64,000 nt of DNA from Bacteriovorax sp. BSW11_IV (GCF_000447755.1 NZ_AUNE01000040.1:1-64000), one strand, 5' to 3'. Positions 1-64,000 are shown, numbered from the stretch's first letter. Made by a program: numbers and translations. Notes: a model not told the origin generated them from the letters alone.

Positions 1-51
1 GGCGACCTCCACCTTGGCAAGGTGGCGCACTACCAACTGTGCTACGCTCGC
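1..51 (-). tRNA. tRNA-Gly (anticodon GCC), 3' part cut by window edge
   Basis: On the minus strand a cloverleaf begins at position 51. It has a 7-nt acceptor 5' strand (51-45), a D-arm with GCAC/GTGC stem and an AGTTGGTA loop, then a five-pair anticodon stem CCACC/GGTGG closing the loop TTGCCAA. Anticodon GCC lies at 18-16, so the tRNA decodes GGC and GGU glycine codons. The variable loop AGGTC and the first three T-stem bases follow, and the rest lies outside the window. The anticodon arm is unambiguous. The acceptor 3' strand cannot be checked. Confidence 0.93.
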
Positions 52-92
52 TTATTTGGTAACGCCGATATTATTGAAGCCGAATTTTTTTG

Positions 93-1415
93 TCAATTCA
101 AAAATGATTGAAAAAATGATTTTAAATTGGGGTGCTCGCTCGATGCGTCATGTACCAATTGTTCAATGGCCTCATTCCTTCTTTTGAGCTCAATTGAGGC
201 CTGAATAATGATCTCATAGACGCGTGGGCGCTTAATATTTTTTTGCAATAGCTCGTTCCCCAAAGTGAGTACTTGTCCTTTGGTTTCACTCGTTTGATAG
301 AATAATTCAAGTTCAAAAATTTTGAATTCTTCTGAATCACCAAGCTTATCTTCATATGAGTTAGCAACGTGTAGGGCCTCATTGAAGTAATTACATTCTA
401 AATAAGTTCTCCCTACAGTCACAACGACATGAACATTATCATCTGATGACTCTAGGGCCCTTTTAAGTGAGCGAAGAGCGATATCTTTGCTTTGGTTCGA
501 AATAAGTAAATGCTTCCCACACATCGCAAGTCCCGCCGATATATACTTTCTGATATTTTCCGAAAGGTCGGGAACTTGGTTGAGAACTAGCGATAACTTT
601 TCTAGGTCTTCAAATTTCCTATTGGCCAAGCAAATTCTGATTAGATCAGGAATTTGATTGATGGCCAGTGGAAAGCGACTAAGAAGAGCATTGGCCGCAC
701 TATAGGCGTCACCATATTGGCGCAGACCTTGGTATGTTCTCATAAGGCCAGTGAGAGTTTGAAAGTGTCTTTCACTATAAGAGAGGGCCACTTGATACTC
801 TTCTCTTGCGGCCTCTAGATTTCCTTGCTTTTCATACACAAGACCTTTGAGATAGTAGGTCCAAACTAAGTCATCACTTAATTGCATGGAATTATCAATT
901 CCTACTAAGGCCTCTTCGAAATCGTTTTTATGAATATGACTTTTAATTTTACAAACTTCTCTTTGATAGCGAGTTTGATTTACTTTTTTAGTAAAGGCCT
1001 CAATGATCGCATTTTGTAGTGTCACAGTTGTGAATGGTTGGCAGATATAGCTATCAACTTCTGTGTCGATATAAGAAGCGGCGGAGGCTTCACTGTTTTG
1101 CTTAGAGACAACCATGAAAACACAATTTTCACGATTGGGAATTAAATCTACGTGAAGATCTAGTAAGTCCTGAGCGTTCTTTTTACCTAAATCTCCAGCA
1201 GAAAAAATGATGGCAGCCATTTTCTCTCTAACAATCTCCGCCGCTTGATAAAAATCTCCAACAATATGAATGCTGGAAAGAGGAAAACCTAATGAGTTTA
1301 AAATTTTCTTAATAGTAGAACGAGTTGACGTCGTAGGGTCAACGATAACGGCATCTTTACCTTTAAAGAAGTCATTCAATTTTTTTTGAAGATCTTTTTC
1401 TAAGTTCAGTTCCAT
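93..1415 (-). CDS. Degenerate receiver domain plus TPR protein
   Basis: A cytoplasmic 440-residue protein. Residues ~20-140 follow the CheY-like receiver pattern, but the signature positions are altered. The acidic pair is Asp26-Pro27, the expected phospho-acceptor at the end of strand 3 reads as Ser72 (IIFSAGD), and the conserved Lys before Pro-Phe is Gln126 (CQPF). It is therefore probably a pseudo-receiver that cannot be phosphorylated in the usual way. Residues ~155-270 contain tetratricopeptide-like helical pairs (for example YYLKGLVYEKQGNLEAAREE) and helical repeats continue to the C-terminus, suggesting a protein-interaction scaffold. It lies 8 nt downstream of the 141-aa gene and is probably co-transcribed with it. 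The partner and pathway are unknown. The start is ATG with only a weak purine-rich RBS. Confidence 0.75.
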   Translation of the reverse strand: MELNLEKDLQKKLNDFFKGKDAVIVDPTTSTRSTIKKILNSLGFPLSSIHIVGDFYQAAEIVREKMAAIIFSAGDLGKKNAQDLLDLHVDLIPNRENCVFMVVSKQNSEASAASYIDTEVDSYICQPFTTVTLQNAIIEAFTKKVNQTRYQREVCKIKSHIHKNDFEEALVGIDNSMQLSDDLVWTYYLKGLVYEKQGNLEAAREEYQVALSYSERHFQTLTGLMRTYQGLRQYGDAYSAANALLSRFPLAINQIPDLIRICLANRKFEDLEKLSLVLNQVPDLSENIRKYISAGLAMCGKHLLISNQSKDIALRSLKRALESSDDNVHVVVTVGRTYLECNYFNEALHVANSYEDKLGDSEEFKIFELELFYQTSETKGQVLTLGNELLQKNIKRPRVYEIIIQASIELKRRNEAIEQLVHDASSEHPNLKSFFQSFLN

Positions 1416-1423
1416 TAAATTCT

Positions 1424-1849
1424 CTACTTAAAAAGATTTGCTATCTTCTTTTGGTGTTCACTATAAAGTTCAGTTATCTTTTTCCACTCTTCAAGAGAGC
1501 TTGTTACTTCAACAACGATATGAATTCTATCTTCTTCATTTTCCACAATAGAGATTTCTTGAACTCTTCCTGTGATGAGAATTTGTCCAACTAATGGAGT
1601 CGTTGGAAGTTTTACAAGTTTTCTCTTCATTGGGTGGTTGAAAATATAGAGAGAAAGAAGGTGACCAAGGCCACAAATATTTTTTGGCACATTTAACGTT
1701 GCACTGTGATCGCCAAGTTCAACAAGTTGAATCACAGAGGGGTCCACAACTTCTGTTTTCGAAGTATTGTTGCGAATAAGAATGTTGTGCTTAAGCTCGC
1801 GAAAAATGTTGATTGATAAATTGTCTGCGAGACTTCCGTCTTTTTTCAT
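1424..1849 (-). CDS. Hypothetical cytoplasmic protein, PilZ-like in pattern
   Basis: A 141-residue protein without signal peptide or membrane segment. The middle (~35-120) alternates short hydrophobic strands with charged turns and contains ELGDHSATL and GQILITGRVQEISI, a beta-barrel-like pattern loosely reminiscent of PilZ domains. The RxxxR and D/NxSxxG signature of c-di-GMP-binding PilZ proteins is not seen, so I do not assign that function. The last ~25 residues form a charged helix. It lies 8 nt upstream of the receiver/TPR gene and appears to be the first gene of a two-gene operon. Function is not recognised. Confidence 0.6.
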   Translation of the reverse strand: MKKDGSLADNLSINIFRELKHNILIRNNTSKTEVVDPSVIQLVELGDHSATLNVPKNICGLGHLLSLYIFNHPMKRKLVKLPTTPLVGQILITGRVQEISIVENEEDRIHIVVEVTSSLEEWKKITELYSEHQKKIANLFK

Positions 1850-2001
1850 AGAGGATAGAATAAATCAAGATTATTCGTGGAACAAGGCAAAACTACTTGA
1901 AATTAAAGAAAAGTGTTAAGCTCTCTTAAGAAGTTGCTCATTTCTAATAGTTTCCCAAATAACCTTAAAAAATGGCCCCAGAGTCGATAAGAAGAATTTG
2001 C

Positions 2002-3036
2002 TTACTGCATATTTTTGTAGCGATGAATTTTGTTGTATCGGTCAATTAATGTGCCAGAAAATTCAAGAGACTCAGGATTGAAGGCCGGGGTTTTTCCATG
2101 CCCACCAGGGATGTCTAAGATGTAATGAGGAATTAACCAACCAGGAATTTTGTCACGAAGTTGCAGAAATATTTTTCTTCCGGTTTCTAAATCTAAGTGA
2201 AAATGCATTCCACCCTTTACCAAATCAGGATGATGTAAATAATAGGGACGAATTCCTATTTTGTGGATGGCCCAAAATAAATCAGCAAGAGTATCTGAGT
2301 TATCGTTCACATCTTTTAGAAGAACACTTTGAGACAATAAAAGAAGATTTGTTTCTTTTTTTAATTTCGTAATGACTGCCTCGACTTCAGTTGAAATTTC
2401 TTCACTGTGATTTAAGTGAGTCACAAGAGTGATTGTTTGAAATTTTGAAGAAAACTCATTAATTAACTGAATGAAATTTTCATTCAAGCGAGAAGGTATA
2501 ATTATCGGAACACGAGAATGAAAGCGTATGCACTTGATACCAACATTAGCAAAGGCCTCAAGATATTCACGCAATTTTTCATCGCTTAAAATAAGTGGAT
2601 CACCACCGCTAAAAATAATTTCTTCAATTTCTGGGTGGTCTTTCAAGTACTGGATCGTATTTTGAAAATCGGCCTTAAAAAGATCGTCTTTAAACGTGAG
2701 TTCATTTTTCCTAAAGCAATAGCGACAAATGATTGGGCAAACTGTTGTCGGGAGAAATAGAGCACGATTTTTATAGCGATGGATTAGCTGTTTTGCTTTT
2801 GCGTGAGTTGTGTCACCGATGGGATCATACATTCCATCAATTTGTTCATTTTCTTGTTGGGCCGGAATAAATTGTTTCCACAAAGATGATTGTGGACCAG
2901 CTTCTTTTATTTTTTGTGCAAAAGATTTTGGAATGAAAGAGTTGTACTCAATGTCTTTTAAATCAGTGCCAAAAAAAGCATTGATGTCATTTGGTGTGCG
3001 CAGTGAATTTTTAAATTCTTGTTGCCACTGGATCAT
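2002..3036 (-). CDS. epmB: EpmB/KamA-family radical SAM lysine 2,3-aminomutase
   Basis: A radical SAM, PLP-dependent aminomutase, 344 aa from the ATG at 3036. The iron-sulfur motif CxxxCxxC is Cys100/Cys104/Cys107 (CPIICRYCFRK). SGGDPLILSD (143-152) is the SAM-binding GGD region, and PGGHGKTP holds the probable PLP lysine Lys315. The length matches EpmB (YjeK, about 340 aa), which makes (R)-beta-lysine for elongation factor P, rather than the longer lysine-fermentation enzymes. Neither efp nor epmA lies in the window, so the substrate assignment rests on family resemblance. An in-frame upstream extension to 3192 exists, but the ATG at 3036 overlaps the preceding small gene's stop as ATGA, so I take translational coupling as deciding the start. 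Confidence 0.85.
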   Translation of the reverse strand: MIQWQQEFKNSLRTPNDINAFFGTDLKDIEYNSFIPKSFAQKIKEAGPQSSLWKQFIPAQQENEQIDGMYDPIGDTTHAKAKQLIHRYKNRALFLPTTVCPIICRYCFRKNELTFKDDLFKADFQNTIQYLKDHPEIEEIIFSGGDPLILSDEKLREYLEAFANVGIKCIRFHSRVPIIIPSRLNENFIQLINEFSSKFQTITLVTHLNHSEEISTEVEAVITKLKKETNLLLLSQSVLLKDVNDNSDTLADLFWAIHKIGIRPYYLHHPDLVKGGMHFHLDLETGRKIFLQLRDKIPGWLIPHYILDIPGGHGKTPAFNPESLEFSGTLIDRYNKIHRYKNMQ

Positions 3037-3251
3037 TGCTGTTGTTTCTTCTTCTCTTTTTGGTAGTGGTAATTGGCCCAAAAGGCCGTGCCGCGAATGA
3101 GAAGGGCCCCGTAGATAGACATACCGGTGAAATGAAGGATGACTTCCATCGTTGACATCTCGCCAGCGTTTGCAAGGGTGTAGTACATCCAATAAAGGAG
3201 AACGATATGGATGACAAAAATAATGGCCTGTTGAATTCTATAAGCTAACAT
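3033..3251 (-). CDS. Small membrane protein upstream of the aminomutase
   Basis: A 72-residue protein with two hydrophobic stretches: residues ~9-26 (IIFVIHIVLLYWMYY) and ~37-56 (EVILHFTGMSIYGALLIRG). The tail is short and basic/Gln-rich. Its TGA stop overlaps the aminomutase ATG in an ATGA junction, which argues that it is a real, translationally coupled gene. The 35 nt upstream show no strong RBS. Function is not recognised. It could be a membrane anchor or an unrelated small protein that merely shares the transcript. Confidence 0.6.
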   Translation of the reverse strand: MLAYRIQQAIIFVIHIVLLYWMYYTLANAGEMSTMEVILHFTGMSIYGALLIRGTAFWANYHYQKEKKKQQQ

Positions 3252-3288
3252 GGGCCCTTTATATCGAGGCCCCCTGCATTAGGCAAAT

Positions 3289-4182
3289 TTATTGTTTTGG
3301 GCGTATCGTTTTTGCTTCTTTTATAAATTCGCGGGCCTCTTTGCCTTCAACTTCACGAAATTCAATGATTTTATTTAGCGAATAAGATTTAAAAAGATTT
3401 GTTTTTAAGCAGTGGGCGTAAAGAATATTTCCTGCAGGTAGTGGCAAGAGAGCAATGGCCTTAATTGGTCTCAGTTGTCCTCTCATGCTGCCGCCTTTGT
3501 AGCGAATGAGAAGAACACGTTGTTCTTCAACCATTTTTACAATGCCTGCAAGTTTTGTTGGTATTGATAGATCTTTGTTTTTACTAAACTCGCTCAGGTT
3601 AAATAATTTTCCAATTTGGGCATCCATTTTCTCGCCTTGAGCGCCAAGACCTTTGATGTAAATATGCAAAGATGCCCAAGCATCATCCAATGCGCGGTGA
3701 TGATTCTCTAGGGTGATGTCGAGCTCTTCGCTCAACGTTCCTAGTTTATAGTTAGGCATATCTTTTAGGGTGAGCCTAGCGAAACGACATGAACAAAAGA
3801 CGTCATTATTTTGCCAAGCTGTATTAAGATGATGGGCAGCATAAACAATGAAGCCGGCATCGAACTTGGCATTATGGGCGATAAAAGGCAGGTCGCCAGC
3901 AAATTCTCGAAATCGAGGGAGTACGTCTTCAATTTTTGGAGAAGTGGCCACCATTTCATCGGTAATTCCGTGAATATCGATAGTATTTTGCGGGATGTTA
4001 ATTCCGGGATTTATGAGCTGGTCAAATGTCTCGATACCGTCTTTTGTAACCTTTACGGCCGAGAGTTCTATGATGCGATCGAGAAGTGGTGAAAGCCCTG
4101 TAGTTTCAAGGTCTACGGCGATGACGCCCTTCGGAAAAGCTCGTAATAAAATCTCTGTTTCGGAGTGCGAAATTTCGCTCAT
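3289..4182 (-). CDS. DnaQ-like 3'-5' exonuclease (DEDDh family)
   Basis: A 297-residue exonuclease of the DNA polymerase III epsilon type. Exo I is VDLETTG with Asp24 and Glu26, Exo II is HNAKFDAG with Asp108, and Exo III-epsilon is HHRALDDA with His162 and Asp167, so all four metal/catalytic positions are intact. The catalytic domain spans ~18-180. A further ~115 residues (basic strand-rich region RYKGGSMRGQLRPI and after) resemble the C-terminal extension of some stand-alone DnaQ-like proteins rather than an epsilon tail. It is probably a repair or RNA/DNA-trimming exonuclease; whether it serves the replicative polymerase cannot be told. AAGG lies upstream of the ATG at 4182. Confidence 0.85.
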   Translation of the reverse strand: MSEISHSETEILLRAFPKGVIAVDLETTGLSPLLDRIIELSAVKVTKDGIETFDQLINPGINIPQNTIDIHGITDEMVATSPKIEDVLPRFREFAGDLPFIAHNAKFDAGFIVYAAHHLNTAWQNNDVFCSCRFARLTLKDMPNYKLGTLSEELDITLENHHRALDDAWASLHIYIKGLGAQGEKMDAQIGKLFNLSEFSKNKDLSIPTKLAGIVKMVEEQRVLLIRYKGGSMRGQLRPIKAIALLPLPAGNILYAHCLKTNLFKSYSLNKIIEFREVEGKEAREFIKEAKTIRPKQ

Positions 4183-4310
4183 TAAATGTACCTTGTCTTG
4201 ACTCTACTTCCATTGACATCGTGCCCGGTGGACTTTAAAAGTGTTTAATATTTTTCGTGCTTTAAGGCCACAACTTTGTCTTATTTTTAGACTTAATTTA
4301 AGGACGGTAT

Positions 4311-5699
4311 ATGAAGAATTTTGATGTTGTTGTAATTGGTGCAGGCCCAGGTGGGTATGTTGCAGCAATTAGAGCGAGCCAACTTGGTAAAAAAGTGGCG
4401 ATCGTGGAAATGGATAAAATGGGCGGTGTTTGTCTAAACCGCGGTTGTATCCCTACAAAAGCAGTCTTAAAGTCTGCTCACTCAGTACACGAGCTTCATG
4501 ACTTCAAAGAGCTTGGTATTAACGTTGAACTTAAGGGCCTAGATGGTTCTCAAGCTGTTAAAAGAGCAAAAGGCATCTCTGATAAAATCTCTAAGGGTGT
4601 TGAGTTCTTAATGAAGAAAAACAAAATCGAAACTTTCAATGGTTTCGGAACTCTTAATGATAAAAACACTATTGAAGTTAAACTTTCAAAAGGTGGAGTA
4701 GAGACACTAAAAGCTACGAATATCATTCTTGCTACTGGTGCACACTACAGAGCATTCCCTGGTCTTGAGCACGATGGAAAAAGACTTATCGGTGCTTGGG
4801 AAGCGATTAAAATGGAAACTCTTCCTAAGTCTATCGGTATCATTGGTGCCGGTGCTATCGGTGTTGAGTTCGCATACTTTTGGAATGCCTTCGGTGTAGA
4901 CGTTCATATTTTCGAACTTCAAAAAAATCTTCTGCCAATCGAAGATGAAGATTCTTCAAAAGAAGTGGAAAGAGCATACAAAAAATACGGTATTAAACTT
5001 TCACTAGGTGTAGAGAAAGTTTCTGCTAAGAATAACGGTAATGATGTAACAATCACTGCTGTAGAAAACGGTAAGACTGTAGACTACAAATTTGAAATGG
5101 GTCTAATTGCTGTTGGTATGACAGGAAATATCGATGGTTTTGGTCTAGATAAAGTTGGTGTTAAAACTGACAGAGGATTTGTTGCTGTAAACGATATGTA
5201 CCAAACTAATGTACCAAATATCTACGCAATTGGTGACCTTGCTGGACCTCCGCTACTAGCTCACTCAGCTTCTCACGAAGGTGTTATCGCAGCTGAGCAT
5301 ATTTCAGGTCAACACCCACACGCTCTAGATAAGATGAATATTCCTGGTTGTACTTACTGTCAGCCACAAGTAGCATCAGTTGGGTACACAGAAAAAGCTC
5401 TTAAAGAGAAAGGTATCGAATATAAAGTTGGAAAACTTCCTTTCCAGGCCAATGGTAAAGCGGTTGCTTCAAATGAGACAGCTGGTTTTGTTAAAACTCT
5501 AATTGGTAAGCACGGGGAACTTCTTGGGGCCCACATTGTTGGAACTCACGCTACTGAGCTTATTCATGAGTACGTTCTTTTCCGTACAATGGAAGGGATC
5601 GATGAAGAGATTTTTGCAACAGTTCACCCGCATCCAACGCTTGGTGAGTTTCTTGCTGAATCTGTTATGGCCGCTAAGGGCAGAGCACTTAACTTTTAA
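4311..5699 (+). CDS. lpdA: Dihydrolipoyl dehydrogenase (E3)
   Basis: A 462-aa flavoprotein that reoxidises dihydrolipoamide in 2-oxo acid dehydrogenase complexes, passing electrons through FAD to NAD+. The N-terminal FAD motif VIGAGPGGYVAA is at ~8-19 and the redox disulfide is Cys41/Cys46 in GGVCLNRGCIPTK. A second Rossmann motif IGIIGAGAIGVEFAY (NAD) lies mid-protein, and the C-terminal dimer-interface HPHPTLGE motif carries the catalytic His-Glu pair. Length is normal. RBS AAGGA precedes the ATG. The E2 gene follows after 22 nt, so E3 and E2 form an operon. No E1 gene is present in the window. Confidence 0.97.
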   Translation: MKNFDVVVIGAGPGGYVAAIRASQLGKKVAIVEMDKMGGVCLNRGCIPTKAVLKSAHSVHELHDFKELGINVELKGLDGSQAVKRAKGISDKISKGVEFLMKKNKIETFNGFGTLNDKNTIEVKLSKGGVETLKATNIILATGAHYRAFPGLEHDGKRLIGAWEAIKMETLPKSIGIIGAGAIGVEFAYFWNAFGVDVHIFELQKNLLPIEDEDSSKEVERAYKKYGIKLSLGVEKVSAKNNGNDVTITAVENGKTVDYKFEMGLIAVGMTGNIDGFGLDKVGVKTDRGFVAVNDMYQTNVPNIYAIGDLAGPPLLAHSASHEGVIAAEHISGQHPHALDKMNIPGCTYCQPQVASVGYTEKALKEKGIEYKVGKLPFQANGKAVASNETAGFVKTLIGKHGELLGAHIVGTHATELIHEYVLFRTMEGIDEEIFATVHPHPTLGEFLAESVMAAKGRALNF

Positions 5700-5721
5700 T
5701 TAATTTTGTAAGGAGATTTAT

Positions 5722-7350
5722 ATGGCAAGACATGAAATCGTAATGCCGCAAATGGGAGAGTCCATCACTAACGGGACGATCACTAAATGGCACAAGGCCC
5801 CAGGTGACACAATTAAACTTGATGAAGTTTTACTTGAGATCTCTACTGATAAAGTAGAATCAGAAATTCCTTCTCCTTATTCAGGAAAAGTAGTTGAACT
5901 TAAATATGCTGAAGGCGACACAGTTGACGTAGGTCTTCTAATCGCTGTTATCGATGACGACGCTAATGCAACTGCAAGTGCACCTGCTGTACAACCAGCG
6001 GCAGCACCGGCACCAGCTCCAGTTGCTTCTGCAGCTCCAGCGGCTTCAAACCCAGCAAGCAAGAGACATGACATTGTTATGCCTCAAATGGGAGAGTCGA
6101 TCACTAACGGTACAATCACTAAGTGGCACAAGCAGCCAGGTGATATGGTAGCAATTGATGAAATTCTTCTAGAAATCTCTACTGATAAAGTAGAGTCAGA
6201 AATTCCTTCACCAATGGCAGGAAGAATTGAAGAAATTCTTTACGCTGAAGGTGAGACAGTTGATGTTGGTCTAAAGATCGCAACTCTTGAGCTTAACCCA
6301 TCTGCGGTTGCTTTTGGTGCTTCTTCAGCTCCTGCAGCATCTGCACCAGCGGCAGCTCCAGCAGCTGTAGGGACAACTTCATCTGCTCCAGTTGCACAAG
6401 CAGCTTCTGGTGAGAGAAGATTCTATACTCCACTTGTTAAAGCTATGGCCAAAGAAGCGGGAGTTTCTCTTAACGAACTTGCAAGCGTTCACGGAACAGG
6501 AGCAGCGGGAAGAGTATCGAAAAAAGATTTCGAAAACTTCCTAGCAACTCGTGGTTCAGCGCCTAAGGCAGCTCCAGTAGCATCTGCTCCAGCAGCGGCG
6601 AAACCAGCAGCTCCAGCAACTTCATCTGTTCCAGCTTTTAAAACTGGTGACAGAGTTGAAATTATCCCAATGGATAATATGAGAAAAGCAATCGCTAGAA
6701 ATATGATCGCTTCTAAAATGACTTCACCACACGTGAATTCAATTGATGAAGTTGATATGACTAGACTTGTGAAGTTCAGAGAAGGTTTCAAGAAAGAATT
6801 CCAAAAACAAGAAGGGTTCTCTCTTACTTATACTCACTTCATTCTATACGCTATCGTTCAAGCGCTTAAAGAGTTCCCTCTTGTTAACGCTTCAATTGAT
6901 GGTGACAATATTATCGTTAAGAAAGATATCAATCTTGGATGTGCAGTTTCTGTTCCTGGTAACGGTCTCGTTGTTCCAGTTATCAAAGGTGCTGATAATC
7001 TAAATATCACAGGTCTTGCTAGACAACTTAACGTACTTGTTGAAAAAGCAAGAGCAAGAAAACTTTCAATGGATGATCTATCTGGTGGAACTTATACTTT
7101 CACTAACAACGGTTCATTTGGAATTCTTGCTGCAACACCAGTTATTCTTCAACCACAACTTGGTATTTTCTGTGTTGGTACAATTAAGAAAAGACCAGTT
7201 ATCACTGAAGACCTTTCAATTGCAATTCGTGATATTATGTATGCAACTCACTCATACGATCACAGACTTATTGATGGGGAACTTGGTTCGAAATTCCTTA
7301 AGCATGTTATCAACACGCTTGAGACAATGGATCCAACTAATCTATTCTAA
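5722..7350 (+). CDS. 2-oxo acid dehydrogenase E2, two lipoyl domains
   Basis: A dihydrolipoyl acyltransferase of 542 aa. Two near-identical lipoyl domains (~1-80 and ~114-192) carry lipoylation lysines Lys44 and Lys156 in EISTDKVES. Ala/Pro-rich linkers separate them from a peripheral-subunit-binding domain (~231-270, containing FYTPLVKAMAKEAGVSLNEL) and the catalytic core (~310-542). The active-site motif SYDHRLIDG gives His514 and Asp518. The MGES-type lipoyl motif and double domain occur in several E2 lineages (actinobacterial SucB-like, branched-chain, pyruvate). Without an adjacent E1 the substrate (2-oxoglutarate, pyruvate or branched-chain) is left open. RBS AAGGAG precedes the ATG, and a strong hairpin terminator follows the stop. 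Confidence 0.93.
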   Translation: MARHEIVMPQMGESITNGTITKWHKAPGDTIKLDEVLLEISTDKVESEIPSPYSGKVVELKYAEGDTVDVGLLIAVIDDDANATASAPAVQPAAAPAPAPVASAAPAASNPASKRHDIVMPQMGESITNGTITKWHKQPGDMVAIDEILLEISTDKVESEIPSPMAGRIEEILYAEGETVDVGLKIATLELNPSAVAFGASSAPAASAPAAAPAAVGTTSSAPVAQAASGERRFYTPLVKAMAKEAGVSLNELASVHGTGAAGRVSKKDFENFLATRGSAPKAAPVASAPAAAKPAAPATSSVPAFKTGDRVEIIPMDNMRKAIARNMIASKMTSPHVNSIDEVDMTRLVKFREGFKKEFQKQEGFSLTYTHFILYAIVQALKEFPLVNASIDGDNIIVKKDINLGCAVSVPGNGLVVPVIKGADNLNITGLARQLNVLVEKARARKLSMDDLSGGTYTFTNNGSFGILAATPVILQPQLGIFCVGTIKKRPVITEDLSIAIRDIMYATHSYDHRLIDGELGSKFLKHVINTLETMDPTNLF

Positions 7351-7356
7351 AAAAAT

Positions 7357-7384
7357 AAGGCCCGATTTGATCGGGCCTTTTTTT
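7357..7384. terminator. Bidirectional rho-independent terminator
   Basis: GGCCCGA (7359-7365) pairs with TCGGGCC (7371-7377) around a 5-nt loop. It is followed by seven T on the plus strand and preceded by an A-rich tract, so it can stop the E2 transcript and the convergent small gene. The T-run overlaps the stop codon of the minus-strand gene. Confidence 0.9.
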
Positions 7385-7748
7385 AGATATCAAATGATGT
7401 TTCAACATCTTTTTCGCATTTAAGTAGTGCACCATCTAGGTCTTCATAGTGCTTGGCCTTGATTGTAAGTGTTCCTTTGGAGTTTTCAAGTAGAACAAGT
7501 CTGGATTCTTTTCCAGTGATAACATTTTTGTAAGAGACAACATCATCTTGAAAAATAACGACACTTGAATTGTCGATATCACTATGTTGGATGATGTAAA
7601 TTTCCTCCGAAGTAACAGCGTTTTTCACATGAACGACTTCAATGGTACGATCGTTGTATCTTTTTTTACAACTAACTTCAGCATTGAGCCTCATGGCCAT
7701 GGAATTAAGACCAAATAACATAATGAACGTTGCAGCTATCGCTTTCAT
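7383..7748 (-). CDS. Small secreted protein, unknown function
   Basis: About 121 aa from the ATG at 7748. An upstream in-frame ATG exists at 7763, but the sequence between them (AGGAGATCTAAG) is the ribosome binding site of the downstream ATG, so the shorter start is preferred. Residues 1-~23 form a signal peptide (basic start, AATFIMLFGLNSMA core). The mature protein has two cysteines, near each end, that could form one disulfide, and alternating hydrophobic and polar residues suggesting a beta-rich periplasmic protein. Family is not recognised. Confidence 0.65.
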   Translation of the reverse strand: MKAIAATFIMLFGLNSMAMRLNAEVSCKKRYNDRTIEVVHVKNAVTSEEIYIIQHSDIDNSSVVIFQDDVVSYKNVITGKESRLVLLENSKGTLTIKAKHYEDLDGALLKCEKDVETSFDI

Positions 7749-7881
7749 CTTAGATCTCCTCATCTCAAAAGAATTTTGATGATTTTAAAGCAATTTTCTT
7801 GCCGGCCTTAATTATAGAGTTTCAATAGGTTAGGAGCTATTTCGAGATCAAGAAACTGATGGCCGTCTAAACTTTAGATGT

Positions 7882-8652
7882 TCATTGGTTAACAACGCCT
7901 TCATTGTTTTTATCAAGTTCGTGAAATGTTTTATGGAGGTATTTTTTAAAGATGCGATCAACAGTGCCATCGTTTATAAGCCCTTCCAACTCTCTAGAAT
8001 AATCATCTGCTATGGCCTTATCTTTGATATTGAAAACCAAAAATAGATTTTCAAAGGCCACAAGCGGAGGGATTTGTTTTAATTTTATTTTCATTTTTGG
8101 GGCCAAGAGATCTGCAGTAAAGACATCGGTGAGAATAAAATCAAAGCGATTGGCCTTTAATTTCATGAGAGATTTTTCTTCTGTTTCAGACTCAATTCGA
8201 TACCAGCCTTTAAATTGATTGATCTTTCCTGGATAGTCGTAAGTCTTTATAAGACCAACTCTTTTTCCAATCATTGATTGCCAAGTAAATACTTCTGGTG
8301 CATCGGAGTTATCTATTTTTGTATAAAGACCAATTGGAAAAAAAGAAGCGTATGCTTTAGGGGCATAAAGATTACCATCGGGAGTTGCATCCAAAATGGC
8401 ATCGTATTCACCATTTCGAACACCTTGCTTACAGCGAGTCCAAGGAATATCACGAAAGGTAAAATCGAAATTTAGTTTTTTAAGAATTAGAGAAGCGATC
8501 TCAATGCTAATACCTTGATTGAAATCTTCGCCTTTATAAAAAGTGAAGGGATACCAAACGTTTCCACAAATGACGAGTTGTCGCTTCTTTGGTTTTTCTT
8601 GTCCAAATGTTTGAGTCGAAAATAATAGGACGAGTAAAATTAAAAATTTCAT
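7882..8652 (-). CDS. Periplasmic solute-binding protein family 3 homologue
   Basis: A 256-aa secreted protein with signal peptide (MKFLILLVLLFSTQTFGQ). The mature part follows the SBP_bac_3 pattern: an N-terminal strand entering the ligand cleft, then NQGISIEIASLILKKLNFDF, then DAILDATP (the usual lobe-1 motif region), then KRVGLIKTYDYPG and ANRFDFILTD of lobe 2. Polar amino acids or similar small molecules are the usual ligands. No ABC permease or ATPase gene is adjacent, so it may serve a distant transporter, act as a sensor, or have another periplasmic role. A second member lies at 9965-10690 on the other side of the porin gene. Confidence 0.8.
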   Translation of the reverse strand: MKFLILLVLLFSTQTFGQEKPKKRQLVICGNVWYPFTFYKGEDFNQGISIEIASLILKKLNFDFTFRDIPWTRCKQGVRNGEYDAILDATPDGNLYAPKAYASFFPIGLYTKIDNSDAPEVFTWQSMIGKRVGLIKTYDYPGKINQFKGWYRIESETEEKSLMKLKANRFDFILTDVFTADLLAPKMKIKLKQIPPLVAFENLFLVFNIKDKAIADDYSRELEGLINDGTVDRIFKKYLHKTFHELDKNNEGVVNQ

Positions 8653-8797
8653 TTCCTATAATTGTAAAGGCCCTGTCATATTAACAAAATGACAGGGCCA
8701 AGGCTCGGTCAAGGAGTTGCCTAAAATAATCTAAGCATGAATCCATTATGATGGGCTTTGAAAAAAAAGATACTCAAGTTAAACAAAATTTTGATAC

Positions 8798-8822
8798 AAA
8801 AAGGCCCGAATAAATTCGGGCC
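8798..8822 (-). terminator. Rho-independent terminator of the porin gene
   Basis: GGCCCGAAT (8803-8811) and ATTCGGGCC (8814-8822) form a strong stem. On the minus strand the stem is followed by TTTTT (8802-8798). It sits 29 nt past the porin stop codon. Confidence 0.88.
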
Positions 8823-8850
8823 CTTAAGTCAAGTAAGATGATCAATCGTA

Positions 8851-9876
8851 CTAGAGAACATCGATGTTAAATTTCATACCAACGATAATTTTTGTGAAAG
8901 TAGGGTCTTCTGTCCCAGCAGCTTTGTAGTCACGATCTTGCATAACGTAAGCTACGTGGTAACGGAACTCAGGCATTACATGGTACTCGTAAGATAGAGC
9001 GTATGCATTTTCAGAATAGTTTTCTTTATTGTCGATTTCAAGTTTATCCATTACAAATTTGAATCCAACATGGTGCTTATCCATTTTGTAACCAAGTTTA
9101 GTAACGATAGAAGTAATCTCTTCATCTTTACCACTGTTTACTTTATCACCTTTAAATAGGTTGTAATCTACATCTAGGTACATTGACCCAAAGTGAAATT
9201 GTGAACCAGCTGCAAGGTAAGTCATCTTTTGATCGTTAGCTCCAGAAGTTGGACGAACGTGGTAAGATGCCATTGGAAGGATTTTTCCATCCATGAAATT
9301 TCCTAGATACGTTACACCGTATAGAACATTTCTTTGCTTCTTATTTCCACTTCCATCAGTGTCTTTATCAGCATTGAAAACTTGCCACATTAAGCTTTGC
9401 CCAGAAAACTTTGTCGCTACGTTAACACCCATTTCATAAAAAGGAACAGGTAGTGTATCTGTCCCGTTACCAGCTAATGAATAGTGGTAAACGTCGGCAG
9501 CATTGTAATCTTCTTCTCTTGTACCGTACCATACGAATTGCTTACCGATGTTGATGTCGATATTTGCTGTTGGCTTGTGAGTCACGTAAATGTATTGAGC
9601 GATTTTGTTAAGACCATCTGTTTTATCTTTTCCATCTTGTGTCCAAGAGAAACGAGCATAGTAATCTAATTTATCATTTACTGTTCCTGAGAAAGAACTA
9701 TAAAGAGTAGCTGCTTCAAAATCTGTATAATTTGGTGTACCAGACTTTTTTTGATCGTTGTCAGCACTTACGTAATCGAAACGACCTTGGACATTAATTT
9801 TGTGTGAACCTGCGGCAAATGCGCCCATCCCTGTGGCAAGCATAAGCGTCACTAGTGACATCTTGTAAAAACTCAT
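8851..9876 (-). CDS. Outer-membrane porin-like beta-barrel protein
   Basis: A 341-aa exported protein with signal peptide (~1-22, ending GAFAAG). The mature sequence alternates amphipathic strands rich in Tyr, Phe, Gly and Asn (for example YYARFSWTQDG, YLDVDYNLFKGD, HVGFKFVMDKLEID) throughout its length, the pattern of a phosphate/selenite-selective or general porin barrel. The end (KIIVGMKFNIDVL) is a terminal strand but lacks the usual C-terminal Phe. It probably admits small solutes. Codon use is biased toward highly expressed genes, RBS AAGGAG precedes the ATG, and a strong terminator follows, so abundant expression is likely. Confidence 0.78.
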   Translation of the reverse strand: MSFYKMSLVTLMLATGMGAFAAGSHKINVQGRFDYVSADNDQKKSGTPNYTDFEAATLYSSFSGTVNDKLDYYARFSWTQDGKDKTDGLNKIAQYIYVTHKPTANIDINIGKQFVWYGTREEDYNAADVYHYSLAGNGTDTLPVPFYEMGVNVATKFSGQSLMWQVFNADKDTDGSGNKKQRNVLYGVTYLGNFMDGKILPMASYHVRPTSGANDQKMTYLAAGSQFHFGSMYLDVDYNLFKGDKVNSGKDEEITSIVTKLGYKMDKHHVGFKFVMDKLEIDNKENYSENAYALSYEYHVMPEFRYHVAYVMQDRDYKAAGTEDPTFTKIIVGMKFNIDVL

Positions 9877-9964
9877 TTTCTCTCCTTGAATATTGATACT
9901 TAAATTGTTCTTCTAAAAAGTGAATTGGAAAACTTAATTTATTCTTAAGCCTCTTGAGTTAGAA

Positions 9965-10690
9965 ATGAGCGTATACTTTGATATGGCCAAAAGAATGATT
10001 CTTATTACATATTTCATATTTTTTTATATTTCGAGCTCATTTTCAGAAGATAAAAATATCGAATACAACTTCGTCACGCTTGAGTGGCCCCCATATGTCG
10101 GTAAGGATTTGTATGATAACGGGCTGGCCGCAACCGCATTAAAAAAGGCCCTTCGTAAAAGCCGTACGGGATTTTCCATTCATTACAGACCTTGGGTACG
10201 TGCTCTCAAAGAAGCAGGGGAAGGAGAGTATCATGGGATATTTCCTGCTTATTATAGTGGTGAGAGATCTAAGGACTTCTATTTTTCTGATCCAATTATG
10301 AAAGGACCAGTAGGATTTTATAAGAAAAAATCAACAAATCTCTATTATGATGGGAACATAAAATCCCTTCAGCAATATAAGATTGGACTCGTTCGAGGGT
10401 ATGTAAATTCAATTTTAGTTGATAAGACTTTAGATCTGAAAAAAGATTTTGCCAGTTCAGATGAAGAGAATTTAAAAAAATTATGCGCTAATAGAGTTGA
10501 ACTTATTGTTATTGATTTTCTTGTTGCCAAGTACTTGATTGATAAGATGGCCAAAGAAGGAGAAATTGGCTGTATTGATTTGGAAGAGATTGGCCCACCA
10601 TTAGAGAATAAGGAATTGTATTTATTAATCCCTAAAAAGTTTAAGAATGCAAAGATACTATTGGAAAAAGTAAATGAAGGTCTGAAATAA
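9965..10690 (+). CDS. Second SBP family 3-like periplasmic protein
   Basis: A 241-aa secreted protein with hydrophobic signal (ILITYFIFFYISSSFS). It has binding-protein features: EWPPYVG near the N-terminus, then GLAATALKKALRK, the RPWVRALKEAGEGEYHGIFP segment, FSDPIMKGPVGFYKK, and a lobe-2 start YKIGLVRGYVNSIL. It is shorter than usual transport receptors and lies without a permease. No convincing RBS is seen before the ATG at 9965, and the in-frame ATG at 9983 (MAKRM) is an equally good start. The ligand is unknown. It is convergent with the endonuclease gene through a shared palindromic terminator. Confidence 0.75.
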   Translation: MSVYFDMAKRMILITYFIFFYISSSFSEDKNIEYNFVTLEWPPYVGKDLYDNGLAATALKKALRKSRTGFSIHYRPWVRALKEAGEGEYHGIFPAYYSGERSKDFYFSDPIMKGPVGFYKKKSTNLYYDGNIKSLQQYKIGLVRGYVNSILVDKTLDLKKDFASSDEENLKKLCANRVELIVIDFLVAKYLIDKMAKEGEIGCIDLEEIGPPLENKELYLLIPKKFKNAKILLEKVNEGLK

Positions 10691-10714
10691 AAAGGCCTTC
10701 ATATGAAGGCCTTT
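10691..10714. terminator. Bidirectional palindromic terminator
   Basis: AAAGGCCTTCAT (10691-10702) and ATGAAGGCCTTT (10703-10714) are perfect complements lying between two converging genes. The stem contains GGCC and is flanked by A-rich and T-rich tracts on the two sides, so it can end transcription in either direction. Confidence 0.82.
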
Positions 10715-10719
10715 ATTTA

Positions 10720-11550
10720 TTAGAAATTTGAAATTTTTTCGACTAGCTCTGGAAAATCAATGAAAGGGTTTCTATTGTTTTGAAGCTCATAGATACCTTC
10801 ATTTCTTTCTCTTTCTTCACCGTCTACAGGATCAAGAAGGTGCCATCTCTTAAGCGTTTGTTCCTGATCTCTGGAGATGCTTCCACCGTAGCGAGTTGCG
10901 AAGTAGAAAAGTGCTCTTGCTACATTTCCTTTGTGTTCATCAGGTGGTTCAAAATTGTGTTTTGAATCAGATTTAGATGCACTACAAAGACTTCTGGCGT
11001 CGGTTTTTTCAACATCTCTAAATTCATAATTACCACGAACTGAATTTGCTTTTGATTCAGTTGGAAAGAGGTGGTGAAGATCTGCTTTTTGAACAGAGGC
11101 CTGTTTTCCACCAAAGAATTTAGATTGTGGCCATGTGTGCTCACAATTTAGAACATCTTGATTAGGGATTTGCTTTGGTCCAAGGTTTCCAATGTTTGGA
11201 GAGTCTTCGCGGTAAACGTTGTTACAATAAACGTCTTTCACGTAATAGCCCTTAGCGTCTCTTTCAAGGTGAAGTTTTCCAAAAAGTACTTCTCTGGCAC
11301 CACGGTAGCCAAGTGAAATTTGGCTATAGCACTGTCCTTTTTCACTACGGTTACAACCTAAAGTGTCTGGAGCATTAATGCGTTTTTGGTGTACTTCAGT
11401 AAGAACTTTTTGAAGTGCTCTTTTAAGCTCTTCATCTCTTAACTGATCTTGTTCAATACTCTTTTGAAAATCTTCAGGATAGTAATCAAGTCCTGCAGAA
11501 AAAGTAAATGCTGGCAGGATGATGAGGGTCAACCAGATCAGTTTTTTCAA
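10720..11550 (-). CDS. Secreted endonuclease I (EndA/NucM family), copy 1
   Basis: A 276-aa extracellular or periplasmic nonspecific nuclease. Signal peptide ~1-18 (LIWLTLIILPAFTFSAG). The beta-beta-alpha-metal motif is NCEHTWPQSKFFGG, with the catalytic His and Mg2+ environment, followed by DLHHLFPTESKANSVRGN, both diagnostic of EndA/NucM/Vvn nucleases. Several Cys residues (CNRSEKGQC, YCNNVY, NCEH, SLCSAS) could form disulfides. In a predatory cell it would degrade prey DNA in the periplasm (inference). A close paralogue follows on the same strand; each has its own terminator, and the 147 nt between them should hold a promoter for this copy. Confidence 0.93.
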   Translation of the reverse strand: MKKLIWLTLIILPAFTFSAGLDYYPEDFQKSIEQDQLRDEELKRALQKVLTEVHQKRINAPDTLGCNRSEKGQCYSQISLGYRGAREVLFGKLHLERDAKGYYVKDVYCNNVYREDSPNIGNLGPKQIPNQDVLNCEHTWPQSKFFGGKQASVQKADLHHLFPTESKANSVRGNYEFRDVEKTDARSLCSASKSDSKHNFEPPDEHKGNVARALFYFATRYGGSISRDQEQTLKRWHLLDPVDGEERERNEGIYELQNNRNPFIDFPELVEKISNF

Positions 11551-11662
11551 AGTGAATTCCTTTTTTGATTCGGACCTTCAATGGTCCCTTTCTAAAAGTG
11601 TACAAAAAGAAATTAATTTTGCTAATACATTTTTTTAGAAAAACTTATTAGGATTTTGTTAG

Positions 11663-11688
11663 AAAAAAAAGGCTTCCTAATGGAAGCC
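11663..11688 (-). terminator. Rho-independent terminator of endonuclease copy 2
   Basis: GGCTTCC (11671-11677), TAAT loop, GGAAGCC (11682-11688). On the minus strand the stem is followed by eight T (11670-11663), a textbook terminator just past the stop of the second endonuclease gene. Confidence 0.92.
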
Positions 11689-11697
11689 TGATTTTAT

Positions 11698-12519
11698 TTA
11701 GATATTGCTGATTGAGTCGATTAGGTGCGGGTAGTCGATGAATGGGTTTCTGTTGTTTTGTACTTCATAAATCCCATCGTTTCTATCCATTTCGTCTGCA
11801 TCAACTGGATCTTGTTCGTGCCATCTTCTTAGAGTAGCTTCTTGCTTTGGATCGATATCCATTTGGTATCTAACTGCAAAGTAGAAAAGTGCTCTAGCAA
11901 CGTTTCCTTTGTGCTCAGTTGGTGGTTCGAAGTCTCCGCCGTTTCCTTCTGTGTGAGAAGCTTTACAGTCAGAACCTACTTCATATCCATTAACGTCAGC
12001 AAATTTGTAGTTTCCGCGAACTGAATTTGCTCTTGAATCCGTTGGGTAAAGGTGGTGAAGATCTGATTTTTGAGTTTCGTTGCCAAATCTTCCTGTGAAC
12101 TTAGATTGTGGCCAAGTGTGCTCACAGTTAAGGATGTTAGAGTTAGGAATGATTCCTGGTCCAACTTTAGTCTGAGAATTTCTGATTTCTTTGTTACAGT
12201 ATACGTCTTTTACGTAATACCCTTTAGCGTCTTGTTCAAGGTGAAGTTTTCCGAAAAGAACTTTTCTAGCACCTTTGTAGCCTAGAACGATTGGAGAGTA
12301 ACAGCTTCCTTTCTTTCTAGAGTCGCAACCAAGTGTGTCTGGACCATTTCCATTTGTTTGGTGCGTGCTGCTCACAACTTCAAAAAGAGCTTCTTTTAAA
12401 GCTTCATTCTTAAGTTGTCCGTTTTCGATTTGTGATTGGATGTCAGCAGGATAGTAGTTGTGTGCTGCAAGTGTAGATACTGATAAACCTAGGATAAGTA
12501 AGCTCAAAAGTTGTTTCAC
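11698..12519 (-). CDS. Secreted endonuclease I (EndA/NucM family), copy 2
   Basis: A 273-aa paralogue of the neighbouring nuclease. Signal peptide ~1-19 (LLSLLILGLSVSTLAAH). NCEHTWPQSKFTG and DLHHLYPTDSRANSVRGN preserve the EHxxPxS and NxxRGN metal-site motifs, and Cys pairs CDSRKKGSC, YCNKE, NCEH and DCKAS match copy 1 positions. The two copies agree closely over the catalytic core and C-terminus (PFIDYPHLI versus PFIDFPELV) and differ most in the signal peptide and the loop after EHTWPQS. This copy lies upstream of copy 1 in transcription order. RBS AAGGA precedes the ATG. Confidence 0.93.
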   Translation of the reverse strand: MKQLLSLLILGLSVSTLAAHNYYPADIQSQIENGQLKNEALKEALFEVVSSTHQTNGNGPDTLGCDSRKKGSCYSPIVLGYKGARKVLFGKLHLEQDAKGYYVKDVYCNKEIRNSQTKVGPGIIPNSNILNCEHTWPQSKFTGRFGNETQKSDLHHLYPTDSRANSVRGNYKFADVNGYEVGSDCKASHTEGNGGDFEPPTEHKGNVARALFYFAVRYQMDIDPKQEATLRRWHEQDPVDADEMDRNDGIYEVQNNRNPFIDYPHLIDSISNI

Positions 12520-12655
12520 GAGAATTCCTTCTGTTCGTGTTGTTGGTGTGTGCAGGCACTATAAAATAAAAAATTAGATTTGCTAATACTTTTTTAAAGG
12601 CAAACTTATAAAAATTCTTACATTTCGAATTTTCATAGGCCTTGCTATGCGACAA

Positions 12656-13921
12656 CTAGCTCTTTGCGCCGTCCCATAGCTTGTTTAGACGCTCTTTGAT
12701 GTTTTTTTCGAGACCAATTTCTTGGGGTTCGTAAAATTTTGGCGTCCCATTTGGCGAATACTGTTGTTTCACAAAGTGGTGCGGATAGGCGTGAGGATAC
12801 TTATAAGGCGCAGTTCCTTTAGGGGGATAGTTTCTAAGATGATTTGGCACTTCTATAGTCTGCTGGTTTTGAACGTATTCCAAAGCTGCATTGATGGCAT
12901 TGTAAGCGGCATTACTCTTTACTGTAGACGCGAGATAAGTTGTTGCTTGCGCAAGATTTATGCGCGCTTCTGGCATACCAATATTTTGAACGGCCGTAAG
13001 TGCCGAAACCGCCATGGTGATTGCCTGCGGATCGGCATTACCCACATCTTCTGAAGCGAAGATCACAAGGCGTCTCGCTATAAAGACAGGATCTTCACCA
13101 CCATCAAGCATGACGGCCAACCATAAAATAGCGCTGTCAGGATCAGAGCCTCTCATGCTTTTTATAAAGGCAGAGATCACATCATAATGGCGGTCTTGAT
13201 TTTTATCGTAAGAGCGCGCGTTTTCTAAAATTAGTGGGCGCACGAATTCAAGCGTCATTTCATTGCCCGCACTATATTGAGTGACAATTTCTAAAAGATT
13301 GAGAGCATTTCTCGCATCGCCATTAGCGTGATCAGCGATAAATTCCATAGCGTCTTTAGTAATATGCAAATCAAAATCACTGGCAGCAGTGCTGATGATT
13401 TGTAAAAGATCACTTTCATCAAGTTTTTTTAGTTCAATGGCCTGAACGCGACTTAAAAGAGCGCGGTTTACTGAGCTTCTCGGATTTTCTGTTGTGGCGC
13501 CAATAAGTTTAAAATCTCCCGCCTCAACATAGGGAAGTAGAGCGTCTTGTTGGGATTTGTTAAAGCGGTGGATCTCGTCCACAAAGATAACGGCCTCTTT
13601 ACCAAACATGTCGCGCATCTCAATGGCGCTGGCGATGAGCTTTTTGAGGTCACTTACTCCGCCCAAAACGGCATTAAAGGAGTAAAACTCGCGTCCTGAG
13701 TTTTTGGCGATGATGCGGGCAAGGGTTGTTTTTCCTGTTCCTGGAGGTCCCCATAGAATTAAACTTGGGAAATTCTTCTCTTTTAAAAAGGAGTAGCGGT
13801 TAAAAATATGGGCCTGACCCACGTAATTATCAAAGGTTAGGGGTCTTGCTCTGTGGGCAAGGGGGCGCGAGCTTTCATTGTCGGCCTTATTTTGACTAAA
13901 GAGATTTAGTTCATCACTCAC
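12656..13921 (-). CDS. rarA: Replication-associated recombination protein RarA (MgsA)
   Basis: An AAA+ ATPase related to clamp-loader subunits that acts at stalled replication forks. Walker A GPPGTGKT is at ~58-65, Walker B VIFVDEIHRF, sensor 1 IGATTENP with an SSVN arginine-finger region, then a tetramerisation domain containing RSYDKNQDRHYDVISAFIKSMRGSDPD and DGGEDPVFIARR. The C-terminal NHLRNYPPKG and FVKQQYSPNGTPKFYEP are family signatures. Length (421 aa) is normal. The reading frame extends to a TTG at 13966, but AAAGGG lies 9 nt before the GTG at 13921, and starting there gives the normal short N-terminus, so I use 13921. Confidence 0.95.
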   Translation of the reverse strand: MSDELNLFSQNKADNESSRPLAHRARPLTFDNYVGQAHIFNRYSFLKEKNFPSLILWGPPGTGKTTLARIIAKNSGREFYSFNAVLGGVSDLKKLIASAIEMRDMFGKEAVIFVDEIHRFNKSQQDALLPYVEAGDFKLIGATTENPRSSVNRALLSRVQAIELKKLDESDLLQIISTAASDFDLHITKDAMEFIADHANGDARNALNLLEIVTQYSAGNEMTLEFVRPLILENARSYDKNQDRHYDVISAFIKSMRGSDPDSAILWLAVMLDGGEDPVFIARRLVIFASEDVGNADPQAITMAVSALTAVQNIGMPEARINLAQATTYLASTVKSNAAYNAINAALEYVQNQQTIEVPNHLRNYPPKGTAPYKYPHAYPHHFVKQQYSPNGTPKFYEPQEIGLEKNIKERLNKLWDGAKS

Positions 13922-13971
13922 AGAATTTACCCTTTGATAAAAAACTTTTGGGGAATATAATAACAAGTCTG

Positions 13972-14000
13972 TTGACTTAGGGCCCCATAAACACTAAGTT
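13972..14000 (+). promoter_or_regulatory. Putative sigma-70 promoter for rpsU
   Basis: TTGACT (13972-13977) and TAAGTT (13995-14000) are separated by exactly 17 nt, 65 nt upstream of the S21 start codon. The -35 is close to consensus and the -10 is partial. It lies in the divergent interval between rarA and rpsU. Confidence 0.45.
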
Positions 14001-14064
14001 AGACAAGAATTTTTATCCCATTTCGTATGAAGTGGCCAATGCTAGAAAGAAGGAGGTGAATGAC

Positions 14065-14286
14065 ATGTCTGATTACTCAATCAAAGTTAACATTGATGAC
14101 AAAATGGGTGCGGAAAGATCTTTAAAGAAATTTAAAAGACTTTGCGAATCTTTTGGCGTTATCCGTGAGTACCGCAAAAGACAAGAGTACAAGAAACCTT
14201 CTGTACGTAACAAAGAAAAGCTAGCTGCTGCCGATAAGAGAAGAAAGAAAACACAAATCAAATTCTCAAGAGGTTCAAAAATCTAA
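14065..14286 (+). CDS. rpsU: 30S ribosomal protein S21
   Basis: A 73-aa basic ribosomal protein. SLKKFKRLCESFGVIREYRK and the Lys/Arg-rich tail ending FSRGSKI match S21, which sits on the 30S platform near the 3' end of 16S rRNA and influences initiation. An unusually perfect Shine-Dalgarno (AGGAGGTGA, 14051-14059) immediately precedes the ATG at 14065, so the longer frame from 14032 is rejected. It is monocistronic: its own probable promoter lies upstream and a strong terminator follows. Confidence 0.95.
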   Translation: MSDYSIKVNIDDKMGAERSLKKFKRLCESFGVIREYRKRQEYKKPSVRNKEKLAAADKRRKKTQIKFSRGSKI

Positions 14287-14310
14287 TTAATTAGATCAAG
14301 ATATTCTTTG

Positions 14311-14342
14311 AAAGGCCCGCTTAATAAGCGGGCCTTTTTTTT
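14311..14342 (+). terminator. Rho-independent terminator of rpsU
   Basis: GGCCCGCTT (14314-14322) pairs with AAGCGGGCC (14326-14334) around AAT, followed by eight T (14335-14342). Very strong. Confidence 0.95.
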
Positions 14343-14498
14343 GGAGGCGGCATCTGCAGGAGCAGATGACGCCGAACAACTTCGAGTGGAGCTGGAAGCG
14401 TAACGAGAACCAGTCTTTATTCTTTGTAGGAAATTTCTCCCCTCTACTAAACAATCGCCAAAACCCCCTATAATAAAGGGGAGTGGAGGTGACTGACA
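14343..14498 (+). other. Structured non-coding leader rich in GGA motifs
   Basis: Between the rpsU terminator and the ATG at 14499. A hairpin spans 14346-14373: GGCG/CGCC, a single bulge on each side, then CATCTGC/GCAGATG closing an AGGA loop. GGA also occurs near 14343, 14388, 14394, 14429, 14480 and 14485; the last is part of the Shine-Dalgarno GGAGGTGA. CCCC (14465-14468) can pair with GGGG (14478-14481) just before the RBS. The pattern could be a regulated 5' leader or a short RNA; I see no known RNA family. Confidence 0.35.
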
Positions 14499-14993
14499 AT
14501 GAACAAAGAAAAGTTTGTTTTTAATAGACCGGCTTTTTTCATTCTCTTTAAAAAGAGTTCATTTTTTATTTCGCTTTTATCTTTCGTGGCCCTATCAATT
14601 GGCTACTTTCAATTTGAAACAGTAGGGCAGTGGAAATTTCTGCAAAACTGGATTTTCGATTTTCTTCCTTCAACAATTGTCACTTATACATTTTTGGTAT
14701 TTGTTTTAAGTGCCGCTTTATTTTCTTTGTCACTCGTAGGGATTTATTTCTACGTGGCAAAATTTCTTTCTTTCGGAGTGGATGCTAATGGGGTGTTCGG
14801 TCCAGTTGAAGAGAAGCTCTTTCCAAGAAAAAAATATATTCTTCTACAAGACATTCGCTATATGGGTCTTGATGTTCTTGGCTCATTTGTTGTGCAAGCA
14901 GTGAATGATAAGCTTAGAGTTCCTTACAAGTTAAATCGCTTTGATGAATTCTATTTAAGAAAGAGCATTAAAGACGCTATCAACACTCGCTAA
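14499..14993 (+). CDS. Inner-membrane protein with C-terminal cytoplasmic domain
   Basis: A 164-aa protein with two strong membrane segments (~24-42 and ~58-87) and a soluble C-terminal part containing FPRKKYILLQDIRYMGLDVLG and a Tyr/Arg-rich end. The latter resembles a small strand-rich PH-like domain in pattern only. Family not recognised. RBS GGAGGTGA precedes the ATG. The Nudix gene follows after 13 nt, so the two are probably co-transcribed. Confidence 0.6.
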   Translation: MNKEKFVFNRPAFFILFKKSSFFISLLSFVALSIGYFQFETVGQWKFLQNWIFDFLPSTIVTYTFLVFVLSAALFSLSLVGIYFYVAKFLSFGVDANGVFGPVEEKLFPRKKYILLQDIRYMGLDVLGSFVVQAVNDKLRVPYKLNRFDEFYLRKSIKDAINTR

Positions 14994-15006
14994 GAAAAGG
15001 CAAAAA

Positions 15007-15450
15007 ATGGGAAAACCAATTACACCACTTGTTGGATGTGATGTATTCGTATTAAATCACGAAAATAAACTTCTACTTATTCAAAGAGCTGACAATGGGT
15101 TATGGGCCTTGCCTGGTGGTTGTCAGGATTTGGGAGAAACTCCTAAAAAATGTGCCGAAAGGGAATGCTTTGAGGAATCTGGATTACTCGTAAAATGTAC
15201 GGACTTGATTGGCGTCTATAGTTCGAGTTGTTATGAATATATCCACTATCCATGGAAAGAAAACGAATTTATTCATCTTCTCTTTGTTGCAAAAATAGAA
15301 GGTGGTAAAGAAACAATTTCAAGTGAAACACTTAAAGTCGCTTGGTTTTCAGAGAATGAGATTCCTAAATTATCAGATGGGCATAACATCCGTATTAAGC
15401 ATGGATTTGAATATATAAATGGAAAGAGGACTACTCCATATTTCGAATAG
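15007..15450 (+). CDS. Nudix hydrolase
   Basis: A 147-aa hydrolase of nucleoside diphosphates linked to another moiety. The complete Nudix box (Gx5Ex7REUxEExGU) is present as GCQDLGETPKKCAERECFEE followed by SGL at ~38-60, giving the metal-binding RExxEE residues. ALPGGCQDLGE precedes it, as in MutT/ADP-ribose-type members. The specific substrate cannot be predicted from sequence alone. The start ATG has AAAGG in place, and the gene follows the membrane protein with a short gap. Confidence 0.9.
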   Translation: MGKPITPLVGCDVFVLNHENKLLLIQRADNGLWALPGGCQDLGETPKKCAERECFEESGLLVKCTDLIGVYSSSCYEYIHYPWKENEFIHLLFVAKIEGGKETISSETLKVAWFSENEIPKLSDGHNIRIKHGFEYINGKRTTPYFE

Positions 15451-15592
15451 AGATATTTTATTACTTTTTATCAATTCTTGTTAATTTGAAAAAAAAAAAA
15501 TATGTTTATTAAGAAATCTTTATTAAATTAATTGTAATTTATTTCGAGTAGTGTGACTGATATTTCCATCTGATTAATAGGACTTTTGGATT

Positions 15593-16216
15593 ATGTGTAC
15601 CACTGAAATAAACAAGCCTTCATTTCGAATTAGAAGGAATAATGGCTTTTTAAAATCGCTATTTTTTTTGGAACATGACCTCTTTTTGAACAATTTCTCT
15701 CAACCGATACTTAATTTTATCAGATCGATTTGGATTACTGCTTTATTTGGGGCAGTTTATTTTATTGTATTCAAATGCATTATTTTATCTGAGTCCTGCA
15801 AATTGGAATCAATTTCGATTCAGGATATTATGACAGTTATAGTTTGCCAGGTTGGAATTTACTGGCAGTTTGATACTTTGTTTGGAAGAAAATGGGAATA
15901 TTGTGCTAATTTATTTAATGAAATTATGATTCTTAATGTTTCTGAAAAAAAATATTATCAATTGGAATACTTGAGATCTACATTGGCCATTGATCTTTGT
16001 TCTCTCGATTTAGTTAAGAATAAATCTTTTGATGACTTTTTCTTGGTAATCTTTAGACGAGCTGCAACTCATTCAAATTTAAAAATCTGTTATATTGACA
16101 ATTTATGTGTGAAGAATCAGTTGAGAGAAGATTTTGTTTTGAAAATTCTAAACGACTATCAATCTTTCTGTTTTGATAAAATTAATAAAAAACGAGTTTT
16201 CGATAGAGATGAATAA
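15593..16216 (+). CDS. AT-rich orphan membrane protein
   Basis: A 207-aa protein with one or two membrane segments (ITALFGAVYFIVFKCIIL, then DIMTVIVCQVGIYWQF) and a C-terminal soluble part rich in Cys, Phe and Asn. Base composition is clearly more AT-rich than the neighbours, as is the 140-nt upstream gap, and codon choice differs, so recent acquisition or weak constraint is possible. The RBS is poor. No family recognised. A hairpin terminator follows the stop. Confidence 0.5.
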   Translation: MCTTEINKPSFRIRRNNGFLKSLFFLEHDLFLNNFSQPILNFIRSIWITALFGAVYFIVFKCIILSESCKLESISIQDIMTVIVCQVGIYWQFDTLFGRKWEYCANLFNEIMILNVSEKKYYQLEYLRSTLAIDLCSLDLVKNKSFDDFFLVIFRRAATHSNLKICYIDNLCVKNQLREDFVLKILNDYQSFCFDKINKKRVFDRDE

Positions 16217-16238
16217 TTTTGACCGATATTGTTAGTTA

Positions 16239-16263
16239 AAAAGCTCCTCTCGGAGCTTTTTTT
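16239..16263. terminator. Bidirectional terminator
   Basis: AGCTCC (16242-16247), a short TCTC loop, GGAGCT (16252-16257), with four or more A upstream and seven T downstream. It separates the converging orphan gene and the small secreted protein. Confidence 0.85.
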
Positions 16264-16657
16264 ATTTCTGACAATTTGCTTGGTAAACTTCATCGTGAAC
16301 AGCATTATTTCTGTCGAGATTATTTAGGAGAGTATAAAGTCTGTTTCTTTCCATAATTTTGTGGTTTCTTTGAGTCTTTAGGGAAGTGATTGCGATTTCA
16401 ATTTTTGTGAGAGTGAGTTGTTTAACAAGAGGGTCTTTTGAAGTTCCTGTTATACCAGTGTTTAAATCTCTTCTTTCTTTTGATAAAAGCGCTTCATCTT
16501 TATAAGTCTTAATGATCTCTTCATCGTAAGCATTAATTCTATTTTGGAGTAGTGCTTTATTTACAATATTATTACTAATTGTTTCGGCAATTTCATTACA
16601 GTCTAGTGCGAATGTTTGGGCTGAAAGAACTAAAAATAGGGCCGCTATAATTCTCAT
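16262..16657 (-). CDS. Small secreted helical protein
   Basis: A 131-aa protein with cleavable signal peptide (MRIIAALFLVLSAQTFA). The mature part is charged and helical, with two cysteines near its ends (DCNEIAET and YQANCQK). The middle (LTKIEIAITSLKTQRNHKIME) has heptad-like spacing and may form a coiled-coil hairpin. RBS AAGGAG precedes the ATG. It sits downstream of the siderophore operon but has its own RBS and a 33-nt gap, so co-transcription is possible but unproven. Function unknown. Confidence 0.6.
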   Translation of the reverse strand: MRIIAALFLVLSAQTFALDCNEIAETISNNIVNKALLQNRINAYDEEIIKTYKDEALLSKERRDLNTGITGTSKDPLVKQLTLTKIEIAITSLKTQRNHKIMERNRLYTLLNNLDRNNAVHDEVYQANCQK

Positions 16658-16690
16658 GGGGAGTCTCCTTTTTTCATGAAAATAGCAGAC

Positions 16691-17917
16691 TTATAAAAAT
16701 GGGCCATGAGAAGGGGGACTATTACACGGCCGTTTAAATTGTAGACGGCCCTCAAAAGACTTCATAAAGATCTTTGATGCTAGGATTGGACCTAAAATCA
16801 ACGATATAAGAAGTGTATTTTCAATACCAATTGTGTGAGCAAGCTTAGAGAATGCAAAAGACATTACAATGTAAACAAAGAGGTCAGAACAGGCCAAAAG
16901 AGTAAAGTCTGTACCTGATTGCATTTTAGAAGATGCCGTTAGGTAAGAGTAATTTAAAAGTGACAGGGTACAATAGCGTAGGGCGATTTGCATGGCCGCA
17001 ATCACAACAAGATGCTCTGTCTTGCCAAAAAGTAATGTGAGATAAAAACTTAAATAGACCAAAGTTCTGACGAGAACTAAGCTTGCGGTGGCCTTTGTTA
17101 AGTGAAGCTTCTCCATCACTTTACCAAGTGATAGCGAAGCGATAATTCCAACGATAGGAGCTAGTAATGAAAGAAACTGACCAATTTCTTCGATGGCGAC
17201 TCCACGATCAACAAGGGCAATATTTTGCAGGGCCGCAAATCCCGTTTCAGGTAGGCGCAACACTATAGTAAGACCAATGGCCTTTAGAAGAGTGTCATTT
17301 GAAAAAGAGCGCTTTAATGAAATTTGATCAAGCTCTTCACCTTGGTGAATATTGTCATCTCTAAATAGACAATAAACGGCCAGTGACCCTAGTGCCAGGG
17401 CAAAAGTTCCAAGAAAAACACTATTTAAATAGGGGCTATTGTAGAGCATTAATGGAAGACCTCCACCAAGAAGCGCCCCTAGAGCAACGGAAGATGATTG
17501 AATAGAAGCGGCCTGGCTTCTTTCCTTTTCATCAAGCATTTCACAAGTTAGGGCATCCAGCATAATGTCTTGGGTCGCACTTGCAAGTGAGAGAAAAGCA
17601 CCGATAACAAGAATGGTATTGAAATCTGTTTTGATACCAAAGTGGTACAAAGCGTACATGGAAGCTGCAATAATGATTTGAAAGAAGATCATTAGCTTTT
17701 TTCTGGCCTTCTTATTTACGCGCGCCCATTCTTCTATTTTTGGGGCCCATAAAAATTTTAAGGCCCACGGTAAACCAACTAGTGACAAAGAACCTATCTT
17801 TGAAAGATCAAGGCCTTCAAGACGCAAAATAGAAGGCAGTGCCCCTGAGAAAATATAAAGAGGCACTGACTGTACAAAATAAAAGAAAAATATTTTGATA
17901 AATTTTGCGTTTTTCAA
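16691..17917 (-). CDS. rhtX: RhtX/AmpG-like MFS permease, probable siderophore importer
   Basis: A 408-aa, ~12-segment major facilitator. The motifs GLPWALKFLWAP (~48-59) and LSLASATQDIMLDALTCEML match the AmpG/RhtX/FptX group, single-protein inner-membrane permeases, some of which bring ferric siderophores into the cytoplasm without an ABC system. It is the last gene of the siderophore operon, 8 nt after the IucC-like gene, which supports import of the product. Export is an alternative, since no other transporter for secretion is present. Start is TTG at 17917 with AAGGA five bases upstream. Confidence 0.72.
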   Translation of the reverse strand: MKNAKFIKIFFFYFVQSVPLYIFSGALPSILRLEGLDLSKIGSLSLVGLPWALKFLWAPKIEEWARVNKKARKKLMIFFQIIIAASMYALYHFGIKTDFNTILVIGAFLSLASATQDIMLDALTCEMLDEKERSQAASIQSSSVALGALLGGGLPLMLYNSPYLNSVFLGTFALALGSLAVYCLFRDDNIHQGEELDQISLKRSFSNDTLLKAIGLTIVLRLPETGFAALQNIALVDRGVAIEEIGQFLSLLAPIVGIIASLSLGKVMEKLHLTKATASLVLVRTLVYLSFYLTLLFGKTEHLVVIAAMQIALRYCTLSLLNYSYLTASSKMQSGTDFTLLACSDLFVYIVMSFAFSKLAHTIGIENTLLISLILGPILASKIFMKSFEGRLQFKRPCNSPPSHGPFL

Positions 17918-17925
17918 ATTAGTCC

Positions 17926-19728
17926 TTAAAGCTCGTGTGCGAGAGTGTCACGCTTTTCAACCAATGGATTCTCAACAAGTTCATTGATGGCCGGTTCAGG
18001 TCTTTCGGCATCATCCTTGTATCCTTGAGTCACAAGACGAACTTTGTTAAGGGCAACCTTAACATGGTGAGATTCAAAGAAATTGTAAAGGGCCATTTTA
18101 TTTTTGAGTTCAGGAAATTTCTGTTGGTAAGAAAGAATTGTCTCTCTTACGCTTGCAAAGAAATCTTTTTCACTGAAATCCATATAGCGATCAAGTATAT
18201 CTGAAAGATAGCGGTAGTGACAAATAAAGAGTGTCGTTTGAATGAAGTGAATAAGCACTTCTGGTGGACTCTCAAGGATTGTGCCCTTTGCGATCGCAGG
18301 GAAATCCTTATACATTTGTTTGTAGCCATCGATTGAAATATGAACGTCGTCAGCGAAGTCTTTAATGATCATTCTTGTGGGTATATTATCTTTTAAAACG
18401 ATAACGGCGTTTTGCCCATGTGGTGAGAAAACAAGGCCGTATTTAACAAGAGTATGCAGAAGGGGATAAAGCATGGCCTCATGAAATTTTTTCGTCCATT
18501 CTTTCACCGAAAGACCTGAACTCTCAATAATACACTTCACAACTGGAGTGTTATCAAATCCCACATGAATAAGCGAAGAAAGAGGAAGTGCTCTTTCGCC
18601 CTCTCTTAGAATATTTGACATTGGTTCACGCCATGTAATTCCAAGCATCTCCTTGAATTGGTAAGGTGCTTTTTGAATTTGGAAATAGTAGTCTTGATCA
18701 AGTTGAATGCCTGCGCATTCGCTCATAAGGCCCAGTCCACATTCGCCTGCAATAAATTCGTCTTTTCCAATGAGGTTTTTGAGCCACGTTGAAAGATCGG
18801 GAGCAAGTAGAATTCTCTTTTTTGGTAACCCTCTCCAAACGGCAGTATTAAAAATTGTCATACAAGTTTTAACAAAGCGCTTATTGTTGTCAGAAATATT
18901 GCTTAAAGTTCTAATTGATTGCTGTGCAAGATAGTTATCTTTACCGTAATCAAGGGGAACAAGGTCGTTATTTGCAATGGCCATGTTAAAGTGAGAAACA
19001 ATCATATTGTCCCACTGCCAAGGGTGAACTGGCATAAACATATACTGGGCTGGATCTAATTGCTTATCTTTTAGAATATTATTGAAGTTCTCAATTTCAT
19101 TTTTCGAAAGCTCTTCATTGATAAGAGTTTCGTAGCTATTGTTTTCGTCACCAGCGTAGTTGGCATGATCTTTTTTTATCGCAATCCAGAAAAGATTAAT
19201 CTTTGATTTTGATTCAGGTGCATACTTTAAATAGTCTGAGTAAGAGAAACCTTTACGGCCTTTGTTGAAGATAACCCATGGGTGAGCTTCAATTTCACCT
19301 TCGATTTCTTCATAAGTCATTTGGGCAACTCTAGACGTGGCGACATTTTGTGAACTTTGCAAAAGGTGAAGATCGGCCATAATTGTAGAGTTCATCTCTT
19401 CAATAAAGTACGCCTTGGTGAAATCACTTATTTTAAGTTCATCTGCAATGTCTAGGCATAGTTGAAGAATATCAGAAAACTCCTGAGTCTTTCCATCTTG
19501 AAAAAGAGTAATTGAATTAGGGTCAACGACATAGTTGCCATAAATTCTTTTTTTACCTTTATAAGTATAGATCTTATGACCTAATTTAACTTGGAGAGTG
19601 CTCCACCCATTTTTATCTTCAGCGATAATAGAGGGTTTTGTAAGCCCTTCGTAGTGAAACTCATTCAAAGTTTTCGCAATGAGTTTTTTACCAACGATTG
19701 AAAGATTCTCTTTATTGAAAACGTTCAT
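17926..19728 (-). CDS. rhbF: NIS siderophore synthetase, RhbF/IucC-like
   Basis: A 600-aa IucA/IucC-family ligase. It uses ATP to activate a citrate carboxylate and couples it to the hydroxamate amine of N-acetyl-N-hydroxydiaminopropane. Family landmarks include EAHPWVIFNKGRKGF (substrate/ATP pocket start), FMPVHPWQWDN, SIRTLS, and the C-terminal FerH/FhuF-type SPHGQNAVIVLKD and DFADDVHI. It is the second of two synthetases in the operon, so it probably adds the second arm to citrate. The order of condensation is inferred from rhizobactin/schizokinen systems. It follows the hydroxylase by 9 nt with RBS AAAGG. Confidence 0.9.
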   Translation of the reverse strand: MNVFNKENLSIVGKKLIAKTLNEFHYEGLTKPSIIAEDKNGWSTLQVKLGHKIYTYKGKKRIYGNYVVDPNSITLFQDGKTQEFSDILQLCLDIADELKISDFTKAYFIEEMNSTIMADLHLLQSSQNVATSRVAQMTYEEIEGEIEAHPWVIFNKGRKGFSYSDYLKYAPESKSKINLFWIAIKKDHANYAGDENNSYETLINEELSKNEIENFNNILKDKQLDPAQYMFMPVHPWQWDNMIVSHFNMAIANNDLVPLDYGKDNYLAQQSIRTLSNISDNNKRFVKTCMTIFNTAVWRGLPKKRILLAPDLSTWLKNLIGKDEFIAGECGLGLMSECAGIQLDQDYYFQIQKAPYQFKEMLGITWREPMSNILREGERALPLSSLIHVGFDNTPVVKCIIESSGLSVKEWTKKFHEAMLYPLLHTLVKYGLVFSPHGQNAVIVLKDNIPTRMIIKDFADDVHISIDGYKQMYKDFPAIAKGTILESPPEVLIHFIQTTLFICHYRYLSDILDRYMDFSEKDFFASVRETILSYQQKFPELKNKMALYNFFESHHVKVALNKVRLVTQGYKDDAERPEPAINELVENPLVEKRDTLAHEL

Positions 19729-19737
19729 ATAAACCTT

Positions 19738-21009
19738 TTATTTAATATGCCCAAAGTTTTGGAAAACATTCTTTTTTGTAATTTTGTAACATTCACGCCC
19801 GAGGAGATCGTTAACAATAACTGCACTTCTATAGGCTCCGAGTCCTAAATCAGGAGTTCCAACACCATGAGTGTGAAGTTCACCATTTTGAATATAGAAA
19901 GTACCCTTCGCATTTTTTGTCGTAACTTTAAAATCTCTAGAAATATTGAGGCGACCTTTCTCATCTCTCATGAGGTCTTTATCAAGACCTGCTAGAAATG
20001 GTTTTGCTGTTTCAAAATATCCGGTGGCACAGACAACGGCATCGACATTGATCGTTTCAATTTCACCAGTAAATTTTTGCTTAAAGGCAACAGTGATTGA
20101 ATCATTGTCCTGCGAAGCCTCTGTGCATTCGAACATGGCCGCCAAGTGAAGTGGGTTTTCTTGTTCAAGCGTTAATTCATAAATACGATTATAAATATCA
20201 GCGATTGTTCCAAAAGAAATACCTTTATAAAGAAGGGACTGCTTTTTAAGAAGATCATCTTTTGTTTCTTGCTTCAAAGAATAGAAAAAATCAGTGTAGT
20301 CAGAAGAAAAATACTCAAGACCCAGCTTAGAGTATTCCATTGGGAAAAAGCCATTTGAGCGTGTAACCCAGTAAAGGTCTTTGTAGTTGTCTCTGGCATT
20401 AAGTAGTGACAACACGCACTCTGCAGCACTTTGTCCAGAGCCGATAACTACGACGGACTTATTCTTAAGAGATTCTTCTTTGTATTTAAAGTGAGCATTG
20501 TGAAAGATATTTTCACTTTCAACTTTCTTTAAAGCTTCTGGAATAAAAGGAGAGGAGCCAACGCCAACGGAGATGTTCTTGGCAATTAACGTTTCTTTTC
20601 CTTCAATACTGATATGATAGAGACCATCAATGAGTTCGATGTTTCTAACTTCGCTATTGTAGTTGATATTTCCCATCTTCTTTGCGGCCCACTTACAGTA
20701 GTTGTTGTAGTCCTTTCTAGGGATGAAAAAAGATTCATAGAAATAGAAGTTAAATAATCTACCTTTTTCGGCCAAATAGTTTAAATAAGTATAGGGAGAT
20801 GTTGGATCTACCATTGTCACTAAATCGGCCATAAATGGAACTTGTAATGTTGTTCCATCAAGGATCATTCCTTCATGCCATGCAAATTCATCATTCTTCT
20901 CTAAGAATAAATAATCAACTTCTTCTTTCTTTGAATCCAGAAGAGCATTAAGTGACAAATTAAACGGACCGAGTCCAATACCTATTAAATCATAAATTTT
21001 CTGAGTCAT
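19738..21009 (-). CDS. rhbE: Diamine N-monooxygenase, RhbE/IucD-like
   Basis: A 423-aa FAD- and NADPH-dependent N-hydroxylase of the lysine/ornithine monooxygenase family. The FAD motif GIGLGPFNLSLNAL is at ~10-23, the NADPH Rossmann VVVIGSGQSAAECVLSLL mid-protein, and the FATGY-type motif VVCATGYF near residue 330. In this operon the substrate is probably 1,3-diaminopropane made by the upstream decarboxylase, hydroxylated on one nitrogen to begin the hydroxamate. The ATG overlaps the end of the synthetase/acetyltransferase gene by 20 nt, indicating translational coupling. RBS AAGGAAG lies inside that overlap. Confidence 0.9.
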   Translation of the reverse strand: MTQKIYDLIGIGLGPFNLSLNALLDSKKEEVDYLFLEKNDEFAWHEGMILDGTTLQVPFMADLVTMVDPTSPYTYLNYLAEKGRLFNFYFYESFFIPRKDYNNYCKWAAKKMGNINYNSEVRNIELIDGLYHISIEGKETLIAKNISVGVGSSPFIPEALKKVESENIFHNAHFKYKEESLKNKSVVVIGSGQSAAECVLSLLNARDNYKDLYWVTRSNGFFPMEYSKLGLEYFSSDYTDFFYSLKQETKDDLLKKQSLLYKGISFGTIADIYNRIYELTLEQENPLHLAAMFECTEASQDNDSITVAFKQKFTGEIETINVDAVVCATGYFETAKPFLAGLDKDLMRDEKGRLNISRDFKVTTKNAKGTFYIQNGELHTHGVGTPDLGLGAYRSAVIVNDLLGRECYKITKKNVFQNFGHIK

Positions 21010-23389
21010 AAAAATCTTCCTTTTTACATTCTAAGAATGTGGCCACTTTCTCTGGAAAGCGAATTGAACCAATTTCCTTAAACTGACATGGCCCTAGGTA
21101 TTTTAGCAATTGTTGATTTGTATGATCTGGCTCACCATAAACACACTGAGTTTTTTTACAAACTGTAAAAAGATAATCTGTGAATGCTCGAATAAGATGA
21201 GGAGCAAGCCCTTTTCCTAAAACGGATTTCTCACCAATGAGAAAGTGCATACCTTGATCGTAACGATTAAATTTATGATTTGGTGTAAACTCATTGATGC
21301 GATCTTCTGTACACCAGTATTGTTCCCAAAAACTCACAGGTTCACCGTTAACAAAACCGATGAAGTTATTATGAAATGGTAGACGTCCCATCTTCTCATG
21401 GTGGGCCTTAAGTTTTCTTAGATTCCAGTTTTGACGCCAAAATTTTGAAACGTGCTCATAGTGCATCCACTTATGAAGAAGCTCGATATCTTCTTCAAGG
21501 TTGAATGGTCTGAAAGTTACTGTTGCATTATGAGAATCGATCTTTTTCTCAAAACGTGCCCTTGCAAATAAATCCTTTGAGCGATCAATAATATCAAGAT
21601 TAAAAGGATTTGATCGCTTTATATAAACTGATTGAGTCGTAGGGTCACCAACGAGTTCATCCATCTCCATAAAGCGCGTGAGTAAGTTGGCCTTGAATTC
21701 TAATTCATCAGATTCTAAAAGGTAAGTGATGAAGCTTGTATCTGCTTCTGGAAGGGTTTCTCTTAGATCAATCAACCAGTCGCGCAGAAGAAAGAGAAGT
21801 CTTTCTTCTTTTACATAACCAGTAATACCAAAAGCATTGATTAGGTTAAAGACGTTATTGATGATGAAGTAGTAACCCATTCTTTCATTAACAATTTTTT
21901 TGGGTCCAATAGATTCCGTTTTATGACCAATTCCTGGAACGTACTTATTTAGGTTCTCAGTCACATCTTTCGTGTGAAAAACACCTTGATTGTCACGGTA
22001 AACAAAACGCTTTGGCATTAAATTATGCAATTCTAAAACAGTATTTTGTTGGTGTGCTTCAAAGGCCAGACCATATTTTGCATAGATTTCAACTACTGGT
22101 TTTACGGCCACATTTAAAAAATCTTGGAACCACTTTACCGCAATTTTATCTTTATCGTGCTTTGTCGCTTTAGAAATTTCTTTGATAAGATTTCCAAGAA
22201 CTGACTGACCAGCACCGAAAATAGGGAAGTCTTGGCAAAGCGTAGACATTACAACGACGTTTTGATTTGATTTTCCACCGTAATATGGGTTCTCTCTAAT
22301 ACTTACAAGTGATTCACTCATAGCATATTCATCTTCAGACTTTTCTTTTAATCCGAAATACCCAAAGTCATTGAGAATTTTATATGTGGGATACTCCTCT
22401 TGAATTTTCCCCCCAAGCTCACTGTCCCAAAGGTTTGTTGTATCAATACCTCTGATACATTCTTTTTCAAGCATCACACGCTTAGAATTCGTGATTTCAA
22501 GATTTAGTGAGAATTTCACCATGAAGCTTACTTCTGGTGAATAAAGTGTTCGTACTGATTGAGTTGGATAGAAACGGCGCCCTGTTTGTCCTAGTTCGAT
22601 AATCAGACCTTTCTTCTTATTGTTTTTGAAGACTTCCATTGTTTGTAAATGGAAGGCCTGCCATGGGTGCATTGGAAGTAATGAGTGAGTCTCTTGCTTA
22701 CTTTGGACTATGTCTTTTAAAGCGCTGTCTGTAAGCTCATCAGTAAGGAATGCATCGAGAATATCTTTTTTAGCATCGTATTTGATGGCCGATTTTGATA
22801 TGAAAAGAGAATTATCTACCAGAAAGTAATTTAGGGCAAAGCTTCCTTTCGTTTCTGGAGAAAACTCTTTCCAGTGATCAATACCAAATCCGTCACGGGC
22901 CTTTCCAACTGGGTGAAAAGGGTGGCCAATGAGGAGGTTCTGCTCACTCTTTAATAGTGACTGATAGTGGTTGTAGATTTCATCAATAGAGAACTTGTTG
23001 TGGTCTAGAATTTTTTCTAGGGTCAATTCACTTTTGAGGATTCTTACAAGTGTGTCCGCAGGAATTGGTCTTTCATACTTTTCAGAGAGATCATTTAAAA
23101 CGGCATAAGCAAGCTCTGTGTATGTAATTGGGGTAAAGTCTTCCCCATTTGGAGAGAGTCTATAAATTGGATTCTCAAATTTATATCTTCCAACAGTTGA
23201 TTTATGATAAATTGGAGCAAATATTTGAATATGTGAACTTCCGAGTTCTGTTGTCAAAACTTCTAAACAATCGCTTTGAAGTTTTTTATAATCATTTTTT
23301 TTAACAATTTTAAAATGCTTTGTTTCTGTAATAAAACTATTAAGTAGAATTTCTTTTGCAAGATGTTCACTAATATTTCTTACGTCCAT
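20990..23389 (-). CDS. rhbCD: Fused NIS synthetase (RhbC-like) and N-acetyltransferase (RhbD-like)
   Basis: A 799-aa two-domain protein. Residues ~1-600 form an IucA/IucC synthetase with IGHPFHPVGKARDG, LLPMHPWQAFHLQ, SVRTLYSPE and EAHQQNTVLELHN. Residues ~620-799 form a GNAT-type acetyltransferase resembling IucB/RhbD (FRPFNLEEDIELLHKWM, KSVLGKGLAPHLIRAF, YGEPDHTNQQLLKYL). The acetyltransferase would acetylate the hydroxylamine; the synthetase would attach the hydroxamate arm to citrate. In S. meliloti these are separate neighbouring genes. No frameshift or stop interrupts the junction, so the fusion appears real. It overlaps the decarboxylase by 10 nt. Confidence 0.9.
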   Translation of the reverse strand: MDVRNISEHLAKEILLNSFITETKHFKIVKKNDYKKLQSDCLEVLTTELGSSHIQIFAPIYHKSTVGRYKFENPIYRLSPNGEDFTPITYTELAYAVLNDLSEKYERPIPADTLVRILKSELTLEKILDHNKFSIDEIYNHYQSLLKSEQNLLIGHPFHPVGKARDGFGIDHWKEFSPETKGSFALNYFLVDNSLFISKSAIKYDAKKDILDAFLTDELTDSALKDIVQSKQETHSLLPMHPWQAFHLQTMEVFKNNKKKGLIIELGQTGRRFYPTQSVRTLYSPEVSFMVKFSLNLEITNSKRVMLEKECIRGIDTTNLWDSELGGKIQEEYPTYKILNDFGYFGLKEKSEDEYAMSESLVSIRENPYYGGKSNQNVVVMSTLCQDFPIFGAGQSVLGNLIKEISKATKHDKDKIAVKWFQDFLNVAVKPVVEIYAKYGLAFEAHQQNTVLELHNLMPKRFVYRDNQGVFHTKDVTENLNKYVPGIGHKTESIGPKKIVNERMGYYFIINNVFNLINAFGITGYVKEERLLFLLRDWLIDLRETLPEADTSFITYLLESDELEFKANLLTRFMEMDELVGDPTTQSVYIKRSNPFNLDIIDRSKDLFARARFEKKIDSHNATVTFRPFNLEEDIELLHKWMHYEHVSKFWRQNWNLRKLKAHHEKMGRLPFHNNFIGFVNGEPVSFWEQYWCTEDRINEFTPNHKFNRYDQGMHFLIGEKSVLGKGLAPHLIRAFTDYLFTVCKKTQCVYGEPDHTNQQLLKYLGPCQFKEIGSIRFPEKVATFLECKKEDFYDSENL

Positions 23390-24825
23390 AATTCATTTCC
23401 AGTCTTTATAATGCTGTCAATTACTTCTTTTAAATTCTCAAGATCAGCATTTGGGTTTAATAAGGTAAATTTTAAATATGTTTCTTTGTTATGTTTTGTC
23501 TCGCCAATGATGATCCCTCTTGCAATAAGAGAATCTCTAATCTTTTTATTCACTTCATTGTTTGATTTGTGTCTAAAAACAACTGAAGAGAGTTCTGGGG
23601 CATTCAATGTTTCAATTTCATTACAAGACAGGAGGTATTGATGACAGTCTTTTGCGAGTTGCAACAGAGCTTCTAACTGATTGTGGATTTCTTGAAGACC
23701 CATACTTTTAAAAGTGAGAAGGAGTTTTAAAGCATCAAAACGTCTTGAAGTTTGCAAAGATTTATCCACAAGATTTTTAATACCATTAGCGATATCTTCT
23801 TTGCGGCTTAAATAATCTGATTCAAAGTTTAAATTATCCGAGGCCTTTGTTGTTTTGTAGAGAAAAAGACTCGATGATATCGGTTGAAAAAGCATTTTGT
23901 GCATATCAATTGTAATTGAGTCACTCTTTTCAAAGTGCTCTGTCCATTTGATATTTTTATTGAAAATCATTGCTCCGCCATAGGCCGCATCGATGTGGTG
24001 CCACATCTCATATTCCTTGGCGATAAGGGCAATTTCATCGATAGGATCAATACTTCCGTAATCTGTTGTTCCAGCAGTAGAGACAACACACATGGGAATA
24101 AGCCCTTGTTCAACATCATGGGCGATTATCTCTTTGAATTTTTTTAGATCAATTTTGAATTTATCATCCACAGGAAGTTTAACAACACTATCAGTTCCAA
24201 GGCCTAGAAGCCATGCGCTTTTCTCAACAGTAAAGTGTGAAACACTTGAACAATAGATGCGATATTTTCCCTCAACAGACCCTAGGGCACTTTCTCTAGA
24301 TCTTATTTCGTGACGATTTCTTTTCTCATCGCGTGCTAGAAGTATACCCATGAGATTGGATTGACTTCCACCAGAAGTAAATACTCCATCGGTATTGTTG
24401 TCACCAGGATAAACTCTATCTAAAAAAAGTTTTGTTACAAGTTCATCTATCTCAGTAGCAAATGGTGCCTGATCCCAAGAATCCATTGATGGATTTAGGA
24501 GTCCTATTAAATATTCACCAAGTACAGTCTCTTTTGAGACTGTACTGTGAAGGTGGGCCATATAAAATGGAGAATAGATATTTGTAGAATGTTTGAAATA
24601 AGGTGTAATGACATCTTTTAAAAGAGTATTAAGATCGCAACCTTCTTCAGCTATATTCTGAGTTGAAATAATCAGCTCATTAAGATCTTTTGGTGACAGA
24701 CCTGAATAACAGTAGCGATTCTCTGTTAGTTGGGTTTTCATCGTCTCGTTGACCTTAGCGATAATATTCGTAAGTTCATCGAGACTTTCTAAATGATTAG
24801 CACTTATGAAATGCTTAGTTTTCAT
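23380..24825 (-). CDS. rhbB: L-2,4-diaminobutyrate decarboxylase, RhbB-like
   Basis: A 481-aa PLP-dependent group II amino acid decarboxylase that should turn L-2,4-diaminobutyrate into 1,3-diaminopropane. HIDAAYGGAMIF contains the Asp contacting the PLP ring, and SITIDMHKMLFQP carries the Schiff-base lysine after His. GVFTSGGSQSNLMGILLARD is the phosphate-binding segment. Length and motifs fit DABA decarboxylase more than glutamate decarboxylase, and its place between an aminotransferase and a siderophore synthetase supports the substrate. The ATG overlaps the aminotransferase end by 11 nt with RBS AAGG. Confidence 0.9.
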   Translation of the reverse strand: MKTKHFISANHLESLDELTNIIAKVNETMKTQLTENRYCYSGLSPKDLNELIISTQNIAEEGCDLNTLLKDVITPYFKHSTNIYSPFYMAHLHSTVSKETVLGEYLIGLLNPSMDSWDQAPFATEIDELVTKLFLDRVYPGDNNTDGVFTSGGSQSNLMGILLARDEKRNRHEIRSRESALGSVEGKYRIYCSSVSHFTVEKSAWLLGLGTDSVVKLPVDDKFKIDLKKFKEIIAHDVEQGLIPMCVVSTAGTTDYGSIDPIDEIALIAKEYEMWHHIDAAYGGAMIFNKNIKWTEHFEKSDSITIDMHKMLFQPISSSLFLYKTTKASDNLNFESDYLSRKEDIANGIKNLVDKSLQTSRRFDALKLLLTFKSMGLQEIHNQLEALLQLAKDCHQYLLSCNEIETLNAPELSSVVFRHKSNNEVNKKIRDSLIARGIIIGETKHNKETYLKFTLLNPNADLENLKEVIDSIIKTGNELWT

Positions 24826-26065
24826 TTAAAACCTTTTCGATAGCGTTTGAAACAATATCAAGGCCACTATTTAAAAGGGCGATATCAATATTTAGTGGAG
24901 GTAAGAATTTCACAACTTGGTCATTGATACCTGAAGTTTCAATAATTAGACCATTTTCAAAGCAAAGCTTGCTTACAAGGTCACCAAGTTCAGTGTTTTT
25001 GAATTCAACACCCCAAATTAATCCTCTACCGCGAAGAGATAGATCGTATGGGAATTTTTCAATGAGTTCAGACATCTTTTCTTTGATCAATGCGCCTCTT
25101 TCGAAAACACCTTTTTGTAGATCATCATTGACCCAATTATTTAGTGCTGCTGTTGCTGTGACAAAGGCAAGATTGTGTCCTCTAAATGTTCCGTTGTGTT
25201 CACCTGGATTCCACTTATCAAGCTCTGGCTTAATGAGTGTCAAAGAGAATGGAAGACCAATTCCTGAAAGTGATTTAGACATACAAATAACATCTGGAGA
25301 AATTCCAGCTTCTTCGAAACTGAAGAAAGTTCCAGTTCTTCCGCATCCAACTTGAATTTCATCAACAATAAAGACGATATTGTATTCTCGGCAAATCGAT
25401 TCAATTTCTTTTAGCCACTCAGTGCGAGCAACACGTACTCCACCTTCAGCTTGAACAGTTTCTAAAATTACTGCGGCAGGAATATCGTAACCACTACCTC
25501 TGTCTTCTAGATACTTTCTAAACATCTTGGCAGTATTAACTTCTTCACCATGGTAGCCATCGTAGGGAATAAAGTACGAGCCAGTTAATTCAACACCTGC
25601 ACCTTTTCTTTTTCCTTCGTTTCCAGTTAATGAAAGAGAACCCAATGTCATTCCATGAAATGCATTTGTAAATGTTGCAACTTTTGTTCTGCCTGTGACT
25701 TTTCGAGCAATTTTAATGGCCGCTTCAACAGAGTTTGTTCCTGTTGGTCCAGGAAATTGAATTTTGTAATTCATTTTTCTTGGGTTCAATATGATATTGC
25801 TGAATGCTGTTAAAAACTTTGCTTTTGCAACAGTCATAAGATCAAGACTGTGCAATATTCCATCTTCCATAAGATAGCTAACAAGCTCAGATTTAATTTC
25901 TTTATTATTGTGTCCGTAGTTTAGTGCTCCTGCGCCACAGAAAAAGTCGATATATTCTTTACCACTTTCATCTGTAATAATGGCCCCGTTTGATTTTGCA
26001 AATACAGTAGGGAAGGCGCGGCAATAGCTTCTTACTTCAGATTCTAATTCTTCAAAAATTTTCAT
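24815..26065 (-). CDS. rhbA: Diaminobutyrate-2-oxoglutarate aminotransferase, RhbA/EctB-like
   Basis: A 416-aa class III PLP aminotransferase. It should transfer an amino group from glutamate to L-aspartate-4-semialdehyde, giving L-2,4-diaminobutyrate. PGPTGTNSVEAAIKIARK is the phosphate-binding region, FIVDEIQVGCGRTGTFF holds the Asp that contacts the PLP ring, and CMSKSLSGIGLPF carries the Schiff-base lysine. EctB of ectoine synthesis is the same family, but no ectA/ectC is present and a decarboxylase follows, so siderophore precursor supply is the better reading. The start overlaps the aspartokinase stop as ATGA. Confidence 0.92.
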   Translation of the reverse strand: MKIFEELESEVRSYCRAFPTVFAKSNGAIITDESGKEYIDFFCGAGALNYGHNNKEIKSELVSYLMEDGILHSLDLMTVAKAKFLTAFSNIILNPRKMNYKIQFPGPTGTNSVEAAIKIARKVTGRTKVATFTNAFHGMTLGSLSLTGNEGKRKGAGVELTGSYFIPYDGYHGEEVNTAKMFRKYLEDRGSGYDIPAAVILETVQAEGGVRVARTEWLKEIESICREYNIVFIVDEIQVGCGRTGTFFSFEEAGISPDVICMSKSLSGIGLPFSLTLIKPELDKWNPGEHNGTFRGHNLAFVTATAALNNWVNDDLQKGVFERGALIKEKMSELIEKFPYDLSLRGRGLIWGVEFKNTELGDLVSKLCFENGLIIETSGINDQVVKFLPPLNIDIALLNSGLDIVSNAIEKVLNEN

Positions 26066-26817
26066 TGTATGACTCCACTTGCAAGGATTTCTGTTCCTGC
26101 ATTTTCTGGGAAAAAAGTTGATTTGATTGTTAAAGGTACGTTCCTATCTTTTGCAAACATTGCGGCCTTTGGGTGAACTACCTTTGCGCCACTTTCAGTA
26201 AGCTTAATAAGTTCTTCAATTTCGAGACGATCGTATTTAATGGCATCGCTATGGACTCTTGGGTCTACATTGTAGACACCATCAACATCAGTATAGATAT
26301 AAACTCTCTTCGCATTTAAAAGAGCACCAATAACTACTGCGCTTGTATCTGAACCACCGCGACCTAGCGTTATAAGTTGCGTGCTTTTTAAACATTGAAA
26401 GCCAGGAAGAACAGGGATTATTCCTTCATTGATTAGGGCATGAAGTTTAGTATCGTTAATTGAATCGATATTTCCTTCACCCGCCGGACCGCTGCCTTCA
26501 ATTCCTGCTTGCAGGGACGTTAGGGCCAGGGCCTGTATCTGTTTTGAAAATTCTTCTTTGGCAATTTTATTAAGAGTAAGCGCAAAAAGACCCGTGCTTA
26601 CTGTTTCACCAGTGCTGATGATGAGATCTCTTTCAGGACAATTTTCTTTAGTTAAAGTGTCCACCAAAGAGACGAGGCGGTCTGTTTCTTTTTCCATGGC
26701 CGAAACCACAACAAGGGGGGAGTTGCCATTGATATATTCTTTTAAAACGATGCGCGCGGCGTGCTTCATTTTTTCAAGGTTTCCCACTGAAGTGCCGCCG
26801 AATTTCATAACGATCAT
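26062..26817 (-). CDS. Aspartokinase catalytic domain without ACT domains
   Basis: A 251-aa amino acid kinase that phosphorylates the aspartate 4-carboxylate. MKFGGTSVG near the start, ISTGETVSTGL, GRGGSDTSAVVIG and YTDVDGVYNVDPR are aspartokinase motifs. The protein ends right after TIKSTFFPENAGTEIL, where the regulatory ACT domains of normal aspartokinases (400-450 aa) begin, so lysine/threonine feedback is probably absent. It is the first gene of the siderophore operon, coupled to rhbA by ATGA. The in-frame ATG at 26871 lies inside a dyad and would add 18 non-homologous residues; CAAGG upstream of the ATG at 26817 supports the shorter start. Aspartate semialdehyde dehydrogenase must come from elsewhere. 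Confidence 0.88.
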   Translation of the reverse strand: MIVMKFGGTSVGNLEKMKHAARIVLKEYINGNSPLVVVSAMEKETDRLVSLVDTLTKENCPERDLIISTGETVSTGLFALTLNKIAKEEFSKQIQALALTSLQAGIEGSGPAGEGNIDSINDTKLHALINEGIIPVLPGFQCLKSTQLITLGRGGSDTSAVVIGALLNAKRVYIYTDVDGVYNVDPRVHSDAIKYDRLEIEELIKLTESGAKVVHPKAAMFAKDRNVPLTIKSTFFPENAGTEILASGVIQ

Positions 26818-26862
26818 AGTTTGACCTTGCTTCTTTAAGATGGTCTTGTTATAAAAAGTTTG

Positions 26863-26876
26863 ACTGTTCAAACAGT
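26863..26876. promoter_or_regulatory. Operator-like dyad in the siderophore divergent promoter region
   Basis: ACTGTT-CA-AACAGT is a perfect 6+6 inverted repeat with a 2-nt centre, lying between the aspartokinase start (26817) and the divergent small gene (26918). Its central position suits a regulator of both transcripts. It does not resemble the 19-bp Fur box. The regulator is unknown. Confidence 0.45.
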
Positions 26877-26917
26877 TTTTTGATTTCTAGTATTTTTGAA
26901 GGAAGAAGTAAAGGGCC

Positions 26918-27313
26918 ATGTTCAATCTTTCACACCTAAAAAAGAGGGTAATTCACCTTAAATTTTCAGCACCTACGGAGCCTTCGGACTTCCATAATCT
27001 GATGTCTTTTTTAAAGGATGAGCTCCCAAATATTGGCCCAATTGTTCTGATTTTAGATACTGATGGACAAGGTGGTTTTGAGCCGGAGCATAAAAGAGAG
27101 CTTTCTCTGTGGTTTAAGGCAAATAAACAAGTTCTTAAAGAGAATTTGTTTTCCCTGATCCGAATTTGCTCACATGTTTCCGTATTTACAAGGATTTCGA
27201 GCAAGGCCTTTAGTGCGGCCATGCCATGCCCTTATCAAGTTGAAGATAGTTTAGCGAACGCCACGCTCTTGGCGGAAAAAATATTAATAAAGAAAGGATT
27301 TAATAATGACTAA
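26918..27313 (+). CDS. Small protein co-transcribed with the TonB receptor
   Basis: A 131-aa cytoplasmic-looking protein without signal peptide. A strand (RVIHLKFSA), a helix (DFHNLMSFLKDELP), a second strand ending in PIVLILDTDGQGGF, a helix, then RICSHVSVFTRISSKAF and a final helix LANATLLAEKILIKK together give an alternating alpha/beta order faintly like STAS/SpoIIAA-like domains. This is a pattern guess, not a family match. RBS AAGGAAG precedes the ATG. Its end overlaps the TonB receptor ATG by 8 nt, so it is translated with the receptor and lies opposite the siderophore biosynthetic operon. A role in siderophore regulation, release or iron handling is possible. Confidence 0.65.
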   Translation: MFNLSHLKKRVIHLKFSAPTEPSDFHNLMSFLKDELPNIGPIVLILDTDGQGGFEPEHKRELSLWFKANKQVLKENLFSLIRICSHVSVFTRISSKAFSAAMPCPYQVEDSLANATLLAEKILIKKGFNND

Positions 27314-29459
27314 GAAAGTGAAAACACTTTTTTTGGCGGCCACAACTCTTGTGTCGACGAGTGCATACTCTGAGGCCGTTAAAATAGATGATGTTTATGT
27401 AAATGCCAGAAAAACTGCTGAGAACATTCAAGATGTTCCAATGCCAATTTCTTCTTTTTCTGAAACAAATTTAAAAGATACAAAATCGGAATCAGTTAGA
27501 GATATCACGGCCCAAGTTCCGAACGTACAAATTATCGGTTCTTCTTCAGGTCGCTACATCACGCCTTATATTAGAGGCCTTGGGAACCAAGATATTCAAC
27601 TTCCAGACGAGAGCTCAGTTATGATGTATCTCGATGAAGTTCCTCTTCCACGTTATGCTTTTGATTTAGATTTTCTAGACCTTAAAAGTGTTGAAGTTCT
27701 TAGAGGTCCTCAGGGAACATTCTTTGGTAACAGCACTCAAGGTGGAGCGATTCATTTTTTAACTCACGCACCTTTAGAAAAAAATGATGATAAAGTTTCT
27801 GTTGCTTACGGAAATGACAATGCAATCAAAGTTCAGGCCCAGGCCACTGCGAAGGTTTCTTCAAATATTGGAAATACACTATCTGTTCAATATAAGAAAC
27901 AAGATGGTTGGATTCACAACAGTACTTTAAATAAAGACTACGGTGATTTTGAGAATTACAGCGTTCAAAATACTTTCCAAATCAAACCGACGGATAGATC
28001 GAACCTTGTTTTCAAAGTATTCACTCAAAAAGAAGAAGGAAATGATCCTTCATTCATTAAAGCTGGTCTATCTAAACCAGAAGTAAAACAGGCCATTGAT
28101 CCTGCTTATACGGACAAGAACACACTTTCTTCATTGAAGTATGAGCATAATTTCGACTCTCTAAAATTCACAAGTATTTCAGCTTTCAATTACCACAACT
28201 TCAGAGTGAAGTACGACGAAGCTGGAGCATTGCTTCTATCTGATTTTAGAGCGACTTTACCAGCGATGTATCATTCTGCTTTTGATGCCTACGTTAATGA
28301 TCCAAATCGTGGATTTAGAGACTTTGAAGAGTATGAAAGACAGTACTTCCAAGAGTTCAGAATTTCTTCTGATAAAGGGGAGATGCCTTTCACATTAGGA
28401 TTAAACTATACAAATAAGAACTACAGATTATTAAGTTTTGTGAAAACGATTCACTCGAGCACACTAACAGATAAAACAATTGATCAAAACGTAAAGCTTA
28501 CAAATGATTCAGTTGCGGTATTTGGTCACGTTGAGAAAAAGCTTAATGAAAAAAATATCTTAAGTGCTGGCCTAAGAGTGGGGCATGATATTAAGAAATA
28601 TGATTCTATTCACAAAGGAACGGGAACTGGGGCCTTAGCTTCATATACACAAAGTTCTAAAGAAGATTATACTGACTATAGTGCAAAAGCGACTTACCAG
28701 TACTTCTTAGAGAAGAACCACCAGATTTATTCATCTATTTCACGCTCAACAATGCCTGGTGGATACCCATCTTATCAGTTTAATAACTACACGGATAAGT
28801 CATCTGACCAACCGGCATATGATAAATCTGTTTCATACAACTATGAAATTGGGACAAAAGGTGAATTCTTAGAGAAGCACTTACTAGTTAATACATCATT
28901 TTTCTACAACAACATCAGTGATAAGCAAGTTCGCATCAGAGATGGTGGGACTGGCCTTTCGAAATTTGAAAATATCGATGTTGATATTTATGGCCTTGAA
29001 TTTGAATCTCGCTATAAGTTTGATCTAGGTCTTGTTGTTGGTGCAAACGTTGGTTATACAAATGCTCAGTATAGTGAAACATACTCAGCAAGTTCATCTG
29101 AAACGGTAAGTGAAGGAAATAGACTTTCAAACGTCCCTTATTGGAATGGAAATGCTTTTACTCAATATACGAAAGAAACTTCTCTGTTAGGCAATTCGAT
29201 TTTTGTTGCAAGAGTTGATTATGCTTACACTGGTGGCCGTTATGGTGATGTGACAAATGTGACAAAGCTTGGAGCTATTGGACTATGGAACGCAAGAGTG
29301 GCCATTGAAAAAGATAACTTTGAATTTGCCCTTTATGGAAAGAATATCTTTGATAAGAAATATGACGACCAAGGATATTACTACTCATCAATTAAGACAA
29401 CTGTAGCGACACCGGGAGACCCGAGACGTTATGGTGCTGAACTTTCATACTACTACTAA
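27306..29459 (+). CDS. TonB-dependent outer-membrane siderophore receptor
   Basis: A 717-aa receptor. Signal peptide ~1-22 (VKTLFLAATTLVSTSAYS), then a TonB-box-like IDDVYV, the plug domain (~35-150) with VPMPISSF, YIRGLG, and VEVLRGPQGTFFGNSTQGGAIHF as split family signatures, and a ~22-strand barrel ending LSYYY with terminal aromatic. It probably imports the ferric form of the siderophore made by the divergent operon, analogous to RhtA. The ligand assignment is from context. The gene overlaps the upstream 131-aa gene by 8 nt, has RBS AAAGGA, and is followed by a terminator. tonB/exbBD are not in the window. Confidence 0.93.
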   Translation: MTKKVKTLFLAATTLVSTSAYSEAVKIDDVYVNARKTAENIQDVPMPISSFSETNLKDTKSESVRDITAQVPNVQIIGSSSGRYITPYIRGLGNQDIQLPDESSVMMYLDEVPLPRYAFDLDFLDLKSVEVLRGPQGTFFGNSTQGGAIHFLTHAPLEKNDDKVSVAYGNDNAIKVQAQATAKVSSNIGNTLSVQYKKQDGWIHNSTLNKDYGDFENYSVQNTFQIKPTDRSNLVFKVFTQKEEGNDPSFIKAGLSKPEVKQAIDPAYTDKNTLSSLKYEHNFDSLKFTSISAFNYHNFRVKYDEAGALLLSDFRATLPAMYHSAFDAYVNDPNRGFRDFEEYERQYFQEFRISSDKGEMPFTLGLNYTNKNYRLLSFVKTIHSSTLTDKTIDQNVKLTNDSVAVFGHVEKKLNEKNILSAGLRVGHDIKKYDSIHKGTGTGALASYTQSSKEDYTDYSAKATYQYFLEKNHQIYSSISRSTMPGGYPSYQFNNYTDKSSDQPAYDKSVSYNYEIGTKGEFLEKHLLVNTSFFYNNISDKQVRIRDGGTGLSKFENIDVDIYGLEFESRYKFDLGLVVGANVGYTNAQYSETYSASSSETVSEGNRLSNVPYWNGNAFTQYTKETSLLGNSIFVARVDYAYTGGRYGDVTNVTKLGAIGLWNARVAIEKDNFEFALYGKNIFDKKYDDQGYYYSSIKTTVATPGDPRRYGAELSYYY

Positions 29460-29465
29460 TTAGAG

Positions 29466-29491
29466 AAAGGTGCCTTAGGGCACCTTTTTTT
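29466..29491 (+). terminator. Rho-independent terminator of the receptor transcript
   Basis: AAAGGTGCC (29466-29474), TTAG loop, GGCACCTTT (29479-29487) then further T. A strong stem with T-run immediately after the receptor stop codon. Confidence 0.88.
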
Positions 29492-30332
29492 ATGGACCAC
29501 GAAGAAGCATTTTTAAAACAGAATTCCAACGATTGTGCATGATTTTTACGAGAGAGATATGCTGTTTTGCAATGGAGAGGTTTCCTTTTTCAATTCTCAT
29601 ATGGAATGTGTTCCAAACAATATTGAGCTCCTCTAAATTATCAACCAAGTAATTAAAGTTATTTCCATCGATGATGAATTCTTCAACAGGTGAAATGAAG
29701 CCTGTGAAAGTGTCTTCAAAGTCTTGTCTGTAATCACTTGGTAATAATGCAGAGTAGGTAAGGTTGAGTTCAAGTTCATTCTTATGAATAATTGAAGAGA
29801 ACTGTTTATCAGCATGATAGAAGTTTTCATAAACTGTTCTAGAAGTAATGAAATGTTCTTCTAGAAAGTGAATCATTTTATAATTTTCATTAGTGATCTT
29901 CTTAATAATAGAAATAACACCCAGAAGATTATCTTTTTGAGTTGGAAATTCTAATTTCGAAAACTCAGGAAAATTAGTCTGAGTTTTTAAAAGAATGATA
30001 TCGAGATCTTTTGTGAGGGTATAAAAATTCTTATAACTCTTCTCACATTTTTCAGGTTCTTCTTTTATTTTGCAGATGCGTTTTACTTCATACCATTCCT
30101 TCTTTTGTTTACGAAGGTGCTTTCTAAGTTCGAGAAGCTCACCATGAAAGGGATGAGTTTTCTTAAGTATAAGAAAGAACTCCACCACAAGACTTTTTAG
30201 TTGCGGTTGGATGTATCGTTGAAAAGAAGCCTCTGGAACTTTTATCTGTGATTTTTTAAAGAAGAAGTAGTTGTAGTCAGCGCTACTTGAAAAACTCAGG
30301 AGATAAAGGGCCAAAATGAGATGTTTAACCAT
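29490..30332 (-). CDS. Secreted helical protein of unknown function
   Basis: A 280-aa protein with signal peptide (HLILALYLLSFSSSA). The mature part is rich in Lys, Glu, Phe and Leu and appears mostly helical, with two Cys in RICKIKEEPEKCEK that could form a disulfide hairpin. No enzyme or binding motif recognised. It is convergent with the receptor gene and separated by its terminator. The next gene upstream on this strand begins 38 nt away. Confidence 0.6.
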   Translation of the reverse strand: MVKHLILALYLLSFSSSADYNYFFFKKSQIKVPEASFQRYIQPQLKSLVVEFFLILKKTHPFHGELLELRKHLRKQKKEWYEVKRICKIKEEPEKCEKSYKNFYTLTKDLDIILLKTQTNFPEFSKLEFPTQKDNLLGVISIIKKITNENYKMIHFLEEHFITSRTVYENFYHADKQFSSIIHKNELELNLTYSALLPSDYRQDFEDTFTGFISPVEEFIIDGNNFNYLVDNLEELNIVWNTFHMRIEKGNLSIAKQHISLVKIMHNRWNSVLKMLLRGP

Positions 30333-30370
30333 ATGATAATGGTTAGCTCACGGCCCCTTAAAGTCAAGTG

Positions 30371-30925
30371 TTATGCGGCCTGATAGTAGAATTGGTCGTC
30401 TGCATCATCAGTCTTAATTTCGATATTCAGATGCTTCGGCGGAGTATTAAGTGTTGTAAATGGTTTTAACCAACACTTCTCCGATAGAGTCATCGTAATA
30501 AAAGTATTTTTATTGCAAGTTTTCGAGAGGTGTTTTGGAAAAATCATTACAGGGAAAGAAGATAGAGTGAAAGTTACAATCTTATCTTTGTTGATTTTTC
30601 CAGAATAGGCCGCGGCCAAACAGATATAGGCCCCAACTTCAGATGCCTCAATGTGAAGATTGTTCGAAGTAGAGCTGTTGATCTGATTAATTAGCTTCTC
30701 AGCATGAATCATGATTTCTTTTTCATTAATATGCTGATAGCTGTAGAGTTTTTCTCTGATAGTCGAAGTTAGAAACCTCTTCTCAGCGCTGCTAAAAAGG
30801 ATGTTTTTAAAGTTGAACATAAGCTTGTCTTTCATATCGACTTTAGGTGCTTCGATATTAAAGTTGCACAATACTTTGTTGTTCATTGAATCACAAATTT
30901 TTCCACGAAATTGTTGTTGGTTCAT
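30371..30925 (-). CDS. Hypothetical cytoplasmic protein
   Basis: About 184 aa from the ATG at 30925 (MNQQQFRGKICD). The frame extends to 30952, but GGGGATGGGA, a good ribosome-binding region, lies within that extension just before the ATG at 30925. The middle (EVGAYICLAAAYSGKI) is small-residue-rich and the C-terminus is acidic (TDDADDQFYYQ). No signal peptide or domain recognised. It probably forms a short operon with the secreted protein downstream. Confidence 0.5.
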   Translation of the reverse strand: MNQQQFRGKICDSMNNKVLCNFNIEAPKVDMKDKLMFNFKNILFSSAEKRFLTSTIREKLYSYQHINEKEIMIHAEKLINQINSSTSNNLHIEASEVGAYICLAAAYSGKINKDKIVTFTLSSFPVMIFPKHLSKTCNKNTFITMTLSEKCWLKPFTTLNTPPKHLNIEIKTDDADDQFYYQAA

Positions 30926-31042
30926 GTCCCATCCCCTGCCTAAAAAGAACACCTTCTAATTATAAAACTATCGTCAGTTTACAAAAAAAATATTAGCCTT
31001 TTTTTATCAGGAAATTGATAAGTGCTTGAAAATGTGAGAATT

Positions 31043-31062
31043 GGGCCCACGAAAATGGGCCC
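31043..31062 (-). terminator. Possible terminator of ileS
   Basis: GGGCCCA (31043-31049) pairs with TGGGCCC (31056-31062) across a 6-nt loop. On the minus strand it lies 10 nt past the ileS stop codon, but only AATTCTC follows, so the T-run is poor. Confidence 0.55.
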
Positions 31063-31071
31063 ATTATGAAA

Positions 31072-34000
31072 TTAGGCCTTGCTAACTTTTAAAGTCAACT
31101 TGTAGTCATCTACGTCAAACTCAATACCGTCCGCCAAAGTCGTTTCGTACTTAATTTGGTTAGCTAGAGTTTCTTTAGTAATATAACTTTCGTGTTTTTC
31201 TACGGCACTACGAAGCTCAGAAGAGGCCGCAAGTGTGATAACGATTCTGTCGTCAACATTGAAGCCAGAATCTTTTCTTGTTCTTTGGATTCTATTGACC
31301 ACTTCTCTTGCCAATCCTTCATCGATAAGTTCTTGCTTAAGTTCACAGTCAATATCGATTGAGATGAAACGGTTTGAAAGGGCCTCTGTTCCAGCTTTTG
31401 CTTCACGGAAGATGTCGATATCTTCTGCAACAAGAGTTTCACCATCTAGAACAACTGAGCCTTTAGCTTCAAAGTCATTCAGCTCAGTAGCTGAAAGTTT
31501 TTGAATAAGGCCACCAACTTGTCCCATTCTCTTTCCAAGTTTTTTACCAAGGATTTTGAAATTTGGTTTAGCGTATAGGTTGATATATTTATCTTCTTCA
31601 GTTGAGTACTCAACGTTTTTAACGTTTAGCTCTGATTGAATATACATTTCAAGTTTTGCAATCTCTTTTAAAAGAGCGTCGTCTTTATGGATGACTGTTA
31701 AGCGGCTAAGTGGTGTCTTAACTTTAATCTGCACTTGATTACGCTTTTGTCTTCCAAGAAGAATAAGCTGTTGCATTCTATCAACGGCATCTTCAAGAAC
31801 AGGATCAATTTTTGAAGAATCAGCAGTTGGGTAGTCGCAAAGATGTACAGAGATCTCTTTTTCAGCTGCATTAAACTTACTAAGTTCTCTGAAGATATGC
31901 TCAGATAAAAACGGTGCAAATGGTGCCATGGCAATTGTAAGCTCTCTAATTGCTGTGTACAAAGTAGAGTAGGCGTTACACTTGTCTTCGTCTAATCCTT
32001 CTCCCCAAAAGCGTGAACGGTTCAAACGAATATACCAATTTGTTAAATCTTCAATGAAGTTAAATAGAGCAGGTACTACGTTGTAAAGTCTGTATTCTTC
32101 CATCTCAAGGGCAATATTCTTTTTAAGTGTTTGCAGTTTTGAGATAACCCAGTTGTCCATGATATTATCACCGAACTGAAGGTCTTTATCGGCCTTCCAA
32201 CCATCTACCTCAGCGTAAGTTGAGAAGAATTTAAAGGTGTTGTACCACGGAAGAAGAGCACGACGAACAAGGTCTTTAACTCCAGTGTCTGAGAATCTCT
32301 GCTCTTCACCTTTAACAAGTCCTGAGTTGATCAAATATAATCTTAGAGCGTCTGCCCCAAATGATTCCATCAGTTCATCAGGTGCCGTGAAATTTCTGAG
32401 AGACTTACTCATCTTCTTTCCATCTTCTGCTAAAACGAGACCGTTAACAATTACGTTTTTGAAAGCTGGCTTATCAAATAGCGCTGTTGAAAGAACTGTC
32501 AGAGTATAGAACCAACCACGAGTTTGATCTAGACCTTCAGCGATGAACTCTGCTGGATATCCTTGTTCAAACATTTCTTTGTTTTCAAATGGGTAGTGAA
32601 GTTGGGCGTATGGCATTGAACCAGACTCAAACCAACAGTCAAATACATCTGTAATACGCTTGTAAAAGCCTTCTTCACCTTTAACTGTGAAAGTGATGCC
32701 ATCAACGTGTTCACGGTGAAGATCATCCACGACAACGCCAGAGTATTCTTTAAGTTCAGCAATTGATCCAATGCAAATATGCTTACCTGTTTCAGCGTTA
32801 TACCAAATAGGAAGTGGGGTACCCCAAACTCTATTACGTGAAACGGCCCAGTCTCTTGCTCCTTCTAGCCACTTACCAAAACGACCTTCTTTAATATGCT
32901 CAGGTACCCAACGAATTTGTGAGTTAGAAACAAGAAGTCTTTCTTTGATTTGTTCAACTTTGATATACCAAGTTGGGATCGTTCTATAGATTAGTGGAGT
33001 GTCAGATCTGTAGCAGAATGGGTAACTGTGAACGATAGTATTTTGATCGTACATTTTTCCATTATCTTTTAGATCTTTGATAATATTTTTGTCAGCATCT
33101 TTTACATACTGACCAACATAAGTTGTTACTTCTTTTGTGAATTTACCAGCGTCATCAAGAGGACAAACTTCCGCAGAAATTCCCGCTGCTTTCATTACGC
33201 GGTTATCGTCCTCTCCAAATGCAGGAGCAAGGTGAACGATACCAGTACCGTTATCAGTTGTAACATACTCGTCATTTAAAATTTGGAATGCACCTTCTGC
33301 TTTCAGTTCTGTGAAGAAAGGAAACAGTGGTTCATATTTTTGTCCAACAAACTCAGAGCCTTTGTGTTCAGAGATAACTTCTAGATTTCTCTTCTTACCA
33401 TAAAACTCAAGTCGGGCCTTTGCGATGATAAGAACTTTTCCAAGATCGTTATCTTTTACTTTTACGTAATCGATATCTGCTCCCATACAAAGACCAAGGT
33501 TTGATGGAAGTGTCCATGGAGTCGTTGTCCAAGCAGCAACGTAAGTATCTTCTGAATCTAATTTGAAAAGAACAGTAATCGCTGGATCTTGTACGTCTTT
33601 ATAGTTTTGACCTGCTTCAAAATTTGAAAGAACAGTTCCAAGAGCTGTTGAGTAAGGAACAACTTTTGTCCCAATATAAACTAAGTCTTTTTGCCATAGT
33701 TCTTTGAATACCCACCAACATGATTCCATGAATGAAGGGTCCATCGTTTTATAATCGTTATCAAAATCAACCCAACGACCAAGGCGAGTAACTGTTTTTC
33801 TCCACTCTGAAGTATAGCGTTGAACGATACCGCGACATTCATCGTTGTAGCCCTTAACTCCAAGTTTCTCTAGAGCATCGTGAGCACTCATACCAAGTTT
33901 TTTGTTGATTTCTTGCTCAATCGGTAGACCATGAGTATCCCAACCGAAACGTCTTTCAACGTAGCGACCTTTCATTGTCCAGTATCTTGGTACGATATCT

Positions 34001-34206
34001 TTGATCGTTCCCGCTAGAAGGTGACCGTGGTGAGGAAGACCTGTTGCGAATGGAGGACCATCATAAAAAATATAAGGGGCGGCGCCTTTCGTCTTCTCAA
34101 GTGATTTATTGAAAATATCATTTTCTTCCCAGAATTTTAGAACTTGGTGTTCTGTTTCCACGAAAGAAAATTGCTCATTACTTGTGTTTGATGTTTCTTC
34201 TGACAC
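31072..34206 (-). CDS. ileS: Isoleucyl-tRNA synthetase, eukaryal-like (IleRS2) type
   Basis: A 1044-aa class I synthetase charging tRNA-Ile. The N-terminal signature FYDGPPFATGLPHHGHL (HxGH) and the KMSKS loop DGKKMSKSLRN are present, with the editing CP1 domain between (TTTPWTLPSNLGL and GTGIVHLAPAFGEDDNRV). GPPFATGLPHxGH and the long C-terminus mark the eukaryal-type IleRS2 rather than the common bacterial IleRS1 (GPPYANGxIHxGH, ~930 aa). IleRS2 enzymes are typically insensitive to mupirocin; resistance here is inference from type. Start is GTG at 34206 with GGAGTAAGG upstream. Confidence 0.96.
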   Translation of the reverse strand: MSEETSNTSNEQFSFVETEHQVLKFWEENDIFNKSLEKTKGAAPYIFYDGPPFATGLPHHGHLLAGTIKDIVPRYWTMKGRYVERRFGWDTHGLPIEQEINKKLGMSAHDALEKLGVKGYNDECRGIVQRYTSEWRKTVTRLGRWVDFDNDYKTMDPSFMESCWWVFKELWQKDLVYIGTKVVPYSTALGTVLSNFEAGQNYKDVQDPAITVLFKLDSEDTYVAAWTTTPWTLPSNLGLCMGADIDYVKVKDNDLGKVLIIAKARLEFYGKKRNLEVISEHKGSEFVGQKYEPLFPFFTELKAEGAFQILNDEYVTTDNGTGIVHLAPAFGEDDNRVMKAAGISAEVCPLDDAGKFTKEVTTYVGQYVKDADKNIIKDLKDNGKMYDQNTIVHSYPFCYRSDTPLIYRTIPTWYIKVEQIKERLLVSNSQIRWVPEHIKEGRFGKWLEGARDWAVSRNRVWGTPLPIWYNAETGKHICIGSIAELKEYSGVVVDDLHREHVDGITFTVKGEEGFYKRITDVFDCWFESGSMPYAQLHYPFENKEMFEQGYPAEFIAEGLDQTRGWFYTLTVLSTALFDKPAFKNVIVNGLVLAEDGKKMSKSLRNFTAPDELMESFGADALRLYLINSGLVKGEEQRFSDTGVKDLVRRALLPWYNTFKFFSTYAEVDGWKADKDLQFGDNIMDNWVISKLQTLKKNIALEMEEYRLYNVVPALFNFIEDLTNWYIRLNRSRFWGEGLDEDKCNAYSTLYTAIRELTIAMAPFAPFLSEHIFRELSKFNAAEKEISVHLCDYPTADSSKIDPVLEDAVDRMQQLILLGRQKRNQVQIKVKTPLSRLTVIHKDDALLKEIAKLEMYIQSELNVKNVEYSTEEDKYINLYAKPNFKILGKKLGKRMGQVGGLIQKLSATELNDFEAKGSVVLDGETLVAEDIDIFREAKAGTEALSNRFISIDIDCELKQELIDEGLAREVVNRIQRTRKDSGFNVDDRIVITLAASSELRSAVEKHESYITKETLANQIKYETTLADGIEFDVDDYKLTLKVSKA

Positions 34207-34372
34207 GCCTTACTCCGCTATTTATTTTTTGAATACTAAGATACCGAATTTATAGGGACAGATTGTAACAAAAGAGACCTTATTTGGATACATTGGGTAG
34301 GAAAAAAGTGCAGGCCCATATAAAGATGGGGGGCATCCTTAGGCAAGTGCTTAATTTTCCGATAAAAAAGAC

Positions 34373-35779
34373 ATGAGAAGAATTATTTATACCCTTATTT
34401 TATGCGCCTTTTGGACTAGGACCCTCGCAGGAGAGGTTCCCGTGTACCGCGATCAAAGCAAAAGCTTAATCGAGTGGGGCAAACTCGATGAAAAAGAATG
34501 GCTTGATTTCTATTCTTGGAAAAAGGATCTCAAAGAAAAAGAAGAGACGCCCAATTGGGAGAGAATTGTTCGCGATAGGGATCTTATTGAAGACGTGGGA
34601 CGAGTCATTGCCTGTGTTGGGGAGTGCCGTATTTACCGCGGAGAAACGAGCTACGCAGTGACTTTTAGAAGTGATATCAAAGAAGGTGATGAGCTATTAA
34701 CAACGGCCGATAGCTATGTTTGGGTTTTTCTCTTCGATGGAACTCTTGTTCGATTAGCACCCGATTCATCTATTTCATTTAAAGAAATTAACATAGGAAT
34801 TGAAAATAATTTTTTACATGTGCGCATGAATGCTGGAAATATTTTTTGGATGAATCGCAACGCTTCACCTTACAGTGGCTCACAACTAAAAGAGACAGAT
34901 ACTTTGTTTTTACCTCTAGAGCTTCATGACGCCAATCCAAGACAGTTAAAACGTGAATTTGCGGACGATGAACTTTTTAAATATCTTGAAAATGATACGG
35001 CCAAAGTAACTCAGTACGAAGTTTTAAATCAAAGTATTGAGAAGAATAATCAGTGGGTTAAAAAGAAAACGAAGTCGTTTATTGTTCTGCCAAATGGAAA
35101 TGTCATGGGAGATAACCTCATCGCAGAATTTATCGTTTTACTTGGGGGAAAGAGTTATTTTAAAACAAAAACAGGAGATAATTTAGGACTTACACGCACC
35201 TATACACCTATAGCAACTTTTACTTTCAGGGGATTTGAAAATACCGAAAGTGAATCCATTCTTCCTAATATTTGGTATGAAGTTGAAGAGAGGGGGCGCG
35301 AAATTGCTCAAATAAATGAACCTCGTGAATTTAGAATTGGAGAATATGTTACAAAAAGAATCCCAAGTATCATTCAGGCCAGAGAAATTTTAATGGAGCA
35401 GTATTCAAGTTTTGCTCACACAATTACGGACAGAGAAGAATTGGCCGTAAAATACGGTTATCGATTATGGGAATTTCCAGAACGTGCCACAGAGGGCAAT
35501 GAAGAAAAATTAGATTTAGAAAAGCGCATTGATTTTCTAACGGAATATACAAGAAGAATTGAAACGACAAATCTAATGGCCGCAAGAAAAATTCGTGAAC
35601 GCTTAAAATCTCGTGGAGAGACGATTCTTACATACGAATACAGTGATAGATTTTATAAAAAGGCCCTTGCCAATTACTTCATCACACGAGAAGCTTGGCG
35701 CGAAGATCAAGAGTATATCGAAGATCTCAATAGTACTAAAAAAACTTTATGGAAGAACATGCATGGCATCTACAGATAA
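34373..35779 (+). CDS. FecR-domain secreted protein
   Basis: A 468-aa exported protein with signal peptide (IIYTLILCAFWTRTLAG). Residues ~90-175 form a FecR-like domain: KEGDELLTTADSYVWVFLFD, then GTLVRLAPDSSISF and FLHVRMNAGNIFWM. In FecR proteins this periplasmic domain senses or binds partners; here there is no N-terminal anti-sigma region and no sigma factor gene nearby, so a signalling role is unproven. The C-terminal ~170 residues are helical and charged. Its end overlaps the maf start by 17 nt, placing it first in a maf/DUF167 operon. The RBS is weak. Confidence 0.7.
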   Translation: MRRIIYTLILCAFWTRTLAGEVPVYRDQSKSLIEWGKLDEKEWLDFYSWKKDLKEKEETPNWERIVRDRDLIEDVGRVIACVGECRIYRGETSYAVTFRSDIKEGDELLTTADSYVWVFLFDGTLVRLAPDSSISFKEINIGIENNFLHVRMNAGNIFWMNRNASPYSGSQLKETDTLFLPLELHDANPRQLKREFADDELFKYLENDTAKVTQYEVLNQSIEKNNQWVKKKTKSFIVLPNGNVMGDNLIAEFIVLLGGKSYFKTKTGDNLGLTRTYTPIATFTFRGFENTESESILPNIWYEVEERGREIAQINEPREFRIGEYVTKRIPSIIQAREILMEQYSSFAHTITDREELAVKYGYRLWEFPERATEGNEEKLDLEKRIDFLTEYTRRIETTNLMAARKIRERLKSRGETILTYEYSDRFYKKALANYFITREAWREDQEYIEDLNSTKKTLWKNMHGIYR

Positions 35780-36425
35780 TAAAAATAATCAGTATAAGTT
35801 AATTCTCGCTAGTGGTTCACCAAGAAGAAAAGAACTTCTTGGATGGATGAATATCCCTTTTGAAATTATCGTTTCCAATATTGATGAGATCACAGATAAA
35901 GTTCACCCAAAGGAAGTCGCAGAGGATCTTGCGACAATTAAAGGGCAAGATGTTTACCAAAAGCTCATGCAAAAAAATGAACATCAATTTCCTTTTATCA
36001 TTTCATCAGATACGATTGTGACTTTGGGCGAGAAAATTTATGGAAAACCTAAAAATGTTCAAGAAGCGAGAGAGATGCTTATTGAACTTGAGGGAAAAAA
36101 ACATGAAGTTGTAACTGCCGTGGCCTTTATTTATCGCGATCAACAAAGTGGCGATAAAAAAGAGCGCGCCTTTTCGATCTCGACAAAAGTAACTTTCGAA
36201 AAGATTGATCGCGACCTTCTAGAGAACTATCTTGCAAGTGGTGATTCTCTGGATAAAGCGGGAAGTTATGGCATTCAAGGACAGGGACTAACGTTTATTT
36301 CTTCTATTGAAGGATCATATTCAAATGTTGTGGGCTTTCCATTGACTGATTTTATCCACGAGTTCAAAAAAGAATTAGGTCATGAAAAGGATACAGAAGG
36401 GAAGTGGAGAGAGCTTTTTTGTTAG
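35763..36425 (+). CDS. maf: Maf nucleotide pyrophosphatase
   Basis: A 220-aa housecleaning nucleotide pyrophosphatase. LILASGSPRRKELL at the N-terminus, SSDTIVTLGEKIYGKPKN in the middle (with the catalytic Asp), and AGSYGIQGQG plus NVVGFPL near the C-terminus are the Maf family landmarks. Maf removes modified or non-canonical NTPs. The frame extends upstream to 35613, but homology begins at LILASGSPRR and an ATG at 35763 follows GGAAGAAC, so that start is used. Confidence 0.92.
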   Translation: MASTDNKNNQYKLILASGSPRRKELLGWMNIPFEIIVSNIDEITDKVHPKEVAEDLATIKGQDVYQKLMQKNEHQFPFIISSDTIVTLGEKIYGKPKNVQEAREMLIELEGKKHEVVTAVAFIYRDQQSGDKKERAFSISTKVTFEKIDRDLLENYLASGDSLDKAGSYGIQGQGLTFISSIEGSYSNVVGFPLTDFIHEFKKELGHEKDTEGKWRELFC

Positions 36426-36793
36426 CTGGCCATCCTGAACAAATCATTAGTTTTTTGACAGATAAAAATTTAACCATTGTGAATCCAAAGGTTGAAGGGA
36501 ATTCCTTGATTATGGGAATTGATCTTTGGGCCAAGCCTGGTTCAAAAAAAGAAAAAATTGTTATCGGTGAGCAAGGGGAGTTGATCGTCTACATCAGTGA
36601 ACGCCCCGTTGAAGGCAAGGCCAATGTGGCCATCACAAAGTATGTGGCCCGCTCTTTAGGGGTGAGTCCTTCCAGTTTTGTACTTGATGGCGGTGCAAGA
36701 TCAAAGTTTAAGCGTTTTAAACTCATCTATACTTTTACAGATCATAAGAATGTAGATTATTATTTAGAAAAACTAAAAAAATTATTCTTATGA
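36404..36793 (+). CDS. DUF167 (YggU-family) protein
   Basis: A 129-aa protein from GTG at 36404 (AAGGG upstream). WAKPGSKKEK, VYISERPVEGKANVAITKYV and GGARSKFKRF reproduce the DUF167/YggU signature, a small alpha/beta fold of unknown biochemical role that is widely conserved. An N-terminal ~30-residue helix precedes the domain and is longer than usual. It overlaps the maf 3' end by 22 nt and its stop overlaps the next start as ATGA, so four genes here appear to be one operon. Confidence 0.85.
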   Translation: MERAFLLAGHPEQIISFLTDKNLTIVNPKVEGNSLIMGIDLWAKPGSKKEKIVIGEQGELIVYISERPVEGKANVAITKYVARSLGVSPSSFVLDGGARSKFKRFKLIYTFTDHKNVDYYLEKLKKLFL

Positions 36794-37284
36794 CTAAAAC
36801 TTTATTGCTTATACTTCTTTTCGCATCAAGCTCCTTCTCACAAGAAAAGGCGCCGACAACTACATTTGAGTACACTGATCAAGTAAGTCGCAAGATTGAT
36901 GAGTTAAAAGAACTCAGACCAGAAGAATATATTCAAAAAGTAAATTCCTATCGCGATGTTATTGAAAAATACATCGATCATAAAAAGCGTGTTTGCACAG
37001 GTGAGTTCTCGACAATTATTCTCTCTAGCCAAGGTACACCAGTAGAGGGGAGTCGTATTCATCTAAATAATGAAGAGCGCGAGCTTTGCTTTAGAGAGCT
37101 AAAGGCCCTTCAGATTAACTTTGTGAACAATATGTATGTGGCCAGAAGAAAGTTTTTAGATTCTATGCATGAGAAGAGAATAGAAGAGCTTTCGAAAGCG
37201 CGCGAAGAGGCTCTGGGTAGCATTAATGCTACGTTTGCTAAGAAACAGTTGAGAGCAACCTCAAAGGATCTCCCAAGAAATTAA
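36790..37284 (+). CDS. Secreted coiled-coil-like protein
   Basis: A 164-aa protein with signal peptide (TLLLILLFASSSFSQ). The mature part is highly charged and helical (SRKIDELKELRPEEYIQK, EEREL, MHEKRIEELSKAREEAL), with two Cys in RVCTGE and RELCFREL. Coiled-coil propensity is strong at the C-terminal half. Function unknown. Translationally coupled to the DUF167 gene through ATGA. Confidence 0.65.
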   Translation: MTKTLLLILLFASSSFSQEKAPTTTFEYTDQVSRKIDELKELRPEEYIQKVNSYRDVIEKYIDHKKRVCTGEFSTIILSSQGTPVEGSRIHLNNEERELCFRELKALQINFVNNMYVARRKFLDSMHEKRIEELSKAREEALGSINATFAKKQLRATSKDLPRN

Positions 37285-37478
37285 TTTTCCTGTTCTGTCT
37301 CGTTAACAGAATTTAGAAGTGGCTTAGGCTTCAAACTTTTCACACGAATAAGTGAACGATTTGGCTTTAAGCTAGCTCTTTTTGTAAGAGTTTTTCTACC
37401 TTTGATTAGAGATGTATCAATATACGCTCTAATTGATGGTCTCACTTCTTTTTGTGTTTTAGTAGTTTCAGTAGACAT
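37281..37478 (-). CDS. Small basic protein with strong RBS
   Basis: A 65-aa protein with an ideal Shine-Dalgarno (AGGAGGAGACC before the ATG at 37478), which argues for real translation despite its size. It is rich in Lys, Arg and Ser/Leu, with an imperfect SL-x-K/R rhythm (SLIKGR, ASLKPNRSLIR, KSLKPKPLL) and an acidic tail (NETEQEN). No signal peptide. It converges with the previous gene, overlapping by 4 nt. Basic composition suggests nucleic-acid or anionic-surface binding, but that is a guess. Confidence 0.55.
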   Translation of the reverse strand: MSTETTKTQKEVRPSIRAYIDTSLIKGRKTLTKRASLKPNRSLIRVKSLKPKPLLNSVNETEQEN

Positions 37479-37875
37479 GGTCTCCTCCTAGTAGATCAGT
37501 TAAAAAGTTCTTTTTGTTAACCTTCAACTGTTCTTTATGGCGAAGACATTACATGAAATGCTTGGCTTTTGGAATCAGCAGAAGGCGCCTCTGTAAAAAC
37601 AATTTCGTTTTACGAGCAATGGCAACTCCCTTGTGCCTTGTTAACAATGTCCCTAAGTTTTCGGCTTCTGTGCTGGAAACTTAAGCGGTTTTATCAGCTA
37701 CCTTAATCATATCATAAACTTACATTTTCTTCACGCACTAGGTAAAAAAACTCTATACACTTTGTCCCTGTAAATTCGTCCTTGTATTGTAAATGCTTGA
37801 AAATTATTGCAATCTAGAGACATTGACTAAGAATTTGACGTCTTATTTTTTCACACTAAAAGTTGGGTGGGCCCC
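37479..37875. other. 397-nt intergenic region without ORF
   Basis: Lies between the divergent small basic protein gene and the TatT lipoprotein gene, so it should hold promoters for both. A weak hairpin GTAAAA/TTTTAC surrounds ~37593-37613. TTGACT at 37824-37829 is a -35 candidate for the tatT operon, without a well-spaced -10. Otherwise it is AT-rich and I cannot assign an RNA gene. Confidence 0.5.
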
Positions 37876-38844
37876 ATGAAATTGCCAATTTTAAGCACAA
37901 TTATCCTAATATCGACATTTATGTCATCATGTTCAACCCTGAGAAATAGCGCCGTAGGCATGGCCTCGCCACTATTTATGGAGGGCTCAAAAGGCCTAGA
38001 AAAGGAAGGGGACCTCGAACTTTTTAAATCTTCCACTCCTGGTAATCTCAAATTGCTAGAAGGATTATTGGAAGTTAAACCAAAAGATCTTAATCTGCTT
38101 TCTAGTTTAGTGAAAGGTTATGGTGGTTACGCATTCGCTGTAAATGAAACAGCTTTTCTAAAAGATTCTCTTCAAGAAAAAGATGATACTCAAAATAAAG
38201 TAGAGGCCCTTCGCAATTATTCAAAAGCAATTTCTTATGGGCTTCGTTATTTAGAGGCGAGTGGAATTAGTTTTTCTGAACTTGAGAGATCGCTTAAAGA
38301 TCAGGGAGGAATGTCTAAACTTCTTTCTGATAAACTAAGTGATTCTCCTCGTGACATTGATGCCGTACTTTTCACTGCGCAATCGTTAGCAGGCTTAATC
38401 AATTTGCAAAAGACAAATATGGCCTTAGTGGCACGTCTAGGTGTTGCCAAAGGAATGTTTGACTGGGCCTGTGCCTTAAGTCCTGACTTTAACTTCGGAA
38501 TGTGCGATATTTTCTTTGGCGCTTATGAAGCGGCAAGACCTCGTATGCTAGGTGGAAATCCTGAGAAGGGAAAAGAGATTTTCTTAGCGGCCATGAAAAA
38601 GTGGCCAGAGAATGCACTGATAACTGTGAGCTATATTCAGTACTATCTCATTCCAATGGCAGAAGAAGATGAGTACCGCCAGTTAAAAGTAAGACTCGAG
38701 AATTTTAAAAATGATTTTGATAAGAGTTTGGTTTGGAGTCCTGATAATGCAATCAGTGTAGGTCCAGAAAGACTTAGACTTTATCAATCAATTGCTCTTG
38801 AGAGATTTAAAATAATTAAGAGATTAGAAAAAGAAATATTTTAA
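37876..38844 (+). CDS. tatT: TRAP-transporter-associated TPR lipoprotein (TatT-like)
   Basis: A 322-aa lipoprotein with signal ISTFMSSC, giving lipidated Cys19. The rest is helical with TPR-like pairs and NLLSSLVKGYGGYAFAVNE, the region typical of TatT, as in Treponema Tp0956. TatT proteins bind the DctP ligand receptor and may hand over hydrophobic ligands. The three TRAP subunits follow directly (17-nt gap to dctP), which supports the call. An in-frame GTG lies 9 nt upstream of the ATG at 37876 but the ATG gives the better lipoprotein signal. Confidence 0.85.
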   Translation: MKLPILSTIILISTFMSSCSTLRNSAVGMASPLFMEGSKGLEKEGDLELFKSSTPGNLKLLEGLLEVKPKDLNLLSSLVKGYGGYAFAVNETAFLKDSLQEKDDTQNKVEALRNYSKAISYGLRYLEASGISFSELERSLKDQGGMSKLLSDKLSDSPRDIDAVLFTAQSLAGLINLQKTNMALVARLGVAKGMFDWACALSPDFNFGMCDIFFGAYEAARPRMLGGNPEKGKEIFLAAMKKWPENALITVSYIQYYLIPMAEEDEYRQLKVRLENFKNDFDKSLVWSPDNAISVGPERLRLYQSIALERFKIIKRLEKEIF

Positions 38845-38861
38845 TTTATTTGGAGAATAGG

Positions 38862-39824
38862 ATGAAAGGATTTTTATTCGGACTTGCCCTTCTTACTCAA
38901 AGTGCACTTGGTGCAACTTTCAAGTTAGGAGTTGTTGCTCCTGAGGGGACAAACTGGGCCAAGAACTTAAAGAAGATGGCCAGTGAAGTTAAGGAAGCTA
39001 CAGGTGGCGCCGTTAATTTTAAAATCTATTACGGAGGTTCACAAGGTGATGAACCGGATGTTTTAAGAAAGATTCGTGTTGGACAACTACAAGGTGGAAT
39101 TTTTACTGGTAAAACTCTTGGTGATATCAATGGAGATGTTCGCGTAGTTGAAATCCCTTTTACATTTTATGATAACAGAGTGAAGGCGCTTGCTACTCTT
39201 GAGAAGATGGCGCCATATTTTAATAAAAAATTTGATAAAGAGAACTTCACTAACCTTGGTTTCTTTGAAATTGGACTTGTTTATTTTGTTTCGCAAAAGA
39301 AGACAGGGGATATTGCTAGCCTTAATGGTTTAAAAATTTGGTCATGGGAAGGGGATCAACTTGTAACAAGTATGATTGAAACAATGAATCTCATTTCAGT
39401 TCCACTACCTCTGCCAGATGTTTTATCGTCGCTTTCAACAGGAATTGTTGAAGCTGCTTACGCTCCACCGCTAGGGATTCTTTCTCTTCAGTGGAACACA
39501 AAAGTTAAGTATATTGTAGATTTCCCAGTAGCATATTCTGTTGGGGCGTTTCTTCTTGATAAGAAGAAGTGGGATAAAGTGAGTCCTGAAAATAGAAAAA
39601 AAGCTGAAGAAATTTGTGATCGCTATATTAAAGAGATCAATAAAGTAAATTCTCAGGATAATACTGATGCTCTTGCTGCTATGAAATCAATGGGGATTGA
39701 ATTTTTAGAATTCCCTAAAACAGATGTTGAAAAAGGAAAAGGGATCAGAGCTGAAATCGTTAAGAAGCTTACTGGGAAACTTTTCTCAGCAGAAGCACTT
39801 AAGATGCTAGAAAAAGAGATGTAA
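38862..39824 (+). CDS. dctP: TRAP transporter substrate-binding protein DctP
   Basis: About 320 aa, secreted, with signal peptide (GFLFGLALLTQSALG). Mature motifs: KLGVVAPEGTNWAKNLKKM at the N-terminus, YYGGSQGDEPDVLRKIRVG, the conserved Arg of the ligand site in this region, and ADVLSSLSTG-like LPLPDVLSSLSTGIVEAAY. It binds a small organic anion or other ligand for uptake driven by ion gradient. Start at 38862 follows GGAGAATAGG; the frame begins 12 nt earlier at 38850. The ligand is unknown, and the TatT partner hints at something less polar than C4-dicarboxylates. Confidence 0.9.
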   Translation: MKGFLFGLALLTQSALGATFKLGVVAPEGTNWAKNLKKMASEVKEATGGAVNFKIYYGGSQGDEPDVLRKIRVGQLQGGIFTGKTLGDINGDVRVVEIPFTFYDNRVKALATLEKMAPYFNKKFDKENFTNLGFFEIGLVYFVSQKKTGDIASLNGLKIWSWEGDQLVTSMIETMNLISVPLPLPDVLSSLSTGIVEAAYAPPLGILSLQWNTKVKYIVDFPVAYSVGAFLLDKKKWDKVSPENRKKAEEICDRYIKEINKVNSQDNTDALAAMKSMGIEFLEFPKTDVEKGKGIRAEIVKKLTGKLFSAEALKMLEKEM

Positions 39825-40318
39825 TGAAAGTTATTTTCGCACTAGATAAATTCATCGAAAAGATCACATCTGTAACAATTATTGCAGCAGTTTTTGCGAT
39901 GCTGCTTTTGAGTGTTCTCAATATTGTCATGCGCTGGTTTGGAAGTTCATACTTATGGATTGACCCTCTCGTAAGACACCTTGTCTTTGCCAGTGCATTT
40001 CTAGGTGGTGTTTTGGCCACAGGTAAGGGAACCCATATCGGGATCGAAATTCTACCAAAAATTTTAGAGACAAAAGAAGGGCAAGAGAAAAAGCTAATGG
40101 CCATTAAGGCCTTCATCGCATTGGTCTCAAGTGCTGTTCTTATTTGGCTTGTGAAGGCCAGTTATGATTTTGTTCTCACAGAACTTCAATATGGTAAGGA
40201 AGCGTTCTTGGGTATCCATAGCGGATTTCTCGTTATGATTATCCCAATTGGGTTTGGCATTATTGCTATTCGTTTTATCCTTCAATTTTTCAAAATCATT
40301 GCACATCCAACAAAGTAA
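39824..40318 (+). CDS. dctQ: TRAP transporter small permease DctQ
   Basis: A 164-aa inner-membrane protein with four membrane segments (~16-36, ~48-66, ~90-110, ~125-150). NIVMRWFGSSYLWIDPLVRHL fragments and GGVLATGKGTHIGIEIL fit the DctQ domain. It pairs with DctM to form the TRAP membrane unit. Its ATG overlaps the DctP stop by one base (TAATG), and dctM begins 9 nt after its end. Confidence 0.9.
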   Translation: MKVIFALDKFIEKITSVTIIAAVFAMLLLSVLNIVMRWFGSSYLWIDPLVRHLVFASAFLGGVLATGKGTHIGIEILPKILETKEGQEKKLMAIKAFIALVSSAVLIWLVKASYDFVLTELQYGKEAFLGIHSGFLVMIIPIGFGIIAIRFILQFFKIIAHPTK

Positions 40319-40327
40319 AGGAATACA

Positions 40328-41587
40328 ATGGGAATTGCCTTAGTTAGTTCAATCATTTTTTTGGCCCTTCTTGGAACTCCACTGTTTATAGTTATGAGTT
40401 TAGCGGCCCTTGGAGCCTTTACTCTTTCTGAGGTAGACGTTTCGGCCGTTGCTGTTGAGATTTATAGACTGGCCAGTGCTCCTACGTTACTAACAATTCC
40501 ATTATTTACTTTTGCTGGTTACATCATGGCGGAGTCTAAGGCCCCTGCTAGGCTTCTTCGTTTTGCTGAAGCTGCTCTTGGATGGTTGCCTGGTGGTGTC
40601 GCAATTGTTTCATTAGTTATTTGTGCATTCTTTACGGCCTTTACTGGGGCGAGTGGTGTCACGATTATTGCTCTTGGCGGGTTGCTCTATCCCATTTTGA
40701 AGAATGAAGGGTATAGTGAAAAGTTCTCACTTGGACTCATCACAACTTCAGGATCTCTCGGACTTCTATTCCCACCAAGTTTACCAATCATTCTTTATGG
40801 TCTTGTGGCCAATGTTGATATAGATGAACTTTTTAAAGCAGGAATTATTCCAGGAGTCTTTCTAATTTTAATTCTTTCTTTCTGGTCAATCCGCCAGGGG
40901 AACTTAAAAAGAACTCGCAAGCCTTTTAGTGCGAAAGAGTTAGTTGATTCATTTAAGGCCTGTTTTTTCGAAGCGCTTTTACCTGTAGCAGTTCTTTTTG
41001 GTATCTATGGTGGTTATACAACAGCGACAGAGGCTGCTGCTCTTACGGCGTTTTATATTTTGATCGTAGAGTGTTTTATCTATAGAGATTTAAATTTCAT
41101 CAAAGATATCCCAAAAATTATTCTCGATAGTATGGCGCTAGTAGGGGGGATTCTTCTTATTCTTTGCTGTGCACTTGGTTTAACGAATTATTTAGTAGAT
41201 GAAGAAGTTCCAATGAAGATTTTTGAACTTATGAGAACATTTCTCCATGATAAATATTCGTTCTTGTTATTCCTAAATATCTTCTTGCTAATCGTGGGAA
41301 GTTTAATGGACATTTTTAGTGCGATAATTGTAGTCGTGCCATTGATTGTTCCAATTGCAAACGAATTTGGCGTTCATCCAGTACACCTTGCAATTATATT
41401 CTTAACAAACCTTGAGATTGGATACATCACACCACCGGTAGGTATAAACTTATTTATTAGTAGTTTTAGATTTAAAAGGCCTGTAACAGAGCTTTATAAA
41501 TCATCTCTACCTTTTTTGTTTTTGCTACTTTTTGCACTGGTGATAATTACCTACATTCCACAACTTAGCCTCTTTTGGGTAGAATAA
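40328..41587 (+). CDS. dctM: TRAP transporter large permease DctM
   Basis: A 419-aa integral membrane protein with about 11-12 segments. AFFTAFTGASGVTIIALGG, LFPPSLPIILYG and the C-terminal LEIGYITPPVGINLF match the DctM helical-hairpin motifs that carry sodium and substrate. Length is typical. It is the last TRAP gene; a secreted protein gene follows 18 nt later and may be co-transcribed. Confidence 0.93.
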   Translation: MGIALVSSIIFLALLGTPLFIVMSLAALGAFTLSEVDVSAVAVEIYRLASAPTLLTIPLFTFAGYIMAESKAPARLLRFAEAALGWLPGGVAIVSLVICAFFTAFTGASGVTIIALGGLLYPILKNEGYSEKFSLGLITTSGSLGLLFPPSLPIILYGLVANVDIDELFKAGIIPGVFLILILSFWSIRQGNLKRTRKPFSAKELVDSFKACFFEALLPVAVLFGIYGGYTTATEAAALTAFYILIVECFIYRDLNFIKDIPKIILDSMALVGGILLILCCALGLTNYLVDEEVPMKIFELMRTFLHDKYSFLLFLNIFLLIVGSLMDIFSAIIVVVPLIVPIANEFGVHPVHLAIIFLTNLEIGYITPPVGINLFISSFRFKRPVTELYKSSLPFLFLLLFALVIITYIPQLSLFWVE

Positions 41588-41605
41588 TCCTTGAAAAGGA
41601 TGTGT

Positions 41606-43186
41606 GTGAAAAAGAAATTCATATTGGGGCCTTTGGCCCTTTTTTTTATTAGTTTTTTAAGTTTTGGACAAGGATCTGATCCTCGCGATTTTTACGATGA
41701 AGTAAGAACAGGTCAAAGAGATACTGGTCACTACTTTGGGCCAGTTGATCCAAGATTTAAATTTGATCAAAGAAGAGGGGACCTCAATTACCTCGACTCA
41801 ATTTATACGGATGAATATTTCTACGATACAATTCATTCTGGGTTCTTTGATTTATTTTTATTTTGGAATAAAGATGTTTCTCTTTCTTCTGCTTGTCCCA
41901 ATGAAGATCTTGGTCAAAACATCCGTTATATGCGCTACCTCTTTAGACTTCTTTCTATGAGTTACCTCTATGAAGGTCTAAAAGATTACCAAAGATTTCT
42001 TTTTGAAATTGGAGCGAGCGAAGGAAGTTGTTCAATTACATGGAAAGATGTTTTTGAAACTTGTCAGGCGCAATCTGTAGAAATGAAAAAATTTGTGAGA
42101 AGGGTAAAAGGGAAAATTTCAGAGAGACCTGATTTCTCTTCATTCAAAAAAATGTCAAAAGATGAACTTCGCCAAGCTGTGACAGATTTTCATGAATCAA
42201 AAATGCAAGGACCGGCCGTAGCGCGCTTAAAATACTGGTGTAAGGATAATGAAAAAGATTGTGCAAAGCTTTCGCTCAAAGATATGGGCAAGGCGCTTAT
42301 TCAATCTTGTAATGAAGATAAAAAATTGATTAAGCAAATCTGTTCTGAAGAAGATTTGATGTACGGTCTTACCAATGTTGAATTATCTGTATCACTTCTT
42401 ATGCAATCAAACGTGGCCAATATTATTAATTCGAATGGAACGGGATATAGCTGTTTAAAAAGATATCAAGATATTTTTAAGAAAGATGAAAATTCAAAAG
42501 ATGTGATTAAAGAAATTTTTCCATCTGTTTATGCTCATCTTATTGCGAATAAAAACGTTTATCTGCAAGGTGAGATTTTTCTGCCAGGTGCTCTAAAAGA
42601 GTTTGATGATAAAGGTCTTAGTGACTTCATTTACAAAGAAGAGCCTAAAGTTGTTGCAAAACCAACTCCAAAGCCTGTTGAAGTTAAAAAGGAAGAACCA
42701 AAAGTCGTAGCCGTTGCGCCAGTGGTTGTTCCTCCTCCAGTTGTTGTTGTGCAACCAAAGCCAGAACCAAAAGTTATAGAGAAACCACTTACTCAGTTTG
42801 AAAATGCTTTGAAAAAAGTTTCAAAGGAAGACTTTCCTCGCTTTTCTATCAATATGGGTCTGATGAAAGAAGAACCATTTTTAGATGACAATACTTTGAA
42901 GGCCCTTGAGGGACCACTAAAAGAATATCAAACGCGAGAAGCTCTAACTGATATGAGAAACTACGACAAATTAGGTTCTAAGGTCGAGCCAATGAGACTT
43001 ATGTTTCTTCGTTATCTCTTAGACAATGAATTGCACCAGGGGCTTTATAATATTGTTTCAGTTCTTGGGACTACGTTCTATGTTGTAAATGATATTGAAG
43101 GGAAAGATTCACCGGTTTATGTCGAACTTCGAAATGATGAATCGACTTCTTACCAGTGGCAATTAACAATTCTAAAAAATCCATAA
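41606..43186 (+). CDS. Secreted protein with Pro/Lys/Glu-rich linker
   Basis: About 526 aa from GTG at 41606, with signal peptide (LGPLALFFISFLSFGQ). An N-terminal Tyr/Asp-rich globular region (~20-340) contains several Cys residues. A Pro/Val/Lys/Glu linker (EEPKVVAKPTPKPVEVKK and PPPVVVVQPKPEPK) joins it to a C-terminal ~130-residue domain ending YQWQLTILKNP. The linker could span the periplasm or peptidoglycan. No family recognised. The ATG at 41600 is possible, but AAAGGA five nt before the GTG favours 41606. Confidence 0.6.
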   Translation: MKKKFILGPLALFFISFLSFGQGSDPRDFYDEVRTGQRDTGHYFGPVDPRFKFDQRRGDLNYLDSIYTDEYFYDTIHSGFFDLFLFWNKDVSLSSACPNEDLGQNIRYMRYLFRLLSMSYLYEGLKDYQRFLFEIGASEGSCSITWKDVFETCQAQSVEMKKFVRRVKGKISERPDFSSFKKMSKDELRQAVTDFHESKMQGPAVARLKYWCKDNEKDCAKLSLKDMGKALIQSCNEDKKLIKQICSEEDLMYGLTNVELSVSLLMQSNVANIINSNGTGYSCLKRYQDIFKKDENSKDVIKEIFPSVYAHLIANKNVYLQGEIFLPGALKEFDDKGLSDFIYKEEPKVVAKPTPKPVEVKKEEPKVVAVAPVVVPPPVVVVQPKPEPKVIEKPLTQFENALKKVSKEDFPRFSINMGLMKEEPFLDDNTLKALEGPLKEYQTREALTDMRNYDKLGSKVEPMRLMFLRYLLDNELHQGLYNIVSVLGTTFYVVNDIEGKDSPVYVELRNDESTSYQWQLTILKNP

Positions 43187-43211
43187 AAAAAATGGGCCTC
43201 ATTCGAGGCCC
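43187..43211. terminator. Bidirectional terminator
   Basis: GGGCCTC (43194-43200), ATTC loop, GAGGCCC (43205-43211). On the minus strand it is followed by T and A-rich sequence (TTTTTTT from 43192 down), ending the lipoprotein transcript; on the plus strand it ends the long secreted gene with a weaker GATCCTTTT. Confidence 0.88.
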
Positions 43212-43249
43212 GATCCTTTTGGAGTATGTCTTTTTATCTGATATTTTGA

Positions 43250-43876
43250 TTAATATCTTTTTTGAATTCTCTTAAGTCTTTTTTCCATTTTTCCAGAGAT
43301 ATCTAGAAGAAGAAGTAAACCTGAGTTTTCAAGATTTTCATCTTTACCAACTAGAGAAAGGTTACCAACTCTGTTGCCACCAGCGTGGAAACGAGTAGTA
43401 AGAATTCCACCTTCCATATTTAGACCATCAACTGGTACCCAAATACCAAAAACTTTTGGTCCTAGGTAGAATCTCATATTTTCAAGCCCTTCAACTGAGA
43501 ATGCTACTGCTGGAAGTTTTCCACCAGAAACACCTGGAAGTGCTCTACCACCTGGTAGTGTTACAGGATCAAGATTTAAATTTCTATCTAGTACGTCGTC
43601 TAGAGAAACAGAGAAGCTAAGTAGCGTTCCATCCGATTGTAGATCAGGAGAAATTTCTAGGTAAGAGTCATTGAATTTTGGAATTCTGAATCTTACTCCG
43701 CCTTCAAGTTGAAGGTTCTCCATAACCATAGAGATCATAACGTTGTCTTCACTAAGTGTAACGTTTGGTCCTTTTACACCTGGAATTTCCATGTTTGTGT
43801 CTTTCCCAACACAACCAAAGAATGAAAATGAAAGCACGAGACAAAAAAGTACGTGCAACGGCAATGTTCTTTTCAC
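43250..43876 (-). CDS. Lipoprotein, tandem paralogue 1
   Basis: A 208-aa lipoprotein; signal FSFFGC gives lipidated Cys22. The mature region contains IPGVKGPNV, EDNVMISM, LEGGVRFRIPKF, SVSLDDV, LPGGRALPGV, KLPAVAFSVE, FYLGPKVFGIWVP and SLVGKDEN in that order, all shared with the next gene. The segments alternate strands and turns, suggesting a beta sandwich. Start is GTG with AAAAGGGG upstream. Function unknown. It has its own terminator and apparently its own promoter in the gap after paralogue 2. Confidence 0.75.
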   Translation of the reverse strand: MKRTLPLHVLFCLVLSFSFFGCVGKDTNMEIPGVKGPNVTLSEDNVMISMVMENLQLEGGVRFRIPKFNDSYLEISPDLQSDGTLLSFSVSLDDVLDRNLNLDPVTLPGGRALPGVSGGKLPAVAFSVEGLENMRFYLGPKVFGIWVPVDGLNMEGGILTTRFHAGGNRVGNLSLVGKDENLENSGLLLLLDISGKMEKRLKRIQKRY

Positions 43877-44001
43877 TTTAAAACCCCTTTTAAGAATTGT
43901 GGTTGTAAAAAATTCTTTTTTACATTTTCGGATTGGGAATAAATTGCTTTATAGGAGGTTTTTAGGAATTGTTCTGATTTACTGGAATATTGGTGGGTTA
44001 G

Positions 44002-44025
44002 AAAAAAGGGGAGCGAATGCTCCCC
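44002..44025 (-). terminator. Rho-independent terminator of lipoprotein paralogue 2
   Basis: GGGGAGC (44008-44014), GAAT loop, GCTCCCC (44019-44025). On the minus strand it is followed by TTTTTTC (44007-44001). It lies just past the stop of the lipoprotein gene and isolates it from paralogue 1. Confidence 0.92.
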
Positions 44026-44037
44026 GAGAAATTTTGT

Positions 44038-44685
44038 CTAGTATTTTTTAGCAAGTTTCTTAAGTCTCTTCTCTGCATAACTAGAGATGTCTAGCATAAG
44101 AAGGAAACCTGCGTTCTCACCATTTTGGTCTTCACCAACAAGTGAGATATTACCAATTCTTGTACTACCAGAATTGAATCTTGCTGTGATGATCGCGCCT
44201 GGTGCACCAAGTTTTTTAAGTGGGACCCAAACACCGAACACTTTTGGTCCTAAGTAGAAGGCCATGTTTTTAAACTTCTCAATAGAGAAAGCTACTGCTG
44301 GTAGTGAACCACTTGCCACACCTGGTAGGTTTCTTCCACCTGGTAAAGTCATTGGGTCAAGTCTACTTACACTTCCATCAAATACGTCATCAAGTGAAAC
44401 AGAGATTGACATTAATGTACCTGTAGAGAATACATCTGGTTCAATCGCAACATACGAGTTTGGATACTTTGGAATGGCGTATCTCAACCCACCTTCAAGT
44501 TCTAGATTCTCAAACGTCATGCTGATGATTACATTGTCTTCTTGAAGAACAACATTTGGTCCATCAACGCCTGGAATTTCTAGTTTAGTGTTACTTTTTC
44601 CACAGCTCGTAAAAAGAACTGAAAAAGAAAGCATTAGTGTCACAAGGACGGCCTTTGAGTTTCTTAAAGCTAAAGCTGAATTCAT
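44038..44685 (-). CDS. Lipoprotein, tandem paralogue 2
   Basis: A 215-aa lipoprotein with signal LSFSVLFTSC, lipidated Cys28. It shares with paralogue 1 the motifs IPGVDGPNV, EDNVIISM, LEGGLRYAIPKYP, SVSLDDV, LPGGRNLPGV, SLPAVAFSIE, FYLGPKVFGVWVP and SLVGEDQN, roughly 60% identity by eye. The gene arose by tandem duplication. Its ATG has only a weak AGAGAG RBS, and a 10-bp hairpin lies 12 nt upstream of the ATG, so translation may be controlled by leader structure. Confidence 0.78.
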   Translation of the reverse strand: MNSALALRNSKAVLVTLMLSFSVLFTSCGKSNTKLEIPGVDGPNVVLQEDNVIISMTFENLELEGGLRYAIPKYPNSYVAIEPDVFSTGTLMSISVSLDDVFDGSVSRLDPMTLPGGRNLPGVASGSLPAVAFSIEKFKNMAFYLGPKVFGVWVPLKKLGAPGAIITARFNSGSTRIGNISLVGEDQNGENAGFLLMLDISSYAEKRLKKLAKKY

Positions 44686-44697
44686 ACGGGTTCTCTC

Positions 44698-44718
44698 TAA
44701 AGAAACGTCGTTTCTTTA
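44698..44718 (-). promoter_or_regulatory. Perfect leader hairpin before lipoprotein paralogue 2
   Basis: TAAAGAAACG and CGTTTCTTTA are perfectly complementary with a single central base (44708), 12 nt upstream of the ATG (minus-strand order). No T-run follows on the minus strand, so it is not a terminator. It may be an operator or a translation-controlling stem. Confidence 0.4.
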
Positions 44719-45100
44719 TCGAGCCTAAGGTTTCCCACAACTAAAACGTACTACCACAACTCACGTACCACAAAACCATTAGGTAAAAAAAAGATTTTCT
44801 CTCACAAGTAGATCTCGACAACATTGTCGGCTGTAAAAAAGATTCTAGCGATACAAGTGTTTTGATCAAGTATTTCTTCGGAGGACTTTTGACATTTCTT
44901 AAGAAGAATTGTCAAAAAAAAGAGAAAAGCACAACAATATTCAAACGTTGAATAGCCCGTCTGTTAAAGGTTTTCGAGCATTTTTGTTGAAAATTAGTCA
45001 TAAAAACGTACTAAAATGGCGCCTCAAAAAGTGTGCAGGGTAATTGTGTCTCTCTCCATTGATCTAAGTAATTTTGATAGAATAGAGTTGGGGGTTTCCT
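44719..45100. other. 382-nt intergenic region with an imperfect inverted repeat
   Basis: No ORF worth reporting. TTGACA-T-TTCTT-AAG-AAGAA-T-TGTCAA (44889-44915) is an inverted repeat with one T-T mismatch per arm pair. It is followed by an A-run on the plus strand, so it is not a plus-strand terminator. The region separates divergent genes and should contain both promoters. Confidence 0.5.
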
Positions 45101-45556
45101 ATGAGAATATTTAACGCTTTTGAAAATCAAACAACTCAAACGACAAATCGCAAGACGCATAAAAAAAATGCGGCCAGTGAAGGCGCTGGAGAGTTAAAAA
45201 TTTCTGATGAGCGAGTAAAGCAGCATGCCCCACCGAACGTAAATGAACGTGATGTAAGAGCTAAGCTTGAGAGGGCCAAGCAAAAGAATATGGTTATGAC
45301 TCCTGTTAAAAAAGTTAATAATCATATTCCTGATCATCCAGAAGCAGTGAATGCAAAGAAAGCTGAACGAGCGCCAAGTATTGATACAGAAAAGAAGGAA
45401 AGCGAAGAGAAGAAAGACCTTCTTCTTAAGAGCGATATCGCTACAAATGATCCAAAAGATCCGAGAGTTCAGGAAAAACTAAAAGACGCCCTTCAAAATG
45501 GCGCCTTTAAATTTAACGATAAAGAAAGGGAAGTTCTCGCCCAAATTCTAGGTTAG
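45101..45556 (+). CDS. Hydrophilic protein, FlgM-like C-terminal helix
   Basis: A 151-aa, charged, probably unstructured protein, with low hydrophobicity until the end. The last ~35 residues (DPRVQEKLKDALQNGAFKFN, then DKEREVLAQILG) resemble the C-terminal sigma-28-binding helices of FlgM anti-sigma factors (pattern VxEIKxxIxxGxYxVD), but lengths differ and no flagellar gene is nearby. I keep this as a hypothesis. RBS is weak (GGGGGTTT). It converges with the DHH phosphoesterase gene, overlapping by 4 nt. Confidence 0.5.
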   Translation: MRIFNAFENQTTQTTNRKTHKKNAASEGAGELKISDERVKQHAPPNVNERDVRAKLERAKQKNMVMTPVKKVNNHIPDHPEAVNAKKAERAPSIDTEKKESEEKKDLLLKSDIATNDPKDPRVQEKLKDALQNGAFKFNDKEREVLAQILG

Positions 45557-46533
45557 CTCTCTAGCATCGCCTGAATTTTTTTGATCGTCGATTTTACGAC
45601 TTCATTGAAATCACCCTCTAGAATCGTTGCCGCAGAGTGATTGTGACCACCGCCCCCAAGGGCCTGGGCCATAATTCCAACATCAATTTCATCCACAGCT
45701 GAGCGCAATGAGACTTTAACCTTGTTGCCAATCTTTCTAAACATACAGGCCACTTTGATATTGTCGAGAATGAGTAGGTGGTTGATAAAGCCATGAGTAT
45801 CTTCAGCATCTGAGTCATGAAAATCAATCATCTCTTCACTTAAGCTAATCCACGCTACAGTTTCATCTTTAGTGGTTTGGGCAGAGCTAAGAACTTTGCC
45901 AAGAAGTTGCATATAGCCAATCTTCTTTGTGCCATTGATGCGATTAAACGCCTCGGGAGGTTTTACTCCTGCATCCATAAGCTTTGCAATAATACGGTGA
46001 GTGTTGCCCGTTACCGTTGGATAACGAAAGCTCGACGTATCAATGATGATGGCCGTATAAAGGGCCAACGCTATTTTTTGATCAAATTCCACACCAACAG
46101 CTTCGATGAGATTTCCCACAAGCTCACCTGTGGCCGCCATATTTGTATCAATACAGTGAATGGCCTGAAGCTCTTTCGGGCAAGGGTGGTGATCGATAAA
46201 AAGAAGATCGCGCGATTTTAAAACAAGCTGTTGAACATTTGTTCCAATGCGAGGCAGTGAATTTGTATCAGTCACGATAAAAAGATCGATTTCAGCAAAT
46301 TCATTTTTCTTATATTCATCAAGGCTAATGATTACGTTATCAGGATCGAGATAGCGGTAGCGATCGAACAAAGGTTCTTCGTTAACGCAGATGGCATTTT
46401 TGCCAAGTTTTCTAAGGGCCATACACAAAGCAATCTGGCTGCCAATGCCATCGGCATCTGGATGAATGTGAGTGGTAATGACGATATTGTTGGCCTTTTT
46501 AGTCAACTTTTTAAAATGTTCTTTAATTCTCAT
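45553..46533 (-). CDS. nrnA: DHH phosphoesterase, NrnA-type nanoRNase/pAp phosphatase
   Basis: A 326-aa cytoplasmic phosphoesterase. ITTHIHPDADGIGS (DxD metal motif, Asp26/Asp28), FIVTDTNSLPRIG, LFIDHHPCP (the DHH motif) and the C-terminal DHHA1 glycine motif GGGGHNHSAA are all intact. NrnA enzymes degrade short oligoribonucleotides and 3'-phosphoadenosine 5'-phosphate. Length is normal. Start is ATG at 46533. Confidence 0.92.
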   Translation of the reverse strand: MRIKEHFKKLTKKANNIVITTHIHPDADGIGSQIALCMALRKLGKNAICVNEEPLFDRYRYLDPDNVIISLDEYKKNEFAEIDLFIVTDTNSLPRIGTNVQQLVLKSRDLLFIDHHPCPKELQAIHCIDTNMAATGELVGNLIEAVGVEFDQKIALALYTAIIIDTSSFRYPTVTGNTHRIIAKLMDAGVKPPEAFNRINGTKKIGYMQLLGKVLSSAQTTKDETVAWISLSEEMIDFHDSDAEDTHGFINHLLILDNIKVACMFRKIGNKVKVSLRSAVDEIDVGIMAQALGGGGHNHSAATILEGDFNEVVKSTIKKIQAMLES

Positions 46534-46676
46534 AGGTCACTTATCGGTTAATTTTCATTTGGCCTAAACCATGAATATCTTAACACAAAGTTTGCCTGAA
46601 GTTTTTTTTCAAAATCAGTTATTTTTGCTATGCTTTTTTATTATTGGTCCTATGCAAATTATGAACTGGAGTTAAG

Positions 46677-47603
46677 GTGAGCTCGATTGCCATTGAATTA
46701 GATCAAGTTGTAAAAGAATACCCAGGTCGTCTGGCGCTTAAGGGGATTTCTTTTCAAGTAAAAAAGGGAAGAATTCACGGCTTTTTAGGTCCAAATGGGG
46801 CCGGAAAATCCACCACGATGAAAATTATCACGGGGCTTTTAAGAGCAAATTCAGGAAACGTTTCCATTATTGAAGGGGAGCGTATTGGATTTTTGCCAGA
46901 AAATCCCCCGCTATATATGAATATGAAAGTTGAGGGCTATCTCCAATATGTGAAAAACCTCTATTCTCTAGATAAAGACCATGGCGGTGATTCGCTTGAA
47001 GTCATTATGAAAAAATGTGGACTCCTCGATGTTAAAGAGCGTCTCATTAGAAATCTATCTAAGGGATATAAGCAAAGAGTCGGCATTGCTTCAACTCTTG
47101 TCCACAATCCAGAGATTATTATTTTAGATGAGCCTACGGTAGGTTTAGATCCAAAAGCAATTTTAGAGATTCGTGATCTCATAAAAGAGCTGAGCCGTAA
47201 TCATACGATCCTGCTCTCAACGCACCAATTATATGAAGCGAATCTTTTATGTGAAGACATCACTATTATAAATAAGGGTGAGATTCTTACGACAGGGGAA
47301 GTTTCACAAATTCGTGAAAAAATCTCAGGTGGTCAAAGGCTTTATGTTGAAGTTGAAGGTGCCCGTTCTGAGATTCTTGAAAAGATGGTACAGGAGTTGC
47401 CAATTGAACTACGTGATCAAGTGCTTGGCGATATTTCATCTTTTAAAGTGTTATCAAAAGAGGCCCACGATATTCGTTCTCGTTTAAGCTCTTTTCTTGC
47501 AAAAGAGGGCTGCATTGTTCTCTCCCTTAAAGAAGAGACAATGGATTTAGAAGGAATTTTTAAAGAAGTGACATTTGGAGTTCAAGATGCTCAAGGGAAT
47601 TAA
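46677..47603 (+). CDS. ABC transporter ATPase, GldA-like
   Basis: A 308-aa ABC ATPase. Walker A LGPNGAGKSTT (~39-49), signature NLSKGYKQRVGIAS, Walker B IIILDEPTVGLDP, and STHQLYEA (H-loop). The C-terminal ~90 residues are an accessory domain. Its permease and GldG-like partner follow, the same order as gldA-gldF-gldG in Bacteroidetes gliding systems and related loci elsewhere. Start is GTG at 46677 with GGAGTTAAG upstream. The substrate is unknown. Confidence 0.93.
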   Translation: MSSIAIELDQVVKEYPGRLALKGISFQVKKGRIHGFLGPNGAGKSTTMKIITGLLRANSGNVSIIEGERIGFLPENPPLYMNMKVEGYLQYVKNLYSLDKDHGGDSLEVIMKKCGLLDVKERLIRNLSKGYKQRVGIASTLVHNPEIIILDEPTVGLDPKAILEIRDLIKELSRNHTILLSTHQLYEANLLCEDITIINKGEILTTGEVSQIREKISGGQRLYVEVEGARSEILEKMVQELPIELRDQVLGDISSFKVLSKEAHDIRSRLSSFLAKEGCIVLSLKEETMDLEGIFKEVTFGVQDAQGN

Positions 47604-48324
47604 TTTTCTAGTAATGAAAGAGTTGAAGGATTATTTCTCTTCACCACTTGTTTATGTTTTGGCCTCTTTGTTCTCGGGAATCATGGGACTAATTTTTTAT
47701 AATTATCTGATTTCTTCAAATGAAATAACAAATTTAAGTATTATAGATACAATCTTATTACCAACATTTGGGGCGATGAATTTTCTTCTTATGTTTATTG
47801 TCCCCCTTTTGACGATGGGACAGTTTTCTGAAGAGAAAAAAAATCAAACTCTTGATTTAATCATGATGTCGAATTTGAAGCCATCGGCCGTAATTGTGGG
47901 AAAATTTCTCTCAACTTTCATCGTGGTATTCTTTTTAGTGGCCTTGACATTTATTTTCCCTATTATTTTAGGACTATCGGGATTTTCTGATTGGGGCCTG
48001 GTCTTTACAAATTATTTGGCGATTTATTTATCTGTAATGGCCTATATTTCAGTAGGGCTTTTTGCCTCGACTTTAACAGAGAATCAAATTATTTCAGTTG
48101 TCGTGACCTTCTGTATATTATTTGCCTTACTTCTTCTCGTAAATATGGCGCAGGTTACGGATAACTATATTGTTGGTTTAATTATTCAATACTTTTCAAT
48201 TGGATTTCATCATGCTCATTTTTCTCGTGGGCAATTGGTGAGCTTTAACTTTATTTACTATTTTAGTTTTGTTGGATTCTTCTTTTTTCTCACTCATAAG
48301 TCAGTGGAAGCGAGGAGATGGTAA
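47587..48324 (+). CDS. ABC-2 permease, GldF-like
   Basis: A 245-aa inner-membrane protein with about six segments. VMKELKDYFSSPLVYVL at the N-terminus and LLTMGQFSEEKKNQTLDLIM are typical of the GldF/ABC-2 permease group. ATG at 47587 has GGAGTTCAAG upstream; the frame begins 12 nt earlier. It overlaps the ATPase gene by 17 nt, so the two are translationally linked. Confidence 0.88.
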   Translation: MLKGINFLVMKELKDYFSSPLVYVLASLFSGIMGLIFYNYLISSNEITNLSIIDTILLPTFGAMNFLLMFIVPLLTMGQFSEEKKNQTLDLIMMSNLKPSAVIVGKFLSTFIVVFFLVALTFIFPIILGLSGFSDWGLVFTNYLAIYLSVMAYISVGLFASTLTENQIISVVVTFCILFALLLLVNMAQVTDNYIVGLIIQYFSIGFHHAHFSRGQLVSFNFIYYFSFVGFFFFLTHKSVEARRW

Positions 48325-48326
48325 TT

Positions 48327-49862
48327 ATGAAAAAATCATTAATCTCACTGTTCAATATAGTTAACGTTATTCTTTATTTTGTCGTTGTTGCACTTTGGTT
48401 GTCTGTTTCTGATGAAATACAACTTTGTCTTTTTGTTTCAGGTGCTACCATAGTCATGAGTTTGGTGCTCATTATTATTCAACGAGATCGTTTTAAAGAT
48501 CTTTATTCGTCACATTTTTTCAAAGAATTTACGAATACCGTTGTTCAGGCATTTCTTATCTTTTGTATATTGGGATTAGTAAATTATCTGGCATTCAAAA
48601 ATCCTTTGAAAAAAGATTATACCAATTACAATAACAATTCCTTGTCAGAACAAACTGTGAAAGTCGTAAAGTCTGTTAAAGAAAAAGTTAATGTGAAAAT
48701 CTTTAGTGATAAAACTTTTTTCCCTAATATCAAGGCCCTCTTTGAACTCTACAGACAAGAAAGCTCACTTTTTGAATACGAATTTATTGATGCGGCCATT
48801 AGACCTGATCTTGTTAATAAAGAAGGCATAACACAAGTTCCGGCCCTCGTTGTAGAAATGAGTGGGAAGAAACAAACGGTTCTCAATATTCGTGAACTAG
48901 AAATAACAAATGCACTTATTAAATTAACAAGAGATAAACTACCAGTCGTCTATTTCCTAACAAATCACCTTGGTCCTTCAATCGCTGATGAGTCCGACCA
49001 AGGTTTAAGTTATTTGAAAAATTTTATCTCAAAGCTTGCCTACACTGTTAAGGAACTCGATCTTTTGGCCGCTGGAGAAGTTCCAAAAGATGCTGATGTC
49101 TTAGTTATTTGGGGTCCGAAAACAGGATTTGATAAAAATGAAATCAGTGCACTTGAAAGTTATATGAGAAGTGGAAAGAGCTTACTGGTATCTCTTGATC
49201 CTATGTTAAATGGCGATGTTTTAAGTGATTTAAGAAATTTCCTTATTACATGGGGAGTTCGCGTCTCTAACAACATTGTGGTTGATAAGGGGAGTTTTAT
49301 TCGCGGTTCAAATGGTTTGGCGCCAATTGTTCAGGATTTTTCAAAGCATAAGATTTCAGATGGTTTTAATGGTCAGCTTTTCTTTCCCGTATCTTCGGCC
49401 ATCGAGTTTGCTGATTCTCCTCTTCATAAAGGGAGTTTTCAGTATTTAGCAAGATCGAGTGGGGAGAGTTGGGCCGAGAACGATTTTAACGAAGTGGCCA
49501 ACGGCCAAGTTGAATTTACTGAAGGCGTTGATAAACTTGGGCCAATTGCACTTGCTGGGACTTGGACTGGTCATGGGGCAGAAGGCGAAAGGCCTTCTCG
49601 TATTGTTGCTTTTGGAAATTCTACATTTGTAACTAATCAATATGGGCGAATGGTGGGTAATTATCTCTTTTTAACAAGTGCAGTGGACTGGTTGAGTGGA
49701 AGAGATCTAATTTCTTCTTTCGATAGACCAGAACTTAAAGAAGAGCCTGTCTTTATTGGTGGACCACAAGTTGGGATCATTTTTTATTTTTCAGTGCTAT
49801 TCTTGCCAATTGTATTCATTATAGCTTCAATTTTGTTTTATAGAAAAAGGCGATTGTTGTAG
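48327..49862 (+). CDS. GldG-like ABC auxiliary protein
   Basis: About 511 aa, with N-terminal membrane segments (~7-26, ~32-50, ~68-90), a large extracytoplasmic region containing DKLPVVYFLTNHLGPSI and DADVLVIWGPKTGFDKNEIS (thiamine-biosynthesis/GldG-like fold), and a C-terminal membrane anchor (FSVLFLPIVFIIASIL). This is the ABC auxiliary family found next to GldF-like permeases. ATG at 48318 is also in frame, but AGGAG is better spaced to the ATG at 48327. Confidence 0.85.
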   Translation: MKKSLISLFNIVNVILYFVVVALWLSVSDEIQLCLFVSGATIVMSLVLIIIQRDRFKDLYSSHFFKEFTNTVVQAFLIFCILGLVNYLAFKNPLKKDYTNYNNNSLSEQTVKVVKSVKEKVNVKIFSDKTFFPNIKALFELYRQESSLFEYEFIDAAIRPDLVNKEGITQVPALVVEMSGKKQTVLNIRELEITNALIKLTRDKLPVVYFLTNHLGPSIADESDQGLSYLKNFISKLAYTVKELDLLAAGEVPKDADVLVIWGPKTGFDKNEISALESYMRSGKSLLVSLDPMLNGDVLSDLRNFLITWGVRVSNNIVVDKGSFIRGSNGLAPIVQDFSKHKISDGFNGQLFFPVSSAIEFADSPLHKGSFQYLARSSGESWAENDFNEVANGQVEFTEGVDKLGPIALAGTWTGHGAEGERPSRIVAFGNSTFVTNQYGRMVGNYLFLTSAVDWLSGRDLISSFDRPELKEEPVFIGGPQVGIIFYFSVLFLPIVFIIASILFYRKRRLL

Positions 49863-49870
49863 GAAATTGT

Positions 49871-51184
49871 GTGAAAAAGAATTTATCCTTACTCCTTATT
49901 TTAGTTTCTCTTTTGGCCGTCACATACTTTGTGGAGGAGAGAGGCTCGCGCCAAAAAGTAGAACAAAAACAAAAGCAAGAGAGCCTATTCAATGAAGAGT
50001 TGCTAGGGTCTCTTAAAAGTATTAGCTTCCCCGATTTTGATCTCGTACTAAAAGGGGATCAGTATTTTGTCGATGGCAATTTCCCAATTGACGATAAAAA
50101 ACGCGATATGATTCTAGAGCAATTAACGAGGCTTCGCCTAAAGTCTGTAGTCCCTGTACGTGATGTCGAAAAAATTGGGCGATCATTTTTCATTGAAGAA
50201 AAGAATGCATGGGTTAAGTTCACTTTCGAAAAGGGATGGGCCCAAGTCTTTTTAGGGAAGAAATTAGATTTCTCTAAAGAGTTTTATATGGAAGTTGTCG
50301 ATTCCCTAAGCAATGAAGAGAAAATCGCTATTGTCGAAGATTCTAAACCTGAAGAGGCCGTGATTGATGCGAGAGGAAATGAGAGAAGTGACTATAAGTA
50401 TAGAAGGTTACAGTCCCTAATCTTTTTACCCAAAGAGTTTATGTATGATCAGAGTCTTTTTTCAAAAATTAAATTTGATTTTGAATCTTTATCGAAAGTT
50501 ACTGTTAATAATGTCAAAAAACTTAGCTATGTGATTATTCCAAAAGAAAAAAGACTAACGCCTTCGATACCAAGTTCATTTACTTTCAATGAGGCTCAAC
50601 TCTCTAGCTTTGTTGAAAATATTCAAAAGATGCAAGGTCAAAAAGTTTATATTAATGTAAAAGATGAAGAATTTTCTACGCATATTTGCACGATCTCTCT
50701 TTTTAAAGGCGAAGAAAAAATCGAAGTCGACTTTTATAGAATGTATAAAAATACGATTGGTAGTTTTGTTAAAATTAAAGGCAGTGATTACGCAATTGCT
50801 GTCAGTGAACAAAATGATAATTTATTCTTTACAGAGTATCAGGATTTCATCGTAAAGAGATTCCATGAATCCTTGGATTTAAATAAGAAAATTGTTCTTG
50901 AAAAAAATGGCAAAAAGGCCGAGGCTCAGAAAAATAACGAGACCAAGACTAAGTTTTCAAAATTGACCGATTATTTGACTAGAGATGCTAGTTATTTCAC
51001 ACCTTATTTAAAAGAAGATATGAAACAAGAGGGACTAAGCCTTCACTATGGGAATGAGAGTTACTTGTTTTATAAGAATGATCATGAATTAGTTGTGTTA
51101 AATAAGGAAAAGAAGTTAAAATTACATTACAAAATAGATGGTGAGGTTGCGCCTTCATTATCGATCAAAGATTACTTGAGGTAA
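49871..51184 (+). CDS. DUF4340 domain protein
   Basis: A 437-aa protein with N-terminal membrane segment (LSLLLILVSLLAVTYFV), then a charged beta-rich region with FPDFDLVLKGDQYFVDGNFP and repeated modules. These are the features of DUF4340 proteins, which often follow GldG-like genes and probably work with that ABC system at the envelope. Start is GTG at 49871 with TAGGA upstream. Function is unknown. Confidence 0.8.
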   Translation: MKKNLSLLLILVSLLAVTYFVEERGSRQKVEQKQKQESLFNEELLGSLKSISFPDFDLVLKGDQYFVDGNFPIDDKKRDMILEQLTRLRLKSVVPVRDVEKIGRSFFIEEKNAWVKFTFEKGWAQVFLGKKLDFSKEFYMEVVDSLSNEEKIAIVEDSKPEEAVIDARGNERSDYKYRRLQSLIFLPKEFMYDQSLFSKIKFDFESLSKVTVNNVKKLSYVIIPKEKRLTPSIPSSFTFNEAQLSSFVENIQKMQGQKVYINVKDEEFSTHICTISLFKGEEKIEVDFYRMYKNTIGSFVKIKGSDYAIAVSEQNDNLFFTEYQDFIVKRFHESLDLNKKIVLEKNGKKAEAQKNNETKTKFSKLTDYLTRDASYFTPYLKEDMKQEGLSLHYGNESYLFYKNDHELVVLNKEKKLKLHYKIDGEVAPSLSIKDYLR

Positions 51185-51187
51185 ATT

Positions 51188-51871
51188 TTGGGAACTCTTT
51201 TTTATAATTATATAATGACATTTCTTCACCCTTTTTCAGGGCACGAAAAATTGCGTGAGATACGTGAGAGTATGGCGCAAAAAGATCGCGAGAGAATCAC
51301 GATCATTACGAATGAAACGATTGGTGAAGCTCCCATTAAGTTATCATTTCTTGAGGCCATGAGCGTTTCATGGGCCATTCGTATGGTTTATGCGGTCTAT
51401 GCGATTTTTTCAATTCATTTAGGAGTTGTTGCTTCTAAGGCAATGATTGACAGTGAGAGTTACGGGAATATCTTCTTCAATAACTTTCCGATGAAATCAC
51501 AACAAATGGTACTTCTAACTGCGCTTATGGCCGCTATTTTCTATCCTTTTAGTATGTGGGTCTACACAAAATTTTGGGGAGTGCTCATTAAGTTTTTCGC
51601 CAATCTTTTCAATATCAAAGGTAATATTGATGAAATGAGTGATGAGATTGTAAACCACTCACTTGTATCAAACTTCTTTCTTCTCATTCCTATTTTTGGA
51701 GAAGTTGCAAAACACTTTTCATCTCTTGTGTATATCTTTGCGGGACTTCGCAAGAACCTTGGTATGACTGCGCTTCAAGCTTCTGTGGTGATTTTCTCGC
51801 CGGTGTTTTTAGTCGTAGTGTTCTTGATGATCCTCCTCTTGTACGTCCTTATGATTGTCAATATGTTTTAG
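51188..51871 (+). CDS. Yip1-family membrane protein
   Basis: A 227-aa protein with about five membrane segments after residue ~60 (VSWAIRMVYAVYAIFSIHLG, MVLLTALMAAIFYPFSMWV, SNFFLLIPIFGEVAKHFSS, then two further). The N-terminal LHPFSGHEKLREIRESM and the arrangement match Yip1-like proteins. TTG start three nt after the DUF4340 stop with GAGG upstream. It probably belongs to the ABC operon, though its role is unknown. Confidence 0.65.
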   Translation: MGTLFYNYIMTFLHPFSGHEKLREIRESMAQKDRERITIITNETIGEAPIKLSFLEAMSVSWAIRMVYAVYAIFSIHLGVVASKAMIDSESYGNIFFNNFPMKSQQMVLLTALMAAIFYPFSMWVYTKFWGVLIKFFANLFNIKGNIDEMSDEIVNHSLVSNFFLLIPIFGEVAKHFSSLVYIFAGLRKNLGMTALQASVVIFSPVFLVVVFLMILLLYVLMIVNMF

Positions 51872-51882
51872 GGCCTATTTTA

Positions 51883-51904
51883 GCGACAAATATCATTTTG
51901 TCGC
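51883..51904 (+). terminator. Hairpin after the ABC operon
   Basis: GCGACAAA (51883-51890), TATCAT loop, TTTGTCGC (51897-51904), perfect 8-bp stem. No T-run follows, so it is a weak terminator or an RNA-stability hairpin 11 nt past the stop codon. Confidence 0.45.
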
Positions 51905-51989
51905 ATGCGGCCCACGCATTTCATCAAAAACCTGTAAGACCTTTTTAGGAAAAAATCTCACCGCTATCTTTCTAAAATTATTATACTTT

Positions 51990-51995
51990 TATAAT
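51990..51995 (+). promoter_or_regulatory. Consensus -10 element upstream of tdk
   Basis: TATAAT (51990-51995) is an exact -10 consensus, but the expected -35 position reads TCTTTC, which is poor. If used, the leader to the tdk GTG would be about 160 nt. Confidence 0.3.
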
Positions 51996-52160
51996 GACAC
52001 ACCAAGTGGTCTCGTTTACAGAATGGGGCCATATTGAGAAACTGTCATGAGCATTAACACGCATATTAACAGAGACATTCACAGCATTTGTTCTTCTTTT
52101 TTTCAAACACACACAATCGAGAAAAGGGAGGGGCAGGGCACATCAGAAAGGAGTTCTAAA

Positions 52161-52817
52161 GTGTCACCTCTAGGAGTTAGTCAATTTATGACAGGCGCAA
52201 TTGAAGTAGTTTGTGGACCTATGTTCTCAGGAAAAACAGAAGAGTTGATCCGCAGAGTTCGTAGAGCACAAATTGCAAGACAGAAAATTCAAATTTTTAA
52301 ACCAGGTATCGATGACCGCTATCATGAAACAGATGTCGTGAGCCATTCTTCACAAGCAGTGAAAGCGATTCCCGTAAAAGACTCAATTGAGATTCTTCAA
52401 AGACTTTATGATTCAACAAGAATCGTGGCCATTGATGAAGTTCAATTCTTTGATGATAATATTGTTAAGGTTGTAACTAAGCTTGCAAGACGTGGTATCC
52501 GTGTTATTTGCGCAGGCCTTGATCAAGACTATAGAGGACTTCCATTTGGTCCAATGGCCAACCTTCTTTGTGTTGCTGATGAAGTTGTTAAAGTTCATGC
52601 GATCTGTACTGTGTGCGGATGTCCCGCAACTAAAACTTACAGAAAGCCAAATGTTCAAAGCAAAGATCAAGTCCTTGTCGGAGAGACTGATCTTTATGAA
52701 GCTCGTTGTCGCTCTCACTTTGACTATTTTGCCGAAGAAGAAGATCTACTTGCATTTTCTGTGACTCTGTCCGATCCTAAAAACAACGACAGAAAAACAA
52801 CAATCGCAGAAGTGTAG
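52161..52817 (+). CDS. tdk: Thymidine kinase, type II
   Basis: A 218-aa salvage enzyme phosphorylating thymidine. P-loop GPMFSGKTEEL at ~19-29, IAIDEVQFF-like VAIDEVQFFDDN, LDQDYRGLPFGP, and the zinc cysteines CTVCG plus YEARCRSHF are all present. The frame extends to 52047, but AAAGGAG lies directly before a GTG at 52161; the ATG at 52188 is a possible alternative. It is followed after 8 nt by the UPRT-like gene, a nucleotide-salvage pair. Confidence 0.93.
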   Translation: MSPLGVSQFMTGAIEVVCGPMFSGKTEELIRRVRRAQIARQKIQIFKPGIDDRYHETDVVSHSSQAVKAIPVKDSIEILQRLYDSTRIVAIDEVQFFDDNIVKVVTKLARRGIRVICAGLDQDYRGLPFGPMANLLCVADEVVKVHAICTVCGCPATKTYRKPNVQSKDQVLVGETDLYEARCRSHFDYFAEEEDLLAFSVTLSDPKNNDRKTTIAEV

Positions 52818-52825
52818 GATATATT

Positions 52826-53641
52826 ATGACAGATAGAGGATATGTAAACTTGGAATCTCGTGCTCTAGAGATTGAGCACAAATACGGCCCCAACGTTCAT
52901 ATCCTCTCTCATCCCATGGCCCAAAGTTTTCTCGCAAAGCTTTCGGCCCCTGAAACACATCAACCTTCTCTTAATTATATTGTAGAAAGACTCTATGGTA
53001 TTTTACTTGATACCGTTGTGAATTCTTGTTTCCCTCGTGAAGTTGTAAAGATGGACACTCGTATGAAAGAGCACCATGAAAAAGGTGTTTTTCACGGTGA
53101 AGTGATTAAGGCATCAACTCCTGTGGTGAGTGTTGATCTTGCTCGTGCTGGAATTTATCCAAGTCATCTTTGCTATCACCATTTAAATTTTATTATGGAC
53201 CCAAAGGTTCTAAGACAAGATCACTTTTATATTCAAAGAAAGACTAATGCTGCTAATGAAGTTGTGGGAGTTGATCTTTCTGGATCTAAGATTGGTGGTC
53301 CCGTTAAGGATGCCATTGTCCTTTTTCCTGACCCAATGGGTGCCACAGGCGGAAGTATGTCACATGCTATTTCACACTATAAAAATAGTGTTGAAGGTGA
53401 CGCTCTCAAATACATTACGATGAACTTAATCATCACACCTGAGTACATTCGCCGTATGCAAAAAGATCATCCTGATGTTCAAATCTTTGCTCTAAGATTA
53501 GACCGTGGGCTTTCAAGTGATAAAGTTTTGGCCTCGGTGCCTGGAACTTTTATTGATGAAGAGTTTGGTTTAAATGAGCACCAGTACATTGTGCCTGGTG
53601 CCGGTGGAGTAGGAGAAATTCTCAACAACTCATTTGTATAG
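52826..53641 (+). CDS. Uracil phosphoribosyltransferase-like protein
   Basis: A 271-aa phosphoribosyltransferase. PDPMGATGGSM (169-178 region) is the PRPP-binding loop of uracil PRTases, DLARAGIYPSH resembles the VLRAG motif, and YIVPGAGGVGE near the C-terminus matches the uracil-binding PGxGDxGD segment with changes. It is some 60 residues longer than typical Upp and divergent, so uracil specificity is probable but not certain. Its context next to tdk fits pyrimidine salvage. The 3' end overlaps the next gene by 12 nt (convergent). Confidence 0.8.
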   Translation: MTDRGYVNLESRALEIEHKYGPNVHILSHPMAQSFLAKLSAPETHQPSLNYIVERLYGILLDTVVNSCFPREVVKMDTRMKEHHEKGVFHGEVIKASTPVVSVDLARAGIYPSHLCYHHLNFIMDPKVLRQDHFYIQRKTNAANEVVGVDLSGSKIGGPVKDAIVLFPDPMGATGGSMSHAISHYKNSVEGDALKYITMNLIITPEYIRRMQKDHPDVQIFALRLDRGLSSDKVLASVPGTFIDEEFGLNEHQYIVPGAGGVGEILNNSFV

Positions 53642-53980
53642 GGGAGCACATTCAACAGATTCTGTGTGGTAAGAACCCCAGTCTTGAGTTGAATGGTCAT
53701 AGCTGTCATAGTACCAAGTCGTCACAGTTACTGAATATCTTTTGTATTCAGGTGAAGTCGCTTTCAATTCTGTAGTGTATTTGTAATCTACGATTCCTTG
53801 ATCAACTTGTACTCTTTGTTTTTTTGCAGAAACAACTTCCAACCAATTCATTTTTCCACATTCAGCTTCAATGGCCTTTTCGATATTGCTGTTTAGTTTT
53901 TCATTGTAATCAGAATGCATAATGGCGGCAGATGATAGCGATGAAGTAAGAGCTGTCGCAATAAGAATTAAAGTTTTCAT
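53630..53980 (-). CDS. Small secreted protein, unknown
   Basis: A 116-aa protein with signal peptide (TLILIATALTSSLSSAA). The mature part has two Cys (AECGKMN and VECAPLYK) and Tyr-rich strands (RYSVTVTTWYYDSYD). RBS AAAAGGA precedes the ATG. No family recognised. Confidence 0.6.
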   Translation of the reverse strand: MKTLILIATALTSSLSSAAIMHSDYNEKLNSNIEKAIEAECGKMNWLEVVSAKKQRVQVDQGIVDYKYTTELKATSPEYKRYSVTVTTWYYDSYDHSTQDWGSYHTESVECAPLYK

Positions 53981-54212
53981 TTTTTTCCTTTTCTGTGTTG
54001 TGTTTGTGGGGGCATAGATACAGGAGCAGAATTGAAGTGAACAATTCAGATTTGGTTAGGAATGTATTTGGAAAGGCCTATGCCTTTTAATGTCGGCGTT
54101 TTTACAGACACTTAAGTGAAAAGGTCGGTTATAAAGCATTAAAATCGCAGAAAACCTAATAAATTTTTATATAGGATTTATAATTTCCGATAGGATAACC
54201 AAGGGGTTATGC

Positions 54213-57200
54213 TTGTTTAGACTTCATTTTTTAATCTTTATTTCCCTCACATTTTCTGCCTGTGTCATGGACAAAGGGGCCATTAGTATTAAAAACGGTG
54301 GCGTGAGAATTTCTGGTGCAAAGACGCAAATGGATAGCGCTAGCGTTACTTCAGTTTCTATCGTCAATAATCAACTCATTATTGCTGGATCAGATTTAAA
54401 ATACGCAACCAACGTAAAGATTAAAGGTTCATCTTTTTCGGAAGAGTTTTCAATTGAGTCGATTTCCAATAATCAAATAATCGCCAATGGATTGAATAAT
54501 ATTTCATTCAAAATTGGCCAGCTCTTTGATCTGATCATCAGTGATGCCTATGGGGCGGCAACGTTTACAATTACATTTGAATTACAAGATGGGGCCGTGA
54601 GTGCCACTAAAATTGCAGATGGTGCTGTCGGTGCGAATCATCTCTCAGATATGGGAGCTGGCACAGGACAAGTCATGCAATGGAATGGCAGCACATGGGT
54701 ACCAACTGATTTATCAGGACTTGTTTATCTTGGTTCATGGGATGCCACTCAAATTGGCGTCGGCCCAGATGCAGGGCCTGCATCTGTTGCGGGTGAGTAT
54801 TATGTGGTTTCAAACCCTGGAACTATCGATGTCGACGGAATCAGTTCCTGGGCCGCGGGCGATTGGGTTGTTTGGAATGGAGTTAATTGGGATAAGATTG
54901 ATAACTCAACAGGAGTAACTTCATTTAATGGGAGAGTCGGTCCCGTTGTTCCAATTATTGGTGATTATAATCTTGCACAACTTGGCGATGTGGATACGAC
55001 AGGTATTGGTGCAGGTAAAATTTTAAAATATGATGGATCAAAATGGGTTATATCCGATGATCTATCAAGTGGTGGTGCAGGCTCTGTTTCTTCTTCTGAA
55101 ATTCAAGATGGAACAATTACTAATGCGGATATCAATGCCACTGCGGGAATTGATCAATCAAAAATTCTAGGGCTCTCTACTTCACTTGCTTCAAAACTAG
55201 ATCTTGCTGGTGGTGTGATGACTGGCGCTCTGGATATGGGGACAAATAATATTGGAAATGTTGGTACTGTGAATGGTGTTGATATTTCAACTTTAAATAC
55301 GCAAGTAGGAACTAACACTTCAAATATATCAACAAACGCAGGGGATATTCTCTCTTTGCAAACAAGTGTGACTACGAACTCTTCAAGTATTTCGGCAAAT
55401 ACCACGGCCATCGCATCTAAATTTAATTCGGCCGATATCGATACTGACATCGCGTTGAGTGCTGACAGTGATGCTAAAGTTCCATCTCAAAAGGCCATTA
55501 AAAGTTATGTAGATAGTGCCGTGACGGGTTTAGGGGCCACAGATTTTTTGAAAAAAGATGGAACAGTTGTCATGACAGGGGCCCTCGATACTTCAACTTT
55601 TGGTATAAAATTAAAAGACGGCGATACTAATTACGTCACTTTGAAAGCTAATGCGGCGATGGGGAGTGATCTCAGCTTTATTCTTCCTGCAAATAATGGA
55701 ACAAGTGGATTTGTCCTTTCTACTGATGGGGCCGGAAACTTATCTTGGATTGCTCCAACAACAGGAAGCGTGACAAACGTTGCTGTTACTGCTCCTTTGC
55801 AGTCCAGTGGTGGGGCCACTCCAAACTTATCGATCACACAATCTTCTAATTCTACGAACGGATATTTATCAAGTACAGATTGGAATACTTTCAATAATAA
55901 AGTTTCTACTTCGCGTACGATTAATTCAAAACCTCTTTCTGCTGATATCACTTTAGTCACAAGTGATATTGCTGAAGGTACAAATTTATACTTCACTGAT
56001 GCAAGAGCGAAGAGTGCGGCCGTTGTAAATTCCACAGCAGGAAGTGAAGCGGATCAAGCACCGAGTGTGGCGGCGATCAAAACATATGTAGATGCAGCAG
56101 ATGCGAATAAAGTTGATAAGAGTACAACGGTCAATGGTAAGGCCTTGTCTTCTAATATCTCTCTGGTAACGACAGATATTGCTGAGGGGACAAATCTTTA
56201 TTTTACAGATGCAAGAGCTAAGAGTGCGGCAGTTATTAATTCAACTGCAGGATCTGAAACCGATAGATCTCCTTCTGTGAGCGCAATTAAAACCTATGTG
56301 ACAAACTCAATAGACGCCAACGGTAAATGGATTAAAAATGCCAGCGATATTTATTTTAATACTGGTAATGTAGGAGTTGGAACAACAACACCTGCTGCAA
56401 AATTAGAAGTTCAGGGTGCTACTGATCCAGTTGCTATTCGTCTTACAGAAACCACTGGAGATGATTCGATTTGGGAATTTAGGGCCTACAATGTTGGGCT
56501 TGGGGTTAATGATAATCAATTTTCAATCTGGGGTGGGGTTGCTTCAGGTACTTTAACTGATAGGCTTGTTATTGGTAAAACAGGAAACGTCGGTATCGGT
56601 TCTTTAAATCCGCAATATCAACTTCACGTCCAAAATAGTGCCGGGGCCTCTTCCATTGCAGTTGATTCCACGAGTGCGACAACACCTTCATATAAGTTTT
56701 TAAAAGACAGTGTGCTAAAGTGGAATATCTACACTGGAGCAACAGATTCTCTGCACTTTTATAATGGTACGGGCAATATAATGACTTTTTCTAATTTGGC
56801 CCCTGCCAATTCTCTTTTCTTGTCAGATACGGGAAAGGTGGGAATTGGAACTTCATCTCCACGTGACAAACTCACTGTATTTGATACAAGTGTCGCCACT
56901 CTTACAATCACAGGTGATAGTGATCTCGATGTTGCAAATTTAAATCTATTTGAACTTGGAACATCTGGAAGTGAAAGTGGTTTTCAATTTCAATTTAATG
57001 GAGACAATACTTCAAATGCTCTCTTACTAAACTCCTTTGTTGCTGGCGCCGGTACAACGGTTATGAAAATAAATCGTGATAATGGTTATGTCGGTATTGG
57101 TTCTGCTACGGCATCTCAAAAACTTGATATCGATAATGGTCACATTGAAACCTCATCGGGCTATGGAATAGGGTATGCTTTTGGGACGGCCAGTGAGCAT

Positions 57201-58196
57201 ACCATTTATCCATACACCACAGGAATCAATGCTATGGGTGGTTATGGGGCCACAGCTCCTTATGATAATGGTATTCTTATTAAATCGGATGAAGCAATTG
57301 CAATTGCGGAGACTGATGCCAATGAAGTTGTTGGATACTTTGACGTCAATGCCAAGAAAATGATGTGGAATGGAGGACTCGTTCTTGGGGGAACAACTAC
57401 TCAGGAGCGGATCAATATCAATGACAATCTTTTCATTCATAATGGTGGAGATGATGTTTACGGCTTTCGCTATATCCCAAGTTTGGCGAAAACATCTTCA
57501 ACTGTTGCCAATATCTATCCAGCAGAACTTCGTCATAGTCCAGTGAGTGGAATTTTTTCAATTGGAATTGATAGCACTCAAAGAAGTACTGGTGATACGG
57601 GAACAATCAATAAAATTTTAAATATCACTAAAGATCAACGAGTGGGAATTAATACATCTGCACCTGCGCATGCTCTTCATGTTGTTGGTACAGCTGGACT
57701 TTCAACAGGAACGGCATGGACAAATACTTCCGATATTCGCTTGAAAGATATTCAAGGGGATTATGAATACGGGCTAAAAGAAATTGAAAAACTTCATACT
57801 GTCCGCTTCAATTACAAAGAGGGTAATGCTCTGGGACTTCCGAGTGATAAAAATATTATTGGTTTTATTGCCCAAGAAGTTCAGCAGGTCATTCCAGAGG
57901 CCGTTGTTGAAAGAGAGGATGGCTATTTAGAACTAAATGTTGATCCCATTCATTGGGCCGCAATTAATGCCATTCAAGAGCTTAATCACAAGCTAAAAGA
58001 GAACACCCTAAAATTTGATATGATGAGAATTGGCATTGTTGAAGAAAACTCTAGAAAGATCGCTTCTCTGGAAGTGGAGAATGAGGCCATGAAAGCGCAG
58101 CTTCAAGCGCTCAAAGAGCAAAATCAGAATCTACAAAAGAGGCTTCAATCAATTGAAGAAAAGATGGATTTGATCCTTGAAAAATCAAACCCTTAA
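54213..58196 (+). CDS. Giant lipoprotein with tail-fibre modules and S74 chaperone
   Basis: A 1327-aa exported lipoprotein; signal LTFSAC gives Cys17. The body is Ser/Thr/Asn/Gly-rich with fibre-like modules: collagen-free beta segments, two 70-residue repeats (~570-696), and glycine motifs VGIGT/VGIGS. The C-terminus is a Peptidase_S74 intramolecular chaperone: TSDIRLKD has Ser1173 and Lys1178 of the self-cleaving dyad, followed by NIIGFIAQEVQQVIPEAV and a coiled coil (~1275-1325). S74 domains trimerise phage tail spikes, and similar chimeric fibre proteins occur in Bdellovibrio. The start is TTG with AAGGGG upstream. No other phage genes are near. Confidence 0.88.
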   Translation: MFRLHFLIFISLTFSACVMDKGAISIKNGGVRISGAKTQMDSASVTSVSIVNNQLIIAGSDLKYATNVKIKGSSFSEEFSIESISNNQIIANGLNNISFKIGQLFDLIISDAYGAATFTITFELQDGAVSATKIADGAVGANHLSDMGAGTGQVMQWNGSTWVPTDLSGLVYLGSWDATQIGVGPDAGPASVAGEYYVVSNPGTIDVDGISSWAAGDWVVWNGVNWDKIDNSTGVTSFNGRVGPVVPIIGDYNLAQLGDVDTTGIGAGKILKYDGSKWVISDDLSSGGAGSVSSSEIQDGTITNADINATAGIDQSKILGLSTSLASKLDLAGGVMTGALDMGTNNIGNVGTVNGVDISTLNTQVGTNTSNISTNAGDILSLQTSVTTNSSSISANTTAIASKFNSADIDTDIALSADSDAKVPSQKAIKSYVDSAVTGLGATDFLKKDGTVVMTGALDTSTFGIKLKDGDTNYVTLKANAAMGSDLSFILPANNGTSGFVLSTDGAGNLSWIAPTTGSVTNVAVTAPLQSSGGATPNLSITQSSNSTNGYLSSTDWNTFNNKVSTSRTINSKPLSADITLVTSDIAEGTNLYFTDARAKSAAVVNSTAGSEADQAPSVAAIKTYVDAADANKVDKSTTVNGKALSSNISLVTTDIAEGTNLYFTDARAKSAAVINSTAGSETDRSPSVSAIKTYVTNSIDANGKWIKNASDIYFNTGNVGVGTTTPAAKLEVQGATDPVAIRLTETTGDDSIWEFRAYNVGLGVNDNQFSIWGGVASGTLTDRLVIGKTGNVGIGSLNPQYQLHVQNSAGASSIAVDSTSATTPSYKFLKDSVLKWNIYTGATDSLHFYNGTGNIMTFSNLAPANSLFLSDTGKVGIGTSSPRDKLTVFDTSVATLTITGDSDLDVANLNLFELGTSGSESGFQFQFNGDNTSNALLLNSFVAGAGTTVMKINRDNGYVGIGSATASQKLDIDNGHIETSSGYGIGYAFGTASEHTIYPYTTGINAMGGYGATAPYDNGILIKSDEAIAIAETDANEVVGYFDVNAKKMMWNGGLVLGGTTTQERININDNLFIHNGGDDVYGFRYIPSLAKTSSTVANIYPAELRHSPVSGIFSIGIDSTQRSTGDTGTINKILNITKDQRVGINTSAPAHALHVVGTAGLSTGTAWTNTSDIRLKDIQGDYEYGLKEIEKLHTVRFNYKEGNALGLPSDKNIIGFIAQEVQQVIPEAVVEREDGYLELNVDPIHWAAINAIQELNHKLKENTLKFDMMRIGIVEENSRKIASLEVENEAMKAQLQALKEQNQNLQKRLQSIEEKMDLILEKSNP
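55920..56300 (+). repeat. Two tandem 70-aa fibre repeats
   Basis: Two in-frame copies 210 nt apart, the core being SDIAEGTNLYFTDARAKSAA at residues ~584-603 and TDIAEGTNLYFTDARAKSAA at ~654-673. About 45 of 57 aligned residues agree (by eye). Each copy ends SVxAIKTYV. The repeated module is of a type seen in phage tail-fibre shafts. Confidence 0.85.
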
Positions 58197-58294
58197 GTCC
58201 TGTAGAATTTTCATTTAGATCCTTTTTACTTCTTTAAAATTTGTAACCTGCTATAGAGGTTAGGCTTTTTCATTATTTATCTGGGGGGATTTTA

Positions 58295-60043
58295 ATGAAG
58301 GCAGTACTTGTAGGGTGGTTCACCTTAATTATATCTCTTTCTACTTTGTCCCAAGAATACTTGCTGGTTCATCGCTATCCAAATATGAATGCAGGACTGT
58401 TCTTTAAACAAGACCGCTCTGTGCAAAGAGAAGAATCCGAATTATTTATTGTTGAAAATATGAAGCGCGTAATTGCCTTGAAATCTTATCGTGTCGTTTC
58501 TAAGGCCGATGATCTTTATAACTACCTTCTTGATTCAACATATTCTCATGATGTCTATAAAACGAATCTTACAAAGAAAGAAGTTTTTGATTTTACGAAG
58601 AGAATTAAAAACAGTGGCTATAATCATATTCTAACGATGCTTGAAAGAACTATTGGTCGTTCTCGTTTTCATTCGTTTGATGATTCAAAAAAAGAATTTG
58701 AAGATAATTTTAATAGATTCAAATTCTCTCCTGAAAGTCTTGAGGACCTTCTCGATTATGCCAATATTTTAGTGCCAAACAAGTACTTTTCTGAAAAATT
58801 TTTTGATGTTCATTTTTGTAAACGTTACGAATGCGCTAGCGACAAAATGGAAATTCTCGATGAGGACGTCGATTACTTAATAAACTCTCTTGTAAAAGTC
58901 TCTAATGAAATCACTAATTCAAAGCAAGATTATCTCAATCAAGGTCAAAAAGAGGCCCTTATTCATTTTGCTGAAAAGCTAATCGATTATGAGAAAACTT
59001 TTTTGGCCCTTGGAAAACCTGATCGTCTTAAGAAGATGTGGCAAAAATTCTTTGCTAATCTTCCAGATGATTACATTATTTTTAGAAATCTAGAAGAGGG
59101 CTCACTTGTTAATAATCCTTCTTATGGTTGGCTCTCAAAAGTTGTAAAAAAATATAAATCTCTTATGAAACCTGAAGATTATAAGAGGCTTTCTTCAAAT
59201 ATTGATTCAGACTTCGATCATTTAGGTAATGGCCTAAGTTCTGTACTTGTTAATTTCTTAGGACGTGTTTTTAAAAAGCGCGATTGGGTTCCTTCATTAA
59301 GATTGGCCACAAACTTTAGGGAGAATTATCTCTTTGAAAATGTGGACTCTGTTATCGATCAACTTCTCGCGAAAGATGGTATGAAGCCTGGGGATATTAT
59401 TCTCGAAAAAGATCGCAAGGCCAATACGGATCTCCTCATTCCAGGCTACTGGGTTCATGCTTCGATTTACCTTGGTACAATTAAAGATTTCAAAAAAATG
59501 GGTGTATGGGATCATCCAAGATTCAAAGAAATGAGAAAACAAATTTTGAAATATAATAATCAGTGGCGTGAAAAGCTCGATGGTGAATATAAGAACACCA
59601 GAGACTTTGAAGATGTGCCATGGTTTTCTGAATCAGATCGTCCAGGTGTCGGAGTTCATCCTTTAAATAAATTTTTACAAACAGATGGGATGGCCGTCAT
59701 TAGAGTCAATCGTGCTAAGGATAATGAGGCCTACGTTAAAAATATACTTTTCAAAAGTGCGGACTACTTAGGTCTTCCTTACGATTATACTCACAATATC
59801 AAAAATAACAGAGCGATGACTTGTTCCAAATATGTTCTAAAGGTTTTTGATGATATCACTTTCAATACATCCGATAACGGCCCATATAGAACAGTTTCTC
59901 CTGATCAAATTGGTCAGGTAGTGGAAAGTGGTCAAGCAAGTCTTGTGATGTTTATGGAAGCAGAGAATGAGGGAAAACTCATATACGCTGCAAGTCAAAA
60001 GGACGAGAACGCTTATCAAGTCTATTTAAATAACTTATACTAG
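58295..60043 (+). CDS. Secreted YiiX-like permuted NlpC/P60 hydrolase
   Basis: A 582-aa protein with signal peptide (GWFTLIISLSTLSQ). The C-terminal ~200 residues carry the permuted papain-like fold: GDIILEKDRKA, then GYWVHASIYLG with the conserved His, and AMTCSKYVLKVFDD with the candidate catalytic Cys, the order seen in YiiX/YaeF-like enzymes. The N-terminal ~370 residues are helical and unassigned. It may cleave amide bonds in lipids, peptides or peptidoglycan. RBS GGGGGGA precedes the ATG. It follows the S74 lipoprotein by 98 nt and is probably on a related transcript. Confidence 0.78.
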   Translation: MKAVLVGWFTLIISLSTLSQEYLLVHRYPNMNAGLFFKQDRSVQREESELFIVENMKRVIALKSYRVVSKADDLYNYLLDSTYSHDVYKTNLTKKEVFDFTKRIKNSGYNHILTMLERTIGRSRFHSFDDSKKEFEDNFNRFKFSPESLEDLLDYANILVPNKYFSEKFFDVHFCKRYECASDKMEILDEDVDYLINSLVKVSNEITNSKQDYLNQGQKEALIHFAEKLIDYEKTFLALGKPDRLKKMWQKFFANLPDDYIIFRNLEEGSLVNNPSYGWLSKVVKKYKSLMKPEDYKRLSSNIDSDFDHLGNGLSSVLVNFLGRVFKKRDWVPSLRLATNFRENYLFENVDSVIDQLLAKDGMKPGDIILEKDRKANTDLLIPGYWVHASIYLGTIKDFKKMGVWDHPRFKEMRKQILKYNNQWREKLDGEYKNTRDFEDVPWFSESDRPGVGVHPLNKFLQTDGMAVIRVNRAKDNEAYVKNILFKSADYLGLPYDYTHNIKNNRAMTCSKYVLKVFDDITFNTSDNGPYRTVSPDQIGQVVESGQASLVMFMEAENEGKLIYAASQKDENAYQVYLNNLY

Positions 60044-60072
60044 TTCTATCACGAACATATAAGGAGTTTAAG

Positions 60073-60588
60073 ATGGCCGTTGAAGTCATGATCTCTGAAG
60101 AAGAGATTAGTAAGCGTATTTCTGAACTAGGTGCAAAAATCACTAACGATTATGCAGGTGAAGAACTTGTTGTTGTCGGCGTTCTTAATGGCGCATTCAT
60201 GTTTGTCGCCGATCTTATCCGTAAAATTAATGTCCCTGTGCGCTTAGAGTTTATGGCCGTTGCGTCTTATTCGGGAACTGAGTCGACAGGCGAAATCAAA
60301 GTAAATCTCGATTTAAAAGAAAGTATTCGTGGAAAAAATGTTTTAGTCGTTGAAGATATTGTTGATACAGGTTTAACAATTAAAACTCTACGTGGAATTT
60401 TACAACAAAAAGGACCTAAGTCATTACGTCTGGCCTCACTCCTTTATAAGCCTGCTCGCAATATTCACAAAGTTGAAATTGATTATCTTGCTTTTGAAAT
60501 TGAAGATCGCTTTGTTATTGGATATGGATTAGACTTTGACGGTAAATATAGAGAACTACCTTATATTGGAGTTTACAGTCATGGTTAA
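60073..60588 (+). CDS. hpt: Hypoxanthine phosphoribosyltransferase
   Basis: A 171-aa purine-salvage enzyme converting hypoxanthine (and often guanine) plus PRPP to the nucleotide. VLNGAFMFVADLIRKI, the PRPP-binding VLVVEDIVDTGLTIKTL (Glu-Asp pair), and the C-terminal FVIGYGLDFDGKYRELPYIG are all family landmarks. RBS AAGGAG precedes the ATG. Its stop overlaps the GHMP kinase ATG by 8 nt. Confidence 0.96.
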   Translation: MAVEVMISEEEISKRISELGAKITNDYAGEELVVVGVLNGAFMFVADLIRKINVPVRLEFMAVASYSGTESTGEIKVNLDLKESIRGKNVLVVEDIVDTGLTIKTLRGILQQKGPKSLRLASLLYKPARNIHKVEIDYLAFEIEDRFVIGYGLDFDGKYRELPYIGVYSHG

Positions 60589-61594
60589 TGTTTCTGGTTC
60601 TGTTCGTGTTGATCTTTTAGGGGGGACAATTGATTTAAATCCAATCAATCTAATCCTTCCTCATGCATTTACGCTAAATCTTGCAACTTCATTGAAGGCC
60701 AAGGCCGACATAGAAAAAATAAATGACAAAAAAGTAATTATAGAAAGCCTTGATTACGGAAATTCATTCTCATATGACTTTAGTGATTTTACTGAAGAAA
60801 ATTTTCGTTCGGAATTTTTTGGGCCAATGAATTTTGTCTGCCAAATTATAAATCATTTCAAGCTAACTGAAGGAATTAGACTTCGTCTGGAATCGGGATC
60901 TCCTGCTGGAGCAGGACTTGGTGGTTCATCTTCTATGGGTGTAACTCTTTACAAGGCCCTTTGCCAATTGACGAATAAAAAGTTGGATAAGCTTCAGGCC
61001 ATTCAAACAGTACAAAGTATTGAAGCTCGAATTTTAAATAGTGGACCAGCAGGTTACCAAGACTATTATCCGGCCCTTCATGGGGGAGTATTGGCCCTTA
61101 AACCAGCACCGGGGGAAGTTGTTATTGAGCAGCTTTATTGCAATGAACTCAAAGACTTTCTAGAAAAACATATTACCCTTGTTTATTCCGGTCAAACGAG
61201 ACTTAGTGGAATTAACAACTGGGAAGTTTACAAGGCCTTCTTCGATAAAAATGAGGCGGTAAGAAAGGGGCTAGAAGAAATAGCCGTGCTTTCTTATAAA
61301 GCATACTGTGCCATTAAAGCTAAAGACTTTGACAAGTTACCAGAACTTATTGGAAACGAAGGAAAAGTTAGAGAAAAACTCTTTTCTGGTATTGTTTCTC
61401 CAAAAATGCGCGAAGTTTTTGATATACTTATAAAAGACGTACCTGAACTTGGAATGAAAGTTTGTGGTGCTGGTGGTGGAGGGTGTTTCCTTTTGATTCA
61501 CAAATCATCACATAAAGAAGTTGTTGCGAAAGCAGTTCAAGAGTGTGGCATGACTATTCTTGAATTTAATATAGATCGACCACTGGAAGATTAA
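60581..61594 (+). CDS. GHMP-family small-molecule kinase
   Basis: A 337-aa GHMP kinase. VSGSVRVDLLGGTIDLNP near the N-terminus, the ATP-binding SPAGAGLGGSSSMGVTLY, and the C-terminal CGAGGGGCFLLIH are the three conserved motifs. It looks closest in pattern to HddA-like/galactokinase-like sugar kinases (D-glycero-D-manno-heptose phosphate or similar), but the substrate is unsettled. ATG at 60581 lies inside the hpt end; the frame starts further up at 60536. The next gene starts directly after its stop. Confidence 0.82.
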   Translation: MVNVSGSVRVDLLGGTIDLNPINLILPHAFTLNLATSLKAKADIEKINDKKVIIESLDYGNSFSYDFSDFTEENFRSEFFGPMNFVCQIINHFKLTEGIRLRLESGSPAGAGLGGSSSMGVTLYKALCQLTNKKLDKLQAIQTVQSIEARILNSGPAGYQDYYPALHGGVLALKPAPGEVVIEQLYCNELKDFLEKHITLVYSGQTRLSGINNWEVYKAFFDKNEAVRKGLEEIAVLSYKAYCAIKAKDFDKLPELIGNEGKVREKLFSGIVSPKMREVFDILIKDVPELGMKVCGAGGGGCFLLIHKSSHKEVVAKAVQECGMTILEFNIDRPLED

Positions 61595-62542
61595 ATGGGC
61601 AACAAAAATGTCGTTGGAATTAGTATGAAAGGTGGCAGAAGAGATAATTTCATCTTCTGCCTCTTAGAGCATTATGTTGATAACAACCGCTGGTTTTTAA
61701 AATCTTTAATGCAAGTTAAAGATGAAGAGGGGTTGGATGGAAACGATGCTATTCGTACATGGATTGATGAGTACAATGTTCAGAAAATGGTTCTAGACTT
61801 TCCTCTCACCACTCCAGCGTGCCAACATTGCAATTTGGAATGTCCCGGTCTAAATCGTTGCCCTCAAGAATCTGTAACAAATGTAAATGGCCTTATCAAT
61901 GAAATCCTTGATAAAGATGCGGCCATAAGAATTCAAAATCCAAAGGCCTATGAGAGAGAGAGAAACTTTGATGATGAAGTTCAGTTCTCAAAAGATATAC
62001 TTTCTCGTGAGGCCAATCATCATATTCTTTCACGCTCGTATAAGCGACGTTTGAAAAAAGGTTTTCTTCCATATTGGAATAGACCCGTTGATCTTTGGGT
62101 TTGGAATACTTATTACGATCATCTCTTACATTTTTTCAACACAAGCTATGATTCATTTGGAAATACATCACTTATGATGCTCTCTCGCTTTGCTTATTTG
62201 AAAAGACACTTTCCGAAAAATCTTGAACTCTTTGAAGGAAATGTAAATTTAAACTTAATTGAACTTCTTAGATCTAAGACGATTTTGAAAAAAGATATTA
62301 TCAATATGAGTGATTTAGATTTAGGTGTTGAGGCAAGGCTTGATATTATTAAAAAGATTGAGGCCAAGCAAAATATCTTCATTTATGACCATGATCTAGA
62401 GATATTAGTAAAAAACCCTAGGGCCTTTGATTCATTTATTCTTGCCATTAGTGGCCAGAGTTTTTATCTCGATAAAATTAAATCCCTTCCTGAATGGGCC
62501 AATCCAAAAGAGACAAAATTTATTGTTCCTTCTTTCTTATAA
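61595..62542 (+). CDS. Unknown protein with a cysteine cluster, RNase H-fold-like start
   Basis: A 315-aa protein starting with the strand-like VVGISMKGG and later KMVLDFPLTTP, a pattern like DUF429/RNase H-fold predicted nucleases. A short Cys cluster follows (CQHCNLECPGLNRC: CxxCxxxCx5C), suitable for a metal. Arg/Lys-rich RSYKRRLKKGF lies mid-protein. This is pattern inference only. The ATG immediately follows the GHMP kinase stop, so the three genes hpt-kinase-this form an operon. It converges with the next gene, overlapping by 23 nt. Confidence 0.6.
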   Translation: MGNKNVVGISMKGGRRDNFIFCLLEHYVDNNRWFLKSLMQVKDEEGLDGNDAIRTWIDEYNVQKMVLDFPLTTPACQHCNLECPGLNRCPQESVTNVNGLINEILDKDAAIRIQNPKAYERERNFDDEVQFSKDILSREANHHILSRSYKRRLKKGFLPYWNRPVDLWVWNTYYDHLLHFFNTSYDSFGNTSLMMLSRFAYLKRHFPKNLELFEGNVNLNLIELLRSKTILKKDIINMSDLDLGVEARLDIIKKIEAKQNIFIYDHDLEILVKNPRAFDSFILAISGQSFYLDKIKSLPEWANPKETKFIVPSFL

Positions 62543-62969
62543 GCCCCCAAGCAACGAGTCCGTAGAAAAAAGTAAGAACTGCAAAATGTAAGTTTTGCAG
62601 TGGACTCGATACAAAGAGTGCAAAACAGCCCAAAGTCGCTGTCGCCGCATAAAGTTTAATATATCCGCGTGAAAATTTTCGGTTAAACCAGTGAGTTAAA
62701 TAAATAATCGCATGGGCCGTCATTAATCCAGTGAACATAATAAGTAAGCTTTGTGTCATCAATTGATAAACTTCGCTCTCAAGATCGCGTGGGATATTCA
62801 TTTGCCCTTGGGCCTCAAGTACCTTGTAAACGTAGTTCATATACTTTGCGAAATATTTACTCTTTTGGCCCCAAATCCAATATAGAACGGTGAAATCGCC
62901 AAAAAAACAGGTGAGGATAGTTAGTATTTTGAACTTTTTTTCTGTAATATTGTCGTAAAAGTTATTCAT
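62520..62969 (-). CDS. Small multi-pass membrane protein
   Basis: A 149-aa protein with four likely membrane segments (~15-35, ~73-92, ~105-122, ~125-143) and a soluble loop NIPRDLESEVYQLMTQ. No family recognised. It is convergent with the Cys-cluster gene, and its start is divergent from the cation exchanger gene with a 24-nt gap. Confidence 0.6.
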   Translation of the reverse strand: MNNFYDNITEKKFKILTILTCFFGDFTVLYWIWGQKSKYFAKYMNYVYKVLEAQGQMNIPRDLESEVYQLMTQSLLIMFTGLMTAHAIIYLTHWFNRKFSRGYIKLYAATATLGCFALFVSSPLQNLHFAVLTFFYGLVAWGLIRKKEQ

Positions 62970-62993
62970 ATAAAAAATTATGGGACACTAAAT

Positions 62994-63947
62994 ATGTTAC
63001 TTCAAGCTGTTTTACTGGTTTTCTCAATCGTACTTCTTTATTACGGGGCCGAGTTTGTATTACATGCGGCCGAAAAAATTGGTCTGTATTTAGGTCTTTC
63101 TCCACTTGTTATTGGTCTGTTGATTGTAGGTTTTGGAACTTCACTTCCAGAGTTCTTCGTATCTCAACTGGCAAGCTACAGGGGAGAAAGTGGAATTGCT
63201 CTGGGGAATATTGTAGGTTCAAATATTGCGAACCTCTTTTTAATTTTAGGTGTGTCGGGAACGATGACAACTCTTCATATTCTCAGAAGAGATATTAAGG
63301 CCCAATTTGTTCTTCACCTTATTTTAACTGTTCTTCTTTCCATTACATTAATGCAAGACTCACTTAAGTGGTGGTCTGTTCTTATGCTTGGAAGCTTTTT
63401 TGCTTTTTACATGTGGCATACGTTCAAAGAGATGTCTAAACAAAAGAACCTCGCAAGAATTGAAAAGCAACTCGAAGAAGAAATTCATGAAGATATTCAC
63501 AATGTTCATATTGCTCCAACTGATTGGGTTAAATTGATCATTGGTTTCGTTCTACTTTTTGCGGGTGGAGAGCTTCTTGTAAAATCGGGAAGTGAACTAG
63601 GCCGACTTGCTGGGATATCAACATATGTTATCTCTGCTGTTTTTGTGGCCTTTGGGACTTCGTTTCCAGAATTCATCACAGCAATTCTTGCTTGTGTGAA
63701 GAAAAAAGATACGGACATTATTACGGGAAATATCATTGGTTCAAATATTTTTAATGTGGCCTTTGTATTAACAAGTTTAGGTTTCTACAACGTACCTATA
63801 GAAAAATCTTTTGCCCCAGAGATTATCGTACTTTTATTTGCTTCAATATTCCTACTTGGACTGACTTTTATCCGCAAGAATTTTGCACTTCCTGCAGGAG
63901 TGATCTTTCTTCTGACTTATGCAGGTATTGTTTATAGCTGGGTTTAG
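62994..63947 (+). CDS. CaCA-family sodium/calcium exchanger (YrbG-like)
   Basis: A 317-aa membrane antiporter with two inverted-repeat halves, each with the alpha-repeat: GFGTSLPEFFVS and GNIVGSNIANLFLILG in the first half, AFGTSFPEFITA and GNIIGSNIFNVAFVL in the second. The acidic Glu in each PEF and Asn in each GSN form the ion site. It probably exchanges calcium for sodium or protons. Length typical. A charged cytoplasmic loop (EEEIHEDIHN) separates the halves. Confidence 0.94.
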   Translation: MLLQAVLLVFSIVLLYYGAEFVLHAAEKIGLYLGLSPLVIGLLIVGFGTSLPEFFVSQLASYRGESGIALGNIVGSNIANLFLILGVSGTMTTLHILRRDIKAQFVLHLILTVLLSITLMQDSLKWWSVLMLGSFFAFYMWHTFKEMSKQKNLARIEKQLEEEIHEDIHNVHIAPTDWVKLIIGFVLLFAGGELLVKSGSELGRLAGISTYVISAVFVAFGTSFPEFITAILACVKKKDTDIITGNIIGSNIFNVAFVLTSLGFYNVPIEKSFAPEIIVLLFASIFLLGLTFIRKNFALPAGVIFLLTYAGIVYSWV

Positions 63948-64000
63948 TCGTCGTAGCTACCACGGCGAAGTTTGCGTTCAACGTCTTTCTTCGCCTGATC
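63944..64000 (-). CDS. C-terminal end of a gene cut by the window edge
   Basis: The minus strand reads 18 codons (DQAKKDVERKLRRGSYDD) followed by TAA at 63946-63944. The charged helical end is compatible with a soluble protein. It overlaps the exchanger stop by 4 nt in a convergent arrangement. Too short to identify. Confidence 0.5.
   Translation of the reverse strand, partial: DQAKKDVERKLRRGSYDD

Follow-up and report, generated by a model that had tools for sequence, protein, structure and literature searches.

Within the window (the whole stretch of Bacteriovorax sp. BSW11_IV DNA that was analysed, 64,000 nt; NZ_AUNE01000040.1:1-64000) an intact reading frame at 54213..58196 on the plus strand, stop codon included, encodes a 1327 aa protein that is probably a lipid-anchored, self-processed trimeric fibre of the outer membrane that binds prey. 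The protein looks like a lipid-anchored relative of the MAT fibres of Bdellovibrio bacteriovorus and apparently represents a second class of these fibres, one with an anchor of its own.

The frame opens with a TTG codon, 6 nt downstream of a Shine-Dalgarno-like AAGGGG recognised by eye (54201..54206, plus strand). This start is supported by the closest paralogue of the fibre gene, which has GTG at the aligned position followed by a similar signal sequence. Residues 1-16 (MFRLHFLIFISLTFSA; 54213..54260, plus strand) constitute a putative lipoprotein signal peptide and are followed by C17VMDKG, with Cys17 (54261..54263, plus strand) predicted to be lipidated and to become the N-terminal residue of the mature chain. 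Phe at position -3 of the lipobox, FSA-C17, is unusual and non-canonical; nonetheless, the cysteine is invariant in the alignment and retained in every relative with the same N-terminus. The lipobox reported in the first-pass annotation, which was made from the sequence alone, was thus confirmed, and the signal peptide ending in this cysteine predicts a bacterial lipoprotein. Following Cys17, several relatives share C-[VI]-x-D-[KR]-G, a candidate conserved sorting signal.

Peptidase_S74 (PF13884) was the only Pfam family above cut-off in the fibre, matching residues 1173-1231 with E=1.6e-12 and 47.9 bits versus a cut-off of 22. This putative chaperone and autoprotease core (57729..57905, plus strand) starts with SDIRLK at residues 1173-1178, which supplies the complete dyad of Ser1173 (57729-57731) and Lys1178 (57744-57746, both plus strand) that had been proposed at the outset, and which conforms to the SDxxxK of the MAT S74 subgroup. 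From the sequence, a cut at Ser1173 would leave a C-terminal piece of 155 aa. A coiled-coil-like chaperone tail is predicted at residues about 1255-1320 (57975..58172, plus strand) from the sequence and weak coiled-coil family matches; the NCBIfam search yielded one weak coiled-coil match and nothing else.

The remaining modules, all on the plus strand, precede the S74 core in a defined order. An IPT/TIG-like anchor module, termed type A, occupies residues 41-127 (54333..54593), as delimited by profile searches and by fold comparison with a low-confidence model. It is followed by a phage-like stem at residues 131-260 (54603..54992; ~42% identity to Rhizobium phage minor tail proteins), a shaft at residues 261-741 (54993..56435) in common with the own-genome paralogue C52:182k, and a distal fibre or tip region at residues 750-1130 (56460..57602) with low or no similarity to paralogues. 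The fibre repeats noted initially were substantiated by PHROGs tail-fibre families matching much of the second half and by four copies of the relaxed capping-loop motif VG[VI][GN]xxxPxxxL, at residues 720 (VGVGTTTPAAKL; 56370..56405), 793 (VGIGSLNPQYQL; 56589..56624), 876 (VGIGTSSPRDKL; 56838..56873) and 1144 (VGINTSAPAHAL; 57642..57677), the last corresponding in position to the distal cap in the Bd3182 tip. The published MAT capping loop reads V-G-[GN]-aromatic-x-x-P-x-x-x-L; the relaxed form applied here is also found in Bd3182 itself.

Identity profiles against paralogues characterise the fibre gene, at the sequence level, as a mosaic of a paralogue-shared anchor and shaft, a private tip and a Bd3182-type chaperone. 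C52:182k matches residues 2-741 at 71% identity, a single 50-residue bin reaching 96%; beyond this segment, identity does not exceed 36%. Residues 750-1130 are largely private to the window fibre, and residues 1151-1250 share 74-78% identity with the paralogue C33:39k and 72-76% with proteins of B. bacteriovorus HD100. DNA identity of the gene to its paralogues reaches a maximum of about 78%, implying that the module exchanges are old; recent gene conversion is ruled out on the same grounds.

In HD100, 21 MAT fibres have been described, 13 of them with S74, and all carry a conserved beta-rich domain of ~130 aa directly after the signal peptide (Caulton et al. 2024, PMC10769870). For Bd3182, self-cleavage at S782 has been demonstrated and the tip structure solved, sister MATs were located at the surface, and deletion of single MATs caused weak predation defects or none, while the mode of attachment to the predator surface was left open (PMC10769870). 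The genome taken as that of HD100 for comparison carries the Bd3182 segment at 100% and yielded exactly 13 S74 proteins. The best PDB match of the window fibre was the Bd3182 tip (8ojn, 1.1e-7), and 63 of the 96 residues from 1170 to 1265, the S74 region, are identical to Bd3182 (66%). The fibre further shares with Bd3182 and the MAT S74 subgroup a signal peptide, a long phage-like fibre, capping loops, a C-terminal S74 domain with SDxxxK and exchange of tips upon shared shafts, and its paralogue identity profile follows the MAT mosaic plan of one conserved and one diversified end. However, the ~130-aa N-terminal MAT domain is absent, and a lipobox cysteine with the IPT/TIG-like module stands in its place, whereas in the HD100 S74 MATs the signal peptide is of the ordinary type. 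Since, at the sequence level, the defining N-terminal domain is missing and another anchor module is present, the fibre is not of the same kind as the published MATs. The likeness to Bdellovibrio fibres suggested in the first-pass annotation therefore holds for the Bd3182-like S74 end but not for the N-terminus, which matches a different profile.

The common overall plan, capping loops and S74 domain, and the prediction of a small beta domain at both N-termini, would also be expected of an ordinary MAT that kept the same anchor while its N-terminal domain diverged past recognition, a reading that we regard as unlikely. Arguing against it, a type A profile seeded from window residues 41-127 and a type B profile seeded from one HD100 MAT N-terminus selected disjoint ORF sets even when distant members were included, and never met in one ORF. 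Every HD100 S74 MAT that was recovered whole at its N-terminus, Bd3182 included, was type B, while the window fibre is type A and its ORF gave no match to the type B profile. Profile-profile comparison with hhalign assigned the two a probability of 0.9%. Moreover, the lipobox always precedes type A and never type B: a hydrophobic stretch, a small residue and a cysteine lie ahead of the module in all type A ORFs (two automatic rules caught 26/35 and 31/35 and the remainder pass by eye, some loci being duplicates), whereas type B ORFs have ordinary signal peptides, the sole automatic lipobox match among 42 being located within a longer signal sequence. Both types also coexist in the host genome. 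Altogether, it is well supported by sequence that type A and type B are different anchors.

Fold comparison suggests that they differ in structure as well. The type A model gave its best Z of 7.7 to a plexin IPT domain (75 residues, rmsd 2.8), with a pLDDT of 71-83 in the core only and a mean of 55 over the N-terminal monomer model; plexin, NFAT and Bacteroides glycan-binding IPT proteins (6e57, 3orj) were near the top of its list. The type B model retrieved GH2-type Ig-like domains, and for both models the matches were middling, with no Z over 8. Pfam TIG (PF01833) matched 2 of 18 type A members (best E=0.067). The type A profile matched twice in one relative, L032, the second match lying near the tip at residues 715-805 of the 1110-aa ORF (E=1.8e-12), and weaker second matches were obtained in L031 and L033.

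The type A anchor was detected in 57 of 369 genomes of the phylum: 48 of the 129 Bacteriovoracaceae genomes, none in Bdellovibrionaceae and few elsewhere. Type B was present in 146 genomes of the phylum, of which 61 belong to Bdellovibrionaceae and 29 to Bacteriovoracaceae; 14 Bacteriovoracaceae genomes have both. Both are also found in the host genome (3.65 Mb, 98% complete), which encodes ten S74 proteins and in which the lipid-anchored type A N-terminus occurs in seven proteins. The fibre is thus a large lipid-anchored example as originally described, but not a single one. The one other genome of the host genus that was searched has type B and no type A, which indicates turnover of the set. 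We infer that the host belongs to Bacteriovoracaceae in the GTDB sense, a family also carrying Halobacteriovorax/Halobacteriovoraceae records, and not to the family of Bdellovibrio. An HMG-CoA reductase was found in the host genome and a search for DXP reductoisomerase gave no match, a combination that agrees, suggestively only, with a predator-enriched isoprenoid pathway. As the mevalonate pathway is enriched among predators yet a poor marker (PMC4646340), the predatory lifestyle of the host is deduced from its family.

By analogy with Bd3182 and other S74 proteins, the following course of events can be proposed. Upon export the signal peptide would be removed and Cys17 would receive a lipid that tethers the N-terminus to the outer membrane, and the IPT/TIG-like module and the phage-derived stem would raise a trimeric beta shaft off the cell. 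The C-terminal S74 domain would nucleate folding of the trimer and then cut at Ser1173, freeing the 155-aa chaperone and exposing the distal tip for binding to a surface, with glycans of the prey envelope as the most probable target; paralogues would swap tips upon a common anchor and shaft. Outward orientation is part of this analogy, and the lipid anchor may instead face the periplasm. Catalytic Ser/Lys and a C-terminal chaperone are likewise features of the S74 proteins of phages (K1F endosialidase, T5 L-shaped fibre) and of MYRF, but these are attached to the virion or the ER membrane, unlike the cellular lipoprotein predicted here.

The phage-like parts raise the question of whether the gene could be a recently captured prophage tail fibre with a lipobox in front by chance. 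As this would require, the stem matches phage proteins, and for the S74 end there are matches in Thermus and Synechococcus phage tail fibres, but the anchor module (residues 41-127) had no match among phage proteins, the lipobox and the module are kept together in dozens of genomes of the family, and in composition the gene differs little from the surrounding DNA. Furthermore, Pfam detected no phage family in ten neighbour ORFs between 49.9 and 63.9 kb, in line with the initial statement that other phage genes are lacking; the families recognised were thymidine kinase, UPRTase, C92 peptidase, phosphoribosyltransferase, GHMP kinase and Na/Ca exchanger, the other ORFs having unknown families or none. 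We therefore consider such a capture highly improbable. A lipid-anchored fibre directed to surfaces, matrix or sister cells, or displaying a glycan-degrading tip, and thus not engaged in prey recognition, deserves more weight, even if we judge it rather doubtful. Phage-like stems and S74 domains also occur in Bacteroidota and other bacteria, type A is patchy within Bacteriovoracaceae, and the Bacteroides glycan-binding IPT proteins among the anchor fold matches would fit such a function. Bacteroides IPT/TIG glycan-binding proteins such as SGBP-B (6e57) are lipoproteins and resemble the window protein in an IPT/TIG-like fold near the N-terminus, but they have neither fibre nor S74, and the fold match is middling (Z about 6-8, low-confidence model). 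Against this alternative, the nearest characterised relatives are predator surface fibres, and the big, diversified paralogue sets look like a recognition repertoire. On balance, the prey-binding fibre remains our preferred reading. The interpretation of the locus as a defence system was rejected, PADLOC giving no match. Just 3' of the fibre gene, at 58295-60043, the window encodes a 582-aa protein that appears to have a signal peptide and contains a C92 (YiiX-like) amidase domain.

Some type A relatives that lack S74 carry C-type-lectin-like tips (PF03781, matched at 6.6e-11 in L035 and more weakly in L031 and L032) and have nearby a reverse transcriptase in which YMDD and IGNxTSQ motifs are recognisable. 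At three such loci, L035, L205 and L207, the fibre gene terminates at its 3' end in a variable repeat (VR), the template (TR) of which lies just after the transcriptase (RT). The L035 element, from a Bacteriovoracaceae MAG, targets the gene of a 1769-aa lipid-anchored fibre (VR 11145-11271, RT 12573-13541, TR 13611-13737), and 14/14 differences between VR and TR fall on template adenines. The same applies to 15/15 differences in the template/variable pair of L205 (4992-5118 and 7432-7558) and 18/18 in that of L207 (4997-5104 and 7569-7676), two systems that act on different type A fibre genes of one genome, G040. The naive chance of adenine-only differences at these three loci is about 1e-11 or less. 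L208, a fourth locus beside a type A fibre (the same gene as L031) and on the reverse strand, has a more diverged pair with mostly adenine differences and a few others (in reverse-complement numbering, VR lies near 3827-3945 and TR near 8699). L206 and L209 likewise combine a type A fibre with the same kind of RT downstream, but at the thresholds used no template repeat was found there. Related enzymes were detected in 11 of 129 Bacteriovoracaceae genomes. As judged from these repeats, loci of the L035 type, which lie outside the window, are diversity-generating retroelements aimed at the tip of a lipid-anchored fibre; in the window itself a search for a YxDD ORF found none.

It is conceivable, at about even odds, that Bacteriovoracaceae have evolved a second fibre platform, composed of lipobox and IPT/TIG-like module, which carries interchangeable tips, either self-cleaving S74 tips like that of the window fibre or, in relatives, retroelement-hypermutated lectin-like tips, and whose repertoire is changed by directed mutation. 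A literature search found no description of MATs that are lipoproteins, or of retroelements, for these predators, many subscription papers and the MAT supplementary strain tables being outside its reach. The interest of our data rests more upon the second anchor class and the retroelement-linked relatives than upon the single window gene. A comparable fibre with a self-explanatory predicted lipid anchor makes surface attachment testable through one cysteine change. Moreover, the anchor, like the tip, appears to be exchangeable, and the two main predator families appear to lean upon different anchors. Directed hypermutation is how a Bordetella phage diversifies Mtd, and, in view of the retroelement-linked relatives, predatory bacteria might vary their recognition tips in the same manner.

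Several further loci were noted in the course of these searches. Contig C47 of the host genome contains two adjacent RVT_1 reverse transcriptase ORFs (G000:C47:51808-53713, L186), which showed no relation to the L035 enzyme at 1e-20. Adenine-specific VR/TR pairs are also present at L212, L214, L215 and L219, where the available target ORF sequence matches neither type A nor type B. In the genome of L209 the reverse transcriptase frame bears a TGA stop. Finally, a type A fibre of genome G014 (L118:1977-7427) contains one in-frame stop, which divides it into an 807-aa N-terminal ORF and a 1009-aa S74-bearing ORF.
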